From NCBI GenBank assembly GCA_905235855.1, contig CAJONE010000001.1, forward strand, positions 1 to 64,000: DNA of 64,000 nt, in the 5' to 3' direction. The stretch is from an uncultured Bacteroidales bacterium (GTDB taxonomy: Bacteria; Bacteroidota; Bacteroidia; Bacteroidales; P3). Both the position numbers and the translations under genes were made by a program. This document shows, one piece after another, positions 1-64,000 of this stretch (its first letter is position 1; each line of letters begins with the position of its first letter). Under the pieces are notes generated by a model. The model saw nothing but the letters and a program-made list of their open reading frames with translations. It made no database searches and was not told the origin of the DNA.

Positions 1-8
1 TTTCAACG

Positions 9-16
9 CAAAGGTA
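9..16 (-). promoter_or_regulatory. Bacteroidetes -7 box reading off the left edge
   Basis: On the minus strand this reads TACCTTTG, an exact match to the TAnnTTTG -7 consensus of the Bacteroidetes housekeeping sigma factor. I see no clear TTTG at the usual -33 spacing. It lies downstream of the porin-like gene and would drive a gene beyond the window. Confidence 0.4.
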
Positions 17-118
17 ATCATTTTTCCCGGATTGTGCCGATTAGTTTCGGCATTTTCTTTTTACCTTGTGTTGCACTTCTAACTTGAAATTAGGACCGTT
101 CAAAGTTGAAAAAGGCGA

Positions 119-1390
119 CTATTTTCTGAACGAATAGACCGCACCAAGAATGAAACGCTCGTTGTGAACCTTGCAGGCCGCGTGATTAGACGCGAAAGCG
201 GGTTCCGAAATGTTTCGGTAAGCCGCAAAGGTATGTTCGATCTCAAACCAGAACGACAGTCCGAAATCGGTCACATAGCCGATCCTCGGTTGAATGCGGT
301 ATAGCCAGTCGATGTCGTAGCCTCGACCGTAGATGCCCGTGATGGTTTGCGAGGTTTGAAGGTGCGGAGCTGAGGTAGTGTTTACCGCGCCTCCGATAAA
401 GATGCCCGGTTGCCAGTGTCCTTTAGTACGCCCAAAGTCCATCCAAAGAGTGGCAAAGTGAAACGGACGGTAGTCGTATTTGCCTGTCAGTGCATCGAAT
501 TGCTCGTAGTAACCTCCGAGTGTGCAACCTTCGTACAAGTTATCCGAGACAATGGTTTGTGCTTTAAGACTCCACTGATTCCAGTCGTAGCGCATATAGG
601 CCGAGAGGGACATCGATGTGTAGCGTGTATCGACCTTGTGCTTTGCACCGCTCGAGTCGGTCACATAGTCGCGGGGCTTTATGACAAGCAGGTTGGCGGC
701 CACACCAAGCAGCAGCCGCTCACTGTGGTAGCGCAACTGCAGGTTGAATTCGGGCACGAGCGAATGTTTCAGATAGGCGGTGGTAGGACCGTTAGCCCCC
801 TGCGACTTGTTGTCGAGCTGAAAGGCGGCTACGGCAACCGATTCGAACTTTCCGTAGCGCATTGTGTAGCGCAATTGAGTATAACGCGCATAGGGATGGA
901 AGGGGGCACCCATGTTGAGCGGTTGCGTGGCAGGCATAATCTCGTGAACGGTCATCGGATACCAATACTGTCCCAAAAGCAGTTCGTGGTGTCGCCAACG
1001 CATGTCGATATAGGCGTGTCGCAAACGGAAAAGGTTAATCGAGCCGTCGGTGGCGCCGGTATAGTCGCCTTCGATGTAACCCTTGATCTTGGCACCCAAT
1101 ACATCTGGACCTTGTATCGAGAGAGCCAGACGAGCTGTGATGGCCAGCATATTGAGGCTGGGTGTGGCGTTCAGGTCGTTTCCGTCGGCATCGAGTTCAA
1201 CCGGTTTCGGGTAAAAGAGCATCATCTCCTCACGACCCGACACCACCTGCCGGGTATCAACAAAGAACTGCGGGTTGACCATTCCCGAAAATCCGAAGCG
1301 CCATTTCTTGACAGTAGTGCTGTCGACTAGTTCGGCAAAAACGGCACTTGAGCAAAATACTAAAAAACAAAATGCAAATAATCTTTTCAT
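119..1390 (-). CDS. DcaP-like outer-membrane porin / beta-barrel protein
   Basis: Predicted 423-residue outer-membrane protein. The reading frame extends further upstream, but the start at 1390 gives a classic signal peptide (MKRLFAFCFLVFCSSAVFA) and leaves room for the stop of the upstream gene at 1414, so I chose it. After the signal the chain is rich in alternating aromatic and polar strands (for example RLRHAYIDMRW, LLLGQYWYPM, ILGAVYSFRK at the C terminus), as expected for a 16- to 18-strand barrel. The layout resembles DcaP-like porins common in Bacteroidetes; the exact family and substrate are inferred. The membrane-protein gene lies 23 bases upstream on the same strand, so the two are probably co-transcribed. 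Confidence 0.6.
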   Translation of the reverse strand: MKRLFAFCFLVFCSSAVFAELVDSTTVKKWRFGFSGMVNPQFFVDTRQVVSGREEMMLFYPKPVELDADGNDLNATPSLNMLAITARLALSIQGPDVLGAKIKGYIEGDYTGATDGSINLFRLRHAYIDMRWRHHELLLGQYWYPMTVHEIMPATQPLNMGAPFHPYARYTQLRYTMRYGKFESVAVAAFQLDNKSQGANGPTTAYLKHSLVPEFNLQLRYHSERLLLGVAANLLVIKPRDYVTDSSGAKHKVDTRYTSMSLSAYMRYDWNQWSLKAQTIVSDNLYEGCTLGGYYEQFDALTGKYDYRPFHFATLWMDFGRTKGHWQPGIFIGGAVNTTSAPHLQTSQTITGIYGRGYDIDWLYRIQPRIGYVTDFGLSFWFEIEHTFAAYRNISEPAFASNHAACKVHNERFILGAVYSFRK

Positions 1391-1413
1391 CTCGATTGGC
1401 TGACTTCCGACCA

Positions 1414-2115
1414 TTATTTCTTGTTGCCGGCCAAAGCCAGTATTAGACCCAGTGCCACGCCAAGCAATGCCGCAAAGAGCACTTGCAGGTTTTGCGGCAG
1501 GATAAACGTTATGGTATGAGCAGGGAACCAGAAAAGCGGAATGGTCTTCTTGAACACCAGACCCCACTGTATGTCCCAATTTATCGACTTCAAGCATTCG
1601 GCCATCTTTATCGGACGCAGTAGCCCGCGCACCGTGCCGCCATTTTTCAGAATATGTATGTCGGTGCATTTGTGGAACGTCATCATGACAGGCGCAAAGA
1701 TGGTGTTCATCAATACGCTGACACAAAACGCAATGCCCAACTTGCCCCATGAAAAAGAGACATCAGCGAAGATGGCTGCAAGACTGCCCCGTTCACATCC
1801 TCCTACAATTTCCATAAAGCGCGGAGTTCCGGTCTTGAAAATCACCATAGCCATAGCGATACACACCCCTAAGAATCCCCAAACCATCATTCTTGGCAAC
1901 ACTCCAAACCCGCTCTCGTAATAATGCCCCTTGCGCATTCGCAAAGCAAGCATTTCGCCAAAAGTGGCAAGTATGGCAAACTTGAAGAAGGCCATAATGA
2001 ACGGATGACCTTCGGTGGCCAAGTTGAATGCGTTATAGAACCCCGTGGCCGGGATGAAGAACGGCACCAGCACCACGAGGACATACAGCACAACTATCAA
2101 ATCGGATTTTTTCAT
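1414..2115 (-). CDS. Multi-pass inner-membrane protein of unknown function
   Basis: A 233-residue hydrophobic protein that I cannot assign with certainty. About five membrane segments are visible: residues 6-25 (LIVVLYVLVVLVPFF), 40-57, 72-92 (MVWGFLGVCIAMAMVIF), around 125-142 and 200-230 at the C terminus. A conserved-looking stretch FAPVMMTFHKCTDIH follows the fourth segment and weakly recalls the Mpv17/PMP22 family. It is the first gene of a likely two-gene unit with the porin-like gene 23 bases downstream, so a role linked to that porin is possible but unproven. It is transcribed divergently from the Tim44-like gene. Confidence 0.6.
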   Translation of the reverse strand: MKKSDLIVVLYVLVVLVPFFIPATGFYNAFNLATEGHPFIMAFFKFAILATFGEMLALRMRKGHYYESGFGVLPRMMVWGFLGVCIAMAMVIFKTGTPRFMEIVGGCERGSLAAIFADVSFSWGKLGIAFCVSVLMNTIFAPVMMTFHKCTDIHILKNGGTVRGLLRPIKMAECLKSINWDIQWGLVFKKTIPLFWFPAHTITFILPQNLQVLFAALLGVALGLILALAGNKK

Positions 2116-2344
2116 TGCTTTGGTATAAAAAATTGGGACTTTGTGTAAAACTTTCGGTAAAAAGGTTTCGGGTCGCTAATTCGAATTGACTTTTCCATAT
2201 AACGCAAAATTGCCTGTTTTAGTGTGACTGGTGCATACACACAACAGCTTGGAGTGTCGCCGCACTCATTTATCACGAAACCCGCCGTGCAATAAATTAG
2301 GAACGTAAGGCGTTTTTAATTTCATATTGAAAACACCCGACAAC

Positions 2345-3232
2345 ATGCTGAAACAAACCAAAAAGATTTTCCCGTTCCTTATGCTTGCCGTAATGGTCGG
2401 TGTGGCGTTGCTGTCACATGCTGACGTGGGAAACCAAAACCGCTATAGTTCCGGCGACCTTGGCGGTGATGATGGCGATTTAAGCGGACTCATCGGATTC
2501 CTGCTCGGATTGCTTATCAACAACCCCAGTCTAGGACTGCCAGTGGTGATAATCATCATAATAATCTTGATCGTATATCGGAAACAACGCAAGCGTGCCG
2601 CTTCGGGTTTGGCTGGTGCAGAAGCCTCGACAGGCGGCATGAACGTGCCGCCGCCCACAGCAGCCGAAACCGCGATGGTGGCAGAACAGATACGGGCCAT
2701 CGACCCCAGCTTCTCGTCCGAGAAATTTACCGCATGGGTACGCGAGGTGTTTTTGAAGCTGCAGCAAGCCTGGACTGATCAGAACTGGAAACTCATACGC
2801 CCTTTCGAAAGTGAAGAGCTGTTCTCACTCCACAACGCGCAACTCGATGAGTATATTCGCGCCGGCAAGATCAACGTAGTCGAGAAAATAGGCATCAAAA
2901 GTTGCCAGCTTGTATCTTTCGCCGTCGATGGCGACAAAGAGGTGCTGAAGGTAATGATCAGCGCCGTGATGCGCGATTATGTGGTCGACGCCAAGTCACG
3001 CAAGGTGCTGGAAAGCGACCCAAACCGCGACTGGTATATGACCTACGAGATGACATTCAACCGTAAATCGGGGGTCAAGACCCAAGAGGGCTTAAGCAAC
3101 AAATCGACCACCAACTGCCCCAACTGCGGCGCCCCAACCGAGATTACCTCCGCCGGCCAATGCGAATACTGCGGCAGTGTGATTACCACCGGCGAACACG
3201 ACTGGGTGCTCAGCGACATTCACAGCATTTGA
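2345..3232 (+). CDS. Tim44-like domain membrane protein with C-terminal zinc ribbon
   Basis: A 295-residue protein. I start it at the ATG at 2345 rather than a TTG six codons earlier, because this begins a clean signal sequence (MLKQTKKIFPFLMLAVMVG). A Gly/Asp-rich spacer is followed by a strongly hydrophobic segment near residues 62-82 with seven consecutive isoleucines, then RKQRKR, placing the rest in the cytoplasm. Residues about 115-245 (SSEKFTAWVREVFLKLQQAW, then PFESEELF) match the Tim44-like fold. The end carries a zinc ribbon with two CxxC pairs (CPNCG and CEYCG). It sits 55 bases before the SPFH/zinc-ribbon gene; such pairs occur in envelope-stress loci like B. subtilis ydjGHI. Function inferred only from that. 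Confidence 0.7.
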   Translation: MLKQTKKIFPFLMLAVMVGVALLSHADVGNQNRYSSGDLGGDDGDLSGLIGFLLGLLINNPSLGLPVVIIIIIILIVYRKQRKRAASGLAGAEASTGGMNVPPPTAAETAMVAEQIRAIDPSFSSEKFTAWVREVFLKLQQAWTDQNWKLIRPFESEELFSLHNAQLDEYIRAGKINVVEKIGIKSCQLVSFAVDGDKEVLKVMISAVMRDYVVDAKSRKVLESDPNRDWYMTYEMTFNRKSGVKTQEGLSNKSTTNCPNCGAPTEITSAGQCEYCGSVITTGEHDWVLSDIHSI

Positions 3233-3287
3233 GAGAACAAACAGAAGCAATCAAAATCCAATATTCAACCTTCAATTTTCAACTCGT

Positions 3288-4556
3288 ATGGGACTTATTA
3301 AAGCAACCGTGGGAGCCATCCACTCCACATTGAAAGACCAATGGCTCGACCTGATCAAGTGCGAGAACATGGACATGGACACACTTATGGTGAAACAGAC
3401 CACCAAAAGCGGCCAGATTTCGAAATCGAGCCGCATCATCGTGGCACCTGGTCAGGTGGCCGTGATTTACGATTCGGGTGCAGTGCTTGATGCCACCGCC
3501 GAGGAGGGAGTCTATAACTTCGACCAGTCCAGCTCACCCTCATTCTTCGGAGGCCAGTTTGGCGCCGTTTTCAAAGAGATGTGGCAGCGCTTCAAATACG
3601 AGGGCAAACCCGCCAAAGAGCAGGCAGTATTCTTCTTCAACATCAAGGAAATACTCGACAACAAATACGGCACGCCGGCACCAGCCATGTATCAAGACTG
3701 GAGCCACGCCATCCCGAACCAAATGACCGGCTCGATTATGCCCATGAGCGTGCAGGTGCGCTGTTTCGGCAAATACACCTTCCAGATATACGACCCAGGT
3801 GTCTTTATGCGCAACCATGCCGGCACCGCCGACATTGTGCGTAAGAGCGACATCACCGAACAGATGCGCAGCGAAGTGGTCGCATCGTTCCAGAATGTGC
3901 TGAACGAACTCGGCAACAGTCAGCACAAAGTGCCCGTACTGGAACTGCCCAGCTACACCGACGAAATAAAGAACGTGATGGACGAGCGTGTCTTTGACGA
4001 ACCCATCCGTAACCGCGGCATAAAACTTGTAAGCTTCACCATCGAGTCTGTCACCCTCGACGACGAAAGCAAGGCCAAAATAACCGAATACGAACACAAC
4101 GCCAACTCGATGATGCAGCAGGGACGCATTATCGACGTGATGGGACAGGCGGCCGGCAATGCCGGTGGTGCGACCACAGGCTTTATGGGTCTCGGCATGA
4201 TGAATATGACCACCGGCGGCATGAGCGGTTCTGCCATGCAGTCGCCGTTCAACACGCCAGGGGCACAGCAACAATACGACCCCTACGGCCAACAACAAGG
4301 CGCCACAGCAGCGACAGGCGTAAAATGTCCCCAATGCGGAGCCACCATAACCGGCAAATTCTGCCCCGAATGCGGCACACCCACTCCGGTGGCAAAAGCC
4401 GTCAAGAGATGCCCAAAATGCGGCACAGAAACCACAGGCAAGTTCTGCCCCGAATGCGGCACACCGATAGAGAGCACTGAACCGAAAAAATGTCCCAAAT
4501 GCGGCATCGAGGTTTCGGGCAAGTTCTGCCCCGAATGTGGCACACCTATCCCATAA
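3288..4556 (+). CDS. SPFH-domain (YdjI-like, 'virion core protein' family) protein with three zinc ribbons
   Basis: A 422-residue cytoplasmic protein. Residues about 45-275 form an SPFH/band-7-type domain of the YdjI kind (IIVAPGQVAVIYDSG, then KEQAVFFFNIKEI and VQVRCFGKYTFQI). A Gly/Met/Gln-rich linker at about 280-340 leads to three tandem zinc ribbons of the form CPxCG-x(n)-GKFCPECG near residues 345, 372 and 400. In B. subtilis YdjI binds membranes with zinc-ribbon partners and recruits PspA. The neighbouring Tim44-like protein also ends in a zinc ribbon, which supports a two-protein membrane complex; that is inference. A strong hairpin terminator follows, so the pair forms a unit. Confidence 0.8.
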   Translation: MGLIKATVGAIHSTLKDQWLDLIKCENMDMDTLMVKQTTKSGQISKSSRIIVAPGQVAVIYDSGAVLDATAEEGVYNFDQSSSPSFFGGQFGAVFKEMWQRFKYEGKPAKEQAVFFFNIKEILDNKYGTPAPAMYQDWSHAIPNQMTGSIMPMSVQVRCFGKYTFQIYDPGVFMRNHAGTADIVRKSDITEQMRSEVVASFQNVLNELGNSQHKVPVLELPSYTDEIKNVMDERVFDEPIRNRGIKLVSFTIESVTLDDESKAKITEYEHNANSMMQQGRIIDVMGQAAGNAGGATTGFMGLGMMNMTTGGMSGSAMQSPFNTPGAQQQYDPYGQQQGATAATGVKCPQCGATITGKFCPECGTPTPVAKAVKRCPKCGTETTGKFCPECGTPIESTEPKKCPKCGIEVSGKFCPECGTPIP

Positions 4557-4596
4557 ACCACACATAAAATCCAGCCCTTTGGCGGAAAACTCAACC

Positions 4597-4635
4597 TACG
4601 GTGACATCGCAGAAGCGCTGTCACCGTATTGTTTT
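4597..4635 (+). terminator. Rho-independent terminator after the SPFH gene
   Basis: Perfect 9-bp stem TACGGTGAC / GTCACCGTA (4597-4605 with 4620-4628), 14-base loop, followed by TTGTTTT. It lies 41 bases after the SPFH stop codon. Confidence 0.7.
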
Positions 4636-4768
4636 GGTGCGAAATGACATGCCGACGCATCTTATCGCAAAAAAAAAATAACATCACGAATATGCCGCTG
4701 AAAAACACAAAACGTCTCACTGCAAGCCGCAAGGGACAGCGACATCACGATGGTTCGACGATTTTTCG

Positions 4769-4776
4769 TAACTTTG
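4769..4776 (+). promoter_or_regulatory. -7 box upstream of the cyclic glucan synthase gene
   Basis: TAACTTTG matches the Bacteroidetes -7 consensus TAnnTTTG and lies 32 bases before the ATG of the giant gene, after the preceding terminator. No convincing -33 TTTG is visible. Confidence 0.45.
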
Positions 4777-4807
4777 CAACTTTGAAGCGAATAAATATTT
4801 TCTTTTG

Positions 4808-7800
4808 ATGAAAAGTACATACGGCCTATTCAAGGAGGGTGTGAAAAGAATCACACACTACTACATGCTACTTGTTGATGAAACCAAAAACCAACGCACA
4901 GTAGGAAGCACCAACGAGTGGGTGCTCGACAACTACTACATAATCAGCGAGCAAGAGAAGCTAATGAAGCAAGAGCTTATCGGTTTGGAACGCGGGGGAT
5001 GGAAAATAGAGCGCAAACGGCTGAAAGTGCTGTCCGACCTACTGAAAGCCTACTTGAAGCGATGCCACTGGCAAATTGACAAAAATCTGATGTTCCGCTA
5101 TCTGACGCAGGTGCAGGTTGGGCAGAAAGACTATCTGAACTATCGCGAAGTCTATGCGCTACTACCTTTGATGAAGTGCGAACTGATTGTGGCATTGGGC
5201 GAACTTTGCGCCGAGCTGAAGAGCGACAACGCCCACCACTACAAGGTAACCGAAAAACCCAGCATGGAACGGCTCGACAAAGCCGCCAAACAAAACCTGA
5301 AGATGATGAACATCTTCAACTCGCTGAAGAAGATGACCAAACTGCCGCTGGCCGAACTGATTGAGCGCATAAGCTATTCCGAAAAAATGCTCTGTGCCGA
5401 GAAGTCGGGCATGTACGAGCAGATGTACGACAAGACAAAAGAGGACTACCGCTCAAAAATAGTGCGCAACTGCAAGAAGGCCAAGGTCAAAGAATTCGAC
5501 TATGTGAAAGGGCTCGTAGAACGGGCCGACGCAAAATGCGAGCATGTAGGCTGGGAACTTTTCCCGCCCAAGAAATGGGCCGCCCGCTCAAAGGCCTACG
5601 TGTGGATTGTTACGCTCTGCACCCTGGCCATCGCATCCTGTCTGGCACTGCTTTTTATGCCCTCATGGTGGATGGCTCTGCTCTTCGCTATAGTGTTTGT
5701 TTTGCCGGCAAGCCAGGTGGTAATCGACTTGTTCAACCGCATGCTCTACCGCATCCACAAACCGCGAGGCACTTTCCGGCTGAAATTCAAGGACGGACTT
5801 CTGCCCGAAGAATACGCCACAATGGTGATAATGCCCACCATACTGAAGAATCGGCAGAAGACCGAGCAGCTTCTTGAACAACTGGAAGTATACTACCTGA
5901 GCAACATAAACCGCGGCGAAGGACATTTGGCCAACAACAGCGACACAACAGTATCAGCCCGACAGAACCTGTACTACACACTGATTGGCGATGCGGCTGC
6001 CTACGACAAAGAGAACGCGCCGTGGGACGACGAGGTGGTTCAGGCCGGCATATCGAAAGTGAAAGAGCTTAACGAAAAATATGGTGCACCGATATTCAAC
6101 TTCGTTTACCGTCGCCGAGCCTGGAGTGAGGGTGAAGGTTGCTGGCTCGGCCACGAAAGAAAACGTGGCGCTTTGCTACATTTCAACGATCTGTTGCTGG
6201 GATCGACAAGCGACGAAGAGAAGGCCAAACGGTTTAGATGCGAAACAATAAGTGCTTGGCGAAAAGCGTGGAACACAAGCGGCCAATGGCAGGCCGACGG
6301 TGTCCTGCCGACACAGGGGCAACAAGCAGCCAACCAATTCGACGGCTGCCCTATACAGTTCATCATCACTCTCGACACCGACACAGAGCTGGTGCTCTAT
6401 TCGGCCCAAAAGCTAATCGGCGCGATGGCACATCCGCTGAACCGTGCAAAGCTCAGCGACGACGGCCGCAAAGTGGTGAGCGGTTACGGCATTATGCAGC
6501 CACGGGTGAATGTGGACGTTGAGGTAACCAACAAAAGCCGCTACGCACAGCTGTTCGCCGGGCTTGGCGGACTTGACGTATACACCACGGCATCGTTCGA
6601 ACTGTATCAGGACATCTTCAACGAAGGGTCGTTTTGCGGCAAAGGCATCTACGACCTGCGCGTGTTTCAGAAAGTGTTGAAAGGCACTTTTCCCGAGAAC
6701 CTCATCCTGAGCCATGACCTGATAGAGGGATGTCACATACGTTGCGGCCTGATCAACGATGTGGAGCTGTTCGACGACAACCCGTCAAACTATATTGACG
6801 ATGCCAAACGCCACCATCGCTGGACACGCGGCGACTGGCAAATAAAGGACTGGTTGAAAAACAAGGTTCACAACGAGAAAGGCGAATGCGTGAAAAACCA
6901 GATAAGCACCATAGGGCGATGGAAGATTTTCGACAACCTTCGCCGCAGCCTGATGAATCTGTCGCTACTCGTTTTGATAACCGTGGGTTTCGCCATGAGC
7001 CTGTATGCCGTAGCGGGCGACCGTTCTGACACATTCGCCGACACGCAATCCATGGTTCCCGCCGTATGGCAGTCAGCCGCCTTTGCATTCACGGTGATAG
7101 CCCTGATAGTGGTTTCGCTGCCCATATTGTTTTTCCTGATGGAACAAATGGCGCGACTGCCACATATCGGCAAACGCTACAAATACTATATGACGCTGAT
7201 GCGCGGAATGTGGGTGGTGGTGTGCCGCTCGGTTGTGCAGTTTGCGATAATACCGAAAGAGGCGTGGATGTATACCGATGCAATAGTACGCAGCTGCTAC
7301 CGTATGCGCTTCAGCCATCGCAACCTGCTCAACTGGGTGCCCAGCGACGAGGCCTCGAAAACCACCAAGGGTACACTGGCCGACTACATGGTCAAATTCT
7401 GGTTCAACTATGTATGTGCCGCAGCAATTGCCACCATAGCCTGGTTTTCGGCCTTTGGTGTTCATCCCTCTCCTTTCAGCTGGCTCACAGTGGCCGCTGG
7501 AGCCTTCTGTGTGGTTAGCTGGTGCGGGGCACCATTCCTAATGTACTGGCTCGGCAAGAAGTTGCCTGGCACGAACAAAAGCCTCACGGCAGCCGAGATG
7601 GACGAGGTGAAACAAACCGCAGCTGAAACATGGCACTTCTTCGACACCATGCTGTCCGAAGAAACCAACTGGCTTATACCCGACAACTACCAGCTCAACC
7701 GCGAAAAGAAAACCGACTACAAGACCTCACCCACCAACATAGGCTATTCGCTCACCGCCGTGGTGAGTGCCGCCGAACTGGGTTTCATCTCCCGCAAAGA

Positions 7801-10800
7801 GGCCGTAGCTCGGATTGAACACATAATAGACACCGCGGTGAAACTGGAGAAATGGCACGGCCATCTGTTCAACTGGTACGACATCCACACACTGAAAGCA
7901 CTGCCGCACTTTTTCATTTCCACCTGCGACTCGGGCAACTTTGTGGCCTGCCTCTACGTGGTGAAAGGATTCCTCATGGATCCGCACACGGACCAGTCGA
8001 CCCACAAGACGGTCGAACAACGCGAGGAAGCGCTGCTTGCCAAAATTATCCGTTTGATTGACAATTGCGACTTCACAAAGCTCTACAATCCAGAACTGGA
8101 CGTGTTCAGCATAGGCTACGACTACGGTTCACACACCCTGTTGCCCTACCACTACAACAACTTCGCGTCGGAGGCGCGCCTCACCAGTTTTCTCACCATC
8201 GCGCAAGGCGATGCACCCTACAAGCACTGGTTCTGCCTCGACAAGACACTGGTGCAGTATAAGGGCTACAAAGGCGTTGCCTCGTGGTACGGCACATTGT
8301 TCGAGTATTTTATGCCGTTCATTTTCCTACCTACCTACCGCCACACGCTGATGGACGAGACTTACAGTTTCGCCATACGTGCGCAGCGGGCGTTTATACG
8401 CAACATTGAGGCCAGTGCCATGCGTGCCGGTCAGGCCAGAAAACTCCCGTGGGGAATAAGCGAAACCGCATACAACGAACTGGACGACGCCCAAAACTAC
8501 AAATACCATGCCTTCGGCGTACCATACCTAAAGTTCCAGAACACAACACCCGACCGCATTGTAATCTCACCATACAGCTCGCTTATGACCATCGGAGTTG
8601 ACGACCGTGCGGTCTACGACAACATGCAACGGTTCAAAGCACTGAATATGATTGACGGAAAAAGCGACGACGGCGGCGGTTTCGGCTTCTTCGAAAGCTA
8701 CGACGAGGAGGATCATGTGCCCGTCTACGCCCACTATGCCCACCATCAAGGCATGATTCTGGCAAGTCTGGCCAACTATCTTGCCGACAACTGTCTGCAG
8801 CGCTACTTTATGCAGGAACCAGCCATGCGATCTATGGAGACGCTTCTCAAGGAGAAAGCGCAAGTGAAGCCCTACATTGACTTGAAAGTGACGCAATACA
8901 AACGCTACCAGTACTCAAAAACGCAGAGCGAGAGCGATGCACGCGACTACGACAACATTGCCAAGGTACCCGAAATCGGCGTTATCAGCAACGGTCAATA
9001 CACAGTACTCCTGAACGACCGGGGCTCTGGTTTCTCACGCTACCAGAATGTTATGCTGAACCGCTACCGCAAGATAAGTTCCGACCATTACGGCATTTAC
9101 CTCTTCGTCCGCAACCTGCGCACAGACCGCCTTTGGTCGGCCACCTACGCGCCCCTCGACGAAATGCCTAAATCGTATCACGTGAATTTTGCAAGCGACA
9201 AGATAAGCTTCAGCCGCATTGACGACGATGTGGAAACCAAAACCGAAATCACTGTACTGAAGGATCGTTCGGCCGAAATCCGACGCTACACCTTTACAAA
9301 CAATACCAACCGCGACATCGACCTTGAAATAACAAGCTATGGCGAGGTGGTACTCTCAACCGCAGCAGAGGACGAGAGCCACCGTGTGTTCAACAGCATG
9401 AAAATTCACAGCGAATATGACTCCGAGCACGAGTCGCTGCTTTTTAGCCGCCCCGCCTCTCACGGCTCGCGCAATTTCATGCTTCACAAGCTTTGGATTG
9501 AGGACGACCCCAACGAAACAGCACCAATACTGAACTACCAAATAGTGGAATACGAAACCTCGCGACTGAAATTCCTCGGACGCGGCGGCAGCCTGAAGCA
9601 CGCCGACATTATCGAAAGCCACCGAACCCTCACCAACACCATAGGCACCACGCTCGACCCCGTTATGAGCATGCGCCGCCGCATTCACATCGCATCTGGC
9701 AAAAAAGTGGAGGCCTATCTGCTGACGGCTTTCGCCAAAGCTCGCGAGCAACTGCTCCAGCTGACCGAACGCTACCAGACCTCCGTCGACGTGGAACACG
9801 CCTTCAAGACAGCGTCGGTTTTCAACAACATGCGCACCGACCTTTCGTTACTCAAAGGGTCACAGATGCGTCTCTACAACAGCATATGCAAATATATGGC
9901 ACAGACAGCCACGCTCGGCAACGAGCGCCAAGCCATTCTCGCCTGCAACACCTTGTCGCAGAGCGGTCTTTGGCGTTTCGGCATCAGTGGCGATTTGACC
10001 ATATTATTGCTCGAGGTCGACCGGCTCGAAAAGTCTGGATTTGCCAAAGAGCTGCTGCGCGCCTTCGAATATTTCAAGATACACGGCTTGCTCCTCGACC
10101 TCGTCATCATCAACGATGCCAAAGGGCCAGACCGCGACAGCCTCACCCACTTTATACGCAACATGTCTAACACCGAACACCTGTGGTCGACCCACAGCGA
10201 TGCCGGTCGCGTCTATGTGCTTGACGGCGAAAGCATTTCGGAGGCCGAACGCACACTTCTGCACACAGTGGCACGCCTTACATTCAACACACGAGAAGGA
10301 CTCACCCTCGAACAACAAATCCATGCCCTCGAGGAGGCCAACCAGCACTATCAGGACAAAGAGGAATATCCTATGCTGAAGCCCGGTAAACACTTCCGTG
10401 TGTGGAGCAGCCTCGACTTCTACAACCAATATGGCGGCTTCGACAACAACGGGCACGACTACGTGGTCACCAACACCAACACGCCGATGCCGTGGGTAAA
10501 CGTGATTGCCAACCAGAAGTTCGGTTGTGTGATAAGTTCAACCATGTCGGGATTCACTTTCGCCTACAACGCCCAACAGTTCAAACTTACAGGCTGGAGC
10601 AACGACATTGTGCGAGATCCGGCCAGCGAAATGCTCCTCATCAACAAGTGGCAATTTGTGCCGGCAACTGCCCGCCACGGACAGGGCTTCTCGGCCTTCG
10701 ATGCCGAATATGCCGATCTGAAAGTCAGCGTCCGAGTTTTCGTACCTGTCGATAAAATGGAAAAATATTACCAGATTAAGATCGAGAACAAGGGCGACGA

Positions 10801-12649
10801 GCCGCAGGTGGTGAAACTCGACATGGTCTACAAACTGGTAATGGGCGTATGCGAAGAACAGACCGCACGCTTCCTGCATTCAGAATGGGACGATGCCACC
10901 CAATGCCTGTATGTACGCAACGTATATCACCCCATCTACAGCGACCAAAAGCTTTGCCTTAAAGCCATTGGCAGTGCTAACGATGCTATCTCCTACTCTC
11001 TCGATGCCCCTAATCGCAAACGCATCGGTCTGAAACTCAACTTGGAGGCGAATAGCCATTGCGAGGCGGCCTTTGTGCTGTCGCTCGATCCGACAAACTC
11101 GGCCAACTCCATTGCCGACATAAACGACGAATTCGGGCGCGTGCAGCGTTTTTGGGACGAAAAACTCGGCTATATCCAAGTAGACACGCCCGACCGCTCG
11201 TTCAACTATATGCTGAATCGCTGGTATCTGTATCAGGTTTATTCGTCACGCCTGTATGCCCGTGCTGGATTCTATCAGGTCGGTGGCGCCACAGGTTTCC
11301 GCGACCAGCTGCAGGACGTTATGAGTGTACTGTACAGCGACCCCGCCTACGCACGTTGCCAGATTCTCGACCATGCGGCACACCAGTTCGCCGAAGGCGA
11401 CGTGCTTCACTGGTGGCACGAAAGCATGCACCTCGGTGCACGCACAACTTTCAGCGACGACTATCTTTGGCTGCTTTTTGTCACCTATCGCTATGTGAAA
11501 GTAACTGGAGACGAAAGCATTCTCAGCGAGCCAGTACCTTTCTGCCAAGCCGACCAGCTTGCGCCTAACGAAAACGAGCGCTGCATGAACTACGTCAGCG
11601 GAAAGACTGGCGAAAACGACCCCGCCCTTGAATATGCCACCCTCTACGAGCATCTGCGGCGTGCCGTGAACCGCTCGATGAACCGCATCGGCTCGCACGG
11701 ACTTCCGCTTATGGGCTGCGGCGACTGGAACGACGGCATGTCGTCTGTTGGCTGCGGCGGCAAAGGTGAGAGCGTATGGGTCGCATTCTTCCTGGCCGAC
11801 CTACTGCCCAAGATGGAAGAACTCACCCAGATGATGCCCGGTGCCGACTTGAGCTACTGCGGCGAACTCGCCGACTTCCGCTCGCGCATCGTCAAGGCCC
11901 TGCAAAGTTCGGCCTGGGATGGAGCATGGTTTCTCCGCGCCTACTACGACAATGGCGATCCGATGGGCTCGCGCAACAACACCGAGTGCCAGATCGACCT
12001 CATCTCACAGGCTTGGAGCATCCTCACCGATGTAGCCACTCACGAACAAAAAGAAAGCGTGATGCGCGAAACCGATAACCGCCTCGTCAACCGCGAGCAT
12101 GAGATTATTCAGCTTCTCTCCCCACCTTTCAAACAGTCGCAACCCTCACCAGGCTACATAATGAACTACCCCGAAGGCGTGCGTGAAAACGGCGGCCAAT
12201 ACACTCACGGTGCCATGTGGTATATCATGGCTCAACTGAAAGAAGGACGTTACGATATGGCCTATTTCCTATACTCGCTTATCAATCCGATTCACCGCAC
12301 ACAAACGCTGGCCGACGTGCTCAAATACAAAGTCGAACCTTATTGCATCGCGGCCGACATCTACTCTAACCCGCAGCATCCGGGGCGCGGCGGCTGGACA
12401 TGGTATACCGGCTCTGCCTCGTGGGCCTACAAAACCGGCATTGAAAACATACTCGGCCTACACAAAAACGGCAACCAGCTCACCATCGCACCTTGTGTGC
12501 CTTCGGAATGGAACAACTTTACCGTCCGATACCGTTACGGCAGCAGTACCTACGTCATCCGATACCAGCGCGGTTCGAATGCCATGCCCATACCTACAAC
12601 CATCGAACTTATTGACGACGGCAAAGAACATGAAGTAACGGTAAACTGA
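4808..12649 (+). CDS. ndvB: NdvB-type cyclic beta-1,2-glucan synthase (GT84 / transglycosylase / GH94)
   Basis: A 2613-residue membrane enzyme, close to the length of rhizobial NdvB/Chv proteins. Membrane segments lie near residues 264-310, 715-737, 756-778, 868-882 and 891-915. Between the first two is a GT84 glycosyltransferase with DTDTEL (about 523-528) and HRWTRGDWQ (about 671-679), which should build the beta-1,2-glucan chain from UDP-glucose. Residues about 960-1340 match the glycoamylase-like region (GYDYGSHTLLPYHY, YAHHQGM) now known to perform the cyclising transglycosylation (GH189). The rest carries two carbohydrate-binding modules and a C-terminal GH94 phosphorylase-like domain (GGATGFRDQLQDVM near 2159, HWWHE near 2201, GDWNDGM near 2305 with the expected catalytic Asp) that sets product length. 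All domains look intact. The ATG at 4808 has a TTG directly before it. Cyclic glucans act in the periplasm, in osmoadaptation or host contact. Confidence 0.85.
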   Translation: MKSTYGLFKEGVKRITHYYMLLVDETKNQRTVGSTNEWVLDNYYIISEQEKLMKQELIGLERGGWKIERKRLKVLSDLLKAYLKRCHWQIDKNLMFRYLTQVQVGQKDYLNYREVYALLPLMKCELIVALGELCAELKSDNAHHYKVTEKPSMERLDKAAKQNLKMMNIFNSLKKMTKLPLAELIERISYSEKMLCAEKSGMYEQMYDKTKEDYRSKIVRNCKKAKVKEFDYVKGLVERADAKCEHVGWELFPPKKWAARSKAYVWIVTLCTLAIASCLALLFMPSWWMALLFAIVFVLPASQVVIDLFNRMLYRIHKPRGTFRLKFKDGLLPEEYATMVIMPTILKNRQKTEQLLEQLEVYYLSNINRGEGHLANNSDTTVSARQNLYYTLIGDAAAYDKENAPWDDEVVQAGISKVKELNEKYGAPIFNFVYRRRAWSEGEGCWLGHERKRGALLHFNDLLLGSTSDEEKAKRFRCETISAWRKAWNTSGQWQADGVLPTQGQQAANQFDGCPIQFIITLDTDTELVLYSAQKLIGAMAHPLNRAKLSDDGRKVVSGYGIMQPRVNVDVEVTNKSRYAQLFAGLGGLDVYTTASFELYQDIFNEGSFCGKGIYDLRVFQKVLKGTFPENLILSHDLIEGCHIRCGLINDVELFDDNPSNYIDDAKRHHRWTRGDWQIKDWLKNKVHNEKGECVKNQISTIGRWKIFDNLRRSLMNLSLLVLITVGFAMSLYAVAGDRSDTFADTQSMVPAVWQSAAFAFTVIALIVVSLPILFFLMEQMARLPHIGKRYKYYMTLMRGMWVVVCRSVVQFAIIPKEAWMYTDAIVRSCYRMRFSHRNLLNWVPSDEASKTTKGTLADYMVKFWFNYVCAAAIATIAWFSAFGVHPSPFSWLTVAAGAFCVVSWCGAPFLMYWLGKKLPGTNKSLTAAEMDEVKQTAAETWHFFDTMLSEETNWLIPDNYQLNREKKTDYKTSPTNIGYSLTAVVSAAELGFISRKEAVARIEHIIDTAVKLEKWHGHLFNWYDIHTLKALPHFFISTCDSGNFVACLYVVKGFLMDPHTDQSTHKTVEQREEALLAKIIRLIDNCDFTKLYNPELDVFSIGYDYGSHTLLPYHYNNFASEARLTSFLTIAQGDAPYKHWFCLDKTLVQYKGYKGVASWYGTLFEYFMPFIFLPTYRHTLMDETYSFAIRAQRAFIRNIEASAMRAGQARKLPWGISETAYNELDDAQNYKYHAFGVPYLKFQNTTPDRIVISPYSSLMTIGVDDRAVYDNMQRFKALNMIDGKSDDGGGFGFFESYDEEDHVPVYAHYAHHQGMILASLANYLADNCLQRYFMQEPAMRSMETLLKEKAQVKPYIDLKVTQYKRYQYSKTQSESDARDYDNIAKVPEIGVISNGQYTVLLNDRGSGFSRYQNVMLNRYRKISSDHYGIYLFVRNLRTDRLWSATYAPLDEMPKSYHVNFASDKISFSRIDDDVETKTEITVLKDRSAEIRRYTFTNNTNRDIDLEITSYGEVVLSTAAEDESHRVFNSMKIHSEYDSEHESLLFSRPASHGSRNFMLHKLWIEDDPNETAPILNYQIVEYETSRLKFLGRGGSLKHADIIESHRTLTNTIGTTLDPVMSMRRRIHIASGKKVEAYLLTAFAKAREQLLQLTERYQTSVDVEHAFKTASVFNNMRTDLSLLKGSQMRLYNSICKYMAQTATLGNERQAILACNTLSQSGLWRFGISGDLTILLLEVDRLEKSGFAKELLRAFEYFKIHGLLLDLVIINDAKGPDRDSLTHFIRNMSNTEHLWSTHSDAGRVYVLDGESISEAERTLLHTVARLTFNTREGLTLEQQIHALEEANQHYQDKEEYPMLKPGKHFRVWSSLDFYNQYGGFDNNGHDYVVTNTNTPMPWVNVIANQKFGCVISSTMSGFTFAYNAQQFKLTGWSNDIVRDPASEMLLINKWQFVPATARHGQGFSAFDAEYADLKVSVRVFVPVDKMEKYYQIKIENKGDEPQVVKLDMVYKLVMGVCEEQTARFLHSEWDDATQCLYVRNVYHPIYSDQKLCLKAIGSANDAISYSLDAPNRKRIGLKLNLEANSHCEAAFVLSLDPTNSANSIADINDEFGRVQRFWDEKLGYIQVDTPDRSFNYMLNRWYLYQVYSSRLYARAGFYQVGGATGFRDQLQDVMSVLYSDPAYARCQILDHAAHQFAEGDVLHWWHESMHLGARTTFSDDYLWLLFVTYRYVKVTGDESILSEPVPFCQADQLAPNENERCMNYVSGKTGENDPALEYATLYEHLRRAVNRSMNRIGSHGLPLMGCGDWNDGMSSVGCGGKGESVWVAFFLADLLPKMEELTQMMPGADLSYCGELADFRSRIVKALQSSAWDGAWFLRAYYDNGDPMGSRNNTECQIDLISQAWSILTDVATHEQKESVMRETDNRLVNREHEIIQLLSPPFKQSQPSPGYIMNYPEGVRENGGQYTHGAMWYIMAQLKEGRYDMAYFLYSLINPIHRTQTLADVLKYKVEPYCIAADIYSNPQHPGRGGWTWYTGSASWAYKTGIENILGLHKNGNQLTIAPCVPSEWNNFTVRYRYGSSTYVIRYQRGSNAMPIPTTIELIDDGKEHEVTVN

Positions 12650-12742
12650 CCTTTACAAACAAAATCCGGTAGCGGCTGTGCAACACAGAACAGCGGTATC
12701 GACCTGGATTCCATATCGGAAACGACTATAGGGCGAGAAACA

Positions 12743-12776
12743 ATCCGACGCGGCTATTACAATTGCCGTGTCGGAT
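12743..12776. other. Hairpin in a convergent intergenic region
   Basis: A 12-bp stem with one G-T pair (12743-12754 with 12765-12776) and a 10-base loop, lying between the stops of two converging genes. It has no T-run on either side, so it is at best an atypical terminator or an mRNA 3'-end stabiliser. Confidence 0.35.
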
Positions 12777-12831
12777 CCATGCCCCCCCGAACTTGCCAAT
12801 TAGCCATATAAAAGCAGGATGGTTAAATGCA

Positions 12832-13773
12832 CTACCATTTATGCCCGCCCTCGCCGCAATCAGGAATATCGGCTTCCAAAAGGCGCGTACACCCCCAAAA
12901 ACACCATGAGCCGATATGCTTCAGCGACTGCGGAAAACGGACACTGCGCAGGGACATGCACCCGCTGAAAGCGGCATCGCCTATATATTCAACTCCGTCG
13001 GGAAGATACACATCGACCAACGAGCTACACTCCATAAAAGCGTTGTCGCCAATATAATGCAACGCCGATGGAAACCGTACACTGGCAAGAGACCGGCATT
13101 TGCCAAAAGCGCGTTGGTATATGCTATCAACCCCGTCGGGAAGGGTTACTGACGTCAGCGAAACACATCCAAGAAATGCCTCGTACTGCACAGCTTTTAA
13201 CGACTTGGGAAATGTGACCTGCGAAAGACTACGGCACTTGCGGAACGCTCCGTCGCCAATGACCGTGACACCGTCAGGAACAGCCACCGAGACCAGACTC
13301 GAACAACGCGAGAACATGCCGTTGGGAATCTCTTTGAGCGACGACGGCAACCGAACTGTTTTCAAACCGGCACATCGACTGAAAACACTCTTCCCAATAT
13401 CGGAGATGCCGTCAGCTATGGAGACTTCTGTTATTCCATCGCAATGCTTTAATGATTTCTTGTGAATTGCCGTCACGGTGAATTTATGTCCGTGGAAACG
13501 GACAGTGTCGGGAATCGTGAGTGCACCGTCGCCCTGAAAATCACGGTGGCCAAAACCGTACAGTTCGACTGTGCTGGTGTTTGCGTTGGTGACTACATAT
13601 TTCAGAACCTGCCCCGTTGGACACTCGGCACGTATGGTGTCGCCATAAAAAAACTCCTCCTTTTCGGCATTGCGACACGAGACTAACATCAGGCAAACCG
13701 AAGCAACCAGAAACGCGAAACCTGACAGCCGGAAACGACAACAACCAACTACAGAAAAATTTGGATTAGCCAT
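12832..13773 (-). CDS. BspA-type leucine-rich-repeat lipoprotein
   Basis: A 313-residue predicted lipoprotein. The signal peptide ends in the lipobox LVSC at about residues 30-33. Residues about 100-305 hold BspA/TpLRR repeats of about 23 residues with the pattern 'LPDGVxxIGxxAFxxCxSLxxVxFP', repeated at least eight times. This fold is used by Bacteroidetes and Treponema for surface adhesion or protein binding. I start at MANPNF (13773); an alternative ATG sits three codons earlier at 13782. Either start overlaps the stop of the aminotransferase gene (13766), so translation of the two is probably coupled, which is odd for such unrelated products. Ligand unknown. Confidence 0.75.
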   Translation of the reverse strand: MANPNFSVVGCCRFRLSGFAFLVASVCLMLVSCRNAEKEEFFYGDTIRAECPTGQVLKYVVTNANTSTVELYGFGHRDFQGDGALTIPDTVRFHGHKFTVTAIHKKSLKHCDGITEVSIADGISDIGKSVFSRCAGLKTVRLPSSLKEIPNGMFSRCSSLVSVAVPDGVTVIGDGAFRKCRSLSQVTFPKSLKAVQYEAFLGCVSLTSVTLPDGVDSIYQRAFGKCRSLASVRFPSALHYIGDNAFMECSSLVDVYLPDGVEYIGDAAFSGCMSLRSVRFPQSLKHIGSWCFWGCTRLLEADIPDCGEGGHKW

Positions 13774-14968
13774 TGATAGCATCTCTAATTTTAGTAAGAG
13801 CCTCCGCAAGCATCGGACGCGGACAGCCGATGTTAAGCCTGAAGCAGTTGCGGTAAGCATTGCCGCCAAAGGAAGTGCCATCGTTGAGGGCCACTTTGGC
13901 AATATCCAGCAACCTGCGCGAAATCTCCTCATGGGTATAGCCGTATGCGGCGAAATCGAGCCACACCAGATAGGAGGCCTGCGGCAGTACAGCCTTGAGC
14001 TGCGGCATATTGTCGGTCAAAAAACGACGGACAAATGAAACATTTCCCTCCAAATAACGCACCATCTGTGAAAGCCACCCAGCACCATGCCTAAAAGCGG
14101 CCTCCGCGCCGACGTATGCGAAGATATTGCCACTTGCCACACCGTTGCCGTCAAGATAGGCATGAAACCGCTTACGGATATCAGCATTGTATGTGTACGA
14201 TACCGAACTGCCGAGTCCTGCAATATTGAACGTCTTGCTGGGAGCCATAAACATAATGGATATATCAGATGCCTCAGGGCTGACCGTCGGGAAAGATGTG
14301 TGACGAAAAGCCGGTAAGGTCAAGTCAGCATGGATTTCGTCGGATACAACCAACACGCCATAACGATGGCATATTTCGGCTATGCGGCGCAAATCATCGG
14401 GCGACCACACCGTGCCGCCAGGATTGTGCGGATTGGAGAGTATCATGAGTTTGCAATCTTGAGCATAACGCTCTAAAACATCAAAATCGATTTTGAACTG
14501 GCCGAAAATGTCATCCTCGTTATGTCGCTCCAGCTCGGGCACTATCGAAAGCGGACAATGCACCAATTGCCGACCGCCAGCTGCTGGTATAGTCAAAAAA
14601 GGTGGATAGACCGGAGTGGTGACGAGCACCTTGTCACCAGGCTGCGTGAAAGCTTGCATGACAAACGATATACCAGCCACTATACCCGGGATAAAATGCA
14701 GTTCATTGGATGAGGCCTCGATTGCATACCGGCTGGAAAGCCACTTTATAACCGACTCGATGTAGGAATTTGAGGGAAAATGGTAGCCTAACACCTCATG
14801 CGAAAGCCTCTCGCGAAGAGCCTCGACAACAAAGTCGGGCGAGCGAAAATCCATATCGGCCACCCACATGGGCATAAGGTCGTCGCGCCCAAAGAAATGC
14901 GACAGACCATCGTATTTCACACAATCCGTGCCGCGACGCGAAACGGGGAGTTCAAAATCATAATTCAT
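13766..14968 (-). CDS. patB: MalY/PatB-family PLP aminotransferase (cystathionine beta-lyase type)
   Basis: A 400-residue fold-type I PLP enzyme. The N terminus (MNYDFELPVSRRGTDCVKYD, then LMPMWVADMDF) is the signature of MalY/PatB C-S lyases, which cleave cystathionine to homocysteine, pyruvate and ammonia. SNPHNPGG at about 195-202, SDEIHADL near 225 and the PLP lysine in SKTFNIAGLGSS near 250 are all present. I chose ATG 14968; an in-frame ATG at 14983 adds MKKSN. The gene is 288 bases from the divergent small-lipoprotein gene and overlaps the LRR lipoprotein gene downstream. Methionine biosynthesis or H2S-releasing activity is expected from the family; the physiological substrate is not shown. 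Confidence 0.8.
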   Translation of the reverse strand: MNYDFELPVSRRGTDCVKYDGLSHFFGRDDLMPMWVADMDFRSPDFVVEALRERLSHEVLGYHFPSNSYIESVIKWLSSRYAIEASSNELHFIPGIVAGISFVMQAFTQPGDKVLVTTPVYPPFLTIPAAGGRQLVHCPLSIVPELERHNEDDIFGQFKIDFDVLERYAQDCKLMILSNPHNPGGTVWSPDDLRRIAEICHRYGVLVVSDEIHADLTLPAFRHTSFPTVSPEASDISIMFMAPSKTFNIAGLGSSVSYTYNADIRKRFHAYLDGNGVASGNIFAYVGAEAAFRHGAGWLSQMVRYLEGNVSFVRRFLTDNMPQLKAVLPQASYLVWLDFAAYGYTHEEISRRLLDIAKVALNDGTSFGGNAYRNCFRLNIGCPRPMLAEALTKIRDAING

Positions 14969-15093
14969 ATTGCTTTTTTTCATAACCACACAAACAACCA
15001 AAGCGATTACGGACAATTGCACAAAGATGGCCTGCTGACTGCCCTAAAACCGTAAACAAACGTTTGCTGACAACCTTGTAAATTTGTCCGTTG

Positions 15094-15101
15094 CAAAAAT
15101 A
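15094..15101 (-). promoter_or_regulatory. -7 box for the aminotransferase-LRR unit
   Basis: The minus strand reads TATTTTTG, matching TAnnTTTG, about 110-130 bases before the aminotransferase start. No clear -33 box was found. Confidence 0.35.
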
Positions 15102-15137
15102 AGCATTTTAGCCGAATTGGTGAAAAATTCTTAAATT

Positions 15138-15169
15138 CTTGGATATGCAAAAAAAAACTCGTTACTTTG
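15138..15169 (+). promoter_or_regulatory. Possible promoter of the small lipoprotein gene
   Basis: CTTG at 15138-15141 is followed 20 bases later by TTACTTTG (15162-15169), a near match to TTTG-N19/20-TAnnTTTG with one mismatch in each box. It lies about 87 bases before the lipoprotein ATG. Confidence 0.35.
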
Positions 15170-15255
15170 TAAAAAGTTTGAGGTGAAATTATAAACCGCA
15201 CAATGTTTATAAACTCTTTGTGCCACAATTAGATATAAACCTAAAACACAGCAAT

Positions 15256-15456
15256 ATGAAAAAAGGATTACGCATAGTTGCATCGGCTTTGATTCTGGTG
15301 GGAATGATTGTAGTGTGCGGCACCACAACGTCGTGCAAGAGTTCGGAGGGCGAGGTTATGTACCAAACCCACCACCAAAGCACCAAAACAATCAACAAAA
15401 ACTATCGTGTCAAGGGTACAAACGACCGCAATAAACAGACCTACCGCTCATATTGA
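15256..15456 (+). CDS. Small hypothetical lipoprotein
   Basis: A 66-residue protein. The frame opens slightly earlier, but the ATG at 15256 begins a lipoprotein signal (MKKGLRIVASALILVGMIVV) ending in a Thr-Thr-Ser-Cys lipobox near residue 27. The mature part is about 40 residues of polar sequence (SSEGEVMYQTHHQS, NKNYRVKGTNDRNKQ) without a recognisable domain. Small SPII-processed proteins like this are common in Bacteroidales. It lies 39 bases before the upstream ATG and about 117 bases before the preferred start of the thioredoxin-like gene, with a terminator-like hairpin between. Confidence 0.6.
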   Translation: MKKGLRIVASALILVGMIVVCGTTTSCKSSEGEVMYQTHHQSTKTINKNYRVKGTNDRNKQTYRSY

Positions 15457-15561
15457 ACTGGCTCATTGGGATAAACACGGACAAACGGATAAATATGGCC
15501 ATCCTGAAATCCCACTATCCTTGTAATCCATCATCCAACCGCCAAAAAAACTTTCCTATAT

Positions 15562-15588
15562 GGAGTGGCACAATGGGAGTGCCACTCC
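15562..15588 (+). promoter_or_regulatory. Perfect hairpin spanning the thioredoxin-like gene start
   Basis: Stem GGAGTGGCA / TGCCACTCC (9 bp, no mismatch) with a 9-base loop that contains the ATG at 15573, followed by TTTTATTGTTTATTGTT. By shape it is an intrinsic terminator for the small lipoprotein gene, yet the thioredoxin-like signal peptide is encoded through and just after it. Confidence 0.5.
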
Positions 15589-16490
15589 TTTTATTGTTTA
15601 TTGTTCTTACCTGTGGCATCACGTTTGGACAGGAAAATTACACCCTTAACGGACGGGGGGCTAAAAGTTTGGGCAAAAGTGTAACTCTCACGGTATACGA
15701 CAGCGAGAGCAGCAGCCATAGCCGGACGAAGCGCGTGAAAGACGGTGAATTCGTCTTTTCGGGTCACTTAAGTAAACCATGTGTGGCAGAGATGACATTT
15801 GCCAATGGGCAAAACCTATACCTGTACCTTGAGCCAGTGGAGATGAACGTGGAGGTCAACGCGGACGACCTGGAGCATTCGCCAGTCACCGGATCGCGCA
15901 CCAACAGCCAGTATCGCTATGCTATGGAAAACAGCGGCACAGGCAAGTCTCTTGCCTCATACATTCAAGAAAACAGAAATTCTCCTATATCAGCTTTCGT
16001 TCTCTTCAGGCAGATGCGCAACATGGAAATCCAGGATGTCGAAAAACTGTTTCGGACACTCGACAGCACGGGGGCACGCTGCTATCACTATCTCGCCATA
16101 AAAAACCACATAGACGAATCGGTGGCTCTTTCGGAGGGGAATCCCCTACCCGACTTTGAATTTATTGCCAACGGGAAAAGCATACGCTTTGCCGAATGCA
16201 TACGGAACGACACTATGACAGTCCTTTTCTTCGGTGCCCAATGGTGCGACATCTGCCAACGCGACCTTGCTGCCGTCAAACGGTTGTGCGGCGACAGCGT
16301 AACATGCATCATCATTGATTTAGACTCTGACCGTCGAGGTTGGGATGCCCCTTACATCTCAAAACTTGATATCGCCCACCTGCCTTTTATCATATTGCTT
16401 GACCCAAAAGGGCGAATCCTTGCACGTGACGTGAGAATCTGGGAACTGGAACGCCATATCAATGACATCATCCACCAAGAAAATCCGTAA
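15573..16490 (+). CDS. Exported DUF4369 / TlpA-like thioredoxin-fold protein
   Basis: About 305 residues. The signal peptide is MGVPLLLLFIVLTCGITFG, cut before QENYTL. Residues about 22-115 resemble the DUF4369 domain that precedes TlpA-type thioredoxins in Bacteroidetes (GRGAKSLGKSVTLTVYDSES). The C-terminal half is a thioredoxin fold with the redox motif WCDIC (VLFFGAQWCDICQRDLAAVK) at about residue 226 and the cis-proline region AHLPFIILLDPKG near 270. Expected role: periplasmic thiol-disulfide exchange or cytochrome maturation. The start is uncertain: an ATG at 15495 adds 26 residues with basic charge, and the preferred ATG sits in the loop of a perfect hairpin. Confidence 0.65.
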   Translation: MGVPLLLLFIVLTCGITFGQENYTLNGRGAKSLGKSVTLTVYDSESSSHSRTKRVKDGEFVFSGHLSKPCVAEMTFANGQNLYLYLEPVEMNVEVNADDLEHSPVTGSRTNSQYRYAMENSGTGKSLASYIQENRNSPISAFVLFRQMRNMEIQDVEKLFRTLDSTGARCYHYLAIKNHIDESVALSEGNPLPDFEFIANGKSIRFAECIRNDTMTVLFFGAQWCDICQRDLAAVKRLCGDSVTCIIIDLDSDRRGWDAPYISKLDIAHLPFIILLDPKGRILARDVRIWELERHINDIIHQENP

Positions 16491-16538
16491 TAGAAATCTA
16501 TTGGAAAGCACATGGCCACCCCACTCACGCAGATATGC

Positions 16539-17051
16539 TTACGCCTGTGGCCGAAGCGGTTTCTGCCGCAACACACCCTTGTAAAGTCCATGTGTGCAAA
16601 AACCCGCTGCCAGATAGCCGCGCTGCGAATAATAGCTATTGAGAAAATCATTGTCGACAGCACAGTCAAGGCGTAAGTATTCTTTTCGCATATCGAGAGC
16701 AAGCATCGAACAATGGTGAAGAAATATGTCACCAACCGGCTCGTGCCAGCCAACTGCGGAAGCGAAATTATGCAGATATAGGGCTGTCGCCCCATCGTCG
16801 GGCCATCGGTCATCGTCCTCTTTGAGCACAGCTGCGCATACCACTTTGGAACTCGTATCGTCGACAAGAACATATAGCTGACCAACACGCTGTTTCTCAA
16901 CATAGTAGTCTATGGGAAATCTTTCGAGATATGCAGTCACATTCCACTGGCGTATACCATTGCCGTCCATCCATGCCATACGCTCTACAACAAGATTGTA
17001 CAGCACGTGGGCATCGTCGGGAGAACCCTTGCGGAACGAATAGGTTGACAT
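16539..17051 (-). CDS. GNAT-family N-acetyltransferase
   Basis: A 170-residue single-domain protein. RKGSPDDAHVLYNLVVERMA at the N terminus is the usual beta1-alpha1 of GNAT enzymes, QLYVLVDDTSSKVVCAAVL gives beta2-beta3, ALYLHNFAS is beta4, and the C terminus (DNDFLNSYYSQRGYLAAG) is the typical beta5-alpha4 'YYxxxGF' region. The acetyl-CoA loop is poorly conserved (PVGDIFLHHCS in place of RGxGxG/A), so catalytic competence and substrate are open. It lies 60 bases downstream of miaA on the same strand and may share its transcript. Confidence 0.65.
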   Translation of the reverse strand: MSTYSFRKGSPDDAHVLYNLVVERMAWMDGNGIRQWNVTAYLERFPIDYYVEKQRVGQLYVLVDDTSSKVVCAAVLKEDDDRWPDDGATALYLHNFASAVGWHEPVGDIFLHHCSMLALDMRKEYLRLDCAVDNDFLNSYYSQRGYLAAGFCTHGLYKGVLRQKPLRPQA

Positions 17052-17111
17052 GTTTTTTTACTTGACAGTTTGGTTTTTTACAAAATATTTTCGAAGAAAA
17101 ACTGGAACACA

Positions 17112-18026
17112 CTACTGCGATAGCCATGAAATGGTTGTCTTGACTTTTTCATCAAGTGGCATCAGGCCATCGAGCCAGTTTATCTTCACCCCGTTGCGCT
17201 CCATACGGCGAAACCATGTCATCTGCCGCTTAGAAAAGCGGCGAATGTCTGTGAAAAGGTCCTCGAACATCTGTTCAGCACTGATTTTGCCTTGAAGATA
17301 GAGAGTCACGTGGCGATATTCGAGACCATACCGCAACAATCTTTCTGGCGGAACGCCATGTTTGAGCAACGTCTCCACCTCATCGACCATACCACCATCG
17401 AGACGCTGGCGAAGACGGGTTTCGATACGCCCAACCAACACATCACGTGGAAAGAATATGCCGACAACGACATGGTTTATCTCGGGTATTTTGGTGAAAG
17501 AATCGGGGTGATGGAGTTTGTATTCTTGTATCTCCAATGCACGGACCAGACGCTCACGGGTTTCGGTATCTGTGTGATTGTGCAGCTTTATCATAGAAGC
17601 GAGACGTGCGGTAAGTTCCTCGTCACTCCTCTCGGCAATGCTTTTGCGAAATTCCTCATCGACGGGAGCATCGGGCAACTCGTACTGTCGAACCACACCA
17701 TCGACATACAAACCCGTACCACCACACAGAATGGGTCGCCGTCCACGACCAATTATGCCATAGTAGGCCTTGCGGAAGTCGGTGAGAAACTGGTAGAGGT
17801 TATACTCATAACCGGCATCATGGATATCAATTAGATGATATGGGATAGTCGTCCCGCGCACCGTATAATCTGCCAAATCCTTGCCACTGCCTATGTCCAT
17901 GCCACGAAACACCTGCCGCGAGTCGGCGCTTATGATTTCGCCACCAATACGATAGGCCACCTCGGCAGCGAGTTCTGTCTTGCCGCTGGCGGTAGTGCCG
18001 GTTATTGTTAGAAGCGTGTTGTCCAT
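17112..18026 (-). CDS. miaA: tRNA dimethylallyltransferase MiaA
   Basis: A 304-residue enzyme that adds a dimethylallyl group to N6 of A37 in tRNAs reading UNN codons. The P-loop GTTASGKTELA lies at residues 9-19, DSRQVFRGMDIGSGK at 35-49 is the conserved tRNA/DMAPP-binding segment, and GGTGLYVDGV at about 101-110 is the family motif. The C-terminal QMTWFRR near 270 is also diagnostic. The second and third residues of the P-loop are Thr-Thr where most homologues have Pro-Thr. Length is normal. It is preceded by a strong terminator after the PorE-like gene, so it needs its own promoter, which I did not find. Confidence 0.92.
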   Translation of the reverse strand: MDNTLLTITGTTASGKTELAAEVAYRIGGEIISADSRQVFRGMDIGSGKDLADYTVRGTTIPYHLIDIHDAGYEYNLYQFLTDFRKAYYGIIGRGRRPILCGGTGLYVDGVVRQYELPDAPVDEEFRKSIAERSDEELTARLASMIKLHNHTDTETRERLVRALEIQEYKLHHPDSFTKIPEINHVVVGIFFPRDVLVGRIETRLRQRLDGGMVDEVETLLKHGVPPERLLRYGLEYRHVTLYLQGKISAEQMFEDLFTDIRRFSKRQMTWFRRMERNGVKINWLDGLMPLDEKVKTTISWLSQ

Positions 18027-18032
18027 GCTGCT

Positions 18033-18066
18033 AAAAAAGCGGGATATTGCATCTGCGTTATCCCGC
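18033..18066 (-). terminator. Rho-independent terminator after the PorE-like gene
   Basis: On the minus strand an 8-bp stem GCGGGATA / TATCCCGC with a 12-base loop is followed by TTTTTT. It lies about 25 bases after the stop of the 887-residue OmpA-family protein. Confidence 0.8.
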
Positions 18067-18090
18067 CCTCCTTATATCTGCTGAATTCAG

Positions 18091-20754
18091 TTAGTCGACA
18101 AAATACAGCTTGCCCCGCTGCTTGTCGAACTCGTATTTGCCAAATTGACCGAGACCCTCCTTGTTGACGATAAACTTATAGTCAACACCCTTCACTACAA
18201 CCACCTCGACATTACGCACAACCTTTTCGCCAATCTTCATCTCCTTAAAGATAATGGTCGACTTGTCGAGGATGTTGCCCTCGGGGTCGAAGGCGTTGTC
18301 GCGGTCGGGAAAATCCTCCTTGTTGATGCGGCGCTGGTAGAGATAGTTCATCGCCTCCTCCCATGATATTGCCACAGGCTCAGCGTAGCGCTCATCGATA
18401 AGCATTGGCACTTGCATTCCGTTGATAATACACGGGATTTCGCCCTTGGTCGAGTTTATCATAGTGGCCTGTATTGTACCTTCGTCATGTATGATGTCCG
18501 GTTCGGGATTGGACTCCTCAACCGGCGCATTGACGAGGTCAATAACATTACCATCGTCAGTGTATTTCACCTGCGGACTCTCCGACTGCATATTGTCGAT
18601 GAGGCGTTTGGAGACAAAGTCGGTTCGTAAAACCATAAACTCAATTCGGCGGTTGAGCTGGTGGGCGGCCTCCTTGCGGTCTTCCTCCTTGATAGAATTC
18701 ACGTAGTCGCACTCCAACACCGTCCCCTTCGAAAAGGTGTATGGTTTCTTGTTCACTTTAAGCGTTATGTCTCGGTCGAGTGTGCGCGGCACACGCTCGG
18801 CATATCCCTTGGCCACGAGACGCTCACGCTCTATGCCACGCGAGATGAGATAGTCTACAACCGACTGCGCACGGCGTTGAGAGAGTGTGTCATTAGTGAG
18901 TCCTATAAAAGGTCGGCAGTCGGTGTGGGCACGTATTTCCACCACCACATTGGGGTTGTTGACCAATATCAGATAAAGATCCATAAGCGAGTCCATAAAC
19001 TCCTCCTTGAGGTCCCATTTGGCCAAGTCGTAGCGTATTTCGGGCAGCACGACTGGCATCCTCGGTACAGGCTCGATACGGAAATCGTGAACCAGATCCT
19101 TGCTCACATTATAGCCCTTTGTGCTCTCTGAACCCTCGGTGGTGAAATAGTCGACCTTAGATACATACATCTTGTAGACCACATTGCGTTTCACCTTGTC
19201 GACATCGAACCGATAGAAACCCTTCTTGTCAGTGTAGGTCTCATATTCGGTGCCGTTAGAGCCAACGAGTTTTACCTTGGCTTTTTCGACCAGTTGCATC
19301 GACTTCTCGTCGCGCACAATGCCCTGGATACTGTAGAGCAGTGGTTCAAGTTCGAAATAGTACAAATCGTCGTTGATAGGAGGGATTTTCTTGCCTTTCT
19401 TGTCGGTTTCCTTGTTGTGGGGGTCATCGAACGGACGGTTTGACGAAAAATACCCACGCTCCTCATATTTTACGCTCTCTCCCGGATAGAAGACAATAGA
19501 CATCTCGTCGTAGCACGAATTGATCGGAACACCCAGGTTCTCGGGTTCCGACCAGCGGCGGCCTTCAAGCTCGGTGCGGAAAATATCGTAGCCGCCAACA
19601 CCTGGCAGGCCTGTCGACGAGAAGTACATGACAGAGTCGTTACGCAACACAGGGAAACCCTCGCGACCGCCACTGTTTACGCGCGAACCGAGGTTGACAG
19701 GGTTGCCAAACTCGTCGCTGGTGCTGCTGCGTGTCACCATCCAGATGTCGTAGTCGCCTTGTCCGCCAGGCATATCGGACGAAAAATACATAGTCAGCCC
19801 GTCGCGCGTTACTGCGGGGTAGAGATAGTTGAAAGCTGTGTCGCCAAGATCAACACGCACTGCCTCGGACCATTCTCCGTTCATGGCAGCCTCGGTGTTT
19901 TGCTTTTTCTTGCCTTTCTTGGTGTCGAGCGAATTGTTGTTGCGCGTTGCAGTGTAGATATAGCATCCCTCCGACTTGTTTTTTCGCACATCGCATCGCG
20001 AGAACCACACGGTCTTGCCATCGGGCGAAAAGACAGCTTCACCCTCATTCACAGGCGTATTAATATGTCCCTCTGTTTCGAAGACTTCAGGCGTAGGAGA
20101 CCAATTACCCTTGCGGTCGCGGAAAACGTAGTAGATTTCGGAGAAGGCCTGACCTGTCCATGCGTCGGAGCCGCCCTCACCGCTGCCATAACGCGAGGAC
20201 GAAAATGTGATGGTGTTGGTGTCGTCACCAAGAAAACGCGGAGCCCAGTCGTTCCATTGCGTGCTCCAATTATCAAGCTTTTTTATTACATGGCGGGTAC
20301 GGTCGTGTACGAGCTGTTCGACATACTCGAGCGACTCGTAGCGCGACTTGGCCAATTTGTCGTCCGGAATAATTTCGAGATAACTGCGGTAGTATTTTTT
20401 TGCATCGTCGAAATTGTCGTTGAAACGGCACACCTCGGCAAGATGAAAATATATAATCGGTTCGGTTTTATAGTATTTCGAACTTACAAGTTGCTTGTAG
20501 ACCACCTCGGCCTTATTAAAGTCGTGGATAAGGCGGTAACACTCTCCCATCTGGAAATAGACGCGGTTGCGTTCGGCCTTGTTGTCCTTTATCTTCTTGT
20601 AGGCCTCGTCGTATTTTTCGAGAGCCGCACGATACTGTTTCTGCTCAAACAGCGCGTCAGCTTTTTCGGCATAACTCGACTGCGCCATAACGCCTGCTAT
20701 GCCAAAAAAACACAGAAATAGAAAAAATAATGCTACTTTTTTTAACGTTTTCAT
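18091..20754 (-). CDS. PorE-like TPR / beta-propeller / OmpA protein with degenerate retropepsin-like tail
   Basis: An 887-residue exported protein. After a signal peptide (ending GVMAQ) come TPR repeats at about 28-160, a PD40/WD40-like propeller at about 175-470 (TITFSSSRYGSGEGG, YFSSDMPGGQGDYDIW, YFSSTGLPGVGGYDIF), a carboxypeptidase-regulatory-like domain at about 480-570, and an OmpA peptidoglycan-binding domain at about 590-720 (EIRAHTDCRPF, LSQRRAQSVVDYL). This is the architecture of P. gingivalis PorE, which anchors the T9SS to peptidoglycan, but there is no lipobox. About 120 extra residues at the end look like a retropepsin fold (IPCIINGMQVPMLID at about 770-784) in which the catalytic Asp-Thr-Gly is replaced by Asp-Glu-Arg. 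A paralogue without this tail lies at 31805. Confidence 0.8.
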   Translation of the reverse strand: MKTLKKVALFFLFLCFFGIAGVMAQSSYAEKADALFEQKQYRAALEKYDEAYKKIKDNKAERNRVYFQMGECYRLIHDFNKAEVVYKQLVSSKYYKTEPIIYFHLAEVCRFNDNFDDAKKYYRSYLEIIPDDKLAKSRYESLEYVEQLVHDRTRHVIKKLDNWSTQWNDWAPRFLGDDTNTITFSSSRYGSGEGGSDAWTGQAFSEIYYVFRDRKGNWSPTPEVFETEGHINTPVNEGEAVFSPDGKTVWFSRCDVRKNKSEGCYIYTATRNNNSLDTKKGKKKQNTEAAMNGEWSEAVRVDLGDTAFNYLYPAVTRDGLTMYFSSDMPGGQGDYDIWMVTRSSTSDEFGNPVNLGSRVNSGGREGFPVLRNDSVMYFSSTGLPGVGGYDIFRTELEGRRWSEPENLGVPINSCYDEMSIVFYPGESVKYEERGYFSSNRPFDDPHNKETDKKGKKIPPINDDLYYFELEPLLYSIQGIVRDEKSMQLVEKAKVKLVGSNGTEYETYTDKKGFYRFDVDKVKRNVVYKMYVSKVDYFTTEGSESTKGYNVSKDLVHDFRIEPVPRMPVVLPEIRYDLAKWDLKEEFMDSLMDLYLILVNNPNVVVEIRAHTDCRPFIGLTNDTLSQRRAQSVVDYLISRGIERERLVAKGYAERVPRTLDRDITLKVNKKPYTFSKGTVLECDYVNSIKEEDRKEAAHQLNRRIEFMVLRTDFVSKRLIDNMQSESPQVKYTDDGNVIDLVNAPVEESNPEPDIIHDEGTIQATMINSTKGEIPCIINGMQVPMLIDERYAEPVAISWEEAMNYLYQRRINKEDFPDRDNAFDPEGNILDKSTIIFKEMKIGEKVVRNVEVVVVKGVDYKFIVNKEGLGQFGKYEFDKQRGKLYFVD

Positions 20755-21008
20755 ACGTCAACCGATTACTTATTGAATGTTGTATTTTCGTTATAATCAA
20801 ACATTTGCAGCCGTCGCCCGATTACAGACGGCCACAATATAATGATTGCTAAATTACACAATTTCCGTCAATAAGCAACATTTTGGTTGCTCAAAATTAT
20901 ATCGGCGATATCTGTTTTCGCCATGTTTGAAAGAATAATTCTTCGTTTGCTGTTTCTCGCCGCGATTATGCCGTTGGCCTCGATGCCGAACCGCAGAGAT
21001 CCCCTAAT

Positions 21009-22037
21009 CTATTCGGAGAATCTTTTTTCGAGAGCCACAATGCGCTTTAACAGAGATTCCATGTTTCGCATAATGGCAAAGTTGCGTTTCTGGCGTGAAG
21101 CCTCTGTTGCAGGCGAACCAACGATGACGGCACCGGACGGCACACTTTTGGTAACGCCGCTTTGGGCGCCTATCTTCACATCGTCGCCCACTTCTATATG
21201 GCCCACTATGCCGACCTGACCCGTAAGCAGGCAACGGCAACCTACACGTGAGCTGCCGGCAATGCCACTCTGTGAGCACATTACGGTATTTTCGCCAACC
21301 TGCACGTTGTGTCCTACCTGACACAGGTTGTCAATTTTAACGCCCTTGTGAATAATGGTTGAACCCATTGTGGCACGGTCAATGCAGCTGTTGGCACCGA
21401 CCTCGACATCATCACCTATAACCACGTTGCCTATTTGATCCACTTTCGAATGGCTGCCATCGTCGCTGGTCACAAAGCCGAATCCGTCAGCACCAACCAC
21501 AGCACCGGAATGCAGGATGCAGTTGCGGCCAACATGCACGTCGCTGTAAAGTTTCACACCTGGATAAAGGATAGTGTTGTCGCCGACAGAGACATTGTCG
21601 CCAATGTAAACTTGCGGGTAAACCTTCACGTTGTTGCCCAAAACGACATGATTACCCAGAACGGCATAATGTCCGACGTAGCAGTCCTTGCCTATCGTGC
21701 AGTGTCGCCCGTGGCGGCTGAGCCATGAGATGCCCTTTTTCGGCTTATTGGCCGTGTTGAAATAATGCAACACCTTTGCCACAGCAAGGTAGGGGTTGTC
21801 AACACGGATGAAAGTGGATCTGACCGGACGCTTGGGGCAGAACTTGCGGTCCACAATCACCGCTGTAGGTTGGTTATCATATAAATATTGCTCATATTTG
21901 GGGTTGGCAAGGAAGGTAATGCTTCCATCGCCCGCTTCTTCGATTCTGCTGGGCCGCCATACGCTCGCGTTGGCATCGCCCTCGACCGTGCCTTTAAGTA
22001 TTTGGGCCAGCCTGTCGACTTTGAGAGAGTGTGTCAT
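21009..22037 (-). CDS. lpxD: UDP-3-O-acylglucosamine N-acyltransferase LpxD
   Basis: A 342-residue lipid A biosynthesis enzyme that adds the second 3-hydroxyacyl chain to UDP-3-O-acyl-GlcN. An N-terminal uridine-binding domain (about 1-95, with DGSITFLANPKYEQYL) is followed by left-handed beta-helix hexapeptide repeats at about 105-315 (VGHYAVLGNHVVLGNNVKV, IGDNVSVGDN). The catalytic His lies in the stretch around SKVDQIGNVVIGDDVEVG and the conserved NSCIDRATMGSTIIHKGVK follows. Length is normal. Its start overlaps the helix-hairpin-helix gene by 44 bases. The usual lpxC/fabZ and lpxA partners are not in the window, while lptC, for LPS export, lies two genes upstream. Confidence 0.93.
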   Translation of the reverse strand: MTHSLKVDRLAQILKGTVEGDANASVWRPSRIEEAGDGSITFLANPKYEQYLYDNQPTAVIVDRKFCPKRPVRSTFIRVDNPYLAVAKVLHYFNTANKPKKGISWLSRHGRHCTIGKDCYVGHYAVLGNHVVLGNNVKVYPQVYIGDNVSVGDNTILYPGVKLYSDVHVGRNCILHSGAVVGADGFGFVTSDDGSHSKVDQIGNVVIGDDVEVGANSCIDRATMGSTIIHKGVKIDNLCQVGHNVQVGENTVMCSQSGIAGSSRVGCRCLLTGQVGIVGHIEVGDDVKIGAQSGVTKSVPSGAVIVGSPATEASRQKRNFAIMRNMESLLKRIVALEKRFSE

Positions 22038-22773
22038 TGTGGGTTACGGTATTTACAGAGTTATCAGTTTCTCCAAAATCAAGATATGGAGATAATTTAT
22101 TTATTGTTTCTTTGTCGATAATGCTTATTTTCAGCAAGTCGTCAGCATTGTGGAATTTTTCGCCGCTACTGCGCAGACGAACTATGGCTTTTGCCAAATG
22201 GCTGTCTATGTAGGGGTGACGACGAAGGTCGCCATAAGATGCCTTATTTATGTTCAGCTTGTGGATATGGCGGTCATCAATCCCTATATGCGGTGCAATG
22301 GATTCGTAGCGGTCATCGGTCATGCCGTAAACCTCAAGCAACTGCTCCTTGCACACATAGCCCCCGAGGAGATTTCGGTATTTAACTATCGCACGTGCAA
22401 AATATGGTCCAATACCATAAAGATCCTGCAAGTCAAGGGTGTCTGCTGTATTAATATTCACAACAAACGTCTGGTACTCATGTCTGTGTACTTCGAACGA
22501 GGGATTGGCAAAGCCGGTCTTGAACGGACTCGCGCCCTTGTTTTCGTCAGCTGGCCGACTATTGCGGCGCGACGTTTTCACCTTGCGAGGCTGCGTTTCG
22601 GCACAGTAACTGCCATCTCTATTTTTTTCGCGCTGCAAAGCAGTCACCTCTGCGATTTCATCATCGGAAGGAATCGGTCTGCTCTTGTGAGGTATGAGCA
22701 TGAGAATCACAAGTGTAAGCATAAGCAGCACGCTAAGCCAGACGAAACCGCGTTGTTCAGTTCTATTTTTCAT
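21994..22773 (-). CDS. Membrane-anchored ComEA-like helix-hairpin-helix protein
   Basis: A 259-residue protein with an N-terminal membrane anchor at about 11-28 (VWLSVLLMLTLVILMLIP), a basic low-complexity linker (about 55-85), and two helix-hairpin-helix regions. The first reads NINTADTLDLQDLYGIGPYF at about 105-124, the second LNINKASYGDLRRHPYIDSH at about 175-194. These match the ComEA DNA-binding fold, so periplasmic DNA binding for uptake or repair is possible. In Bacteroidetes such proteins are common and their function is mostly unknown. It overlaps lptC by 11 bases upstream and lpxD by 44 bases downstream, so all three are one translation-coupled unit. Confidence 0.8.
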   Translation of the reverse strand: MKNRTEQRGFVWLSVLLMLTLVILMLIPHKSRPIPSDDEIAEVTALQREKNRDGSYCAETQPRKVKTSRRNSRPADENKGASPFKTGFANPSFEVHRHEYQTFVVNINTADTLDLQDLYGIGPYFARAIVKYRNLLGGYVCKEQLLEVYGMTDDRYESIAPHIGIDDRHIHKLNINKASYGDLRRHPYIDSHLAKAIVRLRSSGEKFHNADDLLKISIIDKETINKLSPYLDFGETDNSVNTVTHNDTLSQSRQAGPNT

Positions 22774-23374
22774 TGTTTTTCCCGTCCTCGTTCCATTCTA
22801 TGGTACCACGCTGATGGAATATCTGCGGATTGTTGAACTGATCGTCGCTCTCAAAACCATCGCCATAAGTGAGTCGCTGGCCGTTTACCGAGCGAACCAG
22901 GTCGTTGGAGTACATACGCCCCTCCGTCCGGTTCCATGTGAGATTTTTCATATAAACCGTGTCGCCCGACTCAAAGTCTATGATTATCACACTGTCGCGC
23001 GCCAGCACCAAATTGCTTTCGATAATTTCCTCGGCCTTTAAAGTCCATAGGTAGGCACATTTCGAGCCATCGGGGTTTAGAAAATCGACATGAAGACCCT
23101 TGGGATATACCGTACGTTTGGTCGGTTCGTTGTATTTTTCAACGAGTTGCGTGGTCATAAGCATCTGAACGTTGCCCGACGAGCTGTGTCTAACGGTAGC
23201 GTCCTTTACAGTTTGGCTCGGCAAATCTTTCTGATCAAAGAAACGTATTTTCTCTATGTCATTAGTACACGACAACAACGAAAGGCATAATAAAACAGGA
23301 AGCAAGAGGCAGGCCTTCTTGCTTCCGTAAGAGTATATAGCCACAGACTTCAAGTTTGAAGTTTCAACACGCAA
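22763..23374 (-). CDS. lptC: LPS export protein LptC
   Basis: About 203 residues. A hydrophobic segment ending in the lipobox-like LLSC near residue 36 anchors the protein to the inner membrane. The remainder fits the LptC beta-jellyroll: FFDQKDLPSQTVKDATVRHS, then KYNEPTKRTVYPKGLHVDFL and LTWNRTEGRMYSNDLVRSVN, close to Bacteroidetes LptC. It would hand lipopolysaccharide from LptB2FG to LptA. The start is unclear: 23374 is a TTG, and in-frame TTG (23353) and GTG (23344) give shorter signals; no ATG is available. It lies 20 bases after the TPR gene and overlaps the next gene. Confidence 0.75.
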   Translation of the reverse strand: MRVETSNLKSVAIYSYGSKKACLLLPVLLCLSLLSCTNDIEKIRFFDQKDLPSQTVKDATVRHSSSGNVQMLMTTQLVEKYNEPTKRTVYPKGLHVDFLNPDGSKCAYLWTLKAEEIIESNLVLARDSVIIIDFESGDTVYMKNLTWNRTEGRMYSNDLVRSVNGQRLTYGDGFESDDQFNNPQIFHQRGTIEWNEDGKNNEK

Positions 23375-23393
23375 CGTTTAACATGCAGACACG

Positions 23394-24755
23394 CTATCTG
23401 GTACGGACAGTTGTGGTTTCGCCTATGCCAGGCACGGTGAATGAGTGTCCGTCGATGAGATCGACCATAAAAGCATCCGCCTTCTTGGGGTAACCAGATG
23501 TGCATTGACCGATAATGCGGTTGGCAGCGGCCACGGTCTCGGGTGAGTTGTCAACATTCTTGGCTCTTGCCGCCTTGTCGGCTGCAGCCCAGTAGGCACT
23601 GCGACCATTGATTCCGTCACCGCTTGCAACGCTGTGGAATTTCATATAGAGTTGCGCAATGCACAGGTATGGCTCGCCTTTGGACGGGTCGGTGCGTGCG
23701 GCATCGTAGAAAGCTCCGCGTGCGGCACCCATAGAGCCCAAGCCACTGTTGGCATGACCGAGCAGAATGTAGGCCTTGTAGATGTCTTTCTTTTCGGTGA
23801 GTCCCTTCACGGCATCGTTCAAGTATTTGACCGCGTCGCTGTATTTCTTTTTCGAGATACTCATCTGTCCCATACGCATAGCGGTAACAGGCGAAGGCTC
23901 AAGTGAGTAGAGTTTTTCGGTGGCATCGAAGAAAAGTGGGTCTTCCGTGCAGCCTTTCTTCATCATAATGTTGGTAATCTTTTTCAGGAGTTCCACATTA
24001 TCGGGAGTCGCTTCAAACTTCTGCTTGTAGATTTCGACCAGTTGCTCACAGTTGGCATAGGGCGAGAAAACGGCCTCCACATTGCTGATGCTCTCGCGTA
24101 TCTGTGCGGCACGGGTGGTGTCGGGATTCAGGGTGTCCTTATAGCACTCCTGCACCTCTTTTTCGAGAAGATCACTGGCGATGTCGTAGTTGTCGACTAC
24201 CAATGTGGGTTCGGCAAATCCGGCACGAACATATTTGACTGTCACCATAAAGTACTGGTAAATGTAGAACGCGTCGAGTTTTTCACCGCCAAGACGTATG
24301 GCTTCGGAGTAAGTCTCGTAACTTTCCTTCAGCCCAGCATCCTTCTTAAGCACATCGATGTCCTTGGCTTTCTTGGCGAGAATCTCGGCCTTGTCATTGG
24401 GATAAGCCTCGATACGTTTGTCATGCATGGCCAGCAAGGCGTTGATATATTCCTCTCGTTTGGCCTCATCGGTAGTCTTGGCAAGCAGGCCATTCACTAT
24501 CTTATCGCCATTGATATAAAGATTCTTGCTCTGTTTTGGGCATTTCTCAACAACCACTTTCCAATGCGGATAGGCCTCTTCAAGGTAACGGGGGTCTTTG
24601 GATGTCTTGAATCCACTCATGCTTGTTTGATAAACCGACAGGTCTTCAAGTATGGATTCGCGCTCCTCGTCAGTGCATCCCCAATTCTGGGCACTGGAGC
24701 TTATGCCAATCGAGGTCAGCAGAATAGCCGTAAGTATAAGTCTCGGAGTTTTCAT
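23394..24755 (-). CDS. Exported tetratricopeptide-repeat protein
   Basis: A 453-residue protein with a signal peptide (MKTPRLILTAILLTSIGISS, then SAQ). TPR-like helical repeats cover most of the chain, clearest at about 270-400 (AMRMGQMSISKKKYSDAVKYL, then KAYILLGHANSGLGSMGAAR and AARTDPSKGEPYLCIAQLYM). This type of TPR protein sits next to lptC and an outer-membrane barrel gene in many Bacteroidales, and here too it is followed 20 bases later by lptC. A scaffold role in envelope assembly is inferred from position only. No enzymatic motif was seen. Confidence 0.75.
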   Translation of the reverse strand: MKTPRLILTAILLTSIGISSSAQNWGCTDEERESILEDLSVYQTSMSGFKTSKDPRYLEEAYPHWKVVVEKCPKQSKNLYINGDKIVNGLLAKTTDEAKREEYINALLAMHDKRIEAYPNDKAEILAKKAKDIDVLKKDAGLKESYETYSEAIRLGGEKLDAFYIYQYFMVTVKYVRAGFAEPTLVVDNYDIASDLLEKEVQECYKDTLNPDTTRAAQIRESISNVEAVFSPYANCEQLVEIYKQKFEATPDNVELLKKITNIMMKKGCTEDPLFFDATEKLYSLEPSPVTAMRMGQMSISKKKYSDAVKYLNDAVKGLTEKKDIYKAYILLGHANSGLGSMGAARGAFYDAARTDPSKGEPYLCIAQLYMKFHSVASGDGINGRSAYWAAADKAARAKNVDNSPETVAAANRIIGQCTSGYPKKADAFMVDLIDGHSFTVPGIGETTTVRTR

Positions 24756-24840
24756 AGCAGTAATTTTTTTCTATGATTTAGTATTTCGATTAAACTTAAA
24801 ATTGCTTGTATTTTACTTAATCGTTTATTGGTCAGGACGA

Positions 24841-26139
24841 TTAATTGTATTTTCTTTTCGCGAACCAGTTTTCGCAGCTGCCGAACGAGATGCCAACGGT
24901 GAAGCAGTCGTGTACAAGAAAATCGTTGCTGCCGTACCAGCTGTATCCAGCTGCGAGGTGAATTGCCGACCGGCCTTTACGCATTGGCAGCATTACACCA
25001 ACCCCCAAACCGTATTCATCGATTCCTGCGACGGCTGTATTGAATTTGTTTATTTCGGAGTGCAGACCAAGGCTGTAGCCCACACGCTCCCAATAGTATG
25101 TGCCTTGTGAATTGCCAGTCCAGGCAAATCCCAGTGCCAATCGGTTATATGGACGATATTCGACCGCGCTTTCGCTTAAAATAGGGTAGTCTGCACCGTC
25201 TTCAATCTTCAGACCGTTCCATGCCGCCCATTGCCAGTCAAAGGAAATAAGCCAGCGGTCATTGCGGCAAAAACTGACACCCAGACCAGCGCTCCACGAC
25301 TCTGATATATGGCTACGGTATTCGCCCGAACCCCCATCACGCGGATACACCACCTCGCGCGAGCCCGAATTAGCCATAGTGTACTTATATGCGCTTTCTT
25401 TGGCCGATTGGCGTATGGCTGGACGCATGGTTGCGCCGAGCGACAAGGTGTACTTCTCGCCGATAGGCTGATTGTAGTAGATGCCTATGTCTGTCCCGAA
25501 ATTCAGAACCCTGGTATTTTTCTGGCTTTGGTTGTCAATGTACATACTTGTGTCGTTAGCCAGGAAGTCGTAGGTGATATAGTGCGACAGATTGCCATAG
25601 AGCAGGTGAAGGTTGAAACCCACGGCTACGCGTTCACCTATGTTGAAGGCGTGTCCCCACGTGAAACGGTTCACCCCCCCCTCGCCACTATACACGGTGT
25701 TCATCTTACCATAGGTAAGCGTGTCGGTCGAAGGAAGAGTGAAGTCGTACTCAACTTTTGAAAAGGGTTGTACAGAAAATGCGGTTTTCCACCATTTGCA
25801 GAAGGGAAAAGCTATGGATATGTGCGACAGAAAGCCGTCGGCATCGAACTCCTTGTTGGAGCCTTCACGCAACCAGTTCATCTGTACACCCAAACCAACA
25901 TCAAACACAAAGCTGCGACTCACAATGCGACCATAAGTGGCGGGGTTGAACACATTAACGATATTGTGGCTGGCTGTTGCCAAAAACGCACCGTTGCCAA
26001 TGGCAAGGGGCGAGTTGTATGGCATATCCGAGACACCCATCCCGAACTGTGAGTAAGGGGAATTTACACCGTTTTGTGCATTCACGTTCATCCCGCAGAG
26101 AAGCAGGCAAAGACATAGCACGAACAACAGTCTATTCAT
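24841..26139 (-). CDS. Outer-membrane beta-barrel protein
   Basis: A 432-residue protein. The frame extends 23 codons further, but the ATG at 26139 opens a typical signal peptide (MNRLLFVLCLCLLLCGMNVN, then AQ), so I chose it. The mature chain begins NGVNSPYSQFGMGVSDMPYN, a start typical of a conserved Bacteroidetes barrel family (FadL-like transporter fold), and continues with many Gly/aromatic strands (GEGGVNRFTWGHAFNIGERV, GVSFCRNDRWLISFDWQW, GYSWYGSNDFLVHDCFTVG). Located between coaX and the TPR/lptC genes on the same strand. Substrate unknown. Confidence 0.72.
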   Translation of the reverse strand: MNRLLFVLCLCLLLCGMNVNAQNGVNSPYSQFGMGVSDMPYNSPLAIGNGAFLATASHNIVNVFNPATYGRIVSRSFVFDVGLGVQMNWLREGSNKEFDADGFLSHISIAFPFCKWWKTAFSVQPFSKVEYDFTLPSTDTLTYGKMNTVYSGEGGVNRFTWGHAFNIGERVAVGFNLHLLYGNLSHYITYDFLANDTSMYIDNQSQKNTRVLNFGTDIGIYYNQPIGEKYTLSLGATMRPAIRQSAKESAYKYTMANSGSREVVYPRDGGSGEYRSHISESWSAGLGVSFCRNDRWLISFDWQWAAWNGLKIEDGADYPILSESAVEYRPYNRLALGFAWTGNSQGTYYWERVGYSLGLHSEINKFNTAVAGIDEYGLGVGVMLPMRKGRSAIHLAAGYSWYGSNDFLVHDCFTVGISFGSCENWFAKRKYN

Positions 26140-26208
26140 TTGATTCAAAATTCTTTTCTTTGTGCTTTTATTGTATGCGACAAGCCCAGACCATAGTATG
26201 CCGCTCAT

Positions 26209-26886
26209 TCATGCAATATTCATCATCAAAATCTCGTTCATTCCATACATCACAAGGTGAGGCTGTATGAGCCAGTCGTCAGACAAAAGATCCGCATTGC
26301 CGCCGGTTATCACAACTTGCACTCTTTCACCAATAAGTTCCGACAAACATTGCTCATAGCCCTTAAGAGCGAAACGGGTGGCACACAAGACACCCGACAG
26401 TATGGAGTTGCGGGTGCTGTCGCCCATAGGGGTCGCATCGCTCACAGCGTCACCAATATTCAATAACGGCAAACGTGCTGTAAAATTATGCAGGGCACGA
26501 AATTTCATATCCAAGCCTGGCATTATCGCCCCACCACGATATGATCCATCGCTGTCGACAAAATCCACGGTGATGCATGTGCCGGCATCGACAATCATGA
26601 CATGACGGCGACACGAGAGCCATGCTGCCGAGGCAGCGGCAATTCGGTCGGGACCAAGTGTAGAAGGGGTTGAATAGTTAATTTTTACTGGCAGTTTCAG
26701 ATTGGCGCTCAGTTCAAGACAATCGGACGGAAGCCATTCTGGACGGTCGCCTGTGAGTGATGCTATGGCATAGTCAGCCTTGGGCAAACGCCCATCGGAA
26801 CAAATCATGCAACTTTTCAGCACGCTGTCCTCAAAAACGGCCACTTTAGTTCTCGTGTTGCCGACATCTATCGCTAAACTACGCAT
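26209..26886 (-). CDS. coaX: Type III pantothenate kinase CoaX
   Basis: A 225-residue enzyme that phosphorylates pantothenate, the first step of coenzyme A synthesis. The ASKHA phosphate motif DVGNTRTK lies at residues 7-14, the pantothenate-binding segment is STPSTLGPDRIAAASAAW, the catalytic Asp is in VDAGTCITVDFV near residue 115, and GGAIMPGLDMKFRALHNFTA follows. ITGGNADLL near the end closes the nucleotide site. Slightly shorter than usual (about 240-260). Pth lies only three bases upstream on the same strand. Confidence 0.9.
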   Translation of the reverse strand: MRSLAIDVGNTRTKVAVFEDSVLKSCMICSDGRLPKADYAIASLTGDRPEWLPSDCLELSANLKLPVKINYSTPSTLGPDRIAAASAAWLSCRRHVMIVDAGTCITVDFVDSDGSYRGGAIMPGLDMKFRALHNFTARLPLLNIGDAVSDATPMGDSTRNSILSGVLCATRFALKGYEQCLSELIGERVQVVITGGNADLLSDDWLIQPHLVMYGMNEILMMNIA

Positions 26887-26889
26887 ATT

Positions 26890-27489
26890 CTATTCCGACC
26901 TTTTATCGGCCGACTGGCGGCCTGTCCCTTTGTGGTTAAACATATTCATTGCCCGGTCGGCTCCTTGCAGGACAAAAGCCCTGACTATTTCGACAGCCTC
27001 ATCAATTTTTGGTTCGAGAATGGCTAACTCATCCGGTTCGAACCGACCAAGCACATAGTCAATTTGACGGCCTCTGGAAAATCTGTCGCCTATGCCAACG
27101 CGAAGACGACAATAGGCGTTGGTACCCAACAGTTGCTCAATGCTGGCCAGACCGTTGTGTCCGCCGGCACCGCCCTGTTTTTTCATACGCATTTCGCCCA
27201 ACGGTAGAGCTATGTCGTCAACCACAACAAGGATATTTTCCAGCGGGGTCTTTGTTTCGTTCATCCAGTAGCGTAGGGCCTTACCACTGAGATTCATGAA
27301 TGTGGTGGGTTTTACAAGCAGCAGCTGCTTGCCCCGCAGTTTCATTTCAGTGGTCATGGCAAATCGTGATAGAGTCCAGTTCAGACCTGCATTTTTTGCC
27401 AAAGCGTCTACTACCATAAAACCACTATTGTGGCGCGTTCCCTCGTATTCGGCACCTACGTTGCCCAGTCCCACTATCAAGTATTTCAT
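26890..27489 (-). CDS. pth: Peptidyl-tRNA hydrolase Pth
   Basis: A 199-residue enzyme that releases peptides from prematurely dropped peptidyl-tRNA. GLGNVGAEYEGTRHNSGFMV at residues 7-26 holds the conserved Asn and catalytic His, FMNLSGKAL near 70 and VVDDIALPLGEMRMKKQGGA near 90-109 hold the other active-site residues, and GGHNGLASI follows. I start at MKYLIVGLG (27489), the normal family start. An in-frame ATG at 27555 would add 22 charged residues (MIGWLKSLLARKN...), which is atypical. Confidence 0.92.
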   Translation of the reverse strand: MKYLIVGLGNVGAEYEGTRHNSGFMVVDALAKNAGLNWTLSRFAMTTEMKLRGKQLLLVKPTTFMNLSGKALRYWMNETKTPLENILVVVDDIALPLGEMRMKKQGGAGGHNGLASIEQLLGTNAYCRLRVGIGDRFSRGRQIDYVLGRFEPDELAILEPKIDEAVEIVRAFVLQGADRAMNMFNHKGTGRQSADKRSE

Positions 27490-27610
27490 TGCCTGCTCCT
27501 CTTCGGTTAGGTTTAAGTTTTTTCTTGCTAACAGACTCTTTAACCAGCCAATCATGTTACGCTTAATATGTTCACTAATATGATTAATCTATGCACTTTA
27601 TTGCAGTGGC

Positions 27611-28513
27611 TCATCGCACCCTCAACTTCATTCCGGCAAGCAGCGTGTCGGGTTTGAAAGCAAACACACTGCTCATTTCGCCTGCCATACCAAACCCACA
27701 ACAGTCGCAGACTCCGGCTGTCCTGCCAGTGCATTCGGCGAAACGGGTTCCGTCGTGCAGAATGAAATTCGAGACCCAACAATGTTTCTTGAACTTGTTG
27801 TCACGTAGTTTCTTCAAGCCTGATATGCTGTTCATTATTGGTAGACCACGTCTTTTCAACCGAATGAGACGGTCTGCGACATCAGCACGCAACGACCAGT
27901 CGAGAAAGAGGGTTTCTGTACCCTGATACGGGGTGTGGAAGCTAAAGGACACCTGTTGCAAATGCGGATTGTTGCCAACATAGTCCACAACCTCCTCAAC
28001 ATGCTTGTAGTTACGGTTATTGATGGTCATATTGACGCTGACAGATTCGAGGCCGCAGTCGGCGATGTTGCGCTCGAGACGCGCAAAAGCCCCGTCTCCA
28101 CGAATGTCATCATGCACGGCTCCCAATCCGTCAATACTCACCCAGATGCTGTCAGCTTTTAATCCTTTCAACGGCTGCTGGCCATTGGTGGTTACAGTGC
28201 AAGAATAGAAACCAATAGATTTAGCCAAGTCAATAAGGTCGTTGATGTTTTTGCCGTCCTCGTGCCACAACATTGGTTCACCGCCCTCAAAATCCACAAA
28301 TCGGCTGCCGATTCCATAACTGTAGCGCAACTCCTCGCCTATCTGGACCATGGGTTTCATCACAGGATTGCGATGGTTGTATATAGCACAATGCCGACAC
28401 GACAGCGAGCAGGCATCAGTAATGAAAAGGACAGTCTGCAACGGTCGTTTCCTCCCAAAGAAGCGTGCCCCTACAAACCATTTGGCAAGATAAACAAGTT
28501 GTTTCGGATGCAC
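27611..28513 (-). CDS. Radical SAM protein with C-terminal cysteine cluster
   Basis: A 300-residue radical SAM enzyme. The [4Fe-4S] motif CSLSCRHC lies at about 35-42, followed by DFEGGEPMLW (GGE motif) near 75 and SIDGLGAVHDDIRGDGAF near 125. Six cysteines cluster at the end: one in KKHCWVSNF, one in FAECTG, and three in GVCDCCGFG, suggesting a second iron-sulfur site like a shortened SPASM domain. The overall look recalls HpnH-like and anaerobic maturase enzymes. Substrate unknown; neighbours (pth, purD) give no hint. The gene stands alone with over 100 bases on either side. Confidence 0.75.
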   Translation of the reverse strand: MHPKQLVYLAKWFVGARFFGRKRPLQTVLFITDACSLSCRHCAIYNHRNPVMKPMVQIGEELRYSYGIGSRFVDFEGGEPMLWHEDGKNINDLIDLAKSIGFYSCTVTTNGQQPLKGLKADSIWVSIDGLGAVHDDIRGDGAFARLERNIADCGLESVSVNMTINNRNYKHVEEVVDYVGNNPHLQQVSFSFHTPYQGTETLFLDWSLRADVADRLIRLKRRGLPIMNSISGLKKLRDNKFKKHCWVSNFILHDGTRFAECTGRTAGVCDCCGFGMAGEMSSVFAFKPDTLLAGMKLRVR

Positions 28514-28620
28514 TGACAGTGAATTCTATTACCGTTTTACAATATGTTTTTACAGAGTGATTTGCCGTAGAATGGATCTACACCTGTCAAACCCGCTGAA
28601 TAGTTATGATGCCCTCATTT

Positions 28621-29901
28621 TTACAAATTCAAGAGATCCTGTCCAATGTCCTTGCGGTTATATTTACCGTCGAATTCGATTTTCGAGGCCTCCTGATATG
28701 CCTTCAACAGAGCAACGGGGAGAGTGTCGTCGATGGCCGTGACAGCGAGCACACGTCCGCCATTGGTAACAATATGGTCATCTGACCTTGCTGTGCCTGC
28801 ATGGAAAACCATCGCGTCGCTCACACTTTCAATTCCGACGATAGAATCGCCTTTTCGGTATTTTTCTGGATAACCGCCAGCCACCAAAACGACACTTGCA
28901 GCCGTACGCGGATTGACATCGAGCGTCATTCGGTTAAGTGTGCCGTCTCCCACCGCTTCGAACAGCTCGACCACGTCACTTTTTATGCGCGGGAATACGC
29001 TCTGCGTCTCCGGATCGCCCATGCGGACGTTATATTCTATAACATACGGGTCACCGCTACAGTTCATAAGTCCAATGAAAATAAATCCCTTATAGTTTAT
29101 CGACTCCTCAACAAGACCTTTGATTGTGGGCTGCACAATGCGGGTTTCGACTTTTGCCATAAATTCCCTGTCGGCAAAAGGCACAGGACTTACCGAACCC
29201 ATGCCGCCGGTGTTGAGACCGGTGTCGCCGTCGCCGATGCGTTTATAGTCCTTGGCACTTGGCAAAATCTTGTAATGCTTGCCGTCGGTGAGTACGAAAA
29301 CCGACAACTCAATGCCTTCAAGATACTGCTCTATAACCACCCTGGCCGAAGCCTGCCCGAACTTGGCGCCGTCGAGCATTTCAACCAACTCCTTTTCGGC
29401 CTCCTCTATGGTAGGCAAAATCACAACACCCTTGCCTGCCGCCAAACCGTCGGCTTTCAGAACATACGGAGCTTTCAGCTCACGCAGAAAGCTGATGCCA
29501 TCGACGATGGTCGATTTATCGAATGACTTATAGCGAGCCGTCGGTATTGCGTGGCGCGACATAAAATCCTTTGCATAGTCCTTACTGCCCTCCAACATGG
29601 CACCCTGACGAGAAGGTCCGATAACGGGTACTTTCGCCAATGACTCGTCGGACGCAAAGAAATCGGCAATACCCGCCACAAGCGGAGCCTCCGGTCCCAC
29701 AACCACCATACGCACATCGTTCGACTTGACAAAGTCGGCAACACTCTGGAAATCCATAATGTCGAGAGCAACATTGGTGCCGCATTCACTTGTTCCTGCA
29801 TTGCCTGGAGCTATAAAAAGACGCGAGCATCGTGGACTCTGCGAAATCTTATATGCTATAGCATGTTCGCGTCCGCCCGATCCTAACAGCAGTATATTCA
29901 T
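28621..29901 (-). CDS. purD: Phosphoribosylamine-glycine ligase PurD
   Basis: A 426-residue GAR synthetase, second step of purine synthesis. LLLGSGGREHAIAYKISQSP opens the N domain, VVGPEAPLVAGIADFF follows at about 65-80, the ATP-grasp core has KADGLAAGKGVVI near 145 and NTGGMGSVSPVPF near 215, and NVRMGDPETQ near 290 completes the site. Length and motifs are normal. A -7 box lies 30 bases upstream. It is monocistronic in the window. Confidence 0.95.
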   Translation of the reverse strand: MNILLLGSGGREHAIAYKISQSPRCSRLFIAPGNAGTSECGTNVALDIMDFQSVADFVKSNDVRMVVVGPEAPLVAGIADFFASDESLAKVPVIGPSRQGAMLEGSKDYAKDFMSRHAIPTARYKSFDKSTIVDGISFLRELKAPYVLKADGLAAGKGVVILPTIEEAEKELVEMLDGAKFGQASARVVIEQYLEGIELSVFVLTDGKHYKILPSAKDYKRIGDGDTGLNTGGMGSVSPVPFADREFMAKVETRIVQPTIKGLVEESINYKGFIFIGLMNCSGDPYVIEYNVRMGDPETQSVFPRIKSDVVELFEAVGDGTLNRMTLDVNPRTAASVVLVAGGYPEKYRKGDSIVGIESVSDAMVFHAGTARSDDHIVTNGGRVLAVTAIDDTLPVALLKAYQEASKIEFDGKYNRKDIGQDLLNL

Positions 29902-29930
29902 ATAATAAGTGTGTGTTTTGAATTAAACTG

Positions 29931-29938
29931 CAAAATTA
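29931..29938 (-). promoter_or_regulatory. -7 box for purD
   Basis: The minus strand reads TAATTTTG, an exact TAnnTTTG match, 30 bases before the purD start codon. A TTG at 29963-29961 is 22 bases further upstream, slightly too far for the ideal -33 spacing. Confidence 0.45.
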
Positions 29939-30060
29939 CACAAAATCCCAAACATTTTTGCAATTTCGCGTTCTTGCGGACTCACTTCGGGCTTCATTTT
30001 CGAAAATTCCACACCTTTTGAAATCTAACTTGTGCTGGAGGTATATAATTACCTGTTGCA

Positions 30061-30089
30061 TTTGTTTTTAAAAGGTTATGTTATCTTTG
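30061..30089 (+). promoter_or_regulatory. Promoter-like boxes upstream of an orphan T9SS tail
   Basis: TTTG (30061-30064) and TATCTTTG (30082-30089) are separated by 17 bases; the -7 box is a perfect match and the spacing is slightly short. The only coding-like sequence downstream before ackA is the orphan sorting-domain fragment. Confidence 0.45.
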
Positions 30090-30225
30090 CAGCGATAAAA
30101 CCTCCACAGGCTTGTAGTGAACTTGGAATTCCTCGCTGCGTCAGCCATTGCCATATTGCGCCCCCCCCTTTATAATGCTTCTCCTTAACAATATTCAATT
30201 GAACTTTAAATGGCTTTTAAGCACA

Positions 30226-30333
30226 TGGTCACCATCAGCACATCCATCCTTGCGTAAAGGCATCTATCTGATGAAGGTGCACACGGCTTCCGGCGCAAAT
30301 ACATGTAAACTCGTGGTTGGCTCAACCTACTGA
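30226..30333 (+). pseudogene. Orphan remnant of a T9SS type A C-terminal sorting domain
   Basis: An open frame ending at 30333 has as its last 27 residues a sequence with the shape of a type A sorting-domain tail: LRKGIYLMKVHTASGA, then NTCKLVVGSTY and stop. The pattern 'GIYLxKVxxxxGxxxxKLVV' is the usual end of T9SS cargo in Bacteroidales. Upstream in this frame there is no signal peptide and no recognisable cargo; the frame can be followed back only to about 30148, through residues without domain character. I read it as the 3' scar of a lost secreted-protein gene, with its old promoter perhaps at 30061-30089. The rest of the 624-base gap between purD and ackA holds only the promoter boxes listed. 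Confidence 0.55.
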
Positions 30334-30445
30334 GCCATCGCTCACCTGCATCAGACTCCTTCTCTCGTATTCCCACATTTTGTTTTTTAAGCTCCATCGG
30401 GAGTAAAAATGGGGCTTATATATTTATGCTTTCCAAAATAATGAG

Positions 30446-30453
30446 TATCTTTG
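30446..30453 (+). promoter_or_regulatory. -7 box for ackA
   Basis: TATCTTTG is a perfect TAnnTTTG box, 73 bases upstream of the ackA start. The -33 region is AT-rich without a clear TTTG. Confidence 0.5.
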
Positions 30454-30525
30454 AATGCTTGCAATTGGCAGCACCATCTTCATTATATTGCCAAAAGTAA
30501 TTGTTAATCAAAATCATAAACACAA

Positions 30526-31737
30526 ATGAAAATTTTAGTCTTAAATTGCGGAAGTTCCTCAATCAAGTATCAACTTATCGATATGGCCAACAACGCCAAC
30601 GTTATGGCCAAGGGTTTGCTTGAGCGTATCGGTCTTGAAATGGGTGAGTTTACCCACAAATACAATGGCGAAAAGCACTACGAACAACTGCCCATTCCCG
30701 ACCACACTGCCGGCATAAAGCTGGTGCTCAATGCACTGCTTGATGCAAAAATCGGAGTTATAAAGGATATAAACGAAATAGGAGCCGTAGGAAACCGCGT
30801 GGCTCATGGTGGCGAACTTTTCAAGGACAGCTGTCTGGTAAACGATGAGGTGATAGAGAAAATAAAGTCGCTGACGGACCTTGCGCCACTGCATACACCC
30901 GGCAATCTGGCGGGCATCTATGCCATGAAAGAGGTGCTGCCCAACGTGCCGCAGGCTGTCGTGTTCGACACCGCGTTCCACAGCACTCTGCCGCCCAAGG
31001 CCTTCCTCTACGGCCTGCCCTACGACTACTATAAGAAATATGGCATCCGCCGCTACGGATTCCACGGCACCAGCCACAAATTTGTGGCCGAAAAAGCCGC
31101 CAAGATGGTAGGCAAAGACTGGAAAGAGCTGAAAATCATCAGTTGTCACCTCGGAAGCGGTGCCTCTATAGCCGCGATTGACCACGGCAAATCGGTCGAC
31201 ACCTCAATGGGTATGACACCACTCGAAGGCCTTATCATGGGTTCGCGTCCTGGCGATGTGGATCCAGGCGCATTGCAATTCCTTTTCGAAAAAGAGATGG
31301 CCGAGGGCAAGACTTGGAAAGACATTGTCAAAATGCTCAACAAACAATGCGGTTTGGTGGGTATCAGCGGCGGCAAACAGGATATGCGCGACATACGTGC
31401 CGGACGCGATGCCGGCGACGAACGCTGCACCTATGCCTTCGACATGTTCGCCACGCGAGTGAAGAAATATATCGGAGGCTATATGGCCGAGATGGGCGGC
31501 TGCGACATACTGCTGTTCACTGGCGGTATCGGCGAAAACGCATGGTTTATGCGCCACCCGATTCTGGAAAACATGGAATGCCTCGGCATCAAGGTAGACA
31601 TGAAGCTCAATGACGAAACCGCCGGCACCGACGGCGTTATCTCTACACCCGACTCGAAAGTCACGACTATTGTCGTCACCACCGACGAAGAATATGTGAT
31701 AGCAAGCGACACATTCCGCCTGGTAAACGGAAAATAA
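30526..31737 (+). CDS. ackA: Acetate kinase AckA
   Basis: A 403-residue enzyme making ATP and acetate from acetyl phosphate. Phosphate-binding NCGSSSIKYQL is at residues 7-17, GNRVAHGG near 88-95, the substrate site DTAFHSTLP near 148, the signature GFHGTSHKFVAEKAA near 180, HLGSGASIAAIDHGKSVDTS near 207-226, and FTGGIGENAWFMR near 327. Length is normal. Phosphotransacetylase (pta), often the neighbour, is not present within the window. A -7 box lies 73 bases upstream and a strong terminator 8 bases downstream. Confidence 0.96.
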   Translation: MKILVLNCGSSSIKYQLIDMANNANVMAKGLLERIGLEMGEFTHKYNGEKHYEQLPIPDHTAGIKLVLNALLDAKIGVIKDINEIGAVGNRVAHGGELFKDSCLVNDEVIEKIKSLTDLAPLHTPGNLAGIYAMKEVLPNVPQAVVFDTAFHSTLPPKAFLYGLPYDYYKKYGIRRYGFHGTSHKFVAEKAAKMVGKDWKELKIISCHLGSGASIAAIDHGKSVDTSMGMTPLEGLIMGSRPGDVDPGALQFLFEKEMAEGKTWKDIVKMLNKQCGLVGISGGKQDMRDIRAGRDAGDERCTYAFDMFATRVKKYIGGYMAEMGGCDILLFTGGIGENAWFMRHPILENMECLGIKVDMKLNDETAGTDGVISTPDSKVTTIVVTTDEEYVIASDTFRLVNGK

Positions 31738-31745
31738 CCTTGTCC

Positions 31746-31790
31746 AAAAGCGGAGACACGGACAGGACACTGCCATGTCTCCGCTTTTTT
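31746..31790. terminator. Terminator after ackA
   Basis: A 13-bp perfect stem AAAAGCGGAGACA / TGTCTCCGCTTTT (31746-31758 with 31776-31788) with a 17-base loop, running into a T-run on the plus strand and with A's on the other side. It separates ackA from the PorE-like gene, which therefore should have its own promoter. Confidence 0.85.
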
Positions 31791-31804
31791 TAACCACCTG
31801 AAGA

Positions 31805-33745
31805 ATGAACAACACGAAACCTTTTCTCTTTTTTCTCACAGCAGCTCTGATTTCGATAACGGCCACCTTCGCCCAAAAGCAACCCTACACTTCATCTAAC
31901 AGAAAGGCTGTTGGGCTTTACGAGAAAGGTAAGCAATGCATGGACCGCTCCGACCGGCCCTGTGCCGAAAACCATTTCAAGCAGGCGGCAAAGGCAGACC
32001 CTAAATTTGCCGAGCCAAATATAATGCTAGGCGAGATGTTCGAGGATGCCCATCGCGATTCCATGGCTTGCGTCTATTACCGCGCCGCAGTGCAAGCCAA
32101 CCCGACATTCTACACTATGGCATGGTTACGCATAGGCGAACTGGAACTTCGTCAGCAGCACTATGCAGCCGCTGTTGAAGCCTACACACAGTTTTTGGCC
32201 CTCGACAAGAAAAATCCCGACAAACACGCCGAGGTAGAGAAAAAGATGAAGACCGTGGCGTTCCGCCAACATGCATACGCCAATCCCGTGCCATTCAACC
32301 CACAAAACATGGGTGCAGCAGTGAACACGCCTAACGACGAATACCTGCCGGCACTCACCGCCGACGGCCAGACACTCGTCTTCACACGCCGTTTTCCACG
32401 CACAGGGAAAACAACCGCAAATTCACCGATGGAAGAGGACTTCTACGTTAGCGTGAAAAAAAACGGTGAATGGGGCAAGGCCGTGCGAATGTCGGAGCCG
32501 GTAAACACCTACGACAACGAAGGAGCCCAGTGCATCTCGCAAGACGGGCGTATGATGATTTTCACAGGCTGCAACCGCAAGGACGGCGCCGGAAGATGCG
32601 ACCTCTACATCTGCCACCGCGAAGGCACTCAATGGTCAAAGCCACAAAATTTGGGAATGCCCGTGAATACAGCGGCCTGGGAGGCACAGCCCACTTTCTC
32701 GGTCGACGGAAAAACCCTCTATTTCGTGTGCAACCGCAAAGGAGGTTTGGGTGGTATGGATATATGGAAAAGCGAAATGGTGAACGGAGAATGGACTGAC
32801 CCCATAAACCTCGGCGCTCCGATAAACACTCCCGACGACGAAATGTCGCCATTCATACATTTTGACGACCACACCCTCTATTTTGCCAGTAAAGGGCACA
32901 TCGGTATGGGAGGCTTTGACCTCTTTATGAGCAAACTGCAGGACGACGGCACATGGAGCGAACCCGTCAACGTGGGCTACCCAATCAACACCGAGGGCGA
33001 CGAGTCGAACATGATAGTGAGTGCCGACGGTCGCACAGCCATATACTCGTCAGACCAACCGGGGGGCTACGGCCGCGAAGACTTGTATATGTTTGAGTTG
33101 CCCGAGGAAGTGCGTCCACAAGCTACAACATATATACAGGGCATCGTCTATGACAAGAAAACAAAACAACGTTTGTCGGCAGATTTTGCCATATCAGACC
33201 TTACGACCAAAAGTGACGTTGTGAGTGCCACCTCCGACCCTGTTGACGGCAGTTTCCTACTCACCCTGCCAGGTTTGCACCACTACGCGCTATCGGTTTC
33301 CAAGGAGGGATACCTTTTCTACTCGAAGAACTTTGAGATGACCGCAGCATCAATCGACAACCCCTTCACTTTGGAGGTTCCGCTGGAACCAATTGAGGTT
33401 GGTTCCAGCGTCACACTGAACAATGTGTTTTTCGAGATGGCCAAATGGGATTTGAAAGAAGAATCGACCGTGGAACTCGACAAACTAATTGCACTAATGA
33501 ATGAAAACCCGAATATGCGCGTTCTGCTCGAAGGCCATACGGACAACGTGGGGTCGGATGTGGCAAACCAGAAACTGTCAGAAAACCGTGCCAAGGCAGT
33601 GTATGACTACCTTGTGAAACACGGCGTGGCGGCAAGCAGGTTGCAATATAAAGGGTATGGCGAAACCAAACCGATAGCCGACAACAACACCGAGGAGGGT
33701 CGCGCACAAAACCGCCGCACAGTGTTCACCGTGACGCAAAAATAG
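31805..33745 (+). CDS. PorE-like TPR / beta-propeller / OmpA family protein
   Basis: A 646-residue exported protein close in length and layout to P. gingivalis PorE (T9SS). Signal peptide at 1-24 (ending TATFAQ). TPR at about 35-150, PD40 propeller repeats at about 165-440 (YLPALTADGQTLVFTRRFP, YFVCNRKGGLGGMDIWKSE, YFASKGHIGMGGFDLFMSK, YSSDQPGGYGREDLYMFEL), a carboxypeptidase-regulatory-like domain at about 450-535, and an OmpA domain at about 540-646 with the peptidoglycan-binding residues in LLEGHTDNVGS and LSENRAKAVYDYL. No lipobox is present. It has the same plan as the protein encoded at 18091 but lacks its retropepsin-like tail. It probably anchors an outer-membrane machine to peptidoglycan. 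Confidence 0.85.
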   Translation: MNNTKPFLFFLTAALISITATFAQKQPYTSSNRKAVGLYEKGKQCMDRSDRPCAENHFKQAAKADPKFAEPNIMLGEMFEDAHRDSMACVYYRAAVQANPTFYTMAWLRIGELELRQQHYAAAVEAYTQFLALDKKNPDKHAEVEKKMKTVAFRQHAYANPVPFNPQNMGAAVNTPNDEYLPALTADGQTLVFTRRFPRTGKTTANSPMEEDFYVSVKKNGEWGKAVRMSEPVNTYDNEGAQCISQDGRMMIFTGCNRKDGAGRCDLYICHREGTQWSKPQNLGMPVNTAAWEAQPTFSVDGKTLYFVCNRKGGLGGMDIWKSEMVNGEWTDPINLGAPINTPDDEMSPFIHFDDHTLYFASKGHIGMGGFDLFMSKLQDDGTWSEPVNVGYPINTEGDESNMIVSADGRTAIYSSDQPGGYGREDLYMFELPEEVRPQATTYIQGIVYDKKTKQRLSADFAISDLTTKSDVVSATSDPVDGSFLLTLPGLHHYALSVSKEGYLFYSKNFEMTAASIDNPFTLEVPLEPIEVGSSVTLNNVFFEMAKWDLKEESTVELDKLIALMNENPNMRVLLEGHTDNVGSDVANQKLSENRAKAVYDYLVKHGVAASRLQYKGYGETKPIADNNTEEGRAQNRRTVFTVTQK

Positions 33746-33847
33746 TGGGAGAAATCTATTATCATCAAAATACCGAAGGACAGCATTCTTGTGGCATTTG
33801 CAGGAACGGAGTTGCATAAAAAAGACGATTGGGGGGTATGATATTTA

Positions 33848-33967
33848 TTTACATACATAAAGTACAATAGTTAATGAAACGTTTTTACTTATTCCTGATA
33901 TTCATTGTTCTCAATCTAATATGTGCACTGTCAGGCATATATTTACACGGAAAGTGGAAACCGCGTG
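33848..33967 (+). repeat. Repeat block A, left copy
   Basis: About 120 bases resembling 38131-38250 at roughly four bases in five, from TTTACATACATA through ATGAAACGTTTTT to GTGGAAACCGCGTG. The left copy has one extra A at about 33918 compared with the right copy, which shifts the frame of the encoded signal-peptide segment. Confidence 0.75.
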
Positions 33968-34107
33968 ATGTTTTATGTACGCACCCGTCGCTGTGTCACA
34001 TAAATATCAAGACCATCGACGTGGTTCCGCTGCCGACAGGTAACTATACGGTAAGTCTTGAGGACAATGGTATTGTTCTGGATTCCAAAACCCTTGTGGT
34101 GCAATGA
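33874..34107 (+). pseudogene. Chimeric remnant: signal-peptide start fused to a T9SS tail
   Basis: An open frame of 77 residues starting MKRFYLFLIFIVLNLICALS and ending LPTGNYTVSLEDNG, IVLDSKTLVVQ. The first half is repeat block A and the second is block B, the 3' end of the protease gene at 37.5 kb. There is no cargo domain between them. Relative to the right copy of block A, a one-base insertion near 33918 moves the downstream part out of frame: in the shifted frame it reads YVHCQAYIYTESGNRV, matching YVHSQTYIYTASGNRV of the right copy. I therefore read this as a decayed or recombined T9SS gene rather than a working one, although the frame is open and could make a short secreted peptide. 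Confidence 0.6.
33979..34106 (+). repeat. Repeat block B, left copy (T9SS tail coding)
   Basis: 128 bases nearly identical to 37532-37659, with three differences that I can count: C/T at 34018 (gaccatC/Tgac), G/T near 34099 (cttgtG/Tgt), and G/A in the stop codon (TGA here, TAA there). The near identity shows recent duplication or gene conversion. Confidence 0.9.
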
Positions 34108-34143
34108 TTGTATTATTTATTAAGGGTATCCTTCAAAAATTAA

Positions 34144-34284
34144 ATGTCGAATAATCAACAATATAATCATAATTCAGCGGTATACTTTATAGAAACAACA
34201 ACATTTTTGACCAAGTACAGTGCCACAGGCAAACAGATGCTATTTCGTAAGAAACGGAATAAGGTAACTGAAAGATTAATCTAA
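34144..34284 (+). CDS. Possible 46-residue orphan protein
   Basis: An ATG-to-TAA frame beginning MSNNQQYNHNSAVYFIETTT and containing FLTKYSATGKQMLFRKKR. I do not recognise it. It lies in the AT-rich gap between the chimeric remnant and the first island lipoprotein, so chance is a real explanation. The YSATGK segment is faintly like the YxASGN motif of block A, but this is too short to use. From 34285 to 34496 I see no gene; that stretch includes complementary arms that could form an H-type pseudoknot (34391-34422). Confidence 0.2.
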   Translation: MSNNQQYNHNSAVYFIETTTFLTKYSATGKQMLFRKKRNKVTERLI

Positions 34285-34496
34285 CCCAACATAATGCGAG
34301 GTAAATTTTGTAGAATTGTCCAAAATAACTCCCCAAGACGAGGTTTGCAAAACAATGCTGCACCTCTGTACACTTTGCAAATAGCGAAAAAGCCTGGCGG
34401 AGCGGTTGAAGCAGGCTCTCCGTCATGGCCAGCAGACAAAAATAAGCGAATTTTAGAGCCTACTTTAAGAAGACAATAAAGACAAAGAATAAAAAC

Positions 34497-34862
34497 ATGT
34501 ACAGAAAAATATGTCTAACGTCAATAGTTTTTATGAGTCTACTGGCGTTTTCCAGCTGTGAGAAAGAGCGTTCGATGTATCCTCCGATGGATGTCTCTGG
34601 CAAGTTTGTGATACTTCAGAAGTCAAAGCGGTTTAAATTGTATGGTCATACCGTAAAAGCATATTTATACGAACTGCGGGAGGGGGAATACCTCTCATAC
34701 GAGACTTGCATAACAGGACATATACCATCCGAATTCAGAAGTTACGATACGATTAACATCAAAGCCACAATGATACATGTTGCCCCTGAATTTGAATATT
34801 TCTATATTGACTCAACAAAACCTCCAGCCGTATATAAGTTGGAAAACATTGAAAAAATATAA
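34497..34862 (+). CDS. Hypothetical lipoprotein, first gene of the island
   Basis: A 121-residue predicted lipoprotein. The signal MYRKICLTSIVFMSLLAFSS is followed by Cys (lipobox Phe-Ser-Ser-Cys), then EKERSMYPPMDVSGKFVILQ. No known domain. The mature part looks like a small beta-rich fold (KRFKLYGHTVKAYLYELREG, FEYFYIDSTKPPAVYKLENI). Its stop lies four bases before the ATG of the secreted protease gene, so the two are in one transcript. A second lipoprotein of similar size follows the protease. AT-rich codon use is shared by the three genes and differs from neighbours outside the island. Confidence 0.7.
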   Translation: MYRKICLTSIVFMSLLAFSSCEKERSMYPPMDVSGKFVILQKSKRFKLYGHTVKAYLYELREGEYLSYETCITGHIPSEFRSYDTINIKATMIHVAPEFEYFYIDSTKPPAVYKLENIEKI

Positions 34863-35113
34863 AAACATGAAACATATAACATTGATATCAATAATAACCT
34901 TTGTTATATTAATAACAATTGCTGGAAATATCTCCGCACAAAATGCAAGAGGTTACTATTATGCAGGAGAAAAACAGCATTGGTGGACAGACGACTCTAC
35001 CTCAATGAATATAATAGTTGCTGATACTTCACATCTTGTCTATATAGCACATGCTCTTGAAAGCAACTTCAAAGCGCCAAACGATGAGGTATTATATGAT
35101 GACGAAGATGACA

Positions 35114-35121
35114 ATATATAT
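35114..35121 (+). repeat. (AT)4 tract at the protease frameshift point
   Basis: ATATATAT lies at the end of frame 1. Frame 1 stops at 35125-35127; adding one AT unit here would read through as ...Asn-Ile-Tyr-Met-Ile-Asn-Ser-Val into the protease frame. Confidence 0.6.
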
Positions 35122-37531
35122 GATTAATAGTGTCAACCTTCCAAATGTAAATATGGATTCATTGCTACATGCAGTCAATGTCGATCCTTACGATATCTCG
35201 TTCTATTCATATTCCAAATTACTGGATGGGGTTGACAGTGAATATATTTGGTTAAGAAATGAGATTTTTATCCAGTTTACAGATACATCATTTTTTCTTA
35301 AAAACGTTGTGCCGATTCTGGATAAATATAGAGTCAGAACTTATTATTACGAAGGGGACAACGAATATAGGCTTGTGTGCGATGACGAAGGACTTATGAT
35401 GAGCTTAGCGAATTCACTGTATGGGCAGGATGGTGTAATATACTCAACTCCCGATTTCTATGGCACATTGAGATATGCAACTGCGGATCCGTACTATGGA
35501 CAACAGTGGGGATTGCATAATACGGGTGGCAATGGAGGTGTGGAGCATATAGACATAAAAGCGGAAGAGGCATGGTCGTATATTAGTAGATATGTTGCAT
35601 ATCCACAGAAAAACATAAAGGTAGCAGTGATTGACGATGGTGTAGAACCCCATGTTGATTTGTACAAAGAACACGGTCATTGTATGTTATTGTCAGGATA
35701 TACCGCCAATGGGGTCGGCACGGGGAGACCATTGTCAGATGGGGGACACGGGGAGTGTTGTGCCGGAATAATCGCAGCAATCCACAACAATATAGGGGTT
35801 GCGGGTGTGGCCACTGATTGCTACATTATTCCGATTAGAATATCAAAAAAGAACAAAAGAAACGGAGAAGAAAATCCCTTTTGTTCATCGTATATCGCTC
35901 GAGCGATAAAAAAATCATGGCAGGATTTGGGCGCAGATATTCTAAGTGTATCTTGGGGATTTGTTGAGAGTGATAAGATAACCGGAGCACTTAATACCGC
36001 ATTTATTCTTGGTCGTAACGGGAAAGGATGTCCAATATTTGCTGCAACTGGAAACCGAGGCTATCCATATGTCTCTTACCCAGCATCATTACCGAACGTC
36101 GTGGCAGTGGGAGCAATTGATAGGTGTGGCAACAGAATGGGAGATACTCCACCAGTTGCAAATGACCCTTGCCTACCAAACGCAGGTAGCAGTTTTGGGG
36201 CAGGACTTGGCGTTGTTGCTCCAGGGTTAGCTATTTATACAATAGATAGGGAAGGAGCTTACGGATTTAGTGGGAGTGATTATTATAGTTTTAGTGGTAC
36301 GTCTGCCACTTGCCCGCATATTTCTGGTATTGCGGCGCTGATGTTATTGGCGAGACCGGGGCTAAGCAGTTTTGAGGTGGATTCTATTATTGAAAAATCA
36401 GCTGAAAAGATACGAACCGACAGATATGCATACAATGTGAATGGAGCCAATGGTTTTTGGAGCTATGAATTAGGATACGGATTAGCAAATGCGGAAGAAG
36501 CTGTAAGACAAGCCGTTTGTGGTAATGCCGACTTTTATATTCGCGATAATGAATATCAGTCATCATTATCTTATTGCTCAAACCAGATATTTTATAATAA
36601 CTGGCAATGTGCATTTCTTGCTCGTGTTGAAGAAGGTCGTGAGATTATAGGTGAAGATGAAACGGATTACAATATCCGTGAGTTTGTTTCCCGTAACAAC
36701 AATGTGGCGATGAAGACCTACAACATTTTGCAGGAAAACATCAGAGACAACGTTGTGGCAGTTGACATGAGGCAAAACCGAGGTGACGGTATAGTGCGTA
36801 TTGCCTACAACTCCGCATCGAACGGTAGCGGAACGCATATCAGCGATGTAGCTAACGTATATTTGCAATTTGACTCCAGCATGCTCGCCGCTTGGCCTCG
36901 GGCGACAAGACATATAACGGTGTGTAGACAGGTGAACGACAGTGTGTTTGTGATTACAGACACAACCGCAACCTTCGACGGATTCCTGCTGGATACGGCA
37001 GAGACATACTTTATATCATCCTACGTTCGGTACCGCATACCACAGGCCGACAGCACGGAGCATCGGTTTTCGCTGAACTTTAGCATCGTGGATGGGGACA
37101 GCGTGTTCGCGGACGGGGACATAGACTATACCGTCATGTATGACGAGGCCGCCTATTTCAATGTCACCGCATACGAGGACATGACCGTGATAGCAGGGGA
37201 AACTTTTGAACTTTCGGCGGAGGCGGATGCTACAGATACAACCTTTGAATGGTACAATATGCAGGATATCTTGATTGGCGCTGGAGATCATATCTCTTTG
37301 AGTACAACAACGACACGGCAGTATTATGTACGCGGTTATTCTCCGTCCGACAACACCGTGGGTTACGACACCGTTACGGTTACCGTCAAGCACGGTATAA
37401 TCACAAAAATCACTCCAAATCCAGCCTACAATCAGGTGCTTGTGAAATATACCCTTGCCGATGATGTTACCAATCCTACAATATCGCTTAGAAACAGTTA
37501 TGGAATGGTGGTATACAGTGCCCCTGTCGGC

Positions 37532-37659
37532 ACGCACCCGTCGCTGTGTCACATAAATATCAAGACCATTGACGTGGTTCCGCTGCCGACAGGTAACTAT
37601 ACGGTAAGTCTTGAGGACAATGGTATTGTTCTGGATTCCAAAACCCTTGTTGTGCAATA
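37532..37659 (+). repeat. Repeat block B, right copy (end of the protease gene)
   Basis: The 3' end of the S8 protease gene, encoding the last strands of the T9SS sorting domain. Nearly identical to 33979-34106. This copy is in its natural context, continuous with the rest of the sorting domain, so it is the likely source of the left copy. Confidence 0.9.
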
Positions 37660-37691
37660 AACATATTATTCACCTTAAATATGGTACTATC

Positions 37692-38153
37692 ATGAAACCG
37701 AAGATTCTTTTTTTGGCAATTGCATTGTTTGGAATGCTTGTTGTCGGATGTGAAGATGAACCTCATGTTACAGACTCGTGTGATACTGTTCCTGGTATAG
37801 ATGACCCAACGGTTAAGTCCGTATGGGCGACCTCGGTTCCTGATTATTCCATAAAATTTACAGTATTGGACAGCAACTGGGTGCATTGCGATGTACACAA
37901 CGAGTCGGACTATACGTTTTCCTTCTTGGACAATTGCGATTACAAATATGAGTGGTATGACGGAAGCGACGATGCAATTTTAATACGTTTACAAAAGGAT
38001 GGAGTGGGTGTCTTGACAGATATATGCTGTAATGAAATCTATATCTTAGATTGGATTTCACAAGACAGTGTTGTTTTGTCATTTGGTGGAACTGTTATGG
38101 ATGAGGCATGTGAATGGTGTGTGTTCAATTTTTACTTACATAGAATACAATAG
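37692..38153 (+). CDS. Hypothetical lipoprotein, last intact gene of the island
   Basis: A 153-residue predicted lipoprotein. I use the ATG at 37692 because it starts the signal MKPKILFLAIALFGMLVVG followed by the lipobox Cys; the open frame upstream overlaps the protease gene. The mature protein has paired cysteines (HVTDSCDTVPG, LDNCDYKYEW, DICCNEIYIL, DEACEWCVFNFYL) and looks beta-rich, without a known domain. It follows the protease stop by 31 bases. Its last codons (FYLHRIQ) lie inside repeat block A, so block A begins within this gene. Confidence 0.65.
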   Translation: MKPKILFLAIALFGMLVVGCEDEPHVTDSCDTVPGIDDPTVKSVWATSVPDYSIKFTVLDSNWVHCDVHNESDYTFSFLDNCDYKYEWYDGSDDAILIRLQKDGVGVLTDICCNEIYILDWISQDSVVLSFGGTVMDEACEWCVFNFYLHRIQ

Positions 38154-38250
38154 CCGATGAAACGTTTTTGCCAATTCTTGATATTCAGTGTTCTCAATCT
38201 ATATGTACACTCTCAGACGTATATATACACAGCGAGTGGCAACCGCGTGC
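38131..38250 (+). repeat. Repeat block A, right copy
   Basis: Matches 33848-33967 at roughly four bases in five. It begins within the 3' end of the lipoprotein gene and covers the start of the small 53-residue frame. Confidence 0.75.
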
Positions 38251-38318
38251 TACTGGGAAAGGAGGATAGACATAATGTAACAATTACTCAATTCAAGGTT
38301 TCCCAAATCACTTTCTAA
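38157..38318 (+). pseudogene. Truncated secreted protein with signal peptide and SGNR motif
   Basis: A 53-residue frame: signal peptide MKRFCQFLIFSVLNLYVHS with cleavage before QTYIYTASGNRVLLGKE, then DRHNVTITQFKVSQITF and stop. Small Bacteroidales T9SS proteins often start with a signal peptide followed directly by a 'YxYDxSGNR' (Rhs-like) motif and end in a sorting domain; here the sorting domain is missing. The stop lies 22 bases before the sirtuin gene. I read it as a truncated member of that family, and as the counterpart of the left chimera, where the same start is joined to a sorting tail. Confidence 0.5.
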
Positions 38319-38340
38319 ATATATAAACATCTACTGAGCC

Positions 38341-39021
38341 ATGAAGAAAGTAGTAATCCTTACCGGGGCCGGCATAAGTGCCGAGAGCGGCATCAAGACT
38401 TTCCGCGACAGCGACGGCTTATGGGAAAATTATCGCGTTGAGGATGTGGCCACCCACGAGGCCTATCTGCGCAACCCGCAACTTGTGCTCGACTTCTACA
38501 ATGCACGCCGTCGCGAAGTGTTCAAAGCCAAACCCAACGAGGCACACCGACAACTGGTAAGGCTCGAGGAGAAGTATGACGTGCGAATAATCACCCAAAA
38601 CATCGACAACCTGCACGAACAGGCAGGGTCGACAAACGTGCTGCACCTGCATGGCGAACTGACAAAAGCCCGAAGCGACCGCAACGAGAATCTGATAATC
38701 GACATCGGAGAACAGGATATCCATCTCGGCGACAAGGCTCCCGACGGAGCTCAGCTGCGTCCGCACATAGTGTGGTTTGGCGAAGCAGTGCCAAACATCG
38801 AGCCAGCCGCTAAATTATGCGAAGAGGCCGACTTCTTCGTAGTCATCGGCACATCGATGAATGTATATCCCGCAGCCGGCCTAATACACTATGTGCCACA
38901 AACATCACCCTGCTGGCTCGTCGACCCTAAGGCAGTACCTATAAGCCGGACAATAAAAATAATTCAGGAGAAAGCCGGTACAGGTGTGAAACGGGTAGTT
39001 GACGAACTGTTGTCACTATAA
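38341..39021 (+). CDS. cobB: Zinc-site-less sirtuin, NAD-dependent protein deacylase
   Basis: A 226-residue sirtuin. GAGISAESGIKTFRDSDGLW (9-28) binds NAD, QNIDNLHEQAG (about 88-98) and the catalytic His in HLHGEL follow, and GTSMNVYPAAGLIHYVP near 178 closes the NAD site. Tyr53 and Arg56 in FYNARR match the Tyr-x-x-Arg pair that selects succinyl/malonyl-lysine in SIRT5/CobB. The four zinc-binding cysteines are absent: the segment after HGEL (TKARSDRNENLIIDIGEQ) has no Cys, and only two Cys occur in the whole protein. Some Bacteroidetes sirtuins show this too. It starts 22 bases after the island and has normal composition. Confidence 0.9.
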   Translation: MKKVVILTGAGISAESGIKTFRDSDGLWENYRVEDVATHEAYLRNPQLVLDFYNARRREVFKAKPNEAHRQLVRLEEKYDVRIITQNIDNLHEQAGSTNVLHLHGELTKARSDRNENLIIDIGEQDIHLGDKAPDGAQLRPHIVWFGEAVPNIEPAAKLCEEADFFVVIGTSMNVYPAAGLIHYVPQTSPCWLVDPKAVPISRTIKIIQEKAGTGVKRVVDELLSL

Positions 39022-39092
39022 GATACCGACAATGCCTGCAAGTTTTTAACATCAAAAAATAAAACATTTACAAATCACTAAATTTTTTTATT

Positions 39093-39803
39093 ATGAAAAA
39101 AACATTATCATTGATTGGATTAATCGCGATAGCGATGGTGGCCAACGCACAATTTACGCTGACTTACGACGGAAACCCAATTCCCGGTGAAGGACTCGAG
39201 CTGAGTACATCAAGCTGCGGCTCCGCTGTGGAAGAGGATGCCATTTTGGACATGACACTGACCAACACTTCCGACGCCCAGACCAAATGGGATATAATAA
39301 CCGAAGCCCCTGGCGGTAATACCTTCCGCGTGTCGGCAGTGTGTGCGGGTATAAGCTGCAGACCGGGTACGGAAAATTCCGCAACGCTTGCAGCCGGTGC
39401 AAACACCCTCATCTCGATTCATTTCGCCATTCCGACTGGAACCACTAACAACAAAACCGAAAACTTCACCTTCAGGCTGCACAATGTGACAAACGACGCA
39501 GACGACCTCTCATTCAACATATCACTGACCTATAGCAGCAATGGCATCGAGGTTGCCGGCATCGAAAAAATATCCAACGCCTACCCCAACCCTGCAGTGT
39601 CGAACGTGACCATAGACTTCGCTGTTGAAGGCAGTGCACAGCTGGTGCTGAACGACATCACAGGCCGTGAGGTTATGCAGCAAACTGTTTCAGGCAACGG
39701 CTCCATAGTCCTCAACGTGGAGAGTCTCCACAAAGGAGTATACCTCTACGGTATCCGGCAAGGCAACCGGCAATACGCCATGAAAAAACTGGTGGTTAAA
39801 TAA
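39093..39803 (+). CDS. Secreted protein with T9SS type A sorting domain
   Basis: A 236-residue T9SS cargo protein. Signal peptide MKKTLSLIGLIAIAMVANA, cleaved before QFTLTYDG. The middle (about 25-150) is one beta-sandwich-like domain with three Cys (TSSCGS, AVCAGISC) that I do not recognise. The last 80 residues are a full type A sorting domain: ISNAYPNPAVSNVTIDFAV (the PNP motif), LVLNDITGREVMQQTVSGNG and LHKGVYLYGIRQGNRQ, then MKKLVVK. It would be exported by Sec, passed through the T9SS, and released or attached to A-LPS. Stands alone between the sirtuin and flavodoxin genes. Confidence 0.8.
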   Translation: MKKTLSLIGLIAIAMVANAQFTLTYDGNPIPGEGLELSTSSCGSAVEEDAILDMTLTNTSDAQTKWDIITEAPGGNTFRVSAVCAGISCRPGTENSATLAAGANTLISIHFAIPTGTTNNKTENFTFRLHNVTNDADDLSFNISLTYSSNGIEVAGIEKISNAYPNPAVSNVTIDFAVEGSAQLVLNDITGREVMQQTVSGNGSIVLNVESLHKGVYLYGIRQGNRQYAMKKLVVK

Positions 39804-39854
39804 TTTTGACTTAGGGAGACACTGCCATCTCCGCAAACAAGAAACATTCCGAAA

Positions 39855-40424
39855 ATGAAACAGATTATTATGATGGCCATTGCAGCAATAGTCGGTTTAA
39901 GCAGCTGCAACCAAACCCAAGACCAAAACAACAAGGCAAATCAAAACGAACCACAGAAGGAGATGAAAACATTGGTAACCTACTTTTCCGCATCCGGAAC
40001 AACCAAAAGAGTTGCCGAACGGCTGGCCGAAACCATCAACGCCGACATTATGGAAATAGTACCCGAACAGCGCTACACCGACGCCGACCTGGACTGGAGA
40101 GACAAAACGTCGCGCTCGACCATAGAGATGCAGGACAAAACATTCCGTCCTGCCATAGCAAAAGGAGAACTTGATCCGGAAAACTACGATGTTATATGCA
40201 TCGGATTTCCGATATGGTGGTACACCTGCCCGACAATCATCAACACATTCATGGAGTCGTTTGACCACAGCGGCAAAACCATCATCCCTTTCGCCACATC
40301 GGGCGGCAGCTCCATCCACAAAGCCTGCGAGGACCTGAAAGCAGCCTACCCGGAAGCCAACTGGAAAGCCGGCAAACTGCTCAACAACGCTACCGAACAA
40401 GATTTGCTCGACTTAGTTAAATAA
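39855..40424 (+). CDS. Lipid-anchored flavodoxin
   Basis: A 189-residue protein with a lipoprotein signal (MKQIIMMAIAAIVGLSS then Cys18), a Gln/Asn-rich linker, and a complete flavodoxin-like domain from about residue 37: TYFSASGTTKRVAERLAE is the FMN phosphate loop, CIGFPIWWYTCPTIINTFME near 117 is the isoalloxazine loop, and FATSGGSSIHKACEDL near 148 follows. Cytoplasmic flavodoxins of this type are common; a lipoprotein form implies electron transfer or quinone/flavin chemistry at the outer face of the inner membrane or in the periplasm. An internal Met at residue 37 (MKTLVTYFS) could give a cytoplasmic form. Confidence 0.8.
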   Translation: MKQIIMMAIAAIVGLSSCNQTQDQNNKANQNEPQKEMKTLVTYFSASGTTKRVAERLAETINADIMEIVPEQRYTDADLDWRDKTSRSTIEMQDKTFRPAIAKGELDPENYDVICIGFPIWWYTCPTIINTFMESFDHSGKTIIPFATSGGSSIHKACEDLKAAYPEANWKAGKLLNNATEQDLLDLVK

Positions 40425-40479
40425 CCCGTAATACCAAGACGCATCAAATATCTTGACAACGTTATAACAATAGCAGAAA

Positions 40480-41382
40480 ATGCTTAATGCAAAACATGTT
40501 ACAAAGCGCTTCGGTGATTATTGCGCACTACGCGACGTGTCGATAGACGTGTCGCGGGGACGCATTTTCGGTCTGCTCGGACCAAACGGTGCCGGAAAAT
40601 CGACACTAATCCGAATCATCAACCAAATTCTATGGGCAGACGAGGGATCCATTGTTTTCGACGGACACCCCATCTGTCCCTCGGACGTTGAAAAGATAGG
40701 CTACCTGCCCGAAGAGCGTGGGCTCTACAAAAAAATGAAAGTTGGCGAGCAGGCAATGTATCTGGCACAACTGAAAGGACTTGCCCGAAACGAGGCTGAA
40801 AAACGGCTTCGCTGGTGGTTCAAACATCTCGATATTGACACATGGTGGAGTCGCAAGGTGGAAGAACTCTCCAAAGGAATGCAGCAGAAAGTGCAGTTTG
40901 TCACCACAGTGCTACACAATCCCAAACTGCTTATTTTCGATGAGCCGTTTAGCGGATTCGACCCCGTAAACGCCACCCTTCTGAAAAAAGAAATCTTAAA
41001 GCTGCGCGACGAAGGGGCCACGGTAATATTCTCGACGCACAACATGTCATCGGTTGAAGAAATCTGCGACGACATAGCCCTTATCAACCATGCCCAAGTG
41101 GTGCTCAAAGGCAATGTGAAAGAAATCCGCCAGTCATACCGTAAAAACCTCTATCACGTCGAATTGCGACACACGGTCGGCGAGATCGTGACTTTGTCCG
41201 ATTCTTTTGTCATAAAGAATTCAATTGACGTCAACGGTGTATATTCGGCAGACGTAGAGCTACCTCCAACTGCGGTGGCTAACGACCTTGTGGCAGCCTT
41301 AATGCCGCAAGGCCAGGTTACAGAATTGCACGAGATTCTTCCATCCATGAACGAAATATTTATCCAAGCAGTCAGCCAATGA
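40480..41382 (+). CDS. ABC transporter ATP-binding protein (NatA-like)
   Basis: A 300-residue ATPase. Walker A LLGPNGAGKSTLIRI at about 31-45, Q-loop near LPEERGLYKKM (about 75-85), signature ELSKGMQQKVQF at about 127-138, Walker B LLIFDEPFSGFDP at about 148-160, and the switch His in IFSTHNMSSVEEI near 188. The C-terminal 90 residues resemble the extension (DUF4162-like) of NatA-type Na+/drug exporters. It overlaps the permease gene by four bases (ATGA), so subunits are translated together. Confidence 0.92.
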   Translation: MLNAKHVTKRFGDYCALRDVSIDVSRGRIFGLLGPNGAGKSTLIRIINQILWADEGSIVFDGHPICPSDVEKIGYLPEERGLYKKMKVGEQAMYLAQLKGLARNEAEKRLRWWFKHLDIDTWWSRKVEELSKGMQQKVQFVTTVLHNPKLLIFDEPFSGFDPVNATLLKKEILKLRDEGATVIFSTHNMSSVEEICDDIALINHAQVVLKGNVKEIRQSYRKNLYHVELRHTVGEIVTLSDSFVIKNSIDVNGVYSADVELPPTAVANDLVAALMPQGQVTELHEILPSMNEIFIQAVSQ

Positions 41383-42707
41383 AGAAGATACTTTTGATTA
41401 TCAGTCGCGAATACCTTTCGCGAGTCAAAAAAAAGTCGTTCTGGATACTCACCATCGTGGTTCCATTGCTGCTTGCAGCTCTCTATGCCATACCCATATA
41501 CATGGCCATGAAACCACAGGAGAAGAGTACCGTTCTGGTAGTGGATGACACCGGACTATTTGGTGGAGCCTTCAAATCATCGAAAGAGATTGTTTACCGC
41601 TCGGCAGGCAGCCTCGACTATGCTCAGCGACGCATGGAAGAGGAGGACTCCGTTTCGGCCGTTCTCTACATACCCGCCCGTGAAACCACCATCCCCGGCG
41701 ATGCATTCCTATACTACACAGGCGATGTACCGACCGCCAACCTGCAAAGCAACGTGTCCGAACAACTACAAAGCCACATCCGTACCATCATATTGCAGGA
41801 CGTGTACGGCATAACCCAAGAAGAGTTCGACCAAGTGAACGCCACACGCATCAAACTGCACACCAAAGATTTAAAGACGGGGAAAGACGGTTTCCTCGAA
41901 GTGAAGATGGCTATAGGTCTGGTGCTGGGATTGATAATATTTTTCGTAGTGCTGACGTTTGGCGGCCAGGTGATGACAGGTGTGTCAGAGGAAAAAACAT
42001 CGCGAATTATCGAAGTAATCGTGTCGAGCGTAAAACCTTTCCAACTGATGATGGGAAAGGTCATCGGCATAGGCCTTGTAGGTCTGACGCAGTTTGTGCT
42101 TTGGATTGCGCTTTCCATGGTCGGACTGGCTGGCATACAGGCAGCCAACCCGGATTTGTTTGAGGCGGCAAAGTCGCGCCAAAACATGACCGAGTTGGCC
42201 ACCAAGGGAACCGATGCAGTTGAGCAGATGCAGGCGTTGAACGAAGCTCCCGTGGTGACGGAGATGGTTCAAGGCTTGACTGCCATCGATTTTCCGTTGA
42301 TTATCGCGATGTTCCTTGTCTATTTTGTGCTTGGGTATTTCTTCTATGCAACACTCTATGCCGGCGTTGGTGCCCTTGTCGATAGCGATACAAATGCACA
42401 ACAATTCTCGCTGCCTATCACAATCCCACTTATGTTGGTAATGATAATGATGCCAGCGATAATCAACGAGCCTTCTGGCTCGCTTTCCGTGTGGCTGTCG
42501 ATGATTCCATTCACCTCGCCCGTAGCAATGATGATCCGCATCCCGTTTGGGGTGCCAGTCTGGCAAGCAGCGGTGTCGATAGGCATCCTATTGCTCTTTG
42601 TGCCGCTCAACACATGGGTGGCCGGCCACATCTACAAACGCGGCATCTTGCTCTACGGAAAAAAAATCACCTACAAGGATATATTCTCCTGGTTTAAAAC
42701 TAATTAA
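41379..42707 (+). CDS. ABC-2 type permease (NatB-like)
   Basis: A 442-residue membrane subunit. One membrane segment at about 22-42 (FWILTIVVPLLLAALYAIPI) is followed by a large extracytoplasmic domain (about 45-180), then about five more segments: 185-205 (MAIGLVLGLIIFFVVLTFGG), 230-255, 305-330, 345-365 and 400-425. VTFGGQVMTGVSEEKTSRII-type sequence near 203-218 (GVSEEKTSRIIEVIVSS) is the hallmark of NatB-like ABC-2 permeases. Together with the ATPase it forms an exporter; the substrate (sodium or small molecules in the family) is not shown by the sequence. Confidence 0.9.
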   Translation: MKKILLIISREYLSRVKKKSFWILTIVVPLLLAALYAIPIYMAMKPQEKSTVLVVDDTGLFGGAFKSSKEIVYRSAGSLDYAQRRMEEEDSVSAVLYIPARETTIPGDAFLYYTGDVPTANLQSNVSEQLQSHIRTIILQDVYGITQEEFDQVNATRIKLHTKDLKTGKDGFLEVKMAIGLVLGLIIFFVVLTFGGQVMTGVSEEKTSRIIEVIVSSVKPFQLMMGKVIGIGLVGLTQFVLWIALSMVGLAGIQAANPDLFEAAKSRQNMTELATKGTDAVEQMQALNEAPVVTEMVQGLTAIDFPLIIAMFLVYFVLGYFFYATLYAGVGALVDSDTNAQQFSLPITIPLMLVMIMMPAIINEPSGSLSVWLSMIPFTSPVAMMIRIPFGVPVWQAAVSIGILLLFVPLNTWVAGHIYKRGILLYGKKITYKDIFSWFKTN

Positions 42708-42733
42708 CTAAATAACAAATAATTGTTTCAAAA

Positions 42734-44905
42734 ATGAAAAAAGTTTTTCTCACAGCAATTTTGGCATTTGTTTGTGCAATGCCTAAAATCTATGCCGACG
42801 AAGGCATGTGGCTACTCTCTCTTGTTGGCAAAAGCTATGCCGACATGCAGAAAGCCGGTTTCAAACTCTCTCCCGAAGATGTCTACAGTGTAAACAAAAG
42901 CTGCCTCAAAGATGCGATTGTGGGCCTCGGCAACGACGGACACCCATTCTGGCACTTTTGCACCGGCGAGATAATCTCCGACCAAGGGCTCGTTTCAACC
43001 AACCACCACTGCGGCTATGGCAAACTCCAAGAACATTCATCCGTGCAGCACGACTACCTGCGCGACGGTTTCTGGGCCTACACCAAAGCGGAAGAACTTC
43101 CCAATCCGGGACTCACAGCATCGATTCTTGTGCGTATGGACGATGTCACAAGCCAGATACTCACCGCTCTCTCAGACGATATGAGCGAAGGCGACCGCGC
43201 CAAGGCTGTTGCACGCCTGTCGAAAGAACTGGCAGAAAAGGCCAAGAACGAAAACCCCGGCTGCGAAGCCACTGTGAAAGAAATGTTCAACGGCAACCAA
43301 TACTTCCTTTTTGTTCACAAAATCTATAAGGATGTACGTCTCGTTGGCGCACCTCCGTCGTCCATGGGCAAATTCGGCGGCGACACCGACAACTGGTCCT
43401 GGCCTCGCCACACCTGCGACTTCTCACTATTCCGCATCTACACCGCTCCCGACGGAACCCCTGCCGAATACAGCAAAAACAACATACCCCTAAAACCCAA
43501 ACACCACCTTCCGGTAAGTGCCAGAGAACTGAACGATGGCGACTTCTCAATGGTTATGGGATTCCCAGGCACCACCGACCGTTTCCTCACCTCCTACGGC
43601 CTTGAGGAAACTATGGAGATTACAAACAAGTTGCGCTACGAAATCCGTACCGTGAAAATCAACATCCTGCGCGAAGAGATGGCCGCCAGCCAGCAAACAC
43701 GCATACAGTATGCATCAAAATACGCGTCCTGCTCCAACTATTGGAAATACAGCGACGAGCAGAACAAGGCTCTCAAGCAACTTAACACTATGGGAGTGAA
43801 ACGCCAAACCGAACAAGACTACTCGAAGTGGGCCCAAGGGCAACTGCCAAAATACCAGCAGGCTCTTCAGCTAATAAGCGAGGGCTACAAGGAGCGCCGC
43901 CCCTACCGAGCTGCCATGATGTATCTTGACGAGGGTCTGCTCGAAGGTCCGGAAATACTCTGGCAGGCGGTCAATATGGGTCTGGGGCTACAGCAAGTTC
44001 TCGACATCGAAGATCGCTACACCCGCGATGAAGCTATGGCAACCTTGCGCAAAGAGGCCTCCGAATTCTACAAGGACTACAATCAGGCAACCGAAATGAA
44101 ACTATTCGCAGCGATGACGAAATACGTTTTCTCGAACATGGAGCATCGCTACTGTCCCGACTTTCTCAAACTGGCCAACAAAAAATACAAAAGCGACTTC
44201 GAAAAATACACCCACGAACTTTTCAAAAAAAGTATCTTCGCAAACGAAGAGGCCTTCAACAAATTCCTTGACAAGCCTAACCGCAAGACTCTTGACAAGG
44301 ATCCAATTTTCGTGGCAGCGATGGAGACCTACAACAAGTATCGCGAGGTGTACTCCATGACTCCACAAGCGTCGAGAGAGGGCCTCACACGCGGCATACG
44401 CGATTTTGTCGACGGCATACTGCGTATCAATGAGGGCAAAACGCTGCTCGCGCCCGATGCCAACTCGTCAATACGTTTCACCTACGGCAACGTGATGGCC
44501 TACAGCCCGAAAGACGCCGTCAGTTATAACCACTACACTACCCTCGACGGCGTGATTCAGAAAGAAGGACCGAAAGGCGGTGAATTTGAAGTCCCCACAC
44601 GCCTTAAAACTCTCTACTATGCACAGGATTTCGGCAACTACACCAACAGCAAGGGTCAACTGCCCGCCTGTTTCATCACCAACAACGACATTACGGGCGG
44701 CAACTCAGGCTCGCCTGTGATCGATGCAAACGGCAACCTTATCGGTTTGGCTTTCGACGGCAACGGCGAAGCCATGAGCGGCGACATCGACTTTGAAGAG
44801 AACCTGCAACGCTGCATCTGCCTCGATTCACGCTACATGCTATGGGTCATCGACAAGTATGCAGGCGCACAGAACCTGATTGACGAAATCGATATCGTGA
44901 GGTAA
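42734..44905 (+). CDS. dpp7: S46 family dipeptidyl-peptidase, DPP7 type
   Basis: A 723-residue periplasmic exopeptidase with a signal peptide (ending KIYA). The catalytic His is in TNHHCGYG (about 91-92), the Asp in the DFSLFRIY region near 235, and the nucleophile is Ser658 in GGNSGSPV. The specificity position lies in LAFDGNGEAMSGDI: Gly, as in DPP7 (hydrophobic P1 residue), rather than the Arg of DPP11 (acidic P1). It removes dipeptides from oligopeptides, the normal way Bacteroidales feed on protein. It starts 26 bases after the ABC permease and may belong to the same transcript. Confidence 0.93.
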   Translation: MKKVFLTAILAFVCAMPKIYADEGMWLLSLVGKSYADMQKAGFKLSPEDVYSVNKSCLKDAIVGLGNDGHPFWHFCTGEIISDQGLVSTNHHCGYGKLQEHSSVQHDYLRDGFWAYTKAEELPNPGLTASILVRMDDVTSQILTALSDDMSEGDRAKAVARLSKELAEKAKNENPGCEATVKEMFNGNQYFLFVHKIYKDVRLVGAPPSSMGKFGGDTDNWSWPRHTCDFSLFRIYTAPDGTPAEYSKNNIPLKPKHHLPVSARELNDGDFSMVMGFPGTTDRFLTSYGLEETMEITNKLRYEIRTVKINILREEMAASQQTRIQYASKYASCSNYWKYSDEQNKALKQLNTMGVKRQTEQDYSKWAQGQLPKYQQALQLISEGYKERRPYRAAMMYLDEGLLEGPEILWQAVNMGLGLQQVLDIEDRYTRDEAMATLRKEASEFYKDYNQATEMKLFAAMTKYVFSNMEHRYCPDFLKLANKKYKSDFEKYTHELFKKSIFANEEAFNKFLDKPNRKTLDKDPIFVAAMETYNKYREVYSMTPQASREGLTRGIRDFVDGILRINEGKTLLAPDANSSIRFTYGNVMAYSPKDAVSYNHYTTLDGVIQKEGPKGGEFEVPTRLKTLYYAQDFGNYTNSKGQLPACFITNNDITGGNSGSPVIDANGNLIGLAFDGNGEAMSGDIDFEENLQRCICLDSRYMLWVIDKYAGAQNLIDEIDIVR

Positions 44906-44950
44906 CCCTCCCCGTTGCGACCAACAAAACCGCACACACTACACTGAAAG

Positions 44951-44981
44951 ATACGGTCGGGACAATCACTCCCGACCGTAT
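44951..44981. terminator. Bidirectional terminator inside the end of the radical SAM gene
   Basis: A 12-bp perfect stem ATACGGTCGGGA / TCCCGACCGTAT with a 7-base loop, followed by TTTT on the plus strand. It serves the dpp7 gene; the converging radical SAM gene has its stop codon (44966-44968) in the loop. Confidence 0.8.
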
Positions 44982-45916
44982 TTTATGCCCTGACAGGATT
45001 CGCGCCGCACAAGCTCGCTCTCGACAAGAGCGCCTATCTCTTCATTGCGTACAAGTCGTCCGTCGGCACGATGCCATGCACGGTCAGGAAACGCCTGGTA
45101 GCGTGGGGGAACCTCGCCCGCAAAACGCTCTATGGCAATATCGGGACGCAAACGCTCAACAATGTCGCATACAAGGGCAATGTACTCGTCAAGACAAAAG
45201 GATGTTCCCACATTGTCGGGAGACCGCCGTGCCAAGTCGGCAAGCCTGGTGCCAACAAGAAACTGCAACTGGTGAAATTTCACCGCATTAAGTGGCAATG
45301 TGTTGATTGTATCAGCATAAGCCACCATTTCGCTACGGCTTTCGCCAGGCAAACCAAGTATGAAATGAGCTCCACAGTGAAGCCCCCTTGATGCAGTGGC
45401 CTCAATTGCATTTCGTGCGGTCGCGAAATCGTGGCCGCGCCCCACGGTGTGCAACGTGCGGTCGAAACAGCTTTCTACTCCGTACTCCACGCTTACAAAC
45501 GATGTTCTGTCCTTCAACGAGGCTATATAGTCCAACTTTTCTTCATCAACACAATCGGGGCGGGTGCCGATTACCAATCCCGAAACAAGTGGATGAGAGA
45601 GCGCCTCCTCATAACGCTGCCTCAAAATATCGAGTGAAGCGTATGTGTTGCTGTACGTTTGAAAGTATGCGAGATAACAGGATGTCTTACGGTAACGCCA
45701 CCTGTGAAACCTGATGCCCTCGTCAATCTGTTCGGTAATACTTCCAACTTTTCGGCAATACGACGGATTGAAAGCCTCATTATTGCAAAAAGCACATCCA
45801 TCGGTGCCTTTCGTGCCATCGCGGTTCGGGCATGTGAATCCGCCATCGATAGAAAGCTTCTGCACTCTCCAACCAAAAAGCAATTTAAAATACTGTGCAG
45901 CTGATAGATATCGCAT
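44966..45916 (-). CDS. YhcC/YtqA-type radical SAM protein (TIGR01212 family)
   Basis: A 316-residue radical SAM enzyme. The start MRYLSAAQYFKLLFGWRVQK and LSIDGGFTCPNRDGTKGTDG with CAFCNN give the family's widened cysteine motif (CPNRDG...GCAFC). YLAYFQTYSNTYA near 83, GLVIGTRPDC near 113 and VEYGVESC near 140 are diagnostic of TIGR01212. The biochemical role of this family is not settled; tRNA modification has been proposed. The gene is monocistronic, with a -7 box 33 bases upstream. Confidence 0.9.
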   Translation of the reverse strand: MRYLSAAQYFKLLFGWRVQKLSIDGGFTCPNRDGTKGTDGCAFCNNEAFNPSYCRKVGSITEQIDEGIRFHRWRYRKTSCYLAYFQTYSNTYASLDILRQRYEEALSHPLVSGLVIGTRPDCVDEEKLDYIASLKDRTSFVSVEYGVESCFDRTLHTVGRGHDFATARNAIEATASRGLHCGAHFILGLPGESRSEMVAYADTINTLPLNAVKFHQLQFLVGTRLADLARRSPDNVGTSFCLDEYIALVCDIVERLRPDIAIERFAGEVPPRYQAFPDRAWHRADGRLVRNEEIGALVESELVRRESCQGIKYGRE

Positions 45917-45948
45917 TTCAACGGTTCGGTTGCTTTTAAGTATGAAAG

Positions 45949-45956
45949 CAAAATTA
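45949..45956 (-). promoter_or_regulatory. -7 box for the YhcC-type gene
   Basis: The minus strand reads TAATTTTG, an exact TAnnTTTG match, 33 bases before the start codon. No clear -33 element. Confidence 0.4.
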
Positions 45957-46026
45957 GCGATTTTTTTTTAATACATGCAGTCAATTCAATTTTTATACTG
46001 TCGCAATATATTATAAATATGTGCGT

Positions 46027-46034
46027 TATCTTTG
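46027..46034 (+). promoter_or_regulatory. -7 box for the CapA-like gene
   Basis: TATCTTTG, a perfect TAnnTTTG, lies 20 bases before the ATG of the CapA-like gene. The -33 region has no clear TTTG. Confidence 0.5.
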
Positions 46035-46053
46035 AAAAGTAATCTCAATAACG

Positions 46054-47163
46054 ATGAATTGCCTAAAAAAATTTTGCCTGTCACTTTTGCTTGCAATCAC
46101 GGCATCAGGCTTGCAGGCGCAAGACAGCTTGAAGATAATCTTCGCCGGGGATTTGATGGGTCATGGAGGCCAGATAAAGGCGGCTTTGACCGAAACCGGC
46201 AAGTATGACTACTCGCCCTGCTTCCAATTTATTTCCCCCTATCTGCAGAGTGCCGACCTTGCTATAGCCAATTTCGAGCTCACCCTTGCCGGCCCGCCTT
46301 ATAAAGGCTATCCCCAATTCAGCTCGCCAGATCAGGTGCTTGTGGATGCATGCAACGCCGGATTCGATATATTCACCACGGTAAACAACCACTGTATGGA
46401 CGGCGGAAAGAAAGGATTCCTGCGGACGCTGAAAGTTTTCGACTCACTGGATGTCCCGCATCTGGGAACCTACCGCAGCCACGATGAGTGGGAGAAAAAC
46501 CACCCGATGATTATTGAACGCAAAGGCTTCAAGCTTGGTCTGGTGACTTACACCTACGGCACTAACGGCCTTCCTGTACCGGAGCCGCTGGTGGTGAACA
46601 TGATAGACACGATACAGATGAAAGCCGACCTCGTCAAGGCGAAAGAGCTGGGCGCAGAATATACCATTGCATTGATACACTGGGGTGAAGAGTACCAAAC
46701 AAAAGCCAACAGCGAACAGGAGGTGCTGGCAAGACTGCTGTTGGAAAATGGAGCCGACATCGTGATTGGCGGACACCCGCACGTGGTGCAGAACGCCACA
46801 ACGGATGCACTCCCCGACAACGACATCACGCCACAAATAGTGGTCTATTCGATGGGCAATCTGGTATCGAACCAGCGCGACATAAACACAGATGGCGGCA
46901 TTATGGTGGAACTGAATCTCAGGCGCGACACCAAAGATGGATTAAAACAGTCTTGCGCCTATATGCCCTACTGGGTGTATCGCGGCGAATACGACGGGTT
47001 GTACCAATACTATATCCTGCCAGCAACAGATGCCTGCCGCAACCCCAATAAATACCAACTTCCGGCGGCTGACCTGAAAGCACTGACAGTGTTTGACGAG
47101 AACACGCGTCGGCGACTTGAGAATTCGGAAATCAAGGAGAGAGCGTATAGCTGGGGAAAATAA
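46054..47163 (+). CDS. CapA/PgsA-like metallophosphatase-fold protein
   Basis: A 369-residue exported protein. Signal peptide MNCLKKFCLSLLLAITASGL, then QAQ. The CapA fold is plain: FAGDLMGHGGQI at about 30-41 (metal ligand Asp), ANFELTLAGPP near 75, TVNNHCMDGG near 109 (Asn-His-x-x-Asp-like), IHWGEEYQ near 208 and GGHPHVVQ near 242. Family members act in poly-gamma-glutamate capsule production or as surface phosphoesterases; no pgs/cap partners are present, so function is open. The remaining 246 bases to the next gene hold a short hairpin (47339-47370) and no gene I can support. Confidence 0.85.
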   Translation: MNCLKKFCLSLLLAITASGLQAQDSLKIIFAGDLMGHGGQIKAALTETGKYDYSPCFQFISPYLQSADLAIANFELTLAGPPYKGYPQFSSPDQVLVDACNAGFDIFTTVNNHCMDGGKKGFLRTLKVFDSLDVPHLGTYRSHDEWEKNHPMIIERKGFKLGLVTYTYGTNGLPVPEPLVVNMIDTIQMKADLVKAKELGAEYTIALIHWGEEYQTKANSEQEVLARLLLENGADIVIGGHPHVVQNATTDALPDNDITPQIVVYSMGNLVSNQRDINTDGGIMVELNLRRDTKDGLKQSCAYMPYWVYRGEYDGLYQYYILPATDACRNPNKYQLPAADLKALTVFDENTRRRLENSEIKERAYSWGK

Positions 47164-47409
47164 ACAATCACCTTTCAATGAAAACCAAAGAGCCTCAACT
47201 CCTGAATACATTGCCGAACTGTTCAAACTCTATTATGAAATAGCAAATGGAGCAGGCGCATGCCTTGTCGACATCCACGACATGGTAGAAAGATGCGAAA
47301 TATAATAAAAGCTTATGTTTGGCGTTTATTATAATCAGTCGGACAAGTCGGACGAATCGTGCCTGTCCGATGGCTATAATAAAGATAATAACATCAAAAT
47401 CCAACCAAA

Positions 47410-47979
47410 ATGGAACTTAACAACATTCTTGTTATCTCTGGAAAACCCGATTTGAGCGAAGTAATCTCGCAAACCAAGAACGGTGCGATAGTGAAAAACC
47501 TTGTGACTGGAGCCAAATTCCCAGTGTTCCGCAACGAACGCATCAGTTCGCTGGGCGAAATACGCATATATACTGCCGACGGCGAGGCTCCGCTGGAAGA
47601 TGTGTTTGCAACCGTCTACAAGAAAGAGGAAGCCAAACCCTTGGCGTTCGACCCGAAGAAAGCCGATAACAAAGAGCTGTTCGACTATTTCGCACAGGTG
47701 CTACCCAACTACGACACCGAGCGCGTGCACGCATCAGACGTGAAGAAGGTGCTGCATTGGTACAACATACTGCTTCATGCCGAGAAACTCACCCCGACTG
47801 AGGAGGAAAAGGAGCAGACAGCCGAAAGCGGGCATCAAGCAGTGGACGAGGTAAAGGTCGAAAAGCCAAAAGCCGAACCCAAAACAAAGAAACCCACTGC
47901 CGCGAAGTCTGCACCCAAAGCAACCGCCAAACCCAAAGCCACCACCAAACGCACCACCACTGGCAAGAAGTCGGTGTAA
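47410..47979 (+). CDS. DUF5606-domain protein with basic Lys/Ala/Pro tail
   Basis: A 189-residue protein conserved only in Bacteroidetes. The first 75 residues (MELNNILVISGKPDLSEVIS, GAIVKNLVTGAKFPVFRNER and ISSLGEIRIYTADGEAPL) match the DUF5606 beta-rich domain; residues about 80-130 form a helical segment (LFDYFAQVLPNYDTERVHAS). The last 45 residues are almost only Lys, Ala, Pro and Thr (KPTAAKSAPKATAKPKATTK), like histone H1-type tails, suggesting nucleic-acid binding. It lies 74 bases before metG on the same strand. Function unknown. Confidence 0.8.
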   Translation: MELNNILVISGKPDLSEVISQTKNGAIVKNLVTGAKFPVFRNERISSLGEIRIYTADGEAPLEDVFATVYKKEEAKPLAFDPKKADNKELFDYFAQVLPNYDTERVHASDVKKVLHWYNILLHAEKLTPTEEEKEQTAESGHQAVDEVKVEKPKAEPKTKKPTAAKSAPKATAKPKATTKRTTTGKKSV

Positions 47980-48053
47980 TTTGACGGTCTGCGGCCAACA
48001 ACAGTCTTGTCTATTCATTCCTCACATTTTACATTTTCAACCCTCTATTCCTG

Positions 48054-50108
48054 ATGACCTACACCAACCAACAATACAAACGACACACCATCACCTCGGC
48101 ACTACCCTACGCCAACGGGCCAGTACATATCGGTCATCTGGCCGGTGTCTATGTCCCGGCCGACATCTATGCCAGATATCTGCGCTCGATGGGCGAAGAT
48201 GTCCTCTTCATCGGCGGCAGCGACGAACACGGGGTACCAATCACAATCAAAGCCCGCAAGGAGGGCTGCACACCGCAGGATATCGTCGACCGCTACCACG
48301 AGATAATAAAGAAGTCGTTTGCTGAACTGGGCATCTCGTTCGACATCTACTCGCGTACATCGTCGAAAGAGCATCACGAGACGGCGGCGGAGTTTTTCAC
48401 GAAACTCTACAATGAGGGCAAGTTCATAGAGAAAACCACGCAGCAGTACTACGACGAAGAAGCAAGGCAGTTCCTCGCCGACCGCTACATCACGGGTACT
48501 TGTCCTCACTGCGGCAACGAACACGCCTATGGCGACCAGTGCGAAGCCTGCGGCACCTCACTCAACGCCACCGACCTCATCAATCCCAAAAGCACGCTCA
48601 GCGGCAACCCGCCCGTGCTAAAGGAGACCAAACACTGGTTCCTGCCACTCGACAAGGATGAAGATTGGCTCAAAAAATGGATCTTGGAGGAACACAAAAC
48701 CGACTGGAAGACCAACGTCTATGGCCAGTGCAAGTCGTGGATAGATGCCGGCTTGCAACCCAGGGCTGTTACCCGTGACCTCGACTGGGGCGTGAAAGTG
48801 CCGCTCGATGAGGCAGCAGGCAAAGTCTTATATGTCTGGTTCGACGCACCGATAGGATATATCTCGTTCACCAAGCAGCTCAAAGGCGACAACTGGGAAA
48901 AATGGTGGAAGGACAAGGAGACGAAACTGGTGCACTTCATCGGCAAAGACAACATAGTGTTCCACTGCATCATCTTCCCCTCGATGCTCAAGGCCGAAGG
49001 AAGCTACATACTGCCGCAGAACGTGCCCGCCAACGAGTTCCTCAACCTCGAAGGCGACAAGATAAGCACCTCGCGCAACTGGGCGGTGTGGCTGCACGAA
49101 TACCTTGCTGACTTTCCAGGCAAACAGGACGTGCTGCGCTACACGCTGTGTGCCAACGCGCCAGAGACGAAAGACAATGACTTCACCTGGAAGGATTTTC
49201 AACTGAAGAACAACTCCGAGTTGGTGGCAATACTTGGCAACTTCGTGAACCGCACGCTGGTGCTGACCCACAAATTCTACGAGGGCAAGGTGCCGAAATG
49301 CGTCGAGCTGACAGACCTCGACCGGCAGACTGTGGCCGAAATAGCCAAATATCCCGAACTGATAGGCCGCTCAATAGAAAACTATCGCTTCCGCGAGGCC
49401 GTAGGCGAGATGATGGATCTTGCCCGTCTGGGCAACAAATACCTCACCGAGACGGAACCGTGGAAACTCATCAAGAGCGACCCCGAGCGTACGGCGACGG
49501 TGATGAACCTCTCGCTACAGATATGCGCCAATCTGGCGGTACTCTGTGCTCCTTTCCTACCCTTTACAGCCGACAAAATGCACCGCATCATGAAGCTACA
49601 GGCACTGGGGTGGCAGGATGCTGGCCGTACGGACATTCTTATGGAAGGCCATCAGATAGACAAACCCGAACTGCTTTTCGAACAGATTACCGACGAAACC
49701 ATACAGGCCCAGATAGACAAGCTGCAAGCCACCAAGCGCGAGAACGAGCTCAACGCCTGGTCGCCGGCAGCGGTGAAGCAGGAGGTGGCGTTCGACGACT
49801 TCGGCAAGGTGGATATCCGCGTGGGCACGGTGCTGGAATGCAGCAAGGTGCCGAAAGCCGACAAACTGCTGCAGTTCAAGATTGACGACGGTATGGGCGG
49901 CCGCACCATCGTGAGCGGCATAGCCAAATACTACCCCAACCCCGAAGAGCTGGTGGGCAAGCAGGTGTGCTTCATAGCCAACTTCGCCCCGAAGAAACTG
50001 AAAGGAGTAGAGAGCCAAGGCATGATTCTCAGTGCCGAAAACCGCGACGGACGATTGGTGCTAATATCTCCGTCGCAGCTGGTGAGTCCAGGCTGCTCGG
50101 TGGGATGA
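48054..50108 (+). CDS. metG: Methionyl-tRNA synthetase MetG with C-terminal tRNA-binding domain
   Basis: A 684-residue class I synthetase. The HIGH motif is in [16 protein letters not shown] (residues about 18-33), a zinc knuckle [18 protein letters not shown] is near 145-162, and the KMSKS loop is present as KISTSR near 340. The anticodon domain follows ([20 protein letters not shown]). Residues about 580-684 are an EMAP/Arc1-like tRNA-binding domain ([20 protein letters not shown]), as in the E. coli dimeric enzyme. Length and motifs are normal. Confidence 0.96.
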
Positions 50109-50247
50109 TCACCGTAATAGTATAGTGTGTTGTCGGCCATTTCAAGGCTGGCGAAGCGGCTAAAGCATGCATTCAGTCAAAGCCAGAAAACAAAACCTTA
50201 AATTTTAGAATTGACATTATCCACTTTCATCTAAATTCAATGTTAAT

Positions 50248-50643
50248 ATGAGAAGCAAGATTGAGGACTACAATGCAGTAGTAGAAGCTGCAAGCAAGTT
50301 CACGAAAAGCGTTGCCGAAGGCAACAGCGAATATGCAAAGGAACTGTTTACTGAAGATGCCTGCCTGTTTGGTTTCCTAAACGGTAAGTTGGAGCGTGGC
50401 AGTATTGAACAGTTTTATCACAATGTTGACACCGTAGGTGCTGGCGATGCTTTCAAAACCCGTATCGACGTGCTGGAACTGGAAGAAACTCTGGCCGTAG
50501 TCCGAGTGTTGGAAGAAGGTTGGGGTGGCACTATCGACTTTACCGATGTGCTTCTGCTGCTGAAGATTGATGGTGAGTGGAAATGCGTTGCAAAAGCATA
50601 TAACCAAAACTCTAACACAATTTCCGACTCGAAACGCCAGTAA
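50248..50643 (+). CDS. NTF2-like (lumazine-binding/SnoaL-type) protein
   Basis: A 131-residue single-domain protein with an NTF2-like fold: an N-terminal helix (YNAVVEAASKFTKSVAEG), ELFTEDACLFGFLNGKLERG, IEQFYHNVDTVGAGDAFKTR, then strands LAVVRVLEEGWGGTIDFTDV and LLLLKIDGEWKCVAKAY. Proteins of this type form small hydrophobic pockets and range from isomerases to stress proteins; no catalytic residues can be assigned. The 139 bases to metG contain no visible promoter match. Confidence 0.7.
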   Translation: MRSKIEDYNAVVEAASKFTKSVAEGNSEYAKELFTEDACLFGFLNGKLERGSIEQFYHNVDTVGAGDAFKTRIDVLELEETLAVVRVLEEGWGGTIDFTDVLLLLKIDGEWKCVAKAYNQNSNTISDSKRQ

Positions 50644-50793
50644 GCCTAAACTTGCATGAGTATAAGAAACGTAGAAGCAAGTTTATAGTGGAGAACTGAA
50701 ACATCTAAAACGGCATAAGATTCACACTACAGCTGTTTTTTTCATATCACAACAAAGAAGCAGAACAGCCAACAAGAATCCATACGCATCCTC

Positions 50794-52527
50794 TCAATCG
50801 TGAGTAGCATTAGGCGTTGACGGTTGCAAAAGCAAGTTGCGCAGGTAATCGGTGCAGTCCTCGAAAGTTTTGAAAGTGTGGTTTTCCGGCACTATGGCTG
50901 GAATAACGTTCATGCGTCGCAACATATACATGGGCTGCGGTTGAATGATGGTCATCAGCACGGTGGCGCCACGCGACTGGATTTCCTTGATAGCAGTCTC
51001 CATAGCATAGAGCCCCGACTGGTCCATGAAACTGACCAAACGCATACGTATTATGACTATCTTGGCATCGGCAGGCACATCGGTCATAACCTGCTTAAAC
51101 TTGTTGATAGTGCCAAAGAATATAGGACCGTTGAGACGCTGTATGTAAATACTGTGCTTCACTGTGTCGGGCATACCCCCTTCGTCACCCCATGGGCTTT
51201 CTTTGTCAAAATCGGTCATCTCCTGACTGCTGTAGCCCCCCTCGACAAGGTCGCTGGCCCGTTTCATGAAGAGTACACAGGCTATCACCATGCCAATGCC
51301 TACGGCGGTGAGCAAGTCGACAAACACCGTGACAAGGAAAACTACAATAAGCACTACCGCATCAGCACGAGGAATCTTTAACAAATCCTTGAACCCCTTG
51401 AAGTCAATGATACCCCAACCGACGGTAATCAATATGCCAGCCAGCACCGACAACGGCACATACCTCACCAGACTGCCTAAACCAAGCATCACGGCCAGCA
51501 ACAGCAGCGCGTGCACCACACCACTGAGCCGCGTACGACCACCGGAACGAACGTTGACCACGGTCCGCATCGTAGCACCAGCTCCTGGCAGTCCGCAGAA
51601 TAGTCCCGCAATGGCATTGCCTATGCCCTGCCCTATCAGCTCGCGGTTCGAATTGTGCTTGGTCTTGGTTATATTGTCAGCCACCACAGAGGTAAGCAAT
51701 GTGTCGATTGAGCCGAGACCAGCAAGCGTAAGCCCTGGTATGACGGCCGCTTTTAGTATCGCAAGCCAGTCGACCCCGGAAAGACAGACACTGTCGTTGA
51801 TGAAAAAAGGTTCAGGCAGCCCCGACGGGATAAGGCCTATTGTGAACTTTTCGGGCAAATTACAGAATAGCGAAACCACCGTCATCACGATGAGCGCCAC
51901 CAGAGTGGCCGGAACCTTCTTAGTGAGTAGCGGCATCAGCACCACGATGAGGATAGTGCCGAGACCAAGCAGAAGAGCCGTTAGCGATATGCCTCCCGTC
52001 ACCGCCGAAGGGAGGCCTGAAAGCAACTCAACCATCGTCCCCGACCCTTTTAACCCCAACAACGGATATATCTGCTGCAAGATGATAATCACTCCTATAC
52101 CGCTCATGAAACCCGAAAGCACGGGATAAGGAATGTAGCGCACATACTTGCCCAGTTTTATAATGCCAAAAAGTATTTGGAAAAGACCACAGAACAGCGC
52201 AGCCAAGGACATGGCTATCAATACCGATGAAAGGCTTCCCGAACTCGACGTCCATGCAGCACTAACCAAAGCCGCAGTAACCACGGTCATAGGGCCAGTA
52301 GGGCCACTGATTTGCGACGGCGTGCCGCCAAAAATAGCCGCAAACATGCCCAACATTGTGGCACCGACCAGTCCAGCCAAAGCCCCTATTGAAGCGGCAT
52401 TGGGCGAATCGATACCACCAAAAGCCTGTATGCCGAAAGCCAAGGCCAACGGCAGAGCAACAATGCCCGCCGTGAGCCCTCCAAATAAATCACCTTTGAG
52501 ATTGCCAAACACAGTATTTTTCTTCAT
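50794..52527 (-). CDS. SulP-family anion transporter with STAS domain
   Basis: A 577-residue inner-membrane transporter. Ten or more membrane segments cover residues about 10-430, starting with GDLFGGLTAGIVALPLALAF, the SulP signature in the first segment, and including SQISGPTGPMTVVTAAL near 76. Residues about 445-565 are a cytoplasmic STAS domain (VKHSIYIQRLNGPIFFGTIN, VSFMDQSGLYAMETAI). SulP proteins carry sulfate, bicarbonate or dicarboxylates; the sequence does not decide. The gene is monocistronic. Upstream (52528-52788) I see no gene, only a short inverted repeat (GTTAAAA / TTTTTAAC) near 52725. Confidence 0.9.
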   Translation of the reverse strand: MKKNTVFGNLKGDLFGGLTAGIVALPLALAFGIQAFGGIDSPNAASIGALAGLVGATMLGMFAAIFGGTPSQISGPTGPMTVVTAALVSAAWTSSSGSLSSVLIAMSLAALFCGLFQILFGIIKLGKYVRYIPYPVLSGFMSGIGVIIILQQIYPLLGLKGSGTMVELLSGLPSAVTGGISLTALLLGLGTILIVVLMPLLTKKVPATLVALIVMTVVSLFCNLPEKFTIGLIPSGLPEPFFINDSVCLSGVDWLAILKAAVIPGLTLAGLGSIDTLLTSVVADNITKTKHNSNRELIGQGIGNAIAGLFCGLPGAGATMRTVVNVRSGGRTRLSGVVHALLLLAVMLGLGSLVRYVPLSVLAGILITVGWGIIDFKGFKDLLKIPRADAVVLIVVFLVTVFVDLLTAVGIGMVIACVLFMKRASDLVEGGYSSQEMTDFDKESPWGDEGGMPDTVKHSIYIQRLNGPIFFGTINKFKQVMTDVPADAKIVIIRMRLVSFMDQSGLYAMETAIKEIQSRGATVLMTIIQPQPMYMLRRMNVIPAIVPENHTFKTFEDCTDYLRNLLLQPSTPNATHD

Positions 52528-52788
52528 GCAACGTAGATATTAAACCAAATTAACGCTTTTACTACACGATTTATTATGAATCGTACCTCGCATAAAGGCC
52601 AAGCGAACTTAAAATCGTTGCGTGTACCTCGCGTACAGTCCTCGCCATGCAATTTTTCGAGGCATCTCGGAAAGATTTAATCAACAATAAGTTGTAGATA
52701 TTGCAAAATCAACAAAATGTTAAAATTTGATTTTTAACAAAATAAAGAGTCTCTGCTGCATACTAAAAAAACAAATTGTCCGTAGAGC

Positions 52789-52819
52789 TTTGTTCTTTCA
52801 AAAAAAGTTTTTATCTTTG
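52789..52819 (+). promoter_or_regulatory. Near-ideal Bacteroidetes promoter of the sigma factor gene
   Basis: TTTG (52789-52792), exactly 19 bases, then TATCTTTG (52812-52819): both boxes and the spacing fit the TTTG-N19-TAnnTTTG consensus. It is the best promoter in the window and lies 34 bases upstream of a leader peptide that overlaps the sigma factor gene. Confidence 0.75.
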
Positions 52820-52852
52820 CACCGTTAAACGCAAATTTTACCAGCCATTGGT

Positions 52853-52966
52853 ATGGCTCGCACCCGCTACCATATTTCATTCAATTGTCAGGAAAACGAA
52901 TATCACAGCCTATCGAAAGAAGTACTATCAGTTTTGAATCAATACAACAACAGTTATGGACAATAA
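52853..52966 (+). CDS. Putative 37-residue leader peptide overlapping the sigma factor start
   Basis: ATG at 52853 opens MARTRYHISFNCQENEYHSL and closes at TAA 52964-52966, after the sigma factor ATG at 52956. The overlap is 11 bases, so ribosomes ending on this frame would be placed on the sigma factor start, a common form of translational coupling or leader control. It begins 34 bases after the -7 box, where a transcript leader is expected. It has no similarity that I recognise. Chance cannot be excluded for a frame this short. Confidence 0.4.
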   Translation: MARTRYHISFNCQENEYHSLSKEVLSVLNQYNNSYGQ

Positions 52967-53546
52967 GCTTTCCAAACTTTCCGACAATGAACTGATACAA
53001 GGTTACAGGAACGGCAACAGCGAGTGTTTTGAACTGCTTTTATCGCGTTATCAAACGAAAGTCTATGGCTACATCTTCTCGGTTGTGAAAGACAAGGAGA
53101 CCGCCGATGACATTTTCCAAGACACTTTCCTGAAAGTTATCGTCACCATCAATTCTGGTGTATATAAGGACGAGAACAAGTTCATTCACTGGGTTATGCG
53201 CATCGCCCACAACTTGATAGTCGACTTCTACCGAAGGGGCAACAAAATGCCGATAGTCCCCAACAAACCCGACTACGACATAGTCCAGACACTAAAGCTG
53301 CAAGACGAAGATGCCGAACAGCAGATAATACGCCAGCAGACAGCCTCGAACATTCGAAAACTGGTTAAAATGTTGCCACCCGAGCAACGCCGTGTGGTCA
53401 TCCTGCGCCATTATGGCAAATGCGACTTCAAAGACATCGCAGCCCGCACCGGCGTAAGTATCAACACTGCTTTAGGGCGTATGCGCTATGCGATAATCAA
53501 TCTGCGCCGTCTAGCGAAAGAAAACAACATGCACATCGAGCTTTAA
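52956..53546 (+). CDS. Sigma-70 family (ECF-type) RNA polymerase sigma factor
   Basis: A 196-residue sigma factor. Region 2 covers about 20-95: CFELLLSRYQTKVYGYIFSV, DIFQDTFLKV and FIHWVMRIAHNLIVDFYRRG (2.3-2.4). Region 4 lies at about 130-190 (LPPEQRRVVILRHYGKCDFK then DIAARTGVSINTALGRMRYA, the helix-turn-helix). No anti-sigma gene is adjacent. A near-ideal housekeeping promoter drives it, and a leader frame overlaps its start. Clear hairpin terminator downstream. Target genes unknown. Confidence 0.9.
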   Translation: MDNKLSKLSDNELIQGYRNGNSECFELLLSRYQTKVYGYIFSVVKDKETADDIFQDTFLKVIVTINSGVYKDENKFIHWVMRIAHNLIVDFYRRGNKMPIVPNKPDYDIVQTLKLQDEDAEQQIIRQQTASNIRKLVKMLPPEQRRVVILRHYGKCDFKDIAARTGVSINTALGRMRYAIINLRRLAKENNMHIEL

Positions 53547-53568
53547 GATTTGGCAAACCGCTAACTTA

Positions 53569-53599
53569 AACGAGGTATCGAGTGATGCCTCGTTTTTTT
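53569..53599 (+). terminator. Terminator of the sigma factor gene
   Basis: A 7-bp stem AACGAGG / CCTCGTT (53569-53575 with 53588-53594) with a 12-base loop, running into a T-run up to 53599. It is 23 bases after the stop codon. Confidence 0.75.
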
Positions 53600-53754
53600 C
53601 AACCTTTACATCCTTTTTGTTAAAATTTCATGTGAATACAATAAAACCGTATTCGCGGTAGTTTTATATGTAGTTTGGTTGCACGGGCGGTATACACTCT
53701 ACATTGCTCTGCACACCATAACAAAAACCGGATGTAAAACCCAAAAAAGCGCTT

Positions 53755-53961
53755 ATGGAACAAATGTACGACTTTCAATTTCCAAGCACAAATACATCAT
53801 TGAGGTCGGCAAGCGCGACCGGACCGTCAAGAAAAGTTGTTGAGAACCTTCTCAACGTAGCCCAAATCGAGTGTGACCTGCTTAAACGCCTCTCGCAGCA
53901 CAGACGCTGTTTTCAGCAGATTCGCTTTGCATCAGTCAGGATGGAGGTTTGTCTGAATTAG
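53755..53961 (+). CDS. Small hypothetical protein downstream of the sigma factor
   Basis: A 68-residue cytoplasmic protein: MEQMYDFQFPSTNTSLRSAS, then GPSRKVVENLLNVAQIECDL and a C-terminal MEVCLN. The 'YDFQFP ... PSxKVVxNLLN' pattern recalls short Bacteroidales proteins often found as single genes, but I cannot name a family. It lies between two strong terminators (53569-53599 and 54005-54035), which supports an independent short transcript. Nothing else is visible in 53600-53754 or 53962-54004. Confidence 0.5.
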   Translation: MEQMYDFQFPSTNTSLRSASATGPSRKVVENLLNVAQIECDLLKRLSQHRRCFQQIRFASVRMEVCLN

Positions 53962-54004
53962 ACCAGACCATCAAATGTAGTTGGTCCTGACGGAAACATC
54001 AAAT

Positions 54005-54035
54005 AAAACGGAGACCATAATAAGGTCTCCGTTTT
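54005..54035. terminator. Bidirectional terminator between converging genes
   Basis: Perfect 12-bp stem AAAACGGAGACC / GGTCTCCGTTTT with a 7-base loop; A-rich on the left and T-rich on the right, so it works in both directions, for the small protein gene and for the nitroreductase gene. Confidence 0.9.
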
Positions 54036-54056
54036 ATTTTCTGCAGTAAGCAACCG

Positions 54057-54686
54057 TTACCAACTCCCATAGTGGATCTTCTCGGGTTTCCACTTTTCCT
54101 TGGGTTTTTCGTCAATACGCGGATAGCCTATGGGGACCACACTGTAGGGTACGACATTGGACGGCAGGTTGAGCGTTTTTTTCACGGTGTTCATCCTGTC
54201 GTGGAAAGGGTAGCAAGCCGTCCAGCAAGCACCCAAACCATAGGCCTCGACTGCAAGCAGCAAATTCTCGGTACAGGCTCCCATATCGTCGCGCCACATA
54301 GGGTTGGGTGCGGTAACAGCCGCCCCTTGAGGGTTATTGCGCGGAGGACGCGTAACTGTGGTGTCGGCGCAGATCACGATAACCACCGCCGACTCCTTGA
54401 ACATCCGCATATTTCCATTGCCGGCAAATATTTCGTCATACTTGGATGTGTCGGTTAGCACAACAAAATGCCAAGGCTGAATATTCATGCCCGTGGGTGC
54501 TGCCATAGCGGCCTTAAGCAAGTCGGTGACAACAGATTCTGGAATTTTCTTTTCGGCATAGCGGCGCACGCTCTTGCGCTGGTGAATGTTGTCAAGTACT
54601 GCTTTGGAATTTTTTCGCTGAGCCGTGACGCACGGCACTGCCGTTGCCAACAATATGGCTACAATAATGATTTTTTTGATTGACAT
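54057..54686 (-). CDS. Exported nitroreductase-family flavoprotein
   Basis: A 209-residue protein. Starting at ATG 54686 gives a Sec signal peptide (MSIKKIIIVAILLATAVPCV, then TAQ); the open frame upstream runs into rlmN. The nitroreductase fold follows: NIHQRKSVRRYAEKKIPESV (FMN-binding Arg), LLKAAMAAPTGMNIQPWHFV (the APTGxNxQPW motif) and a C-terminal segment with GLGACWTACYPFHDR and VVPYSVVPIGYP. Most members are cytoplasmic, so export is notable; with the lipid-anchored flavodoxin (39855) it is the second flavoprotein outside the cytoplasm here. Substrate unknown. Confidence 0.85.
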   Translation of the reverse strand: MSIKKIIIVAILLATAVPCVTAQRKNSKAVLDNIHQRKSVRRYAEKKIPESVVTDLLKAAMAAPTGMNIQPWHFVVLTDTSKYDEIFAGNGNMRMFKESAVVIVICADTTVTRPPRNNPQGAAVTAPNPMWRDDMGACTENLLLAVEAYGLGACWTACYPFHDRMNTVKKTLNLPSNVVPYSVVPIGYPRIDEKPKEKWKPEKIHYGSW

Positions 54687-54774
54687 ATTATGTAGTTTGT
54701 AGGTTAAACGCACCATCAAGGTTAAGTGTGTAAAATATATAAAACATTGCTCAATGAGTTCTGCTTGCAGGTTA

Positions 54775-55878
54775 TTAATCATGTCTACAGCCACCTGCGT
54801 CGCTGTTTTTGCCCGCAAGCAGGCCACAGGCGGCCATGATGTCCTCGCCTCGCGAGGCACGGATGGTACAGCGGATGCCATGCGCACTGAGAATGGTCAT
54901 AAAATTCTGCAAGGTTTCGCGCGTTGGAACTCTGAATGGCGCACTGGACGAGGCATGAAAACGTATCAGGTTTACACGGCAACGCATCCCAGCGATAAGA
55001 TTGACGAGAGCCTCGGCGTGTTTTTTGTCGTCGTTGAGCCCACCAAACACAGTGTACTCGAACGAGAGCCGACGCTGACCGCTCCAATCATGAGCTTCAA
55101 GCAACCGCAGCGTGTCGGCAATAGGATAAGTTTTCTGCATAGGGATAATGGCAAGACGCTCCTCGGCCACAGGGTTATGCAGGCTTATTGCAAGATGGCA
55201 CTCACTCTCGCATAGGAAACGCTTGATACCTGGCAGCAAGCCCACTGTGCTGACAGTTATGCGGTGAGGACTCCATGCAAGACCCCACTCGGAGGTTAGC
55301 ACATTGATGGATTGCATAACTGCGTCATAGTTATCAAATGGTTCACCCATCCCCATATAAACTATGTTGCTAAGTTTCGAAAATTCGGGTATCGAAAAAA
55401 TTTGATTCAATATTTCGGACGCATCGAGGTTACCGTGAAAACCGTTAGCGCCTGTTACACAGAAACGACAGCCCATCCGGCAACCCGCCTGACTGGAAAC
55501 GCAAAGCGTGGCACGATCGCCATCGGGAATATATACGGTTTCGACAAACAATTGAACGGTTTTCGAGGCATCCGTCTGGAAACATTCCGAGCCATTCTTC
55601 CCGCAGCCAACAGGAGTAGGGTGAGCTCCAACCCTAAATAGATATTTTTTTGTTCCGTCGCACGAAACCTGGCAATCGTCAGGCATGCTACGCTTTATCA
55701 TATATTTCACCTTCAACTGTGACCGCGTCTTAAGCGAAAGGTTTGTCATCGCGTCAATGGTGTTGACACGCTTGGAATAGAGCCAATCGCAGATTTGGCG
55801 AGCATTATACTTCGGCAATTTTTCCGACTCGCATAGTGCCTGAAGATCTGCCAACGATTTGCCGAAGAGATTTTCCAT
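54775..55878 (-). CDS. rlmN: Dual-specificity RNA methyltransferase RlmN, with an unusual insertion
   Basis: A 367-residue radical SAM enzyme that makes 2-methyladenosine at 23S rRNA A2503 and tRNA A37. CRMGCRFC near residue 131 is the iron-sulfur motif, GMGEPFDNYD near 175 and ISLHNP near 235 are present, and the methyl-carrying Cys is in RASRGEDIMAACG near 350. Between the strands KYLFRVG and FVETVYIPDGDRATLCVSSQ is an insertion of about 25 residues (AHPTPVGCGKNGSECFQTDA) that family members I know lack; they have only about four residues there. It contains two cysteines. The rest is of normal length. Confidence 0.92.
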   Translation of the reverse strand: MENLFGKSLADLQALCESEKLPKYNARQICDWLYSKRVNTIDAMTNLSLKTRSQLKVKYMIKRSMPDDCQVSCDGTKKYLFRVGAHPTPVGCGKNGSECFQTDASKTVQLFVETVYIPDGDRATLCVSSQAGCRMGCRFCVTGANGFHGNLDASEILNQIFSIPEFSKLSNIVYMGMGEPFDNYDAVMQSINVLTSEWGLAWSPHRITVSTVGLLPGIKRFLCESECHLAISLHNPVAEERLAIIPMQKTYPIADTLRLLEAHDWSGQRRLSFEYTVFGGLNDDKKHAEALVNLIAGMRCRVNLIRFHASSSAPFRVPTRETLQNFMTILSAHGIRCTIRASRGEDIMAACGLLAGKNSDAGGCRHD

Positions 55879-56003
55879 ATTCGTGAACTATAGAAGCAAC
55901 TTTATGATACACTTTATTTCTGCACGAGCCTCTGCTTGACACCGATTTACCAGATGGATTTCCGACGAGTTTATGACAGGTTTTATTCAGACAATTGCCA
56001 AGC

Positions 56004-58283
56004 TTACCATATCGATTCGTCGGTTCCGATATCTGTTACACCAGCATCTGGTGAATTTTTTTCGGCCTCGACCTCAGAGGCAAACTGGCTTCCGTCGAGG
56101 TCCTCGTCGGTGACCGAATTGGGTCTTGCGAAATTGCCACGTGAGAACTTCAGACTGTTGTCGGCATATATCTTTTGCATCATGTAGCCGAAAATGGGCA
56201 ATGCCTGGGCGGCGCCTTGTCCGTATGACATGTTGCGGAAATGGATAGAGCGAAGTTCACCGCCAGTCCAGATGGCTGTGGCCAGTTTCGGCGTGATACC
56301 CACAAACCAACAGTCCGAGTTGTTTTGTGTGGTTCCGGTTTTGCCTGCTATTGCCGTGGAATATTGGTTGAGCTTATACTTGTAGTTGAGGCGGCATCCC
56401 GTACCACTTGATACGACGCCCTGCATAAGCGATAGCATCAAATAGGCCGTACGCGGACTTAAGGCTTCGTGGCGTTCCGGGGTGAACCGTGCCAGGACCT
56501 TGCCATGCTTGTCCTCTATTCGGGTAATAAAAATGGGCTCGACGTATTCTCCGTTGTTGGCAAAAGTGGCCATGGCTCCAGCCATTTCGGCCACAGTAAT
56601 CTCGGGCGTCCCCACCGAGATGGCCGGTACGGCCGGTATATCGCTCTTGACACCCAATTTGCGAGCTATGGCTATAGTCTGCTGCGGCGACCCCTGTTTC
56701 ATCAAGTAGGCCGATACCCAGTTGATAGAGTTGGCCAATGCCCATTTAAGCGTGACCATCTCACCCTCACGCGCATGTGAGGAATTACGGGGACACCACA
56801 GACCGCCACGACCATTGTCGAAACACACCTCGGCATTAGGCACAAGCGTTTCAGGGGTCATACCCAAATCTTGAATAGCCATAGTATATACAAACGGCTT
56901 GAACGTGGATCCTACCTGTCTCAAACTGCGCACATTGTCGTACTTGAAATATCGATAATTGATACCTCCAACATAAGCTTTTACATAACCCGTTCCCGGT
57001 TCGACCGACATTAGGCCAACATTGAGAAAACTTTTATAGTAGAGTAGCGAATCCCAAGGGGTCATCACCGTGTCCTTTATGCCTTGCCATGTAAAGACGG
57101 ACATAGAGACCTTCTTGTTGAACTCCTCTCGGATTTCGGACTCCTTGGCACCTTCTTTCTTGCGTTGGTAGTAACGGTCACTGCCTTTCATTGCCTGTGT
57201 CAAGTATCTCTCTTGCTGCTCTTTACTTATACCGCTGAACGGGTTGCGTCCTTTGCGTCGTGAGAGTTCCTTGTCGAATGCGGGCTGAATTTCGTCACTC
57301 ATGTGTTTACGAACGGCCTCCTCGGCATGTGTCTGGATGCGGGAGTCGATAGTGGTATAGATGCGCAAACCATCCTTATGCACATCGTACAGAGTCCCAT
57401 CGCTCTTGCGTTGGTGTTTGCACCACTCCTTCAACTCACCTCGGACATATTCGCGGAAATATGTAGCCAATCCATCGTTGTGGCTTTGCGGAGTATAATG
57501 AGACATATTAATGGGCTTCTCCTTTAATTCTGCGAATTTTTCGTCGTCCAAATAGCCATAATGGTTCATCTGACCAAGCACCACGTTACGCCGTTTGAGT
57601 GAATGGTCGGGGTGCAACACTGGTGAATAGGTGGTAGGTGCTTTAAGCAACCCCACCAAAACAGCCGCTTCCTCTACTTCCAAATCCGACGGAGCCTTGC
57701 CAAAAAAAGTCCTTGCTGCGGTTTTTATGCCAAAAGAGTTGCTCCCAAAATCAACAGTGTTGAGGTACATGGTGATTATCTCGCGCTTGGAATAGCGGTG
57801 TTCAAGTTTCACCGCTACTACCCATTCCTTAAACTTGGAGTAGACGGTTCCCATCTTGCTTTTCCGCTCACGCGGGAAGAGGTTTTTTGCCAACTGCTGC
57901 GTTATGGTGCTTCCGCCGCCGCTCGAAGAGTGCCGCCCAAGCACAGTTTTGAAAAGAACGCGGGCCAGACTGCGGGTGTCAATGCCGCTATGCTTGTAAA
58001 ACCGTGCATCTTCTGTTGCTATAAGTGCATTGATCACATTTGGCGAAATCTCCTCGTAGGTAACATCCGAGCGGTTCTGAATGCCAATATATCCGAGCAC
58101 TACACCGTCAGAGGATACGACTTCCGATGCCTGCATACTTTTAGGGTTCTCCAACTCCTCAAACGAAGGCATAAAGCCCAAATATCCAGCCGAGAGCAAA
58201 ACGAAAAAAAGGATGACAATTAGCCAGATCCCACCAAAAACGTACCAAAGTATGGGGATTATTTTTGATTTATTCTGTTTCAT
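56004..58283 (-). CDS. mrcA: Bifunctional penicillin-binding protein 1A
   Basis: A 759-residue class A PBP. One membrane anchor at about 10-33 (PILWYVFGGIWLIVILFFVL). The GT51 domain (about 55-230) has ATEDARFYKHSGID with the catalytic Glu and GGGSTITQQLAKN. The transpeptidase domain (about 400-690) has the Ser-x-x-Lys in QVGSTFKPFVYT near 462, Ser-x-Asn in ANSINWVSAYL near 523, and KTGTTQNNSDCWFVG near 651. An acidic tail (DEDLDGSQFASEVEAEKNSP) ends the protein. It polymerises and cross-links peptidoglycan. It lies 42 bases after gldH on the same strand, in the last position of the holB-PSP1-gldH unit. Confidence 0.95.
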   Translation of the reverse strand: MKQNKSKIIPILWYVFGGIWLIVILFFVLLSAGYLGFMPSFEELENPKSMQASEVVSSDGVVLGYIGIQNRSDVTYEEISPNVINALIATEDARFYKHSGIDTRSLARVLFKTVLGRHSSSGGGSTITQQLAKNLFPRERKSKMGTVYSKFKEWVVAVKLEHRYSKREIITMYLNTVDFGSNSFGIKTAARTFFGKAPSDLEVEEAAVLVGLLKAPTTYSPVLHPDHSLKRRNVVLGQMNHYGYLDDEKFAELKEKPINMSHYTPQSHNDGLATYFREYVRGELKEWCKHQRKSDGTLYDVHKDGLRIYTTIDSRIQTHAEEAVRKHMSDEIQPAFDKELSRRKGRNPFSGISKEQQERYLTQAMKGSDRYYQRKKEGAKESEIREEFNKKVSMSVFTWQGIKDTVMTPWDSLLYYKSFLNVGLMSVEPGTGYVKAYVGGINYRYFKYDNVRSLRQVGSTFKPFVYTMAIQDLGMTPETLVPNAEVCFDNGRGGLWCPRNSSHAREGEMVTLKWALANSINWVSAYLMKQGSPQQTIAIARKLGVKSDIPAVPAISVGTPEITVAEMAGAMATFANNGEYVEPIFITRIEDKHGKVLARFTPERHEALSPRTAYLMLSLMQGVVSSGTGCRLNYKYKLNQYSTAIAGKTGTTQNNSDCWFVGITPKLATAIWTGGELRSIHFRNMSYGQGAAQALPIFGYMMQKIYADNSLKFSRGNFARPNSVTDEDLDGSQFASEVEAEKNSPDAGVTDIGTDESIW

Positions 58284-58325
58284 AGTATGGTGTGGTCATT
58301 GTGTTTATACCAAATCGAGAAAAGG

Positions 58326-58799
58326 TTACAGTTGTGATTTTTCCACATGCAGGCCTATGTCTTCAATACCTGTCAAAACCGTATCCCGCATTGCGTGCGT
58401 CACCTGAAAAGTGTAGCTGCCCTTTATCGGAAAGATTATGTGGTTATGAAGAAGATAGCGACCGTCCACATGACATCTTGACTGGCGTCCGTACCATTTA
58501 CCATACTGGTCGGCCATCGGGCACTCCAAGGTGTCGCGCCTCACCACCTTATCCGGGAAAGTGGTGGTTATGAATAAAAAAAGATTAGAATAAGCGTAGT
58601 CCCTGGTATTGCGAATATCAATATAAAAATCGCATGGACTAAGTGTGTCATTGATATCAACGCTAAACCTTAAGTCCTGATCAATCTGCCAGCCCCCATT
58701 ATCGACTGCTTGATGATGGTCATAAACCGTGTTGCTACCACAGCCTGACAGTAGCGTGGCTGAAATAGCCACAAGTATAAGTTTGATGCCTGTGTTCAT
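58326..58799 (-). CDS. gldH: Gliding-motility-type lipoprotein GldH
   Basis: A 157-residue lipoprotein (signal MNTGIKLILVAISATLLSG, then Cys20). DHHQAVDNGGWQIDQDLRFS, DTLSPCDFYIDIRNTRDYAY, SNLFLFITTTFPDKVVRRDT and YGKWYGRQSRCHVDGRYLLH are the conserved GldH segments. In Flavobacterium GldH is needed for gliding; in non-gliding Bacteroidales it is retained next to PBP1A, as here, and probably serves the cell envelope. It follows the PSP1/RicT gene by 19 bases. Confidence 0.9.
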   Translation of the reverse strand: MNTGIKLILVAISATLLSGCGSNTVYDHHQAVDNGGWQIDQDLRFSVDINDTLSPCDFYIDIRNTRDYAYSNLFLFITTTFPDKVVRRDTLECPMADQYGKWYGRQSRCHVDGRYLLHNHIIFPIKGSYTFQVTHAMRDTVLTGIEDIGLHVEKSQL

Positions 58800-58818
58800 T
58801 CCTGTTTATCGTTAGCGG

Positions 58819-60600
58819 TCACTGTTCATTACTTGAAGGCGATTTTCTTTCGCCGGAAGACTTCCGGTTCTTGTTCTGTTGAAATGGGCGGTCTGAAGCT
58901 GTTGGCTCCCTGCGGCGTCCGTCTTTTCTGTCGCTGCGGTTGTCGCGCTTTCTTTCGTTGCCTTGTTTGTCGCTTACATCTTGAATGTGAAGCCTGTCTG
59001 CAGACTGTCCTCTCGGAGGCCTGCCTTCGCGTCGGTTTGATTGACCTGACGGACTTTCTGACATTCGCTGCCCTGCCGCCGTGCTGCGGCCTTTGTCGCG
59101 TAAAGGACGACCATGCTCCTGACTGGCAGACGACGGACGCTGACTGGCATTCTCGTTGACCACACCGTTGCCACCATCGGCCATACGACGTATCTCACGC
59201 TCGAATTCGGCATCGGTGGTTTCCTGCTCGAGAGCCGACGTTGACATCAACTCTATCTGGAAATCTTCCAACTGTTCAGGATACTCCTGATTGCGGTTCA
59301 TTTCTATTATTTTCTTCACACTTTCGGCTGGTATAGCGTGAAGTTCTCCCTCGTTCTCATAGGCATACCAAAGTATGCCACGGAAAACATCGGTCTTTTT
59401 ATACATCGCGAGACCTTTTTTGAATCGCATGTGTACACCCAACGGTGGAAGCTTTTTCATAGCGTCAGCATACACCTCGTATTCAAAGTTGAGGCAACAT
59501 TTCAGCTTACCACACTGTCCGGCGAGCTTTTGCGGATTGGGCAAAATCTGCTGCACTTTTGCAGCATTGGTCGAAACGGTCCTGAAGTTAGTGAGCCATG
59601 TGCAACAGCAGAGTTCACGACCACATGTTCCAATGCCTCCAACCTTCGCAGCCTCTTGGCGCACGCCTATCTGTTTCATTTCGACTCTTACGTGAAATTC
59701 TTCGGCAAGAAGTTTAATAAGCACCCTAAAATCAACTCTCTCATCGGCGGTATAATAGAATATGGCCTTGCTGTGGTCGCCCTGCATCTCTACATCATTA
59801 ATCTTCATTGCCAGCCCCAAACTCTCGGCTATCTGACGTGTCTTATGCACCGCACCCTTCTCTGCCTTAATAGCCTCAACCCATTTTTCGAGGTCGGCAG
59901 CCTTGGCTCGACGGTAAAGTTTTTTGATGGATTCCGCAGCAGGGTCGATTTTGCATTCCCTTAAACGCAAACGGCATACCTCACCGGTAAGACTCACAAT
60001 ACCAATGTCGTGCCCCGGCGCACCTTCAACAGCAACCACATCGCCTTCCGTGACGTTCAAGCCCTCGGGCAAACGGTAGAAGTCCTTACGGTTATTTTTA
60101 AAACGAACCTCAACAACATTAAAAGGAATTTCGCCGGGAAGACGTATCGACGACATCCAGTTGGTGGTGGCCAATTTGCTGCAACTGTCGCGTTCCCAGC
60201 GGCTAACGGGTTCATAACACTTGGGGCAGTGGTTGCAGCCGCGCATCAGGAAGTCGTTTTCATCATATTTTACCCATGGAATGTCCGGTTCCGGCTCGGC
60301 GTATGGATCAACTATATCGTCAGGGCGAGCACCTGATTCGGGATAATCGTCGCCCTCCACATCTTTCTTTTGGCCACCCGTTTTTCGCTGATTACGCCGC
60401 TCGGCCTGCCGCTTGGCTTCGGCTGCAATTTCCTCGGGGGTGGCAATGTAATCCTCTTCATCATCGGCGGCGGAATATGTAGAGCTGCTTTGTTGCTCAT
60501 CATCAGCCAACATCTGGCTGTCATCAGCCAATTGCTCACGATTATGCTCCTCTGGCGATCGATTTTCTCTATATTGTTTTTTTCGTTGTTCGCTCTTCAT
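58819..60600 (-). CDS. PSP1/RicT (YaaT)-like protein with disordered ends
   Basis: A 593-residue protein. The N terminus (1-115) is acidic and low in complexity, followed by a cysteine patch (MRGCNHCPKCYEP) near 113-125. The core (about 150-400) is the PSP1/RicT domain with the two Cys motifs GGIGTCGRELCCCTWLTNF near 320 and GQCGKLKCCLNFEYEVY near 360, the residues that hold Fe-S clusters in the B. subtilis RicAFT complex. The last 110 residues are Arg/Ser/Gly-rich and basic. RicT affects RNA maturation and phosphorelay in Bacillus; in Bacteroidetes it stands between holB (12 bases upstream) and gldH. Partners RicA and RicF are not visible here. Confidence 0.85.
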   Translation of the reverse strand: MKSEQRKKQYRENRSPEEHNREQLADDSQMLADDEQQSSSTYSAADDEEDYIATPEEIAAEAKRQAERRNQRKTGGQKKDVEGDDYPESGARPDDIVDPYAEPEPDIPWVKYDENDFLMRGCNHCPKCYEPVSRWERDSCSKLATTNWMSSIRLPGEIPFNVVEVRFKNNRKDFYRLPEGLNVTEGDVVAVEGAPGHDIGIVSLTGEVCRLRLRECKIDPAAESIKKLYRRAKAADLEKWVEAIKAEKGAVHKTRQIAESLGLAMKINDVEMQGDHSKAIFYYTADERVDFRVLIKLLAEEFHVRVEMKQIGVRQEAAKVGGIGTCGRELCCCTWLTNFRTVSTNAAKVQQILPNPQKLAGQCGKLKCCLNFEYEVYADAMKKLPPLGVHMRFKKGLAMYKKTDVFRGILWYAYENEGELHAIPAESVKKIIEMNRNQEYPEQLEDFQIELMSTSALEQETTDAEFEREIRRMADGGNGVVNENASQRPSSASQEHGRPLRDKGRSTAAGQRMSESPSGQSNRREGRPPRGQSADRLHIQDVSDKQGNERKRDNRSDRKDGRRREPTASDRPFQQNKNRKSSGERKSPSSNEQ

Positions 60601-60612
60601 CTTTTTATCTGA

Positions 60613-61713
60613 TTATCTGTTCTTTATGTGCTTACTTAACTGGAATGACAGGTTTAAAAAGAGCACCTTTGGATTGGCATTGCGTTCGACCGAACGATAG
60701 GCCTCGTTGAGAGACTCATAGATGTTTGCCAAATTTCGCACAGTCACCATGCCTGGAAACATCGTGTCAAACCGTTCATCGCCTGTTTTAAGATTGGCGG
60801 GCGAAGCACCGGCCGTTTGCGAAAAACAACGGCCTACTGTATCCATCGCATATTTCAGAAACACTTTCTGCTTTTCCCGTCCAATGGTCGAGATGGTGTC
60901 AACCCACTTGCCAAGCGGTTCCATATTCAGTTTGAAGAGGAGCCGCATCCAGTCGACAAAGCTGCGTTTGAGTTCATCAAGATCCTGATAATTGTCGCCC
61001 AAACGGCGTGCGTTGATATAGTCGCCGTCAGCCTCGTCGGGGAGACCGGCATCACCAATACGAGGCACCTTCGTAGTCTGCACGCGACTTACGACTGTGG
61101 GTAGCAAGCTACTGCTATTCTCGCCCACAAGCATTATCAGTGTATTATCGAATGGTTCTTCGAGAGATTTCAACAATTCGTTGGACACTTTAAGGCCCAA
61201 CAATTCCGGCATCCACAATAGAAATATCTTCATCCCCCCCTCATAGGATTTAAGGGCCATAATTTGTTGCATCTCCCTCTCGTCATATTCGCGATAGCTC
61301 CCCTGCTTGTTTTCCGCACCAGAATAATTATACCAGTCATTTATGGTCACATACATCCTGTTTTCCATAATGAACTGATTGAACTCTTCGCGAAACAGGG
61401 ATACGGACGGATCCTTTTTTACCCTGCCTGTGGTTGTAGTTGGGAAATAGATATGCACATCGGGGTGCATCAACAACTGAATTTTTTTGCAGTTTGGACA
61501 CTCACCACAAGAGTCAGCCCTCAATTCGCTCCCGGCTTCAAAATGCTGGCGGTGCTCACACATAAGGTACTGCACGTATGCAACGGCAATTGCGAGCGTT
61601 CCATAACCCATAGATCCCAACAACATCTGCGCGTGACTGACACGTCCGGAATCTATCACCTCAGTTAACCGATTGATTAAATCTCGCTGACCTACAATAT
61701 CTTTAAATTGCAT
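60613..61713 (-). CDS. holB: DNA polymerase III delta-prime subunit (HolB-like)
   Basis: A 366-residue clamp-loader AAA+ protein. DIVGQRDLINRLTEVIDSGR (5-24) is the usual delta-prime start. The Walker A loop reads GSMGYGTLAIA, lacking the Gly-Lys-Thr/Ser of ATP-binding members, as in non-catalytic delta-prime. The zinc module is present (CGECPNCKK near 72-80). LLWMPELLGLKVSNELLKSL and LEEPFDNTLIMLVGENSSSL correspond to the Walker B/sensor region. The arginine-finger motif Ser-Arg-Cys is replaced by VVSRVQTTKVPR. It heads the holB-PSP1-gldH-PBP1A series, with a -7 box 22 bases upstream. Confidence 0.85.
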   Translation of the reverse strand: MQFKDIVGQRDLINRLTEVIDSGRVSHAQMLLGSMGYGTLAIAVAYVQYLMCEHRQHFEAGSELRADSCGECPNCKKIQLLMHPDVHIYFPTTTTGRVKKDPSVSLFREEFNQFIMENRMYVTINDWYNYSGAENKQGSYREYDEREMQQIMALKSYEGGMKIFLLWMPELLGLKVSNELLKSLEEPFDNTLIMLVGENSSSLLPTVVSRVQTTKVPRIGDAGLPDEADGDYINARRLGDNYQDLDELKRSFVDWMRLLFKLNMEPLGKWVDTISTIGREKQKVFLKYAMDTVGRCFSQTAGASPANLKTGDERFDTMFPGMVTVRNLANIYESLNEAYRSVERNANPKVLFLNLSFQLSKHIKNR

Positions 61714-61734
61714 CTACGGTTCTATTTAAGAGTA

Positions 61735-61742
61735 CAAAGATA
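61735..61742 (-). promoter_or_regulatory. -7 box for the holB-PSP1-gldH-mrcA unit
   Basis: The minus strand reads TATCTTTG, a perfect TAnnTTTG, 22 bases before the holB start codon. No clear -33 TTTG at the expected place. Confidence 0.5.
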
Positions 61743-61895
61743 CCAAAAAAAAGCGACTATATATTATTATATGGCACGTGCTTACCATGCTGTGCCAAAA
61801 GTTGCTTTTTTTTCAGTATTTTTTTCCATATCGAGCATTGTCTTATAACGTTTACCTTTGGTTTGTTTTGCAGCAAGTCTCTTTTTATATTCAAT

Positions 61896-62708
61896 TCACT
61901 GTGATTTGGCTCCCCAAAGCAACTTGTGACGCAATGCCGAAAAGAAGTTATGACCCGGCAAGCGGATGAGGCGCAGAGAATGTATGTGACGGCAAATGCT
62001 TATTTCTTCTCCTCCTTTGACCGTATGTGACGAGGAGTCGGTCCCAAGTGTAAGTTCACCACAAGTGTCGTCAGGCAAAAGACTAATTTTTACCTTGTCG
62101 GACAACACTATTGGTCGCAACGTGAGCGTGTGGGCGCCTATTGGAGTGATTACAAGAGAACCTGAATCAGGGGTGAGAATTGGCCCTCCACAACTGAGGG
62201 AATAGGCTGTGGAGCCAGTAGGTGTAGCCACTATAAGACCATCTCCGATGTAGTTGGCAAGGTATTGTCCGTCAACATACACACGTACGCGCATAAGCGC
62301 ATTTTCAAGCGGACGATGAAGGTATATTTCATTGAGTACAAACTCGGGGACATTGCCAGTACCGCTTGATGTTTCAACTCGAAGAAGTGTACGTGTTTCA
62401 ACATTGTAGTCACCGTTTTTCAAACAGTCGGCAAGTTGTTCCACATCTTCACGATCGGCAGAAGTGAGGAAACCCAAGTGGCCGAAATTCACTCCCAACA
62501 CGGGAATAGTACTATTGCCGAGCAAGTGAACCGAGGAGAGCAACGTCCCATCTCCTCCAATCGAAATAAGCGCGTCATACTGCTCACCAAACACACATGG
62601 TTCACTGCCACTTATCACCTGCGTCTCGATACCACGATTTTGGAGCCTTCCAGCGAGAAAGGCAGAGGCCTCGGGATTAGGTTTACGAGTGTAAAGGGCT
62701 ATCTTCAT
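61896..62708 (-). CDS. nadK: NAD kinase NadK
   Basis: A 270-residue enzyme phosphorylating NAD to NADP. SIGGDGTLLSSVHLLGNSTI near 50-69 contains the catalytic GGDGT, GVNFGHLGFLTSADRED (about 73-89) and the NE/D segment LNEIYLHRPLENALM near 126 follow, and GDGLIVATPTGSTAYSLSCG near 155-174 with PIGAHTLTLRPIVL is the conserved domain end. Length is slightly short (usual about 290) but complete. It lies 25 bases after the T9SS type B gene on the same strand. Confidence 0.94.
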   Translation of the reverse strand: MKIALYTRKPNPEASAFLAGRLQNRGIETQVISGSEPCVFGEQYDALISIGGDGTLLSSVHLLGNSTIPVLGVNFGHLGFLTSADREDVEQLADCLKNGDYNVETRTLLRVETSSGTGNVPEFVLNEIYLHRPLENALMRVRVYVDGQYLANYIGDGLIVATPTGSTAYSLSCGGPILTPDSGSLVITPIGAHTLTLRPIVLSDKVKISLLPDDTCGELTLGTDSSSHTVKGGEEISICRHIHSLRLIRLPGHNFFSALRHKLLWGAKSQ

Positions 62709-62733
62709 GGGATTTATGTTTACTTGTTAGTGT

Positions 62734-63879
62734 TTACTTTAAAAGCAGCAACTGTCCTTTCTTCACATACTGCTCGCCGTCGATTGAATAAAAAATGAGG
62801 TAGACATAGGCACCACCCTGCAACTCGATCGAATTACGGCGTCCCACAAATGCCTCGGACGGATTCTCGCTGCGAAAAACCCGTCGTCCGGTTCGGCAGT
62901 AAATATCAAGACGGTAACCTGTTACACCTTGAGGCAAAACACCAGACGGGCATGGTTGGAATTTATCATTAGGGGGCTGGTTGAAAATGATTGCATTGGG
63001 CAGGGCAAACAGCGAACCAACCCCTTCATCGGAGCGTGGGTGTCCGCCAGAACAAACAGAATTGGACGTATCGGCAACAGAGACGGCCACGGGATTAGAC
63101 CATGCACACAAGGTATCGTAGAGACTGGAAACAGAAAGCCGAAAGAAACATGAATCGACAACACCTTCGGGCATAGGAAAACAAAAGCTACATAGCACGG
63201 TTGTATCGACCAAACGCCATACATAAGGCTTGGTCAAAGAGTAAAATAGCTTATATGTGGAGATGCCACCAGGCATGCTAAGATATGGATTCCAAGAGGC
63301 AGTTACAGTACCGCCGCAAGAATCGGCCCGAACCTCCAACAAAATATTGTTGCACGATGGTGACATAGCACTGGGGTTGCCGCAACTGTCAATGGCAAAA
63401 ACACGAAAAGTGTGCGGTATAGTATCGTATTTTATAGCATAACGTGTGTCGTAAACCGTGTCTGGCAATACGCAAGGAGAACCAGTGCACACAATATACG
63501 CCTCAACATCCTTGGATTCAGACGGATACCAAATCACCATAATGCTATCTGCCAACGAATCGACGGTTACAATGCGAATGTCTGTCGGTTTCGGCGGCAT
63601 AGCGTCTGAAAACCATACGGCTGTCTCCATACTTTGTGTGCTGCCATAATTTAGCTTGTAACGAATTGTGTCGCCACAAACCGAAAAGGGGATTGTGTCG
63701 CGGTAACCACAACCTGTAAGAACGCCCAGACTACAATAGGCGGGCTGATTCGGCATCTGACGCCACAACTCTGTTTCACCGTCTATACCTGTCCATCGCA
63801 AATCCACATAGACACCAGCATGCACCTGAGCATTGAAACTCTGTGCGAATAACGACGAGCTCGTAAAAATAAACATCAC
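62734..63879 (-). CDS. Secreted protein with T9SS type B (CHU_C) sorting domain; start frameshifted
   Basis: 381 residues from the GTG at 63879. The middle has two fibronectin-III-like domains (about 90-180 and 180-270; SIMVIWYPSESKDVEAYIV, GGTVTASWNPYLSMPGGIST). The last 90 residues are a type B sorting domain (LFALPNAIIFNQPPNDKFQP, TGYRLDIYCRTGRRVFRSEN, then GGAYVYLIFYSIDGEQYVKK and GQLLLLK), expected in a surface or secreted T9SS substrate. The in-frame starts leave a signal peptide too short and without basic residues. If an A7 run at 63919-63913 were A6, translation from ATG 63925 would give MEKKLTDIIRVYLFIVMFIF, an ideal signal peptide. So the gene is probably 62734-63925 with a one-base frameshift. 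Confidence 0.75.
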   Translation of the reverse strand: MMFIFTSSSLFAQSFNAQVHAGVYVDLRWTGIDGETELWRQMPNQPAYCSLGVLTGCGYRDTIPFSVCGDTIRYKLNYGSTQSMETAVWFSDAMPPKPTDIRIVTVDSLADSIMVIWYPSESKDVEAYIVCTGSPCVLPDTVYDTRYAIKYDTIPHTFRVFAIDSCGNPSAMSPSCNNILLEVRADSCGGTVTASWNPYLSMPGGISTYKLFYSLTKPYVWRLVDTTVLCSFCFPMPEGVVDSCFFRLSVSSLYDTLCAWSNPVAVSVADTSNSVCSGGHPRSDEGVGSLFALPNAIIFNQPPNDKFQPCPSGVLPQGVTGYRLDIYCRTGRRVFRSENPSEAFVGRRNSIELQGGAYVYLIFYSIDGEQYVKKGQLLLLK

Positions 63880-63912
63880 TATGAACAGGTAAACTCTAAT
63901 AATATCTGTCAG

Positions 63913-63919
63913 TTTTTTT
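63913..63919 (-). repeat. A7 homopolymer at the start of the T9SS type B gene
   Basis: Seven A's on the coding strand directly after ATG-GAG. With seven the frame ends after nine codons; with six it joins the full secreted-protein frame. Confidence 0.7.
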
Positions 63920-64000
63920 CTCCATAAAGTGGCTTACATTAATACGACTGTACACCGATGGTTTTTAGGCATTCAACATACTATCAATTACTTATCTTAT

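Follow-up and report, generated by a model that had tools for sequence, protein, structure and literature searches.

A probable decayed array of lipoprotein–protease gene pairs with a shared C-terminal tail in an uncultured Bacteroidales genome

Layout of the ompA–sir2 locus

The DNA analysed here, referred to as the window, is a 64,000 bp stretch (contig CAJONE010000001.1, positions 1–64,000) of the uncultured Bacteroidales assembly GCA_905235855.1. The genus is probably of rumen origin, and the window is presumed to share this source. In the window sequence, an island extending from 33746 to about 38320 separates ompA, which encodes an OmpA/PD40 protein, from sir2. The GC content is 0.37–0.40 over most of the island, 0.48 in the C-terminal module of its protease gene and 0.51–0.53 in the flanks. 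The island appears to comprise at least three units, each a small lipoprotein gene followed by a gene for a secreted protease, and the proteases would have an Ig-like/T9SS C-terminal module in common. Unit 1 would have lost most of its lipoprotein gene and its protease body, unit 2 would consist of lip1 and a frame-split mosaic subtilase gene, and unit 3 of lip2 and a 5′ protease stub. The features are as follows.

31805–33745, + strand: left flank, ompA (Pfam PD40 and OmpA matches), which immediately precedes sir2 in relatives
33746–33873, + strand: unit 1, decayed 3′ end of a lip2-type lipoprotein gene, including the start of block A (alignments to the C9 and window lip2 genes)
33874–33975, + strand: unit 1, 5′ end of a C9-type subtilase gene, the remainder of block A, with a 1-nt insertion (alignment to C9)
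33979–34107, + strand: unit 1, block B copy corresponding to a subtilase gene 3′ end (3/129 differences from 37532–37660)
33874–34107, + strand: 77-aa ORF spanning the A–B junction, probably debris (ORF list; lacks a Pfam match)
34125–34464, + strand: IS5-type insertion sequence remnant, approximately 1 kb of interior gone, TTAAG at each end (matches to both ends of elements with a DDE_Tnp_1/DUF772 transposase in relatives)
34497–34862, + strand: unit 2, lip1, lipoprotein gene, 121 aa (lipobox pattern; DNA relatives of 86–90% identity in G065 and G014)
34867–35127, + strand: unit 2, signal-peptide end of the subtilase gene, in a frame different from the main ORF (ORF list, alignment)
35051–37660, + strand: unit 2, subtilase main ORF, 869 aa, Peptidase_S8 at residues 187–477 (PF00082, E 1e-34)
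36605–37660, + strand: C-terminal module (Ig-like plus sorting tail) common to the window protease and C9 (DNA 75% identical over 36610–37661; protein 76%)
37532–37660, + strand: block B in place, the final 43 codons of the unit 2 subtilase gene (self-comparison, 3/129 differences from the left copy)
37692–38153, + strand: unit 3, lip2, lipoprotein gene, 153 aa (62% identity to the C9 lipoprotein)
38157–38318, + strand: unit 3, truncated 5′ stub of a C9-type subtilase gene, 53-aa ORF; the right block A begins within lip2 at 38131 (DNA similarity to C9 over 37821–38304)
38341–39021, + strand: right flank, sir2 (PF02146, E 2.5e-43)

The ORF list shows that the window protease gene is split between frames, with the signal ORF at 34867–35127 and the main ORF at 35051–37660. 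No Rfam match was returned for 33500–38500 up to E 1, and the A–B stretch had no match in a plasmid collection. A structured RNA at 34108–34496 was considered and rejected, as folding was no better than in shuffles (z −0.86) and the stretch is the insertion sequence remnant.

Repeat blocks and the complete unit on contig C9

Self-comparison of the region revealed two families of direct repeats, both far above chance, at the places where an earlier sequence-only reading had put its blocks A and B. The block A copies (33848–33967 and 38131–38249) are 82.5% identical over 120 nt (E 1e-28), and the block B copies (33979–34117 and 37532–37670) are 95.7% identical over 139 nt (6 differences, E 1e-60). 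That reading had the order right, A–B on the left and B…A on the right, and also the difference in divergence. Through the stop codon the block B copies differ at just three bases (3/129), two synonymous changes and TGA/TAA, while the block A copies differ at 21/120 (Fisher p 5e-5).

Contig C9 of the same genome carries a gene for a 161-aa lipoprotein followed, after 3 nt, by an intact ORF for a 1000-aa S8 subtilase. The C9 lipoprotein is 62% identical to that encoded by window lip2, and the island and C9 share approximately 75% DNA identity throughout. Block A matches the 3′ end of the C9 lipoprotein gene together with the start of the C9 subtilase gene, and block B matches the end of the subtilase gene. 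By this comparison, A and B represent opposite ends of a single lipoprotein–subtilase unit, not the free modules proposed earlier, and A is not self-contained, as it begins as a lipoprotein gene 3′ end and continues as a subtilase gene 5′ end.

When aligned with C9, the left A–B consists of the lipoprotein 3′ end, the subtilase 5′ end and, with approximately 2.8 kb of the gene absent, the subtilase 3′ end. The lipoprotein homology in this copy reaches back to 33746, the first base past the ompA stop codon. Its local score against the C9 lipoprotein gene was 24, compared with 16 for the best of 500 shuffles; its score against the window's own lipoprotein gene was 17, equal to the best shuffle (17) and hence not beyond chance. 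On the right side, lip2 is intact; downstream of it comes 5′ subtilase sequence, alignable with C9 as far as 38304, and then sir2. The left A–B, once described as a ready T9SS address without cargo, is best read as a unit lacking its protease body, and the right A as a truncated unit.

The SGNR motif reported for block A has a simpler source, since the letters align with the mature N-terminus of subtilases. As neither A ORF has a Pfam match, an SGNR hydrolase identity was rejected. In the left copy the 1-nt insertion precedes these letters, whose reading frame is neither that of the signal peptide nor that of the tail. Block B does represent the end of a sorting tail, as proposed, but it covers just the 43 terminal residues, or roughly half of the PF18962 match region. 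The sequence TTATGTACGC at the A–B junction (33973) recurs at 37324; this 10-mer match is not rare enough to be used as short homology at the junction.

It has to be considered whether signal-peptide and tail blocks recombine on their own, with the left A–B an address awaiting or releasing cargo. The tail looks exchanged, one C-terminal module carries S8 or M4 proteases (see below), the 77-aa ORF is open from signal peptide to tail, and the last 22 residues of one CTD are reported to suffice for export of GFP (PMC10202324). However, the left A holds lipoprotein 3′ sequence, and its mature portion is in the wrong frame. Both blocks are accounted for by the C9 unit, and we therefore set free modules aside as unlikely. 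The 77-aa and 53-aa ORFs are probably debris; given the 22-residue precedent, a small exported product may arise from the former.

Assembly error was the second alternative, in which similar paralogues were misjoined to give the A–B fusion, the frame split or the whole island. The 2.25 Mb genome is in 133 contigs, and the database sequence of similar loci, those of the KLIKK proteases, is described as having held false ORFs and wrong N-termini (PMC4404884), which is a warning for the window locus. However, the B copies have 6 differences in 139 nt, island and C9 are only approximately 75% identical, and no long identical stretch was seen. With no sign of misassembly seen in the assembled sequence, we regard this explanation as improbable.

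Insertion sequence remnant

The sequence-only reading saw no transposase, and overlooked the remnant at 34125–34464. This stretch matches both ends of elements in many relatives, with several of the matches close to contig ends. Between these ends, G017 and G028 have a gene whose product combines DDE_Tnp_1 and DUF772 domains, a pair that we take to denote the IS5 type. In the window copy, the start of the transposase gene is joined to its end, the GGTA...TAC(T) ends are retained and TTAAG abuts both; the intact G017 element has a 4 bp duplication, TGAT. A search that matched the positive controls G017 and G028 returned no transposase from the window's own genome, G014, G065 or G074. The window copy is an internally deleted relic, and its presence inside the island might have promoted rearrangement.

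The ompA–sir2 site in relatives

When sir2 was used to search 99 genomes of the genus, matches were found in 89, and 20 loci picked among the 30 best matches were fetched. Upstream of sir2, ompA was matched in 19/20 loci; in L063 none was found. The ends of the ompA and sir2 matches are 19–182 bp apart in 18 relatives and 453 bp apart in one. None of the 20 fetched stretches gave a match to the island's proteins, and the possibility raised earlier, that the arrangement is a fixed ancestral tandem in all relatives, is thus not borne out at this site (0/20). In all three of the nearest relatives by sir2 identity (G074, 91%; G065, 89%; G014, 88%), the region upstream of xerC lacks the C9 unit.

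A DNA search with the island matched 20 of 120 genomes, the window's own included, and the other 19 matched only in the insertion sequence stretch, lip1 or lip2 (two candidates scored per genome). With the same two candidates per genome scored, the protease region had no DNA match outside the window's own genome among the 120. At the protein level, lip2 was found in three of 120 genomes, including its own. The best explanation is that the island, which is low in GC, was gained at the ompA–sir2 site in this genome. An ancestral island lost by the relatives would also leave such a pattern, as the comparison rests on presence and absence only, but its absence from the site in 20/20 fetched relatives and its low GC relative to the flanks make loss very improbable.

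In G065, lip2 is flanked by a 36-nt direct repeat. With up to 3 mismatches allowed, the 25-nt core of this repeat has one occurrence in the window's own genome (in C9), three in G065 and two in G074, and four other genomes have none. A mobile repeat around lip2 was considered and, on these counts, set aside.

Mosaic structure of the window protease

Identity between the window subtilase and its C9 counterpart is 33% in the catalytic part and 76% over the last 363 residues. Apart from a 59-nt match in the catalytic part, extended DNA similarity between them starts at 36610. At fourfold sites in the shared part, agreement in successive thirds, a division of our choosing, was 13/33, 15/40 and 36/58. 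The last 114 aligned codons (36/58) thus agree more often than the preceding 231 (28/73; p 0.009). This is the pattern expected if the tail was exchanged more recently, although constraint near the end may account for part of it. The left and right copies of block B are more closely alike still than the window and C9 tails.

On these comparisons, the window protease is a mosaic, with the most recent-looking exchange in its tail. The earlier proposal that sorting tails are reused by recombination therefore survives as a tail shared or exchanged between paralogues and found on different cargo, given the 3/129 differences between B copies, the bias at fourfold sites and the module on S8 or M4 proteases. 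The tail may have been copied by gene conversion or by duplication then deletion, both of which fit the data.

The C-terminal module and its lipoprotein neighbours in relatives

A protein search with the last 363 residues (E 1e-8) matched seven of 99 genomes, the window's own included. The same alignable C-terminal module is found on S8 proteases (window, C9, G017 and G001) or thermolysin-type M4 proteases (G010, G021 and G022). The copies are 22–77% identical to that in the window. The window and C9 proteins end in KTLVVQ, and the six others aligned end in KTLIVN, KTLIVY (two), KTLIVR, KALVVH and RTLVVQ. A single-protein scan of named genomes returned no relatives of the module. Its predicted structure (mean pLDDT 75.3) gave generic Ig-like folds in a fold search, with TM about 0.2 among the 50 matches shown, and among PDB sequences the module profile matched mirolase chain 8qb1 best (E 0.0078), which is weak alone.

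Protease genes at the loci compared are often preceded by lipoprotein genes. A small ORF with a lipobox, as defined by our own pattern, ends within 10 nt upstream of the protease gene in 6/11 loci, compared with 1/109 control ORFs (Fisher p 9e-7). The controls came from the loci of 27 relatives and comprised other ORFs 300 aa or longer, with spacings of −10 to 20 nt allowed. Two of the remaining protease loci have a lipoprotein ORF 98 and 319 nt upstream, and three have no convincing one. This count was drawn from 12 protease loci, 11 of which have upstream sequence, G022 having only 153 nt; G031:C2, where the protein starts at a contig edge, and G000:C28, a distant S8 match, were omitted. G036 and G037 entered by their catalytic and not their C-terminal part, and G037 belongs to another family of the same taxonomic order.

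Some of these lipoproteins resemble one another: the two linked to M4 proteases are mutually related at E 1e-12, and certain S8-linked ones weakly so (E 6e-5 and 1e-4). In G014 and G065, relatives of lip1 and lip2 stand without an adjoining protease gene, those of lip1 behind BspA-type LRR proteins, and so the pairing is not obligatory. Neither lip1 nor lip2 had a Pfam family or a convincing match to a solved structure in PDB, and the predicted structure of lip2 (mean pLDDT 30.3) was not usable.

The lipoproteins could instead have nothing to do with protease control and be, for instance, adhesins or surface antigens, with the neighbourhood simply one of co-transcribed surface genes. The protease-free relatives in G014 and G065, and the position of lip1 behind LRR proteins, favour this. 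It is less easily reconciled with the 6/11 protease loci against 1/109 control genes and with the kinship of the two M4-linked lipoproteins, and we consider it a serious possibility, though somewhat doubtful.

Export features

The window genome encodes SprA (TIGR04189, 2384.6 bits against a cut-off of 200), for which none of 14 control genomes gave a match. The window protease scores below the family cut-offs for PF18962 (20.1; cut-off 27) and TIGR04183 (13.8; cut-off 23), while the C9 protein exceeds the former (29.7). The C9 subtilase has a signal-like start in frame, judged by eye. In the window protease the Sec signal peptide is not in frame with the CTD, and because the gene is split between two frames, its product as it stands is probably not exported. 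For the intact C9 pair, it is most likely that the subtilase is exported by the type IX system and that the lipoprotein restrains or escorts it.

The window and C9 tails resemble those of T9SS type A CTD cargo (PF18962/TIGR04183) in being C-terminal and Ig-like in a genome with SprA. They differ in that the window copy falls under the family cut-offs; the C9 copy passes that for PF18962.

Relationship to known protease systems

Lipoprotein–protease pairs with one shared T9SS tail are already known from Tannerella forsythia (PMC4404884, PMC7296668). There, the KLIKK proteases, one of which is mirolase, belong to several families that share one C-terminal domain, and each is reported to be preceded by a 360–550 bp lipoprotein ORF, these ORFs being mutually dissimilar (PMC4404884). 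The lipoproteins, called potempins, are described as specific inhibitors (PMC7296668). The KLIKK locus is reported absent in a close relative, and pseudogenes lie within the cluster (PMC4404884, PMC7296668).

The loci studied here have similar elements: different protease families with a T9SS-type C-terminal extension, a small lipoprotein ORF close upstream in 6/11 cases, pseudogenes and absence from relatives. Unlike the KLIKK set as described, the families are S8 and M4, the tail ends in KTLVVQ, and the module copies are 22–77% identical and not nearly identical. Unlike the potempins, some of the lipoproteins are related to one another, and an inhibitory role is putative. As the KLIKK ending is absent, we do not file the window protease as a KLIKK protease, though it looks as if it works like one. 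The comparisons suggest a similar organisation with S8 and M4 proteases on one module in an uncultured Bacteroidales genus. Two unrelated protease families on one module outside Tannerella, in a probably rumen genus, suggests a wider theme.

We therefore think it likely that the island is a decayed, gained array of lipoprotein–protease pairs with tail-biased exchange, organised like the KLIKK proteases and potempins. We infer type IX export, inhibition by the lipoproteins and the order of events. From intact pairs such as that in C9, the protease would leave by Sec and the type IX system and act outside the cell. Like the potempins of KLIKK proteases, the lipoprotein would most likely serve as its cognate inhibitor or partner and shield the producing cell. 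The shared 3′ ends would be exchanged or copied among genes, keeping the tails alike while the catalytic domains differ, and loss of unit bodies would leave A and B stubs.

A bolder extension, which we put forward as a rather speculative idea, is that the genus runs an open pair system, where the neighbours of a protease gene have their 3′ ends overwritten by its own and new catalytic domains (S8, M4) gain a working T9SS tail. The lipoproteins would then be specific inhibitors, persisting as orphan immunity genes in protease-less sister species. Since a single genome has an intact unit alongside a mosaic and two types of stub, and relatives have empty sites, the spread of a secretion tail between proteases becomes testable.

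Two further systems share parts of this organisation. In Porphyromonas gingivalis, modular rearrangement is reported among T9SS-exported proteases and adhesins, including gingipains (PMC5266723). There, working genes vary between strains, while here paralogues and remnants lie in one genome. In Bacteroides fragilis, C10 proteases are contiguous with small Bfi genes for putative inhibitors, two of the three Bfi having lipoprotein signals, and two of the C10 protease genes lie on mobile elements (PMC2873492). Small genes thus adjoin secreted proteases in both cases. The B. fragilis set differs in consisting of C10 cysteine proteases, with a shared T9SS tail not among the features that the account mentions (PMC2873492).

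Genes and repeats near the island and at related loci

Directly after sir2 in the window lies a gene whose product has a strong Por_Secre_tail match:

39093-39803, gene for a 236-aa protein

A counterpart that is 47-56% identical occupies the same position in all three of the nearest relatives (3/3).

One of these, G014, carries lip1-like genes. On its contig C31 (stretch L117), a row of small genes at 458-2270, two of which encode lip1-like lipoproteins, comes after a BspA-type LRR protein bearing a T9SS tail; there is no protease. The related S8 protease in G017 (contig C91, L079 3279-6312), like that of the window, is split into several ORFs close to the N-terminus. A further copy of the window's IS5-type element, found in a different species (G021, contig C40, L127 2975-3267), has lost its interior, and the two element ends almost touch.

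The lone lip2 gene in G065 (contig C1, L119) is flanked by a 36-nt direct repeat:

4903-4938 and within 5468-5540 of L119, repeat copies on either side of lip2

One copy is also present upstream of lip2 in C9, the contig of the window's own genome that carries the complete unit, and additional copies were found in G074 and on a second G065 contig.

Upstream of the C9 unit is what is perhaps an accessory or defence-like region:

1-4000 of L152 and L011 (contig C9), one gene that looks helicase-like by eye, one encoding a DndB domain and one that matches HEPN weakly
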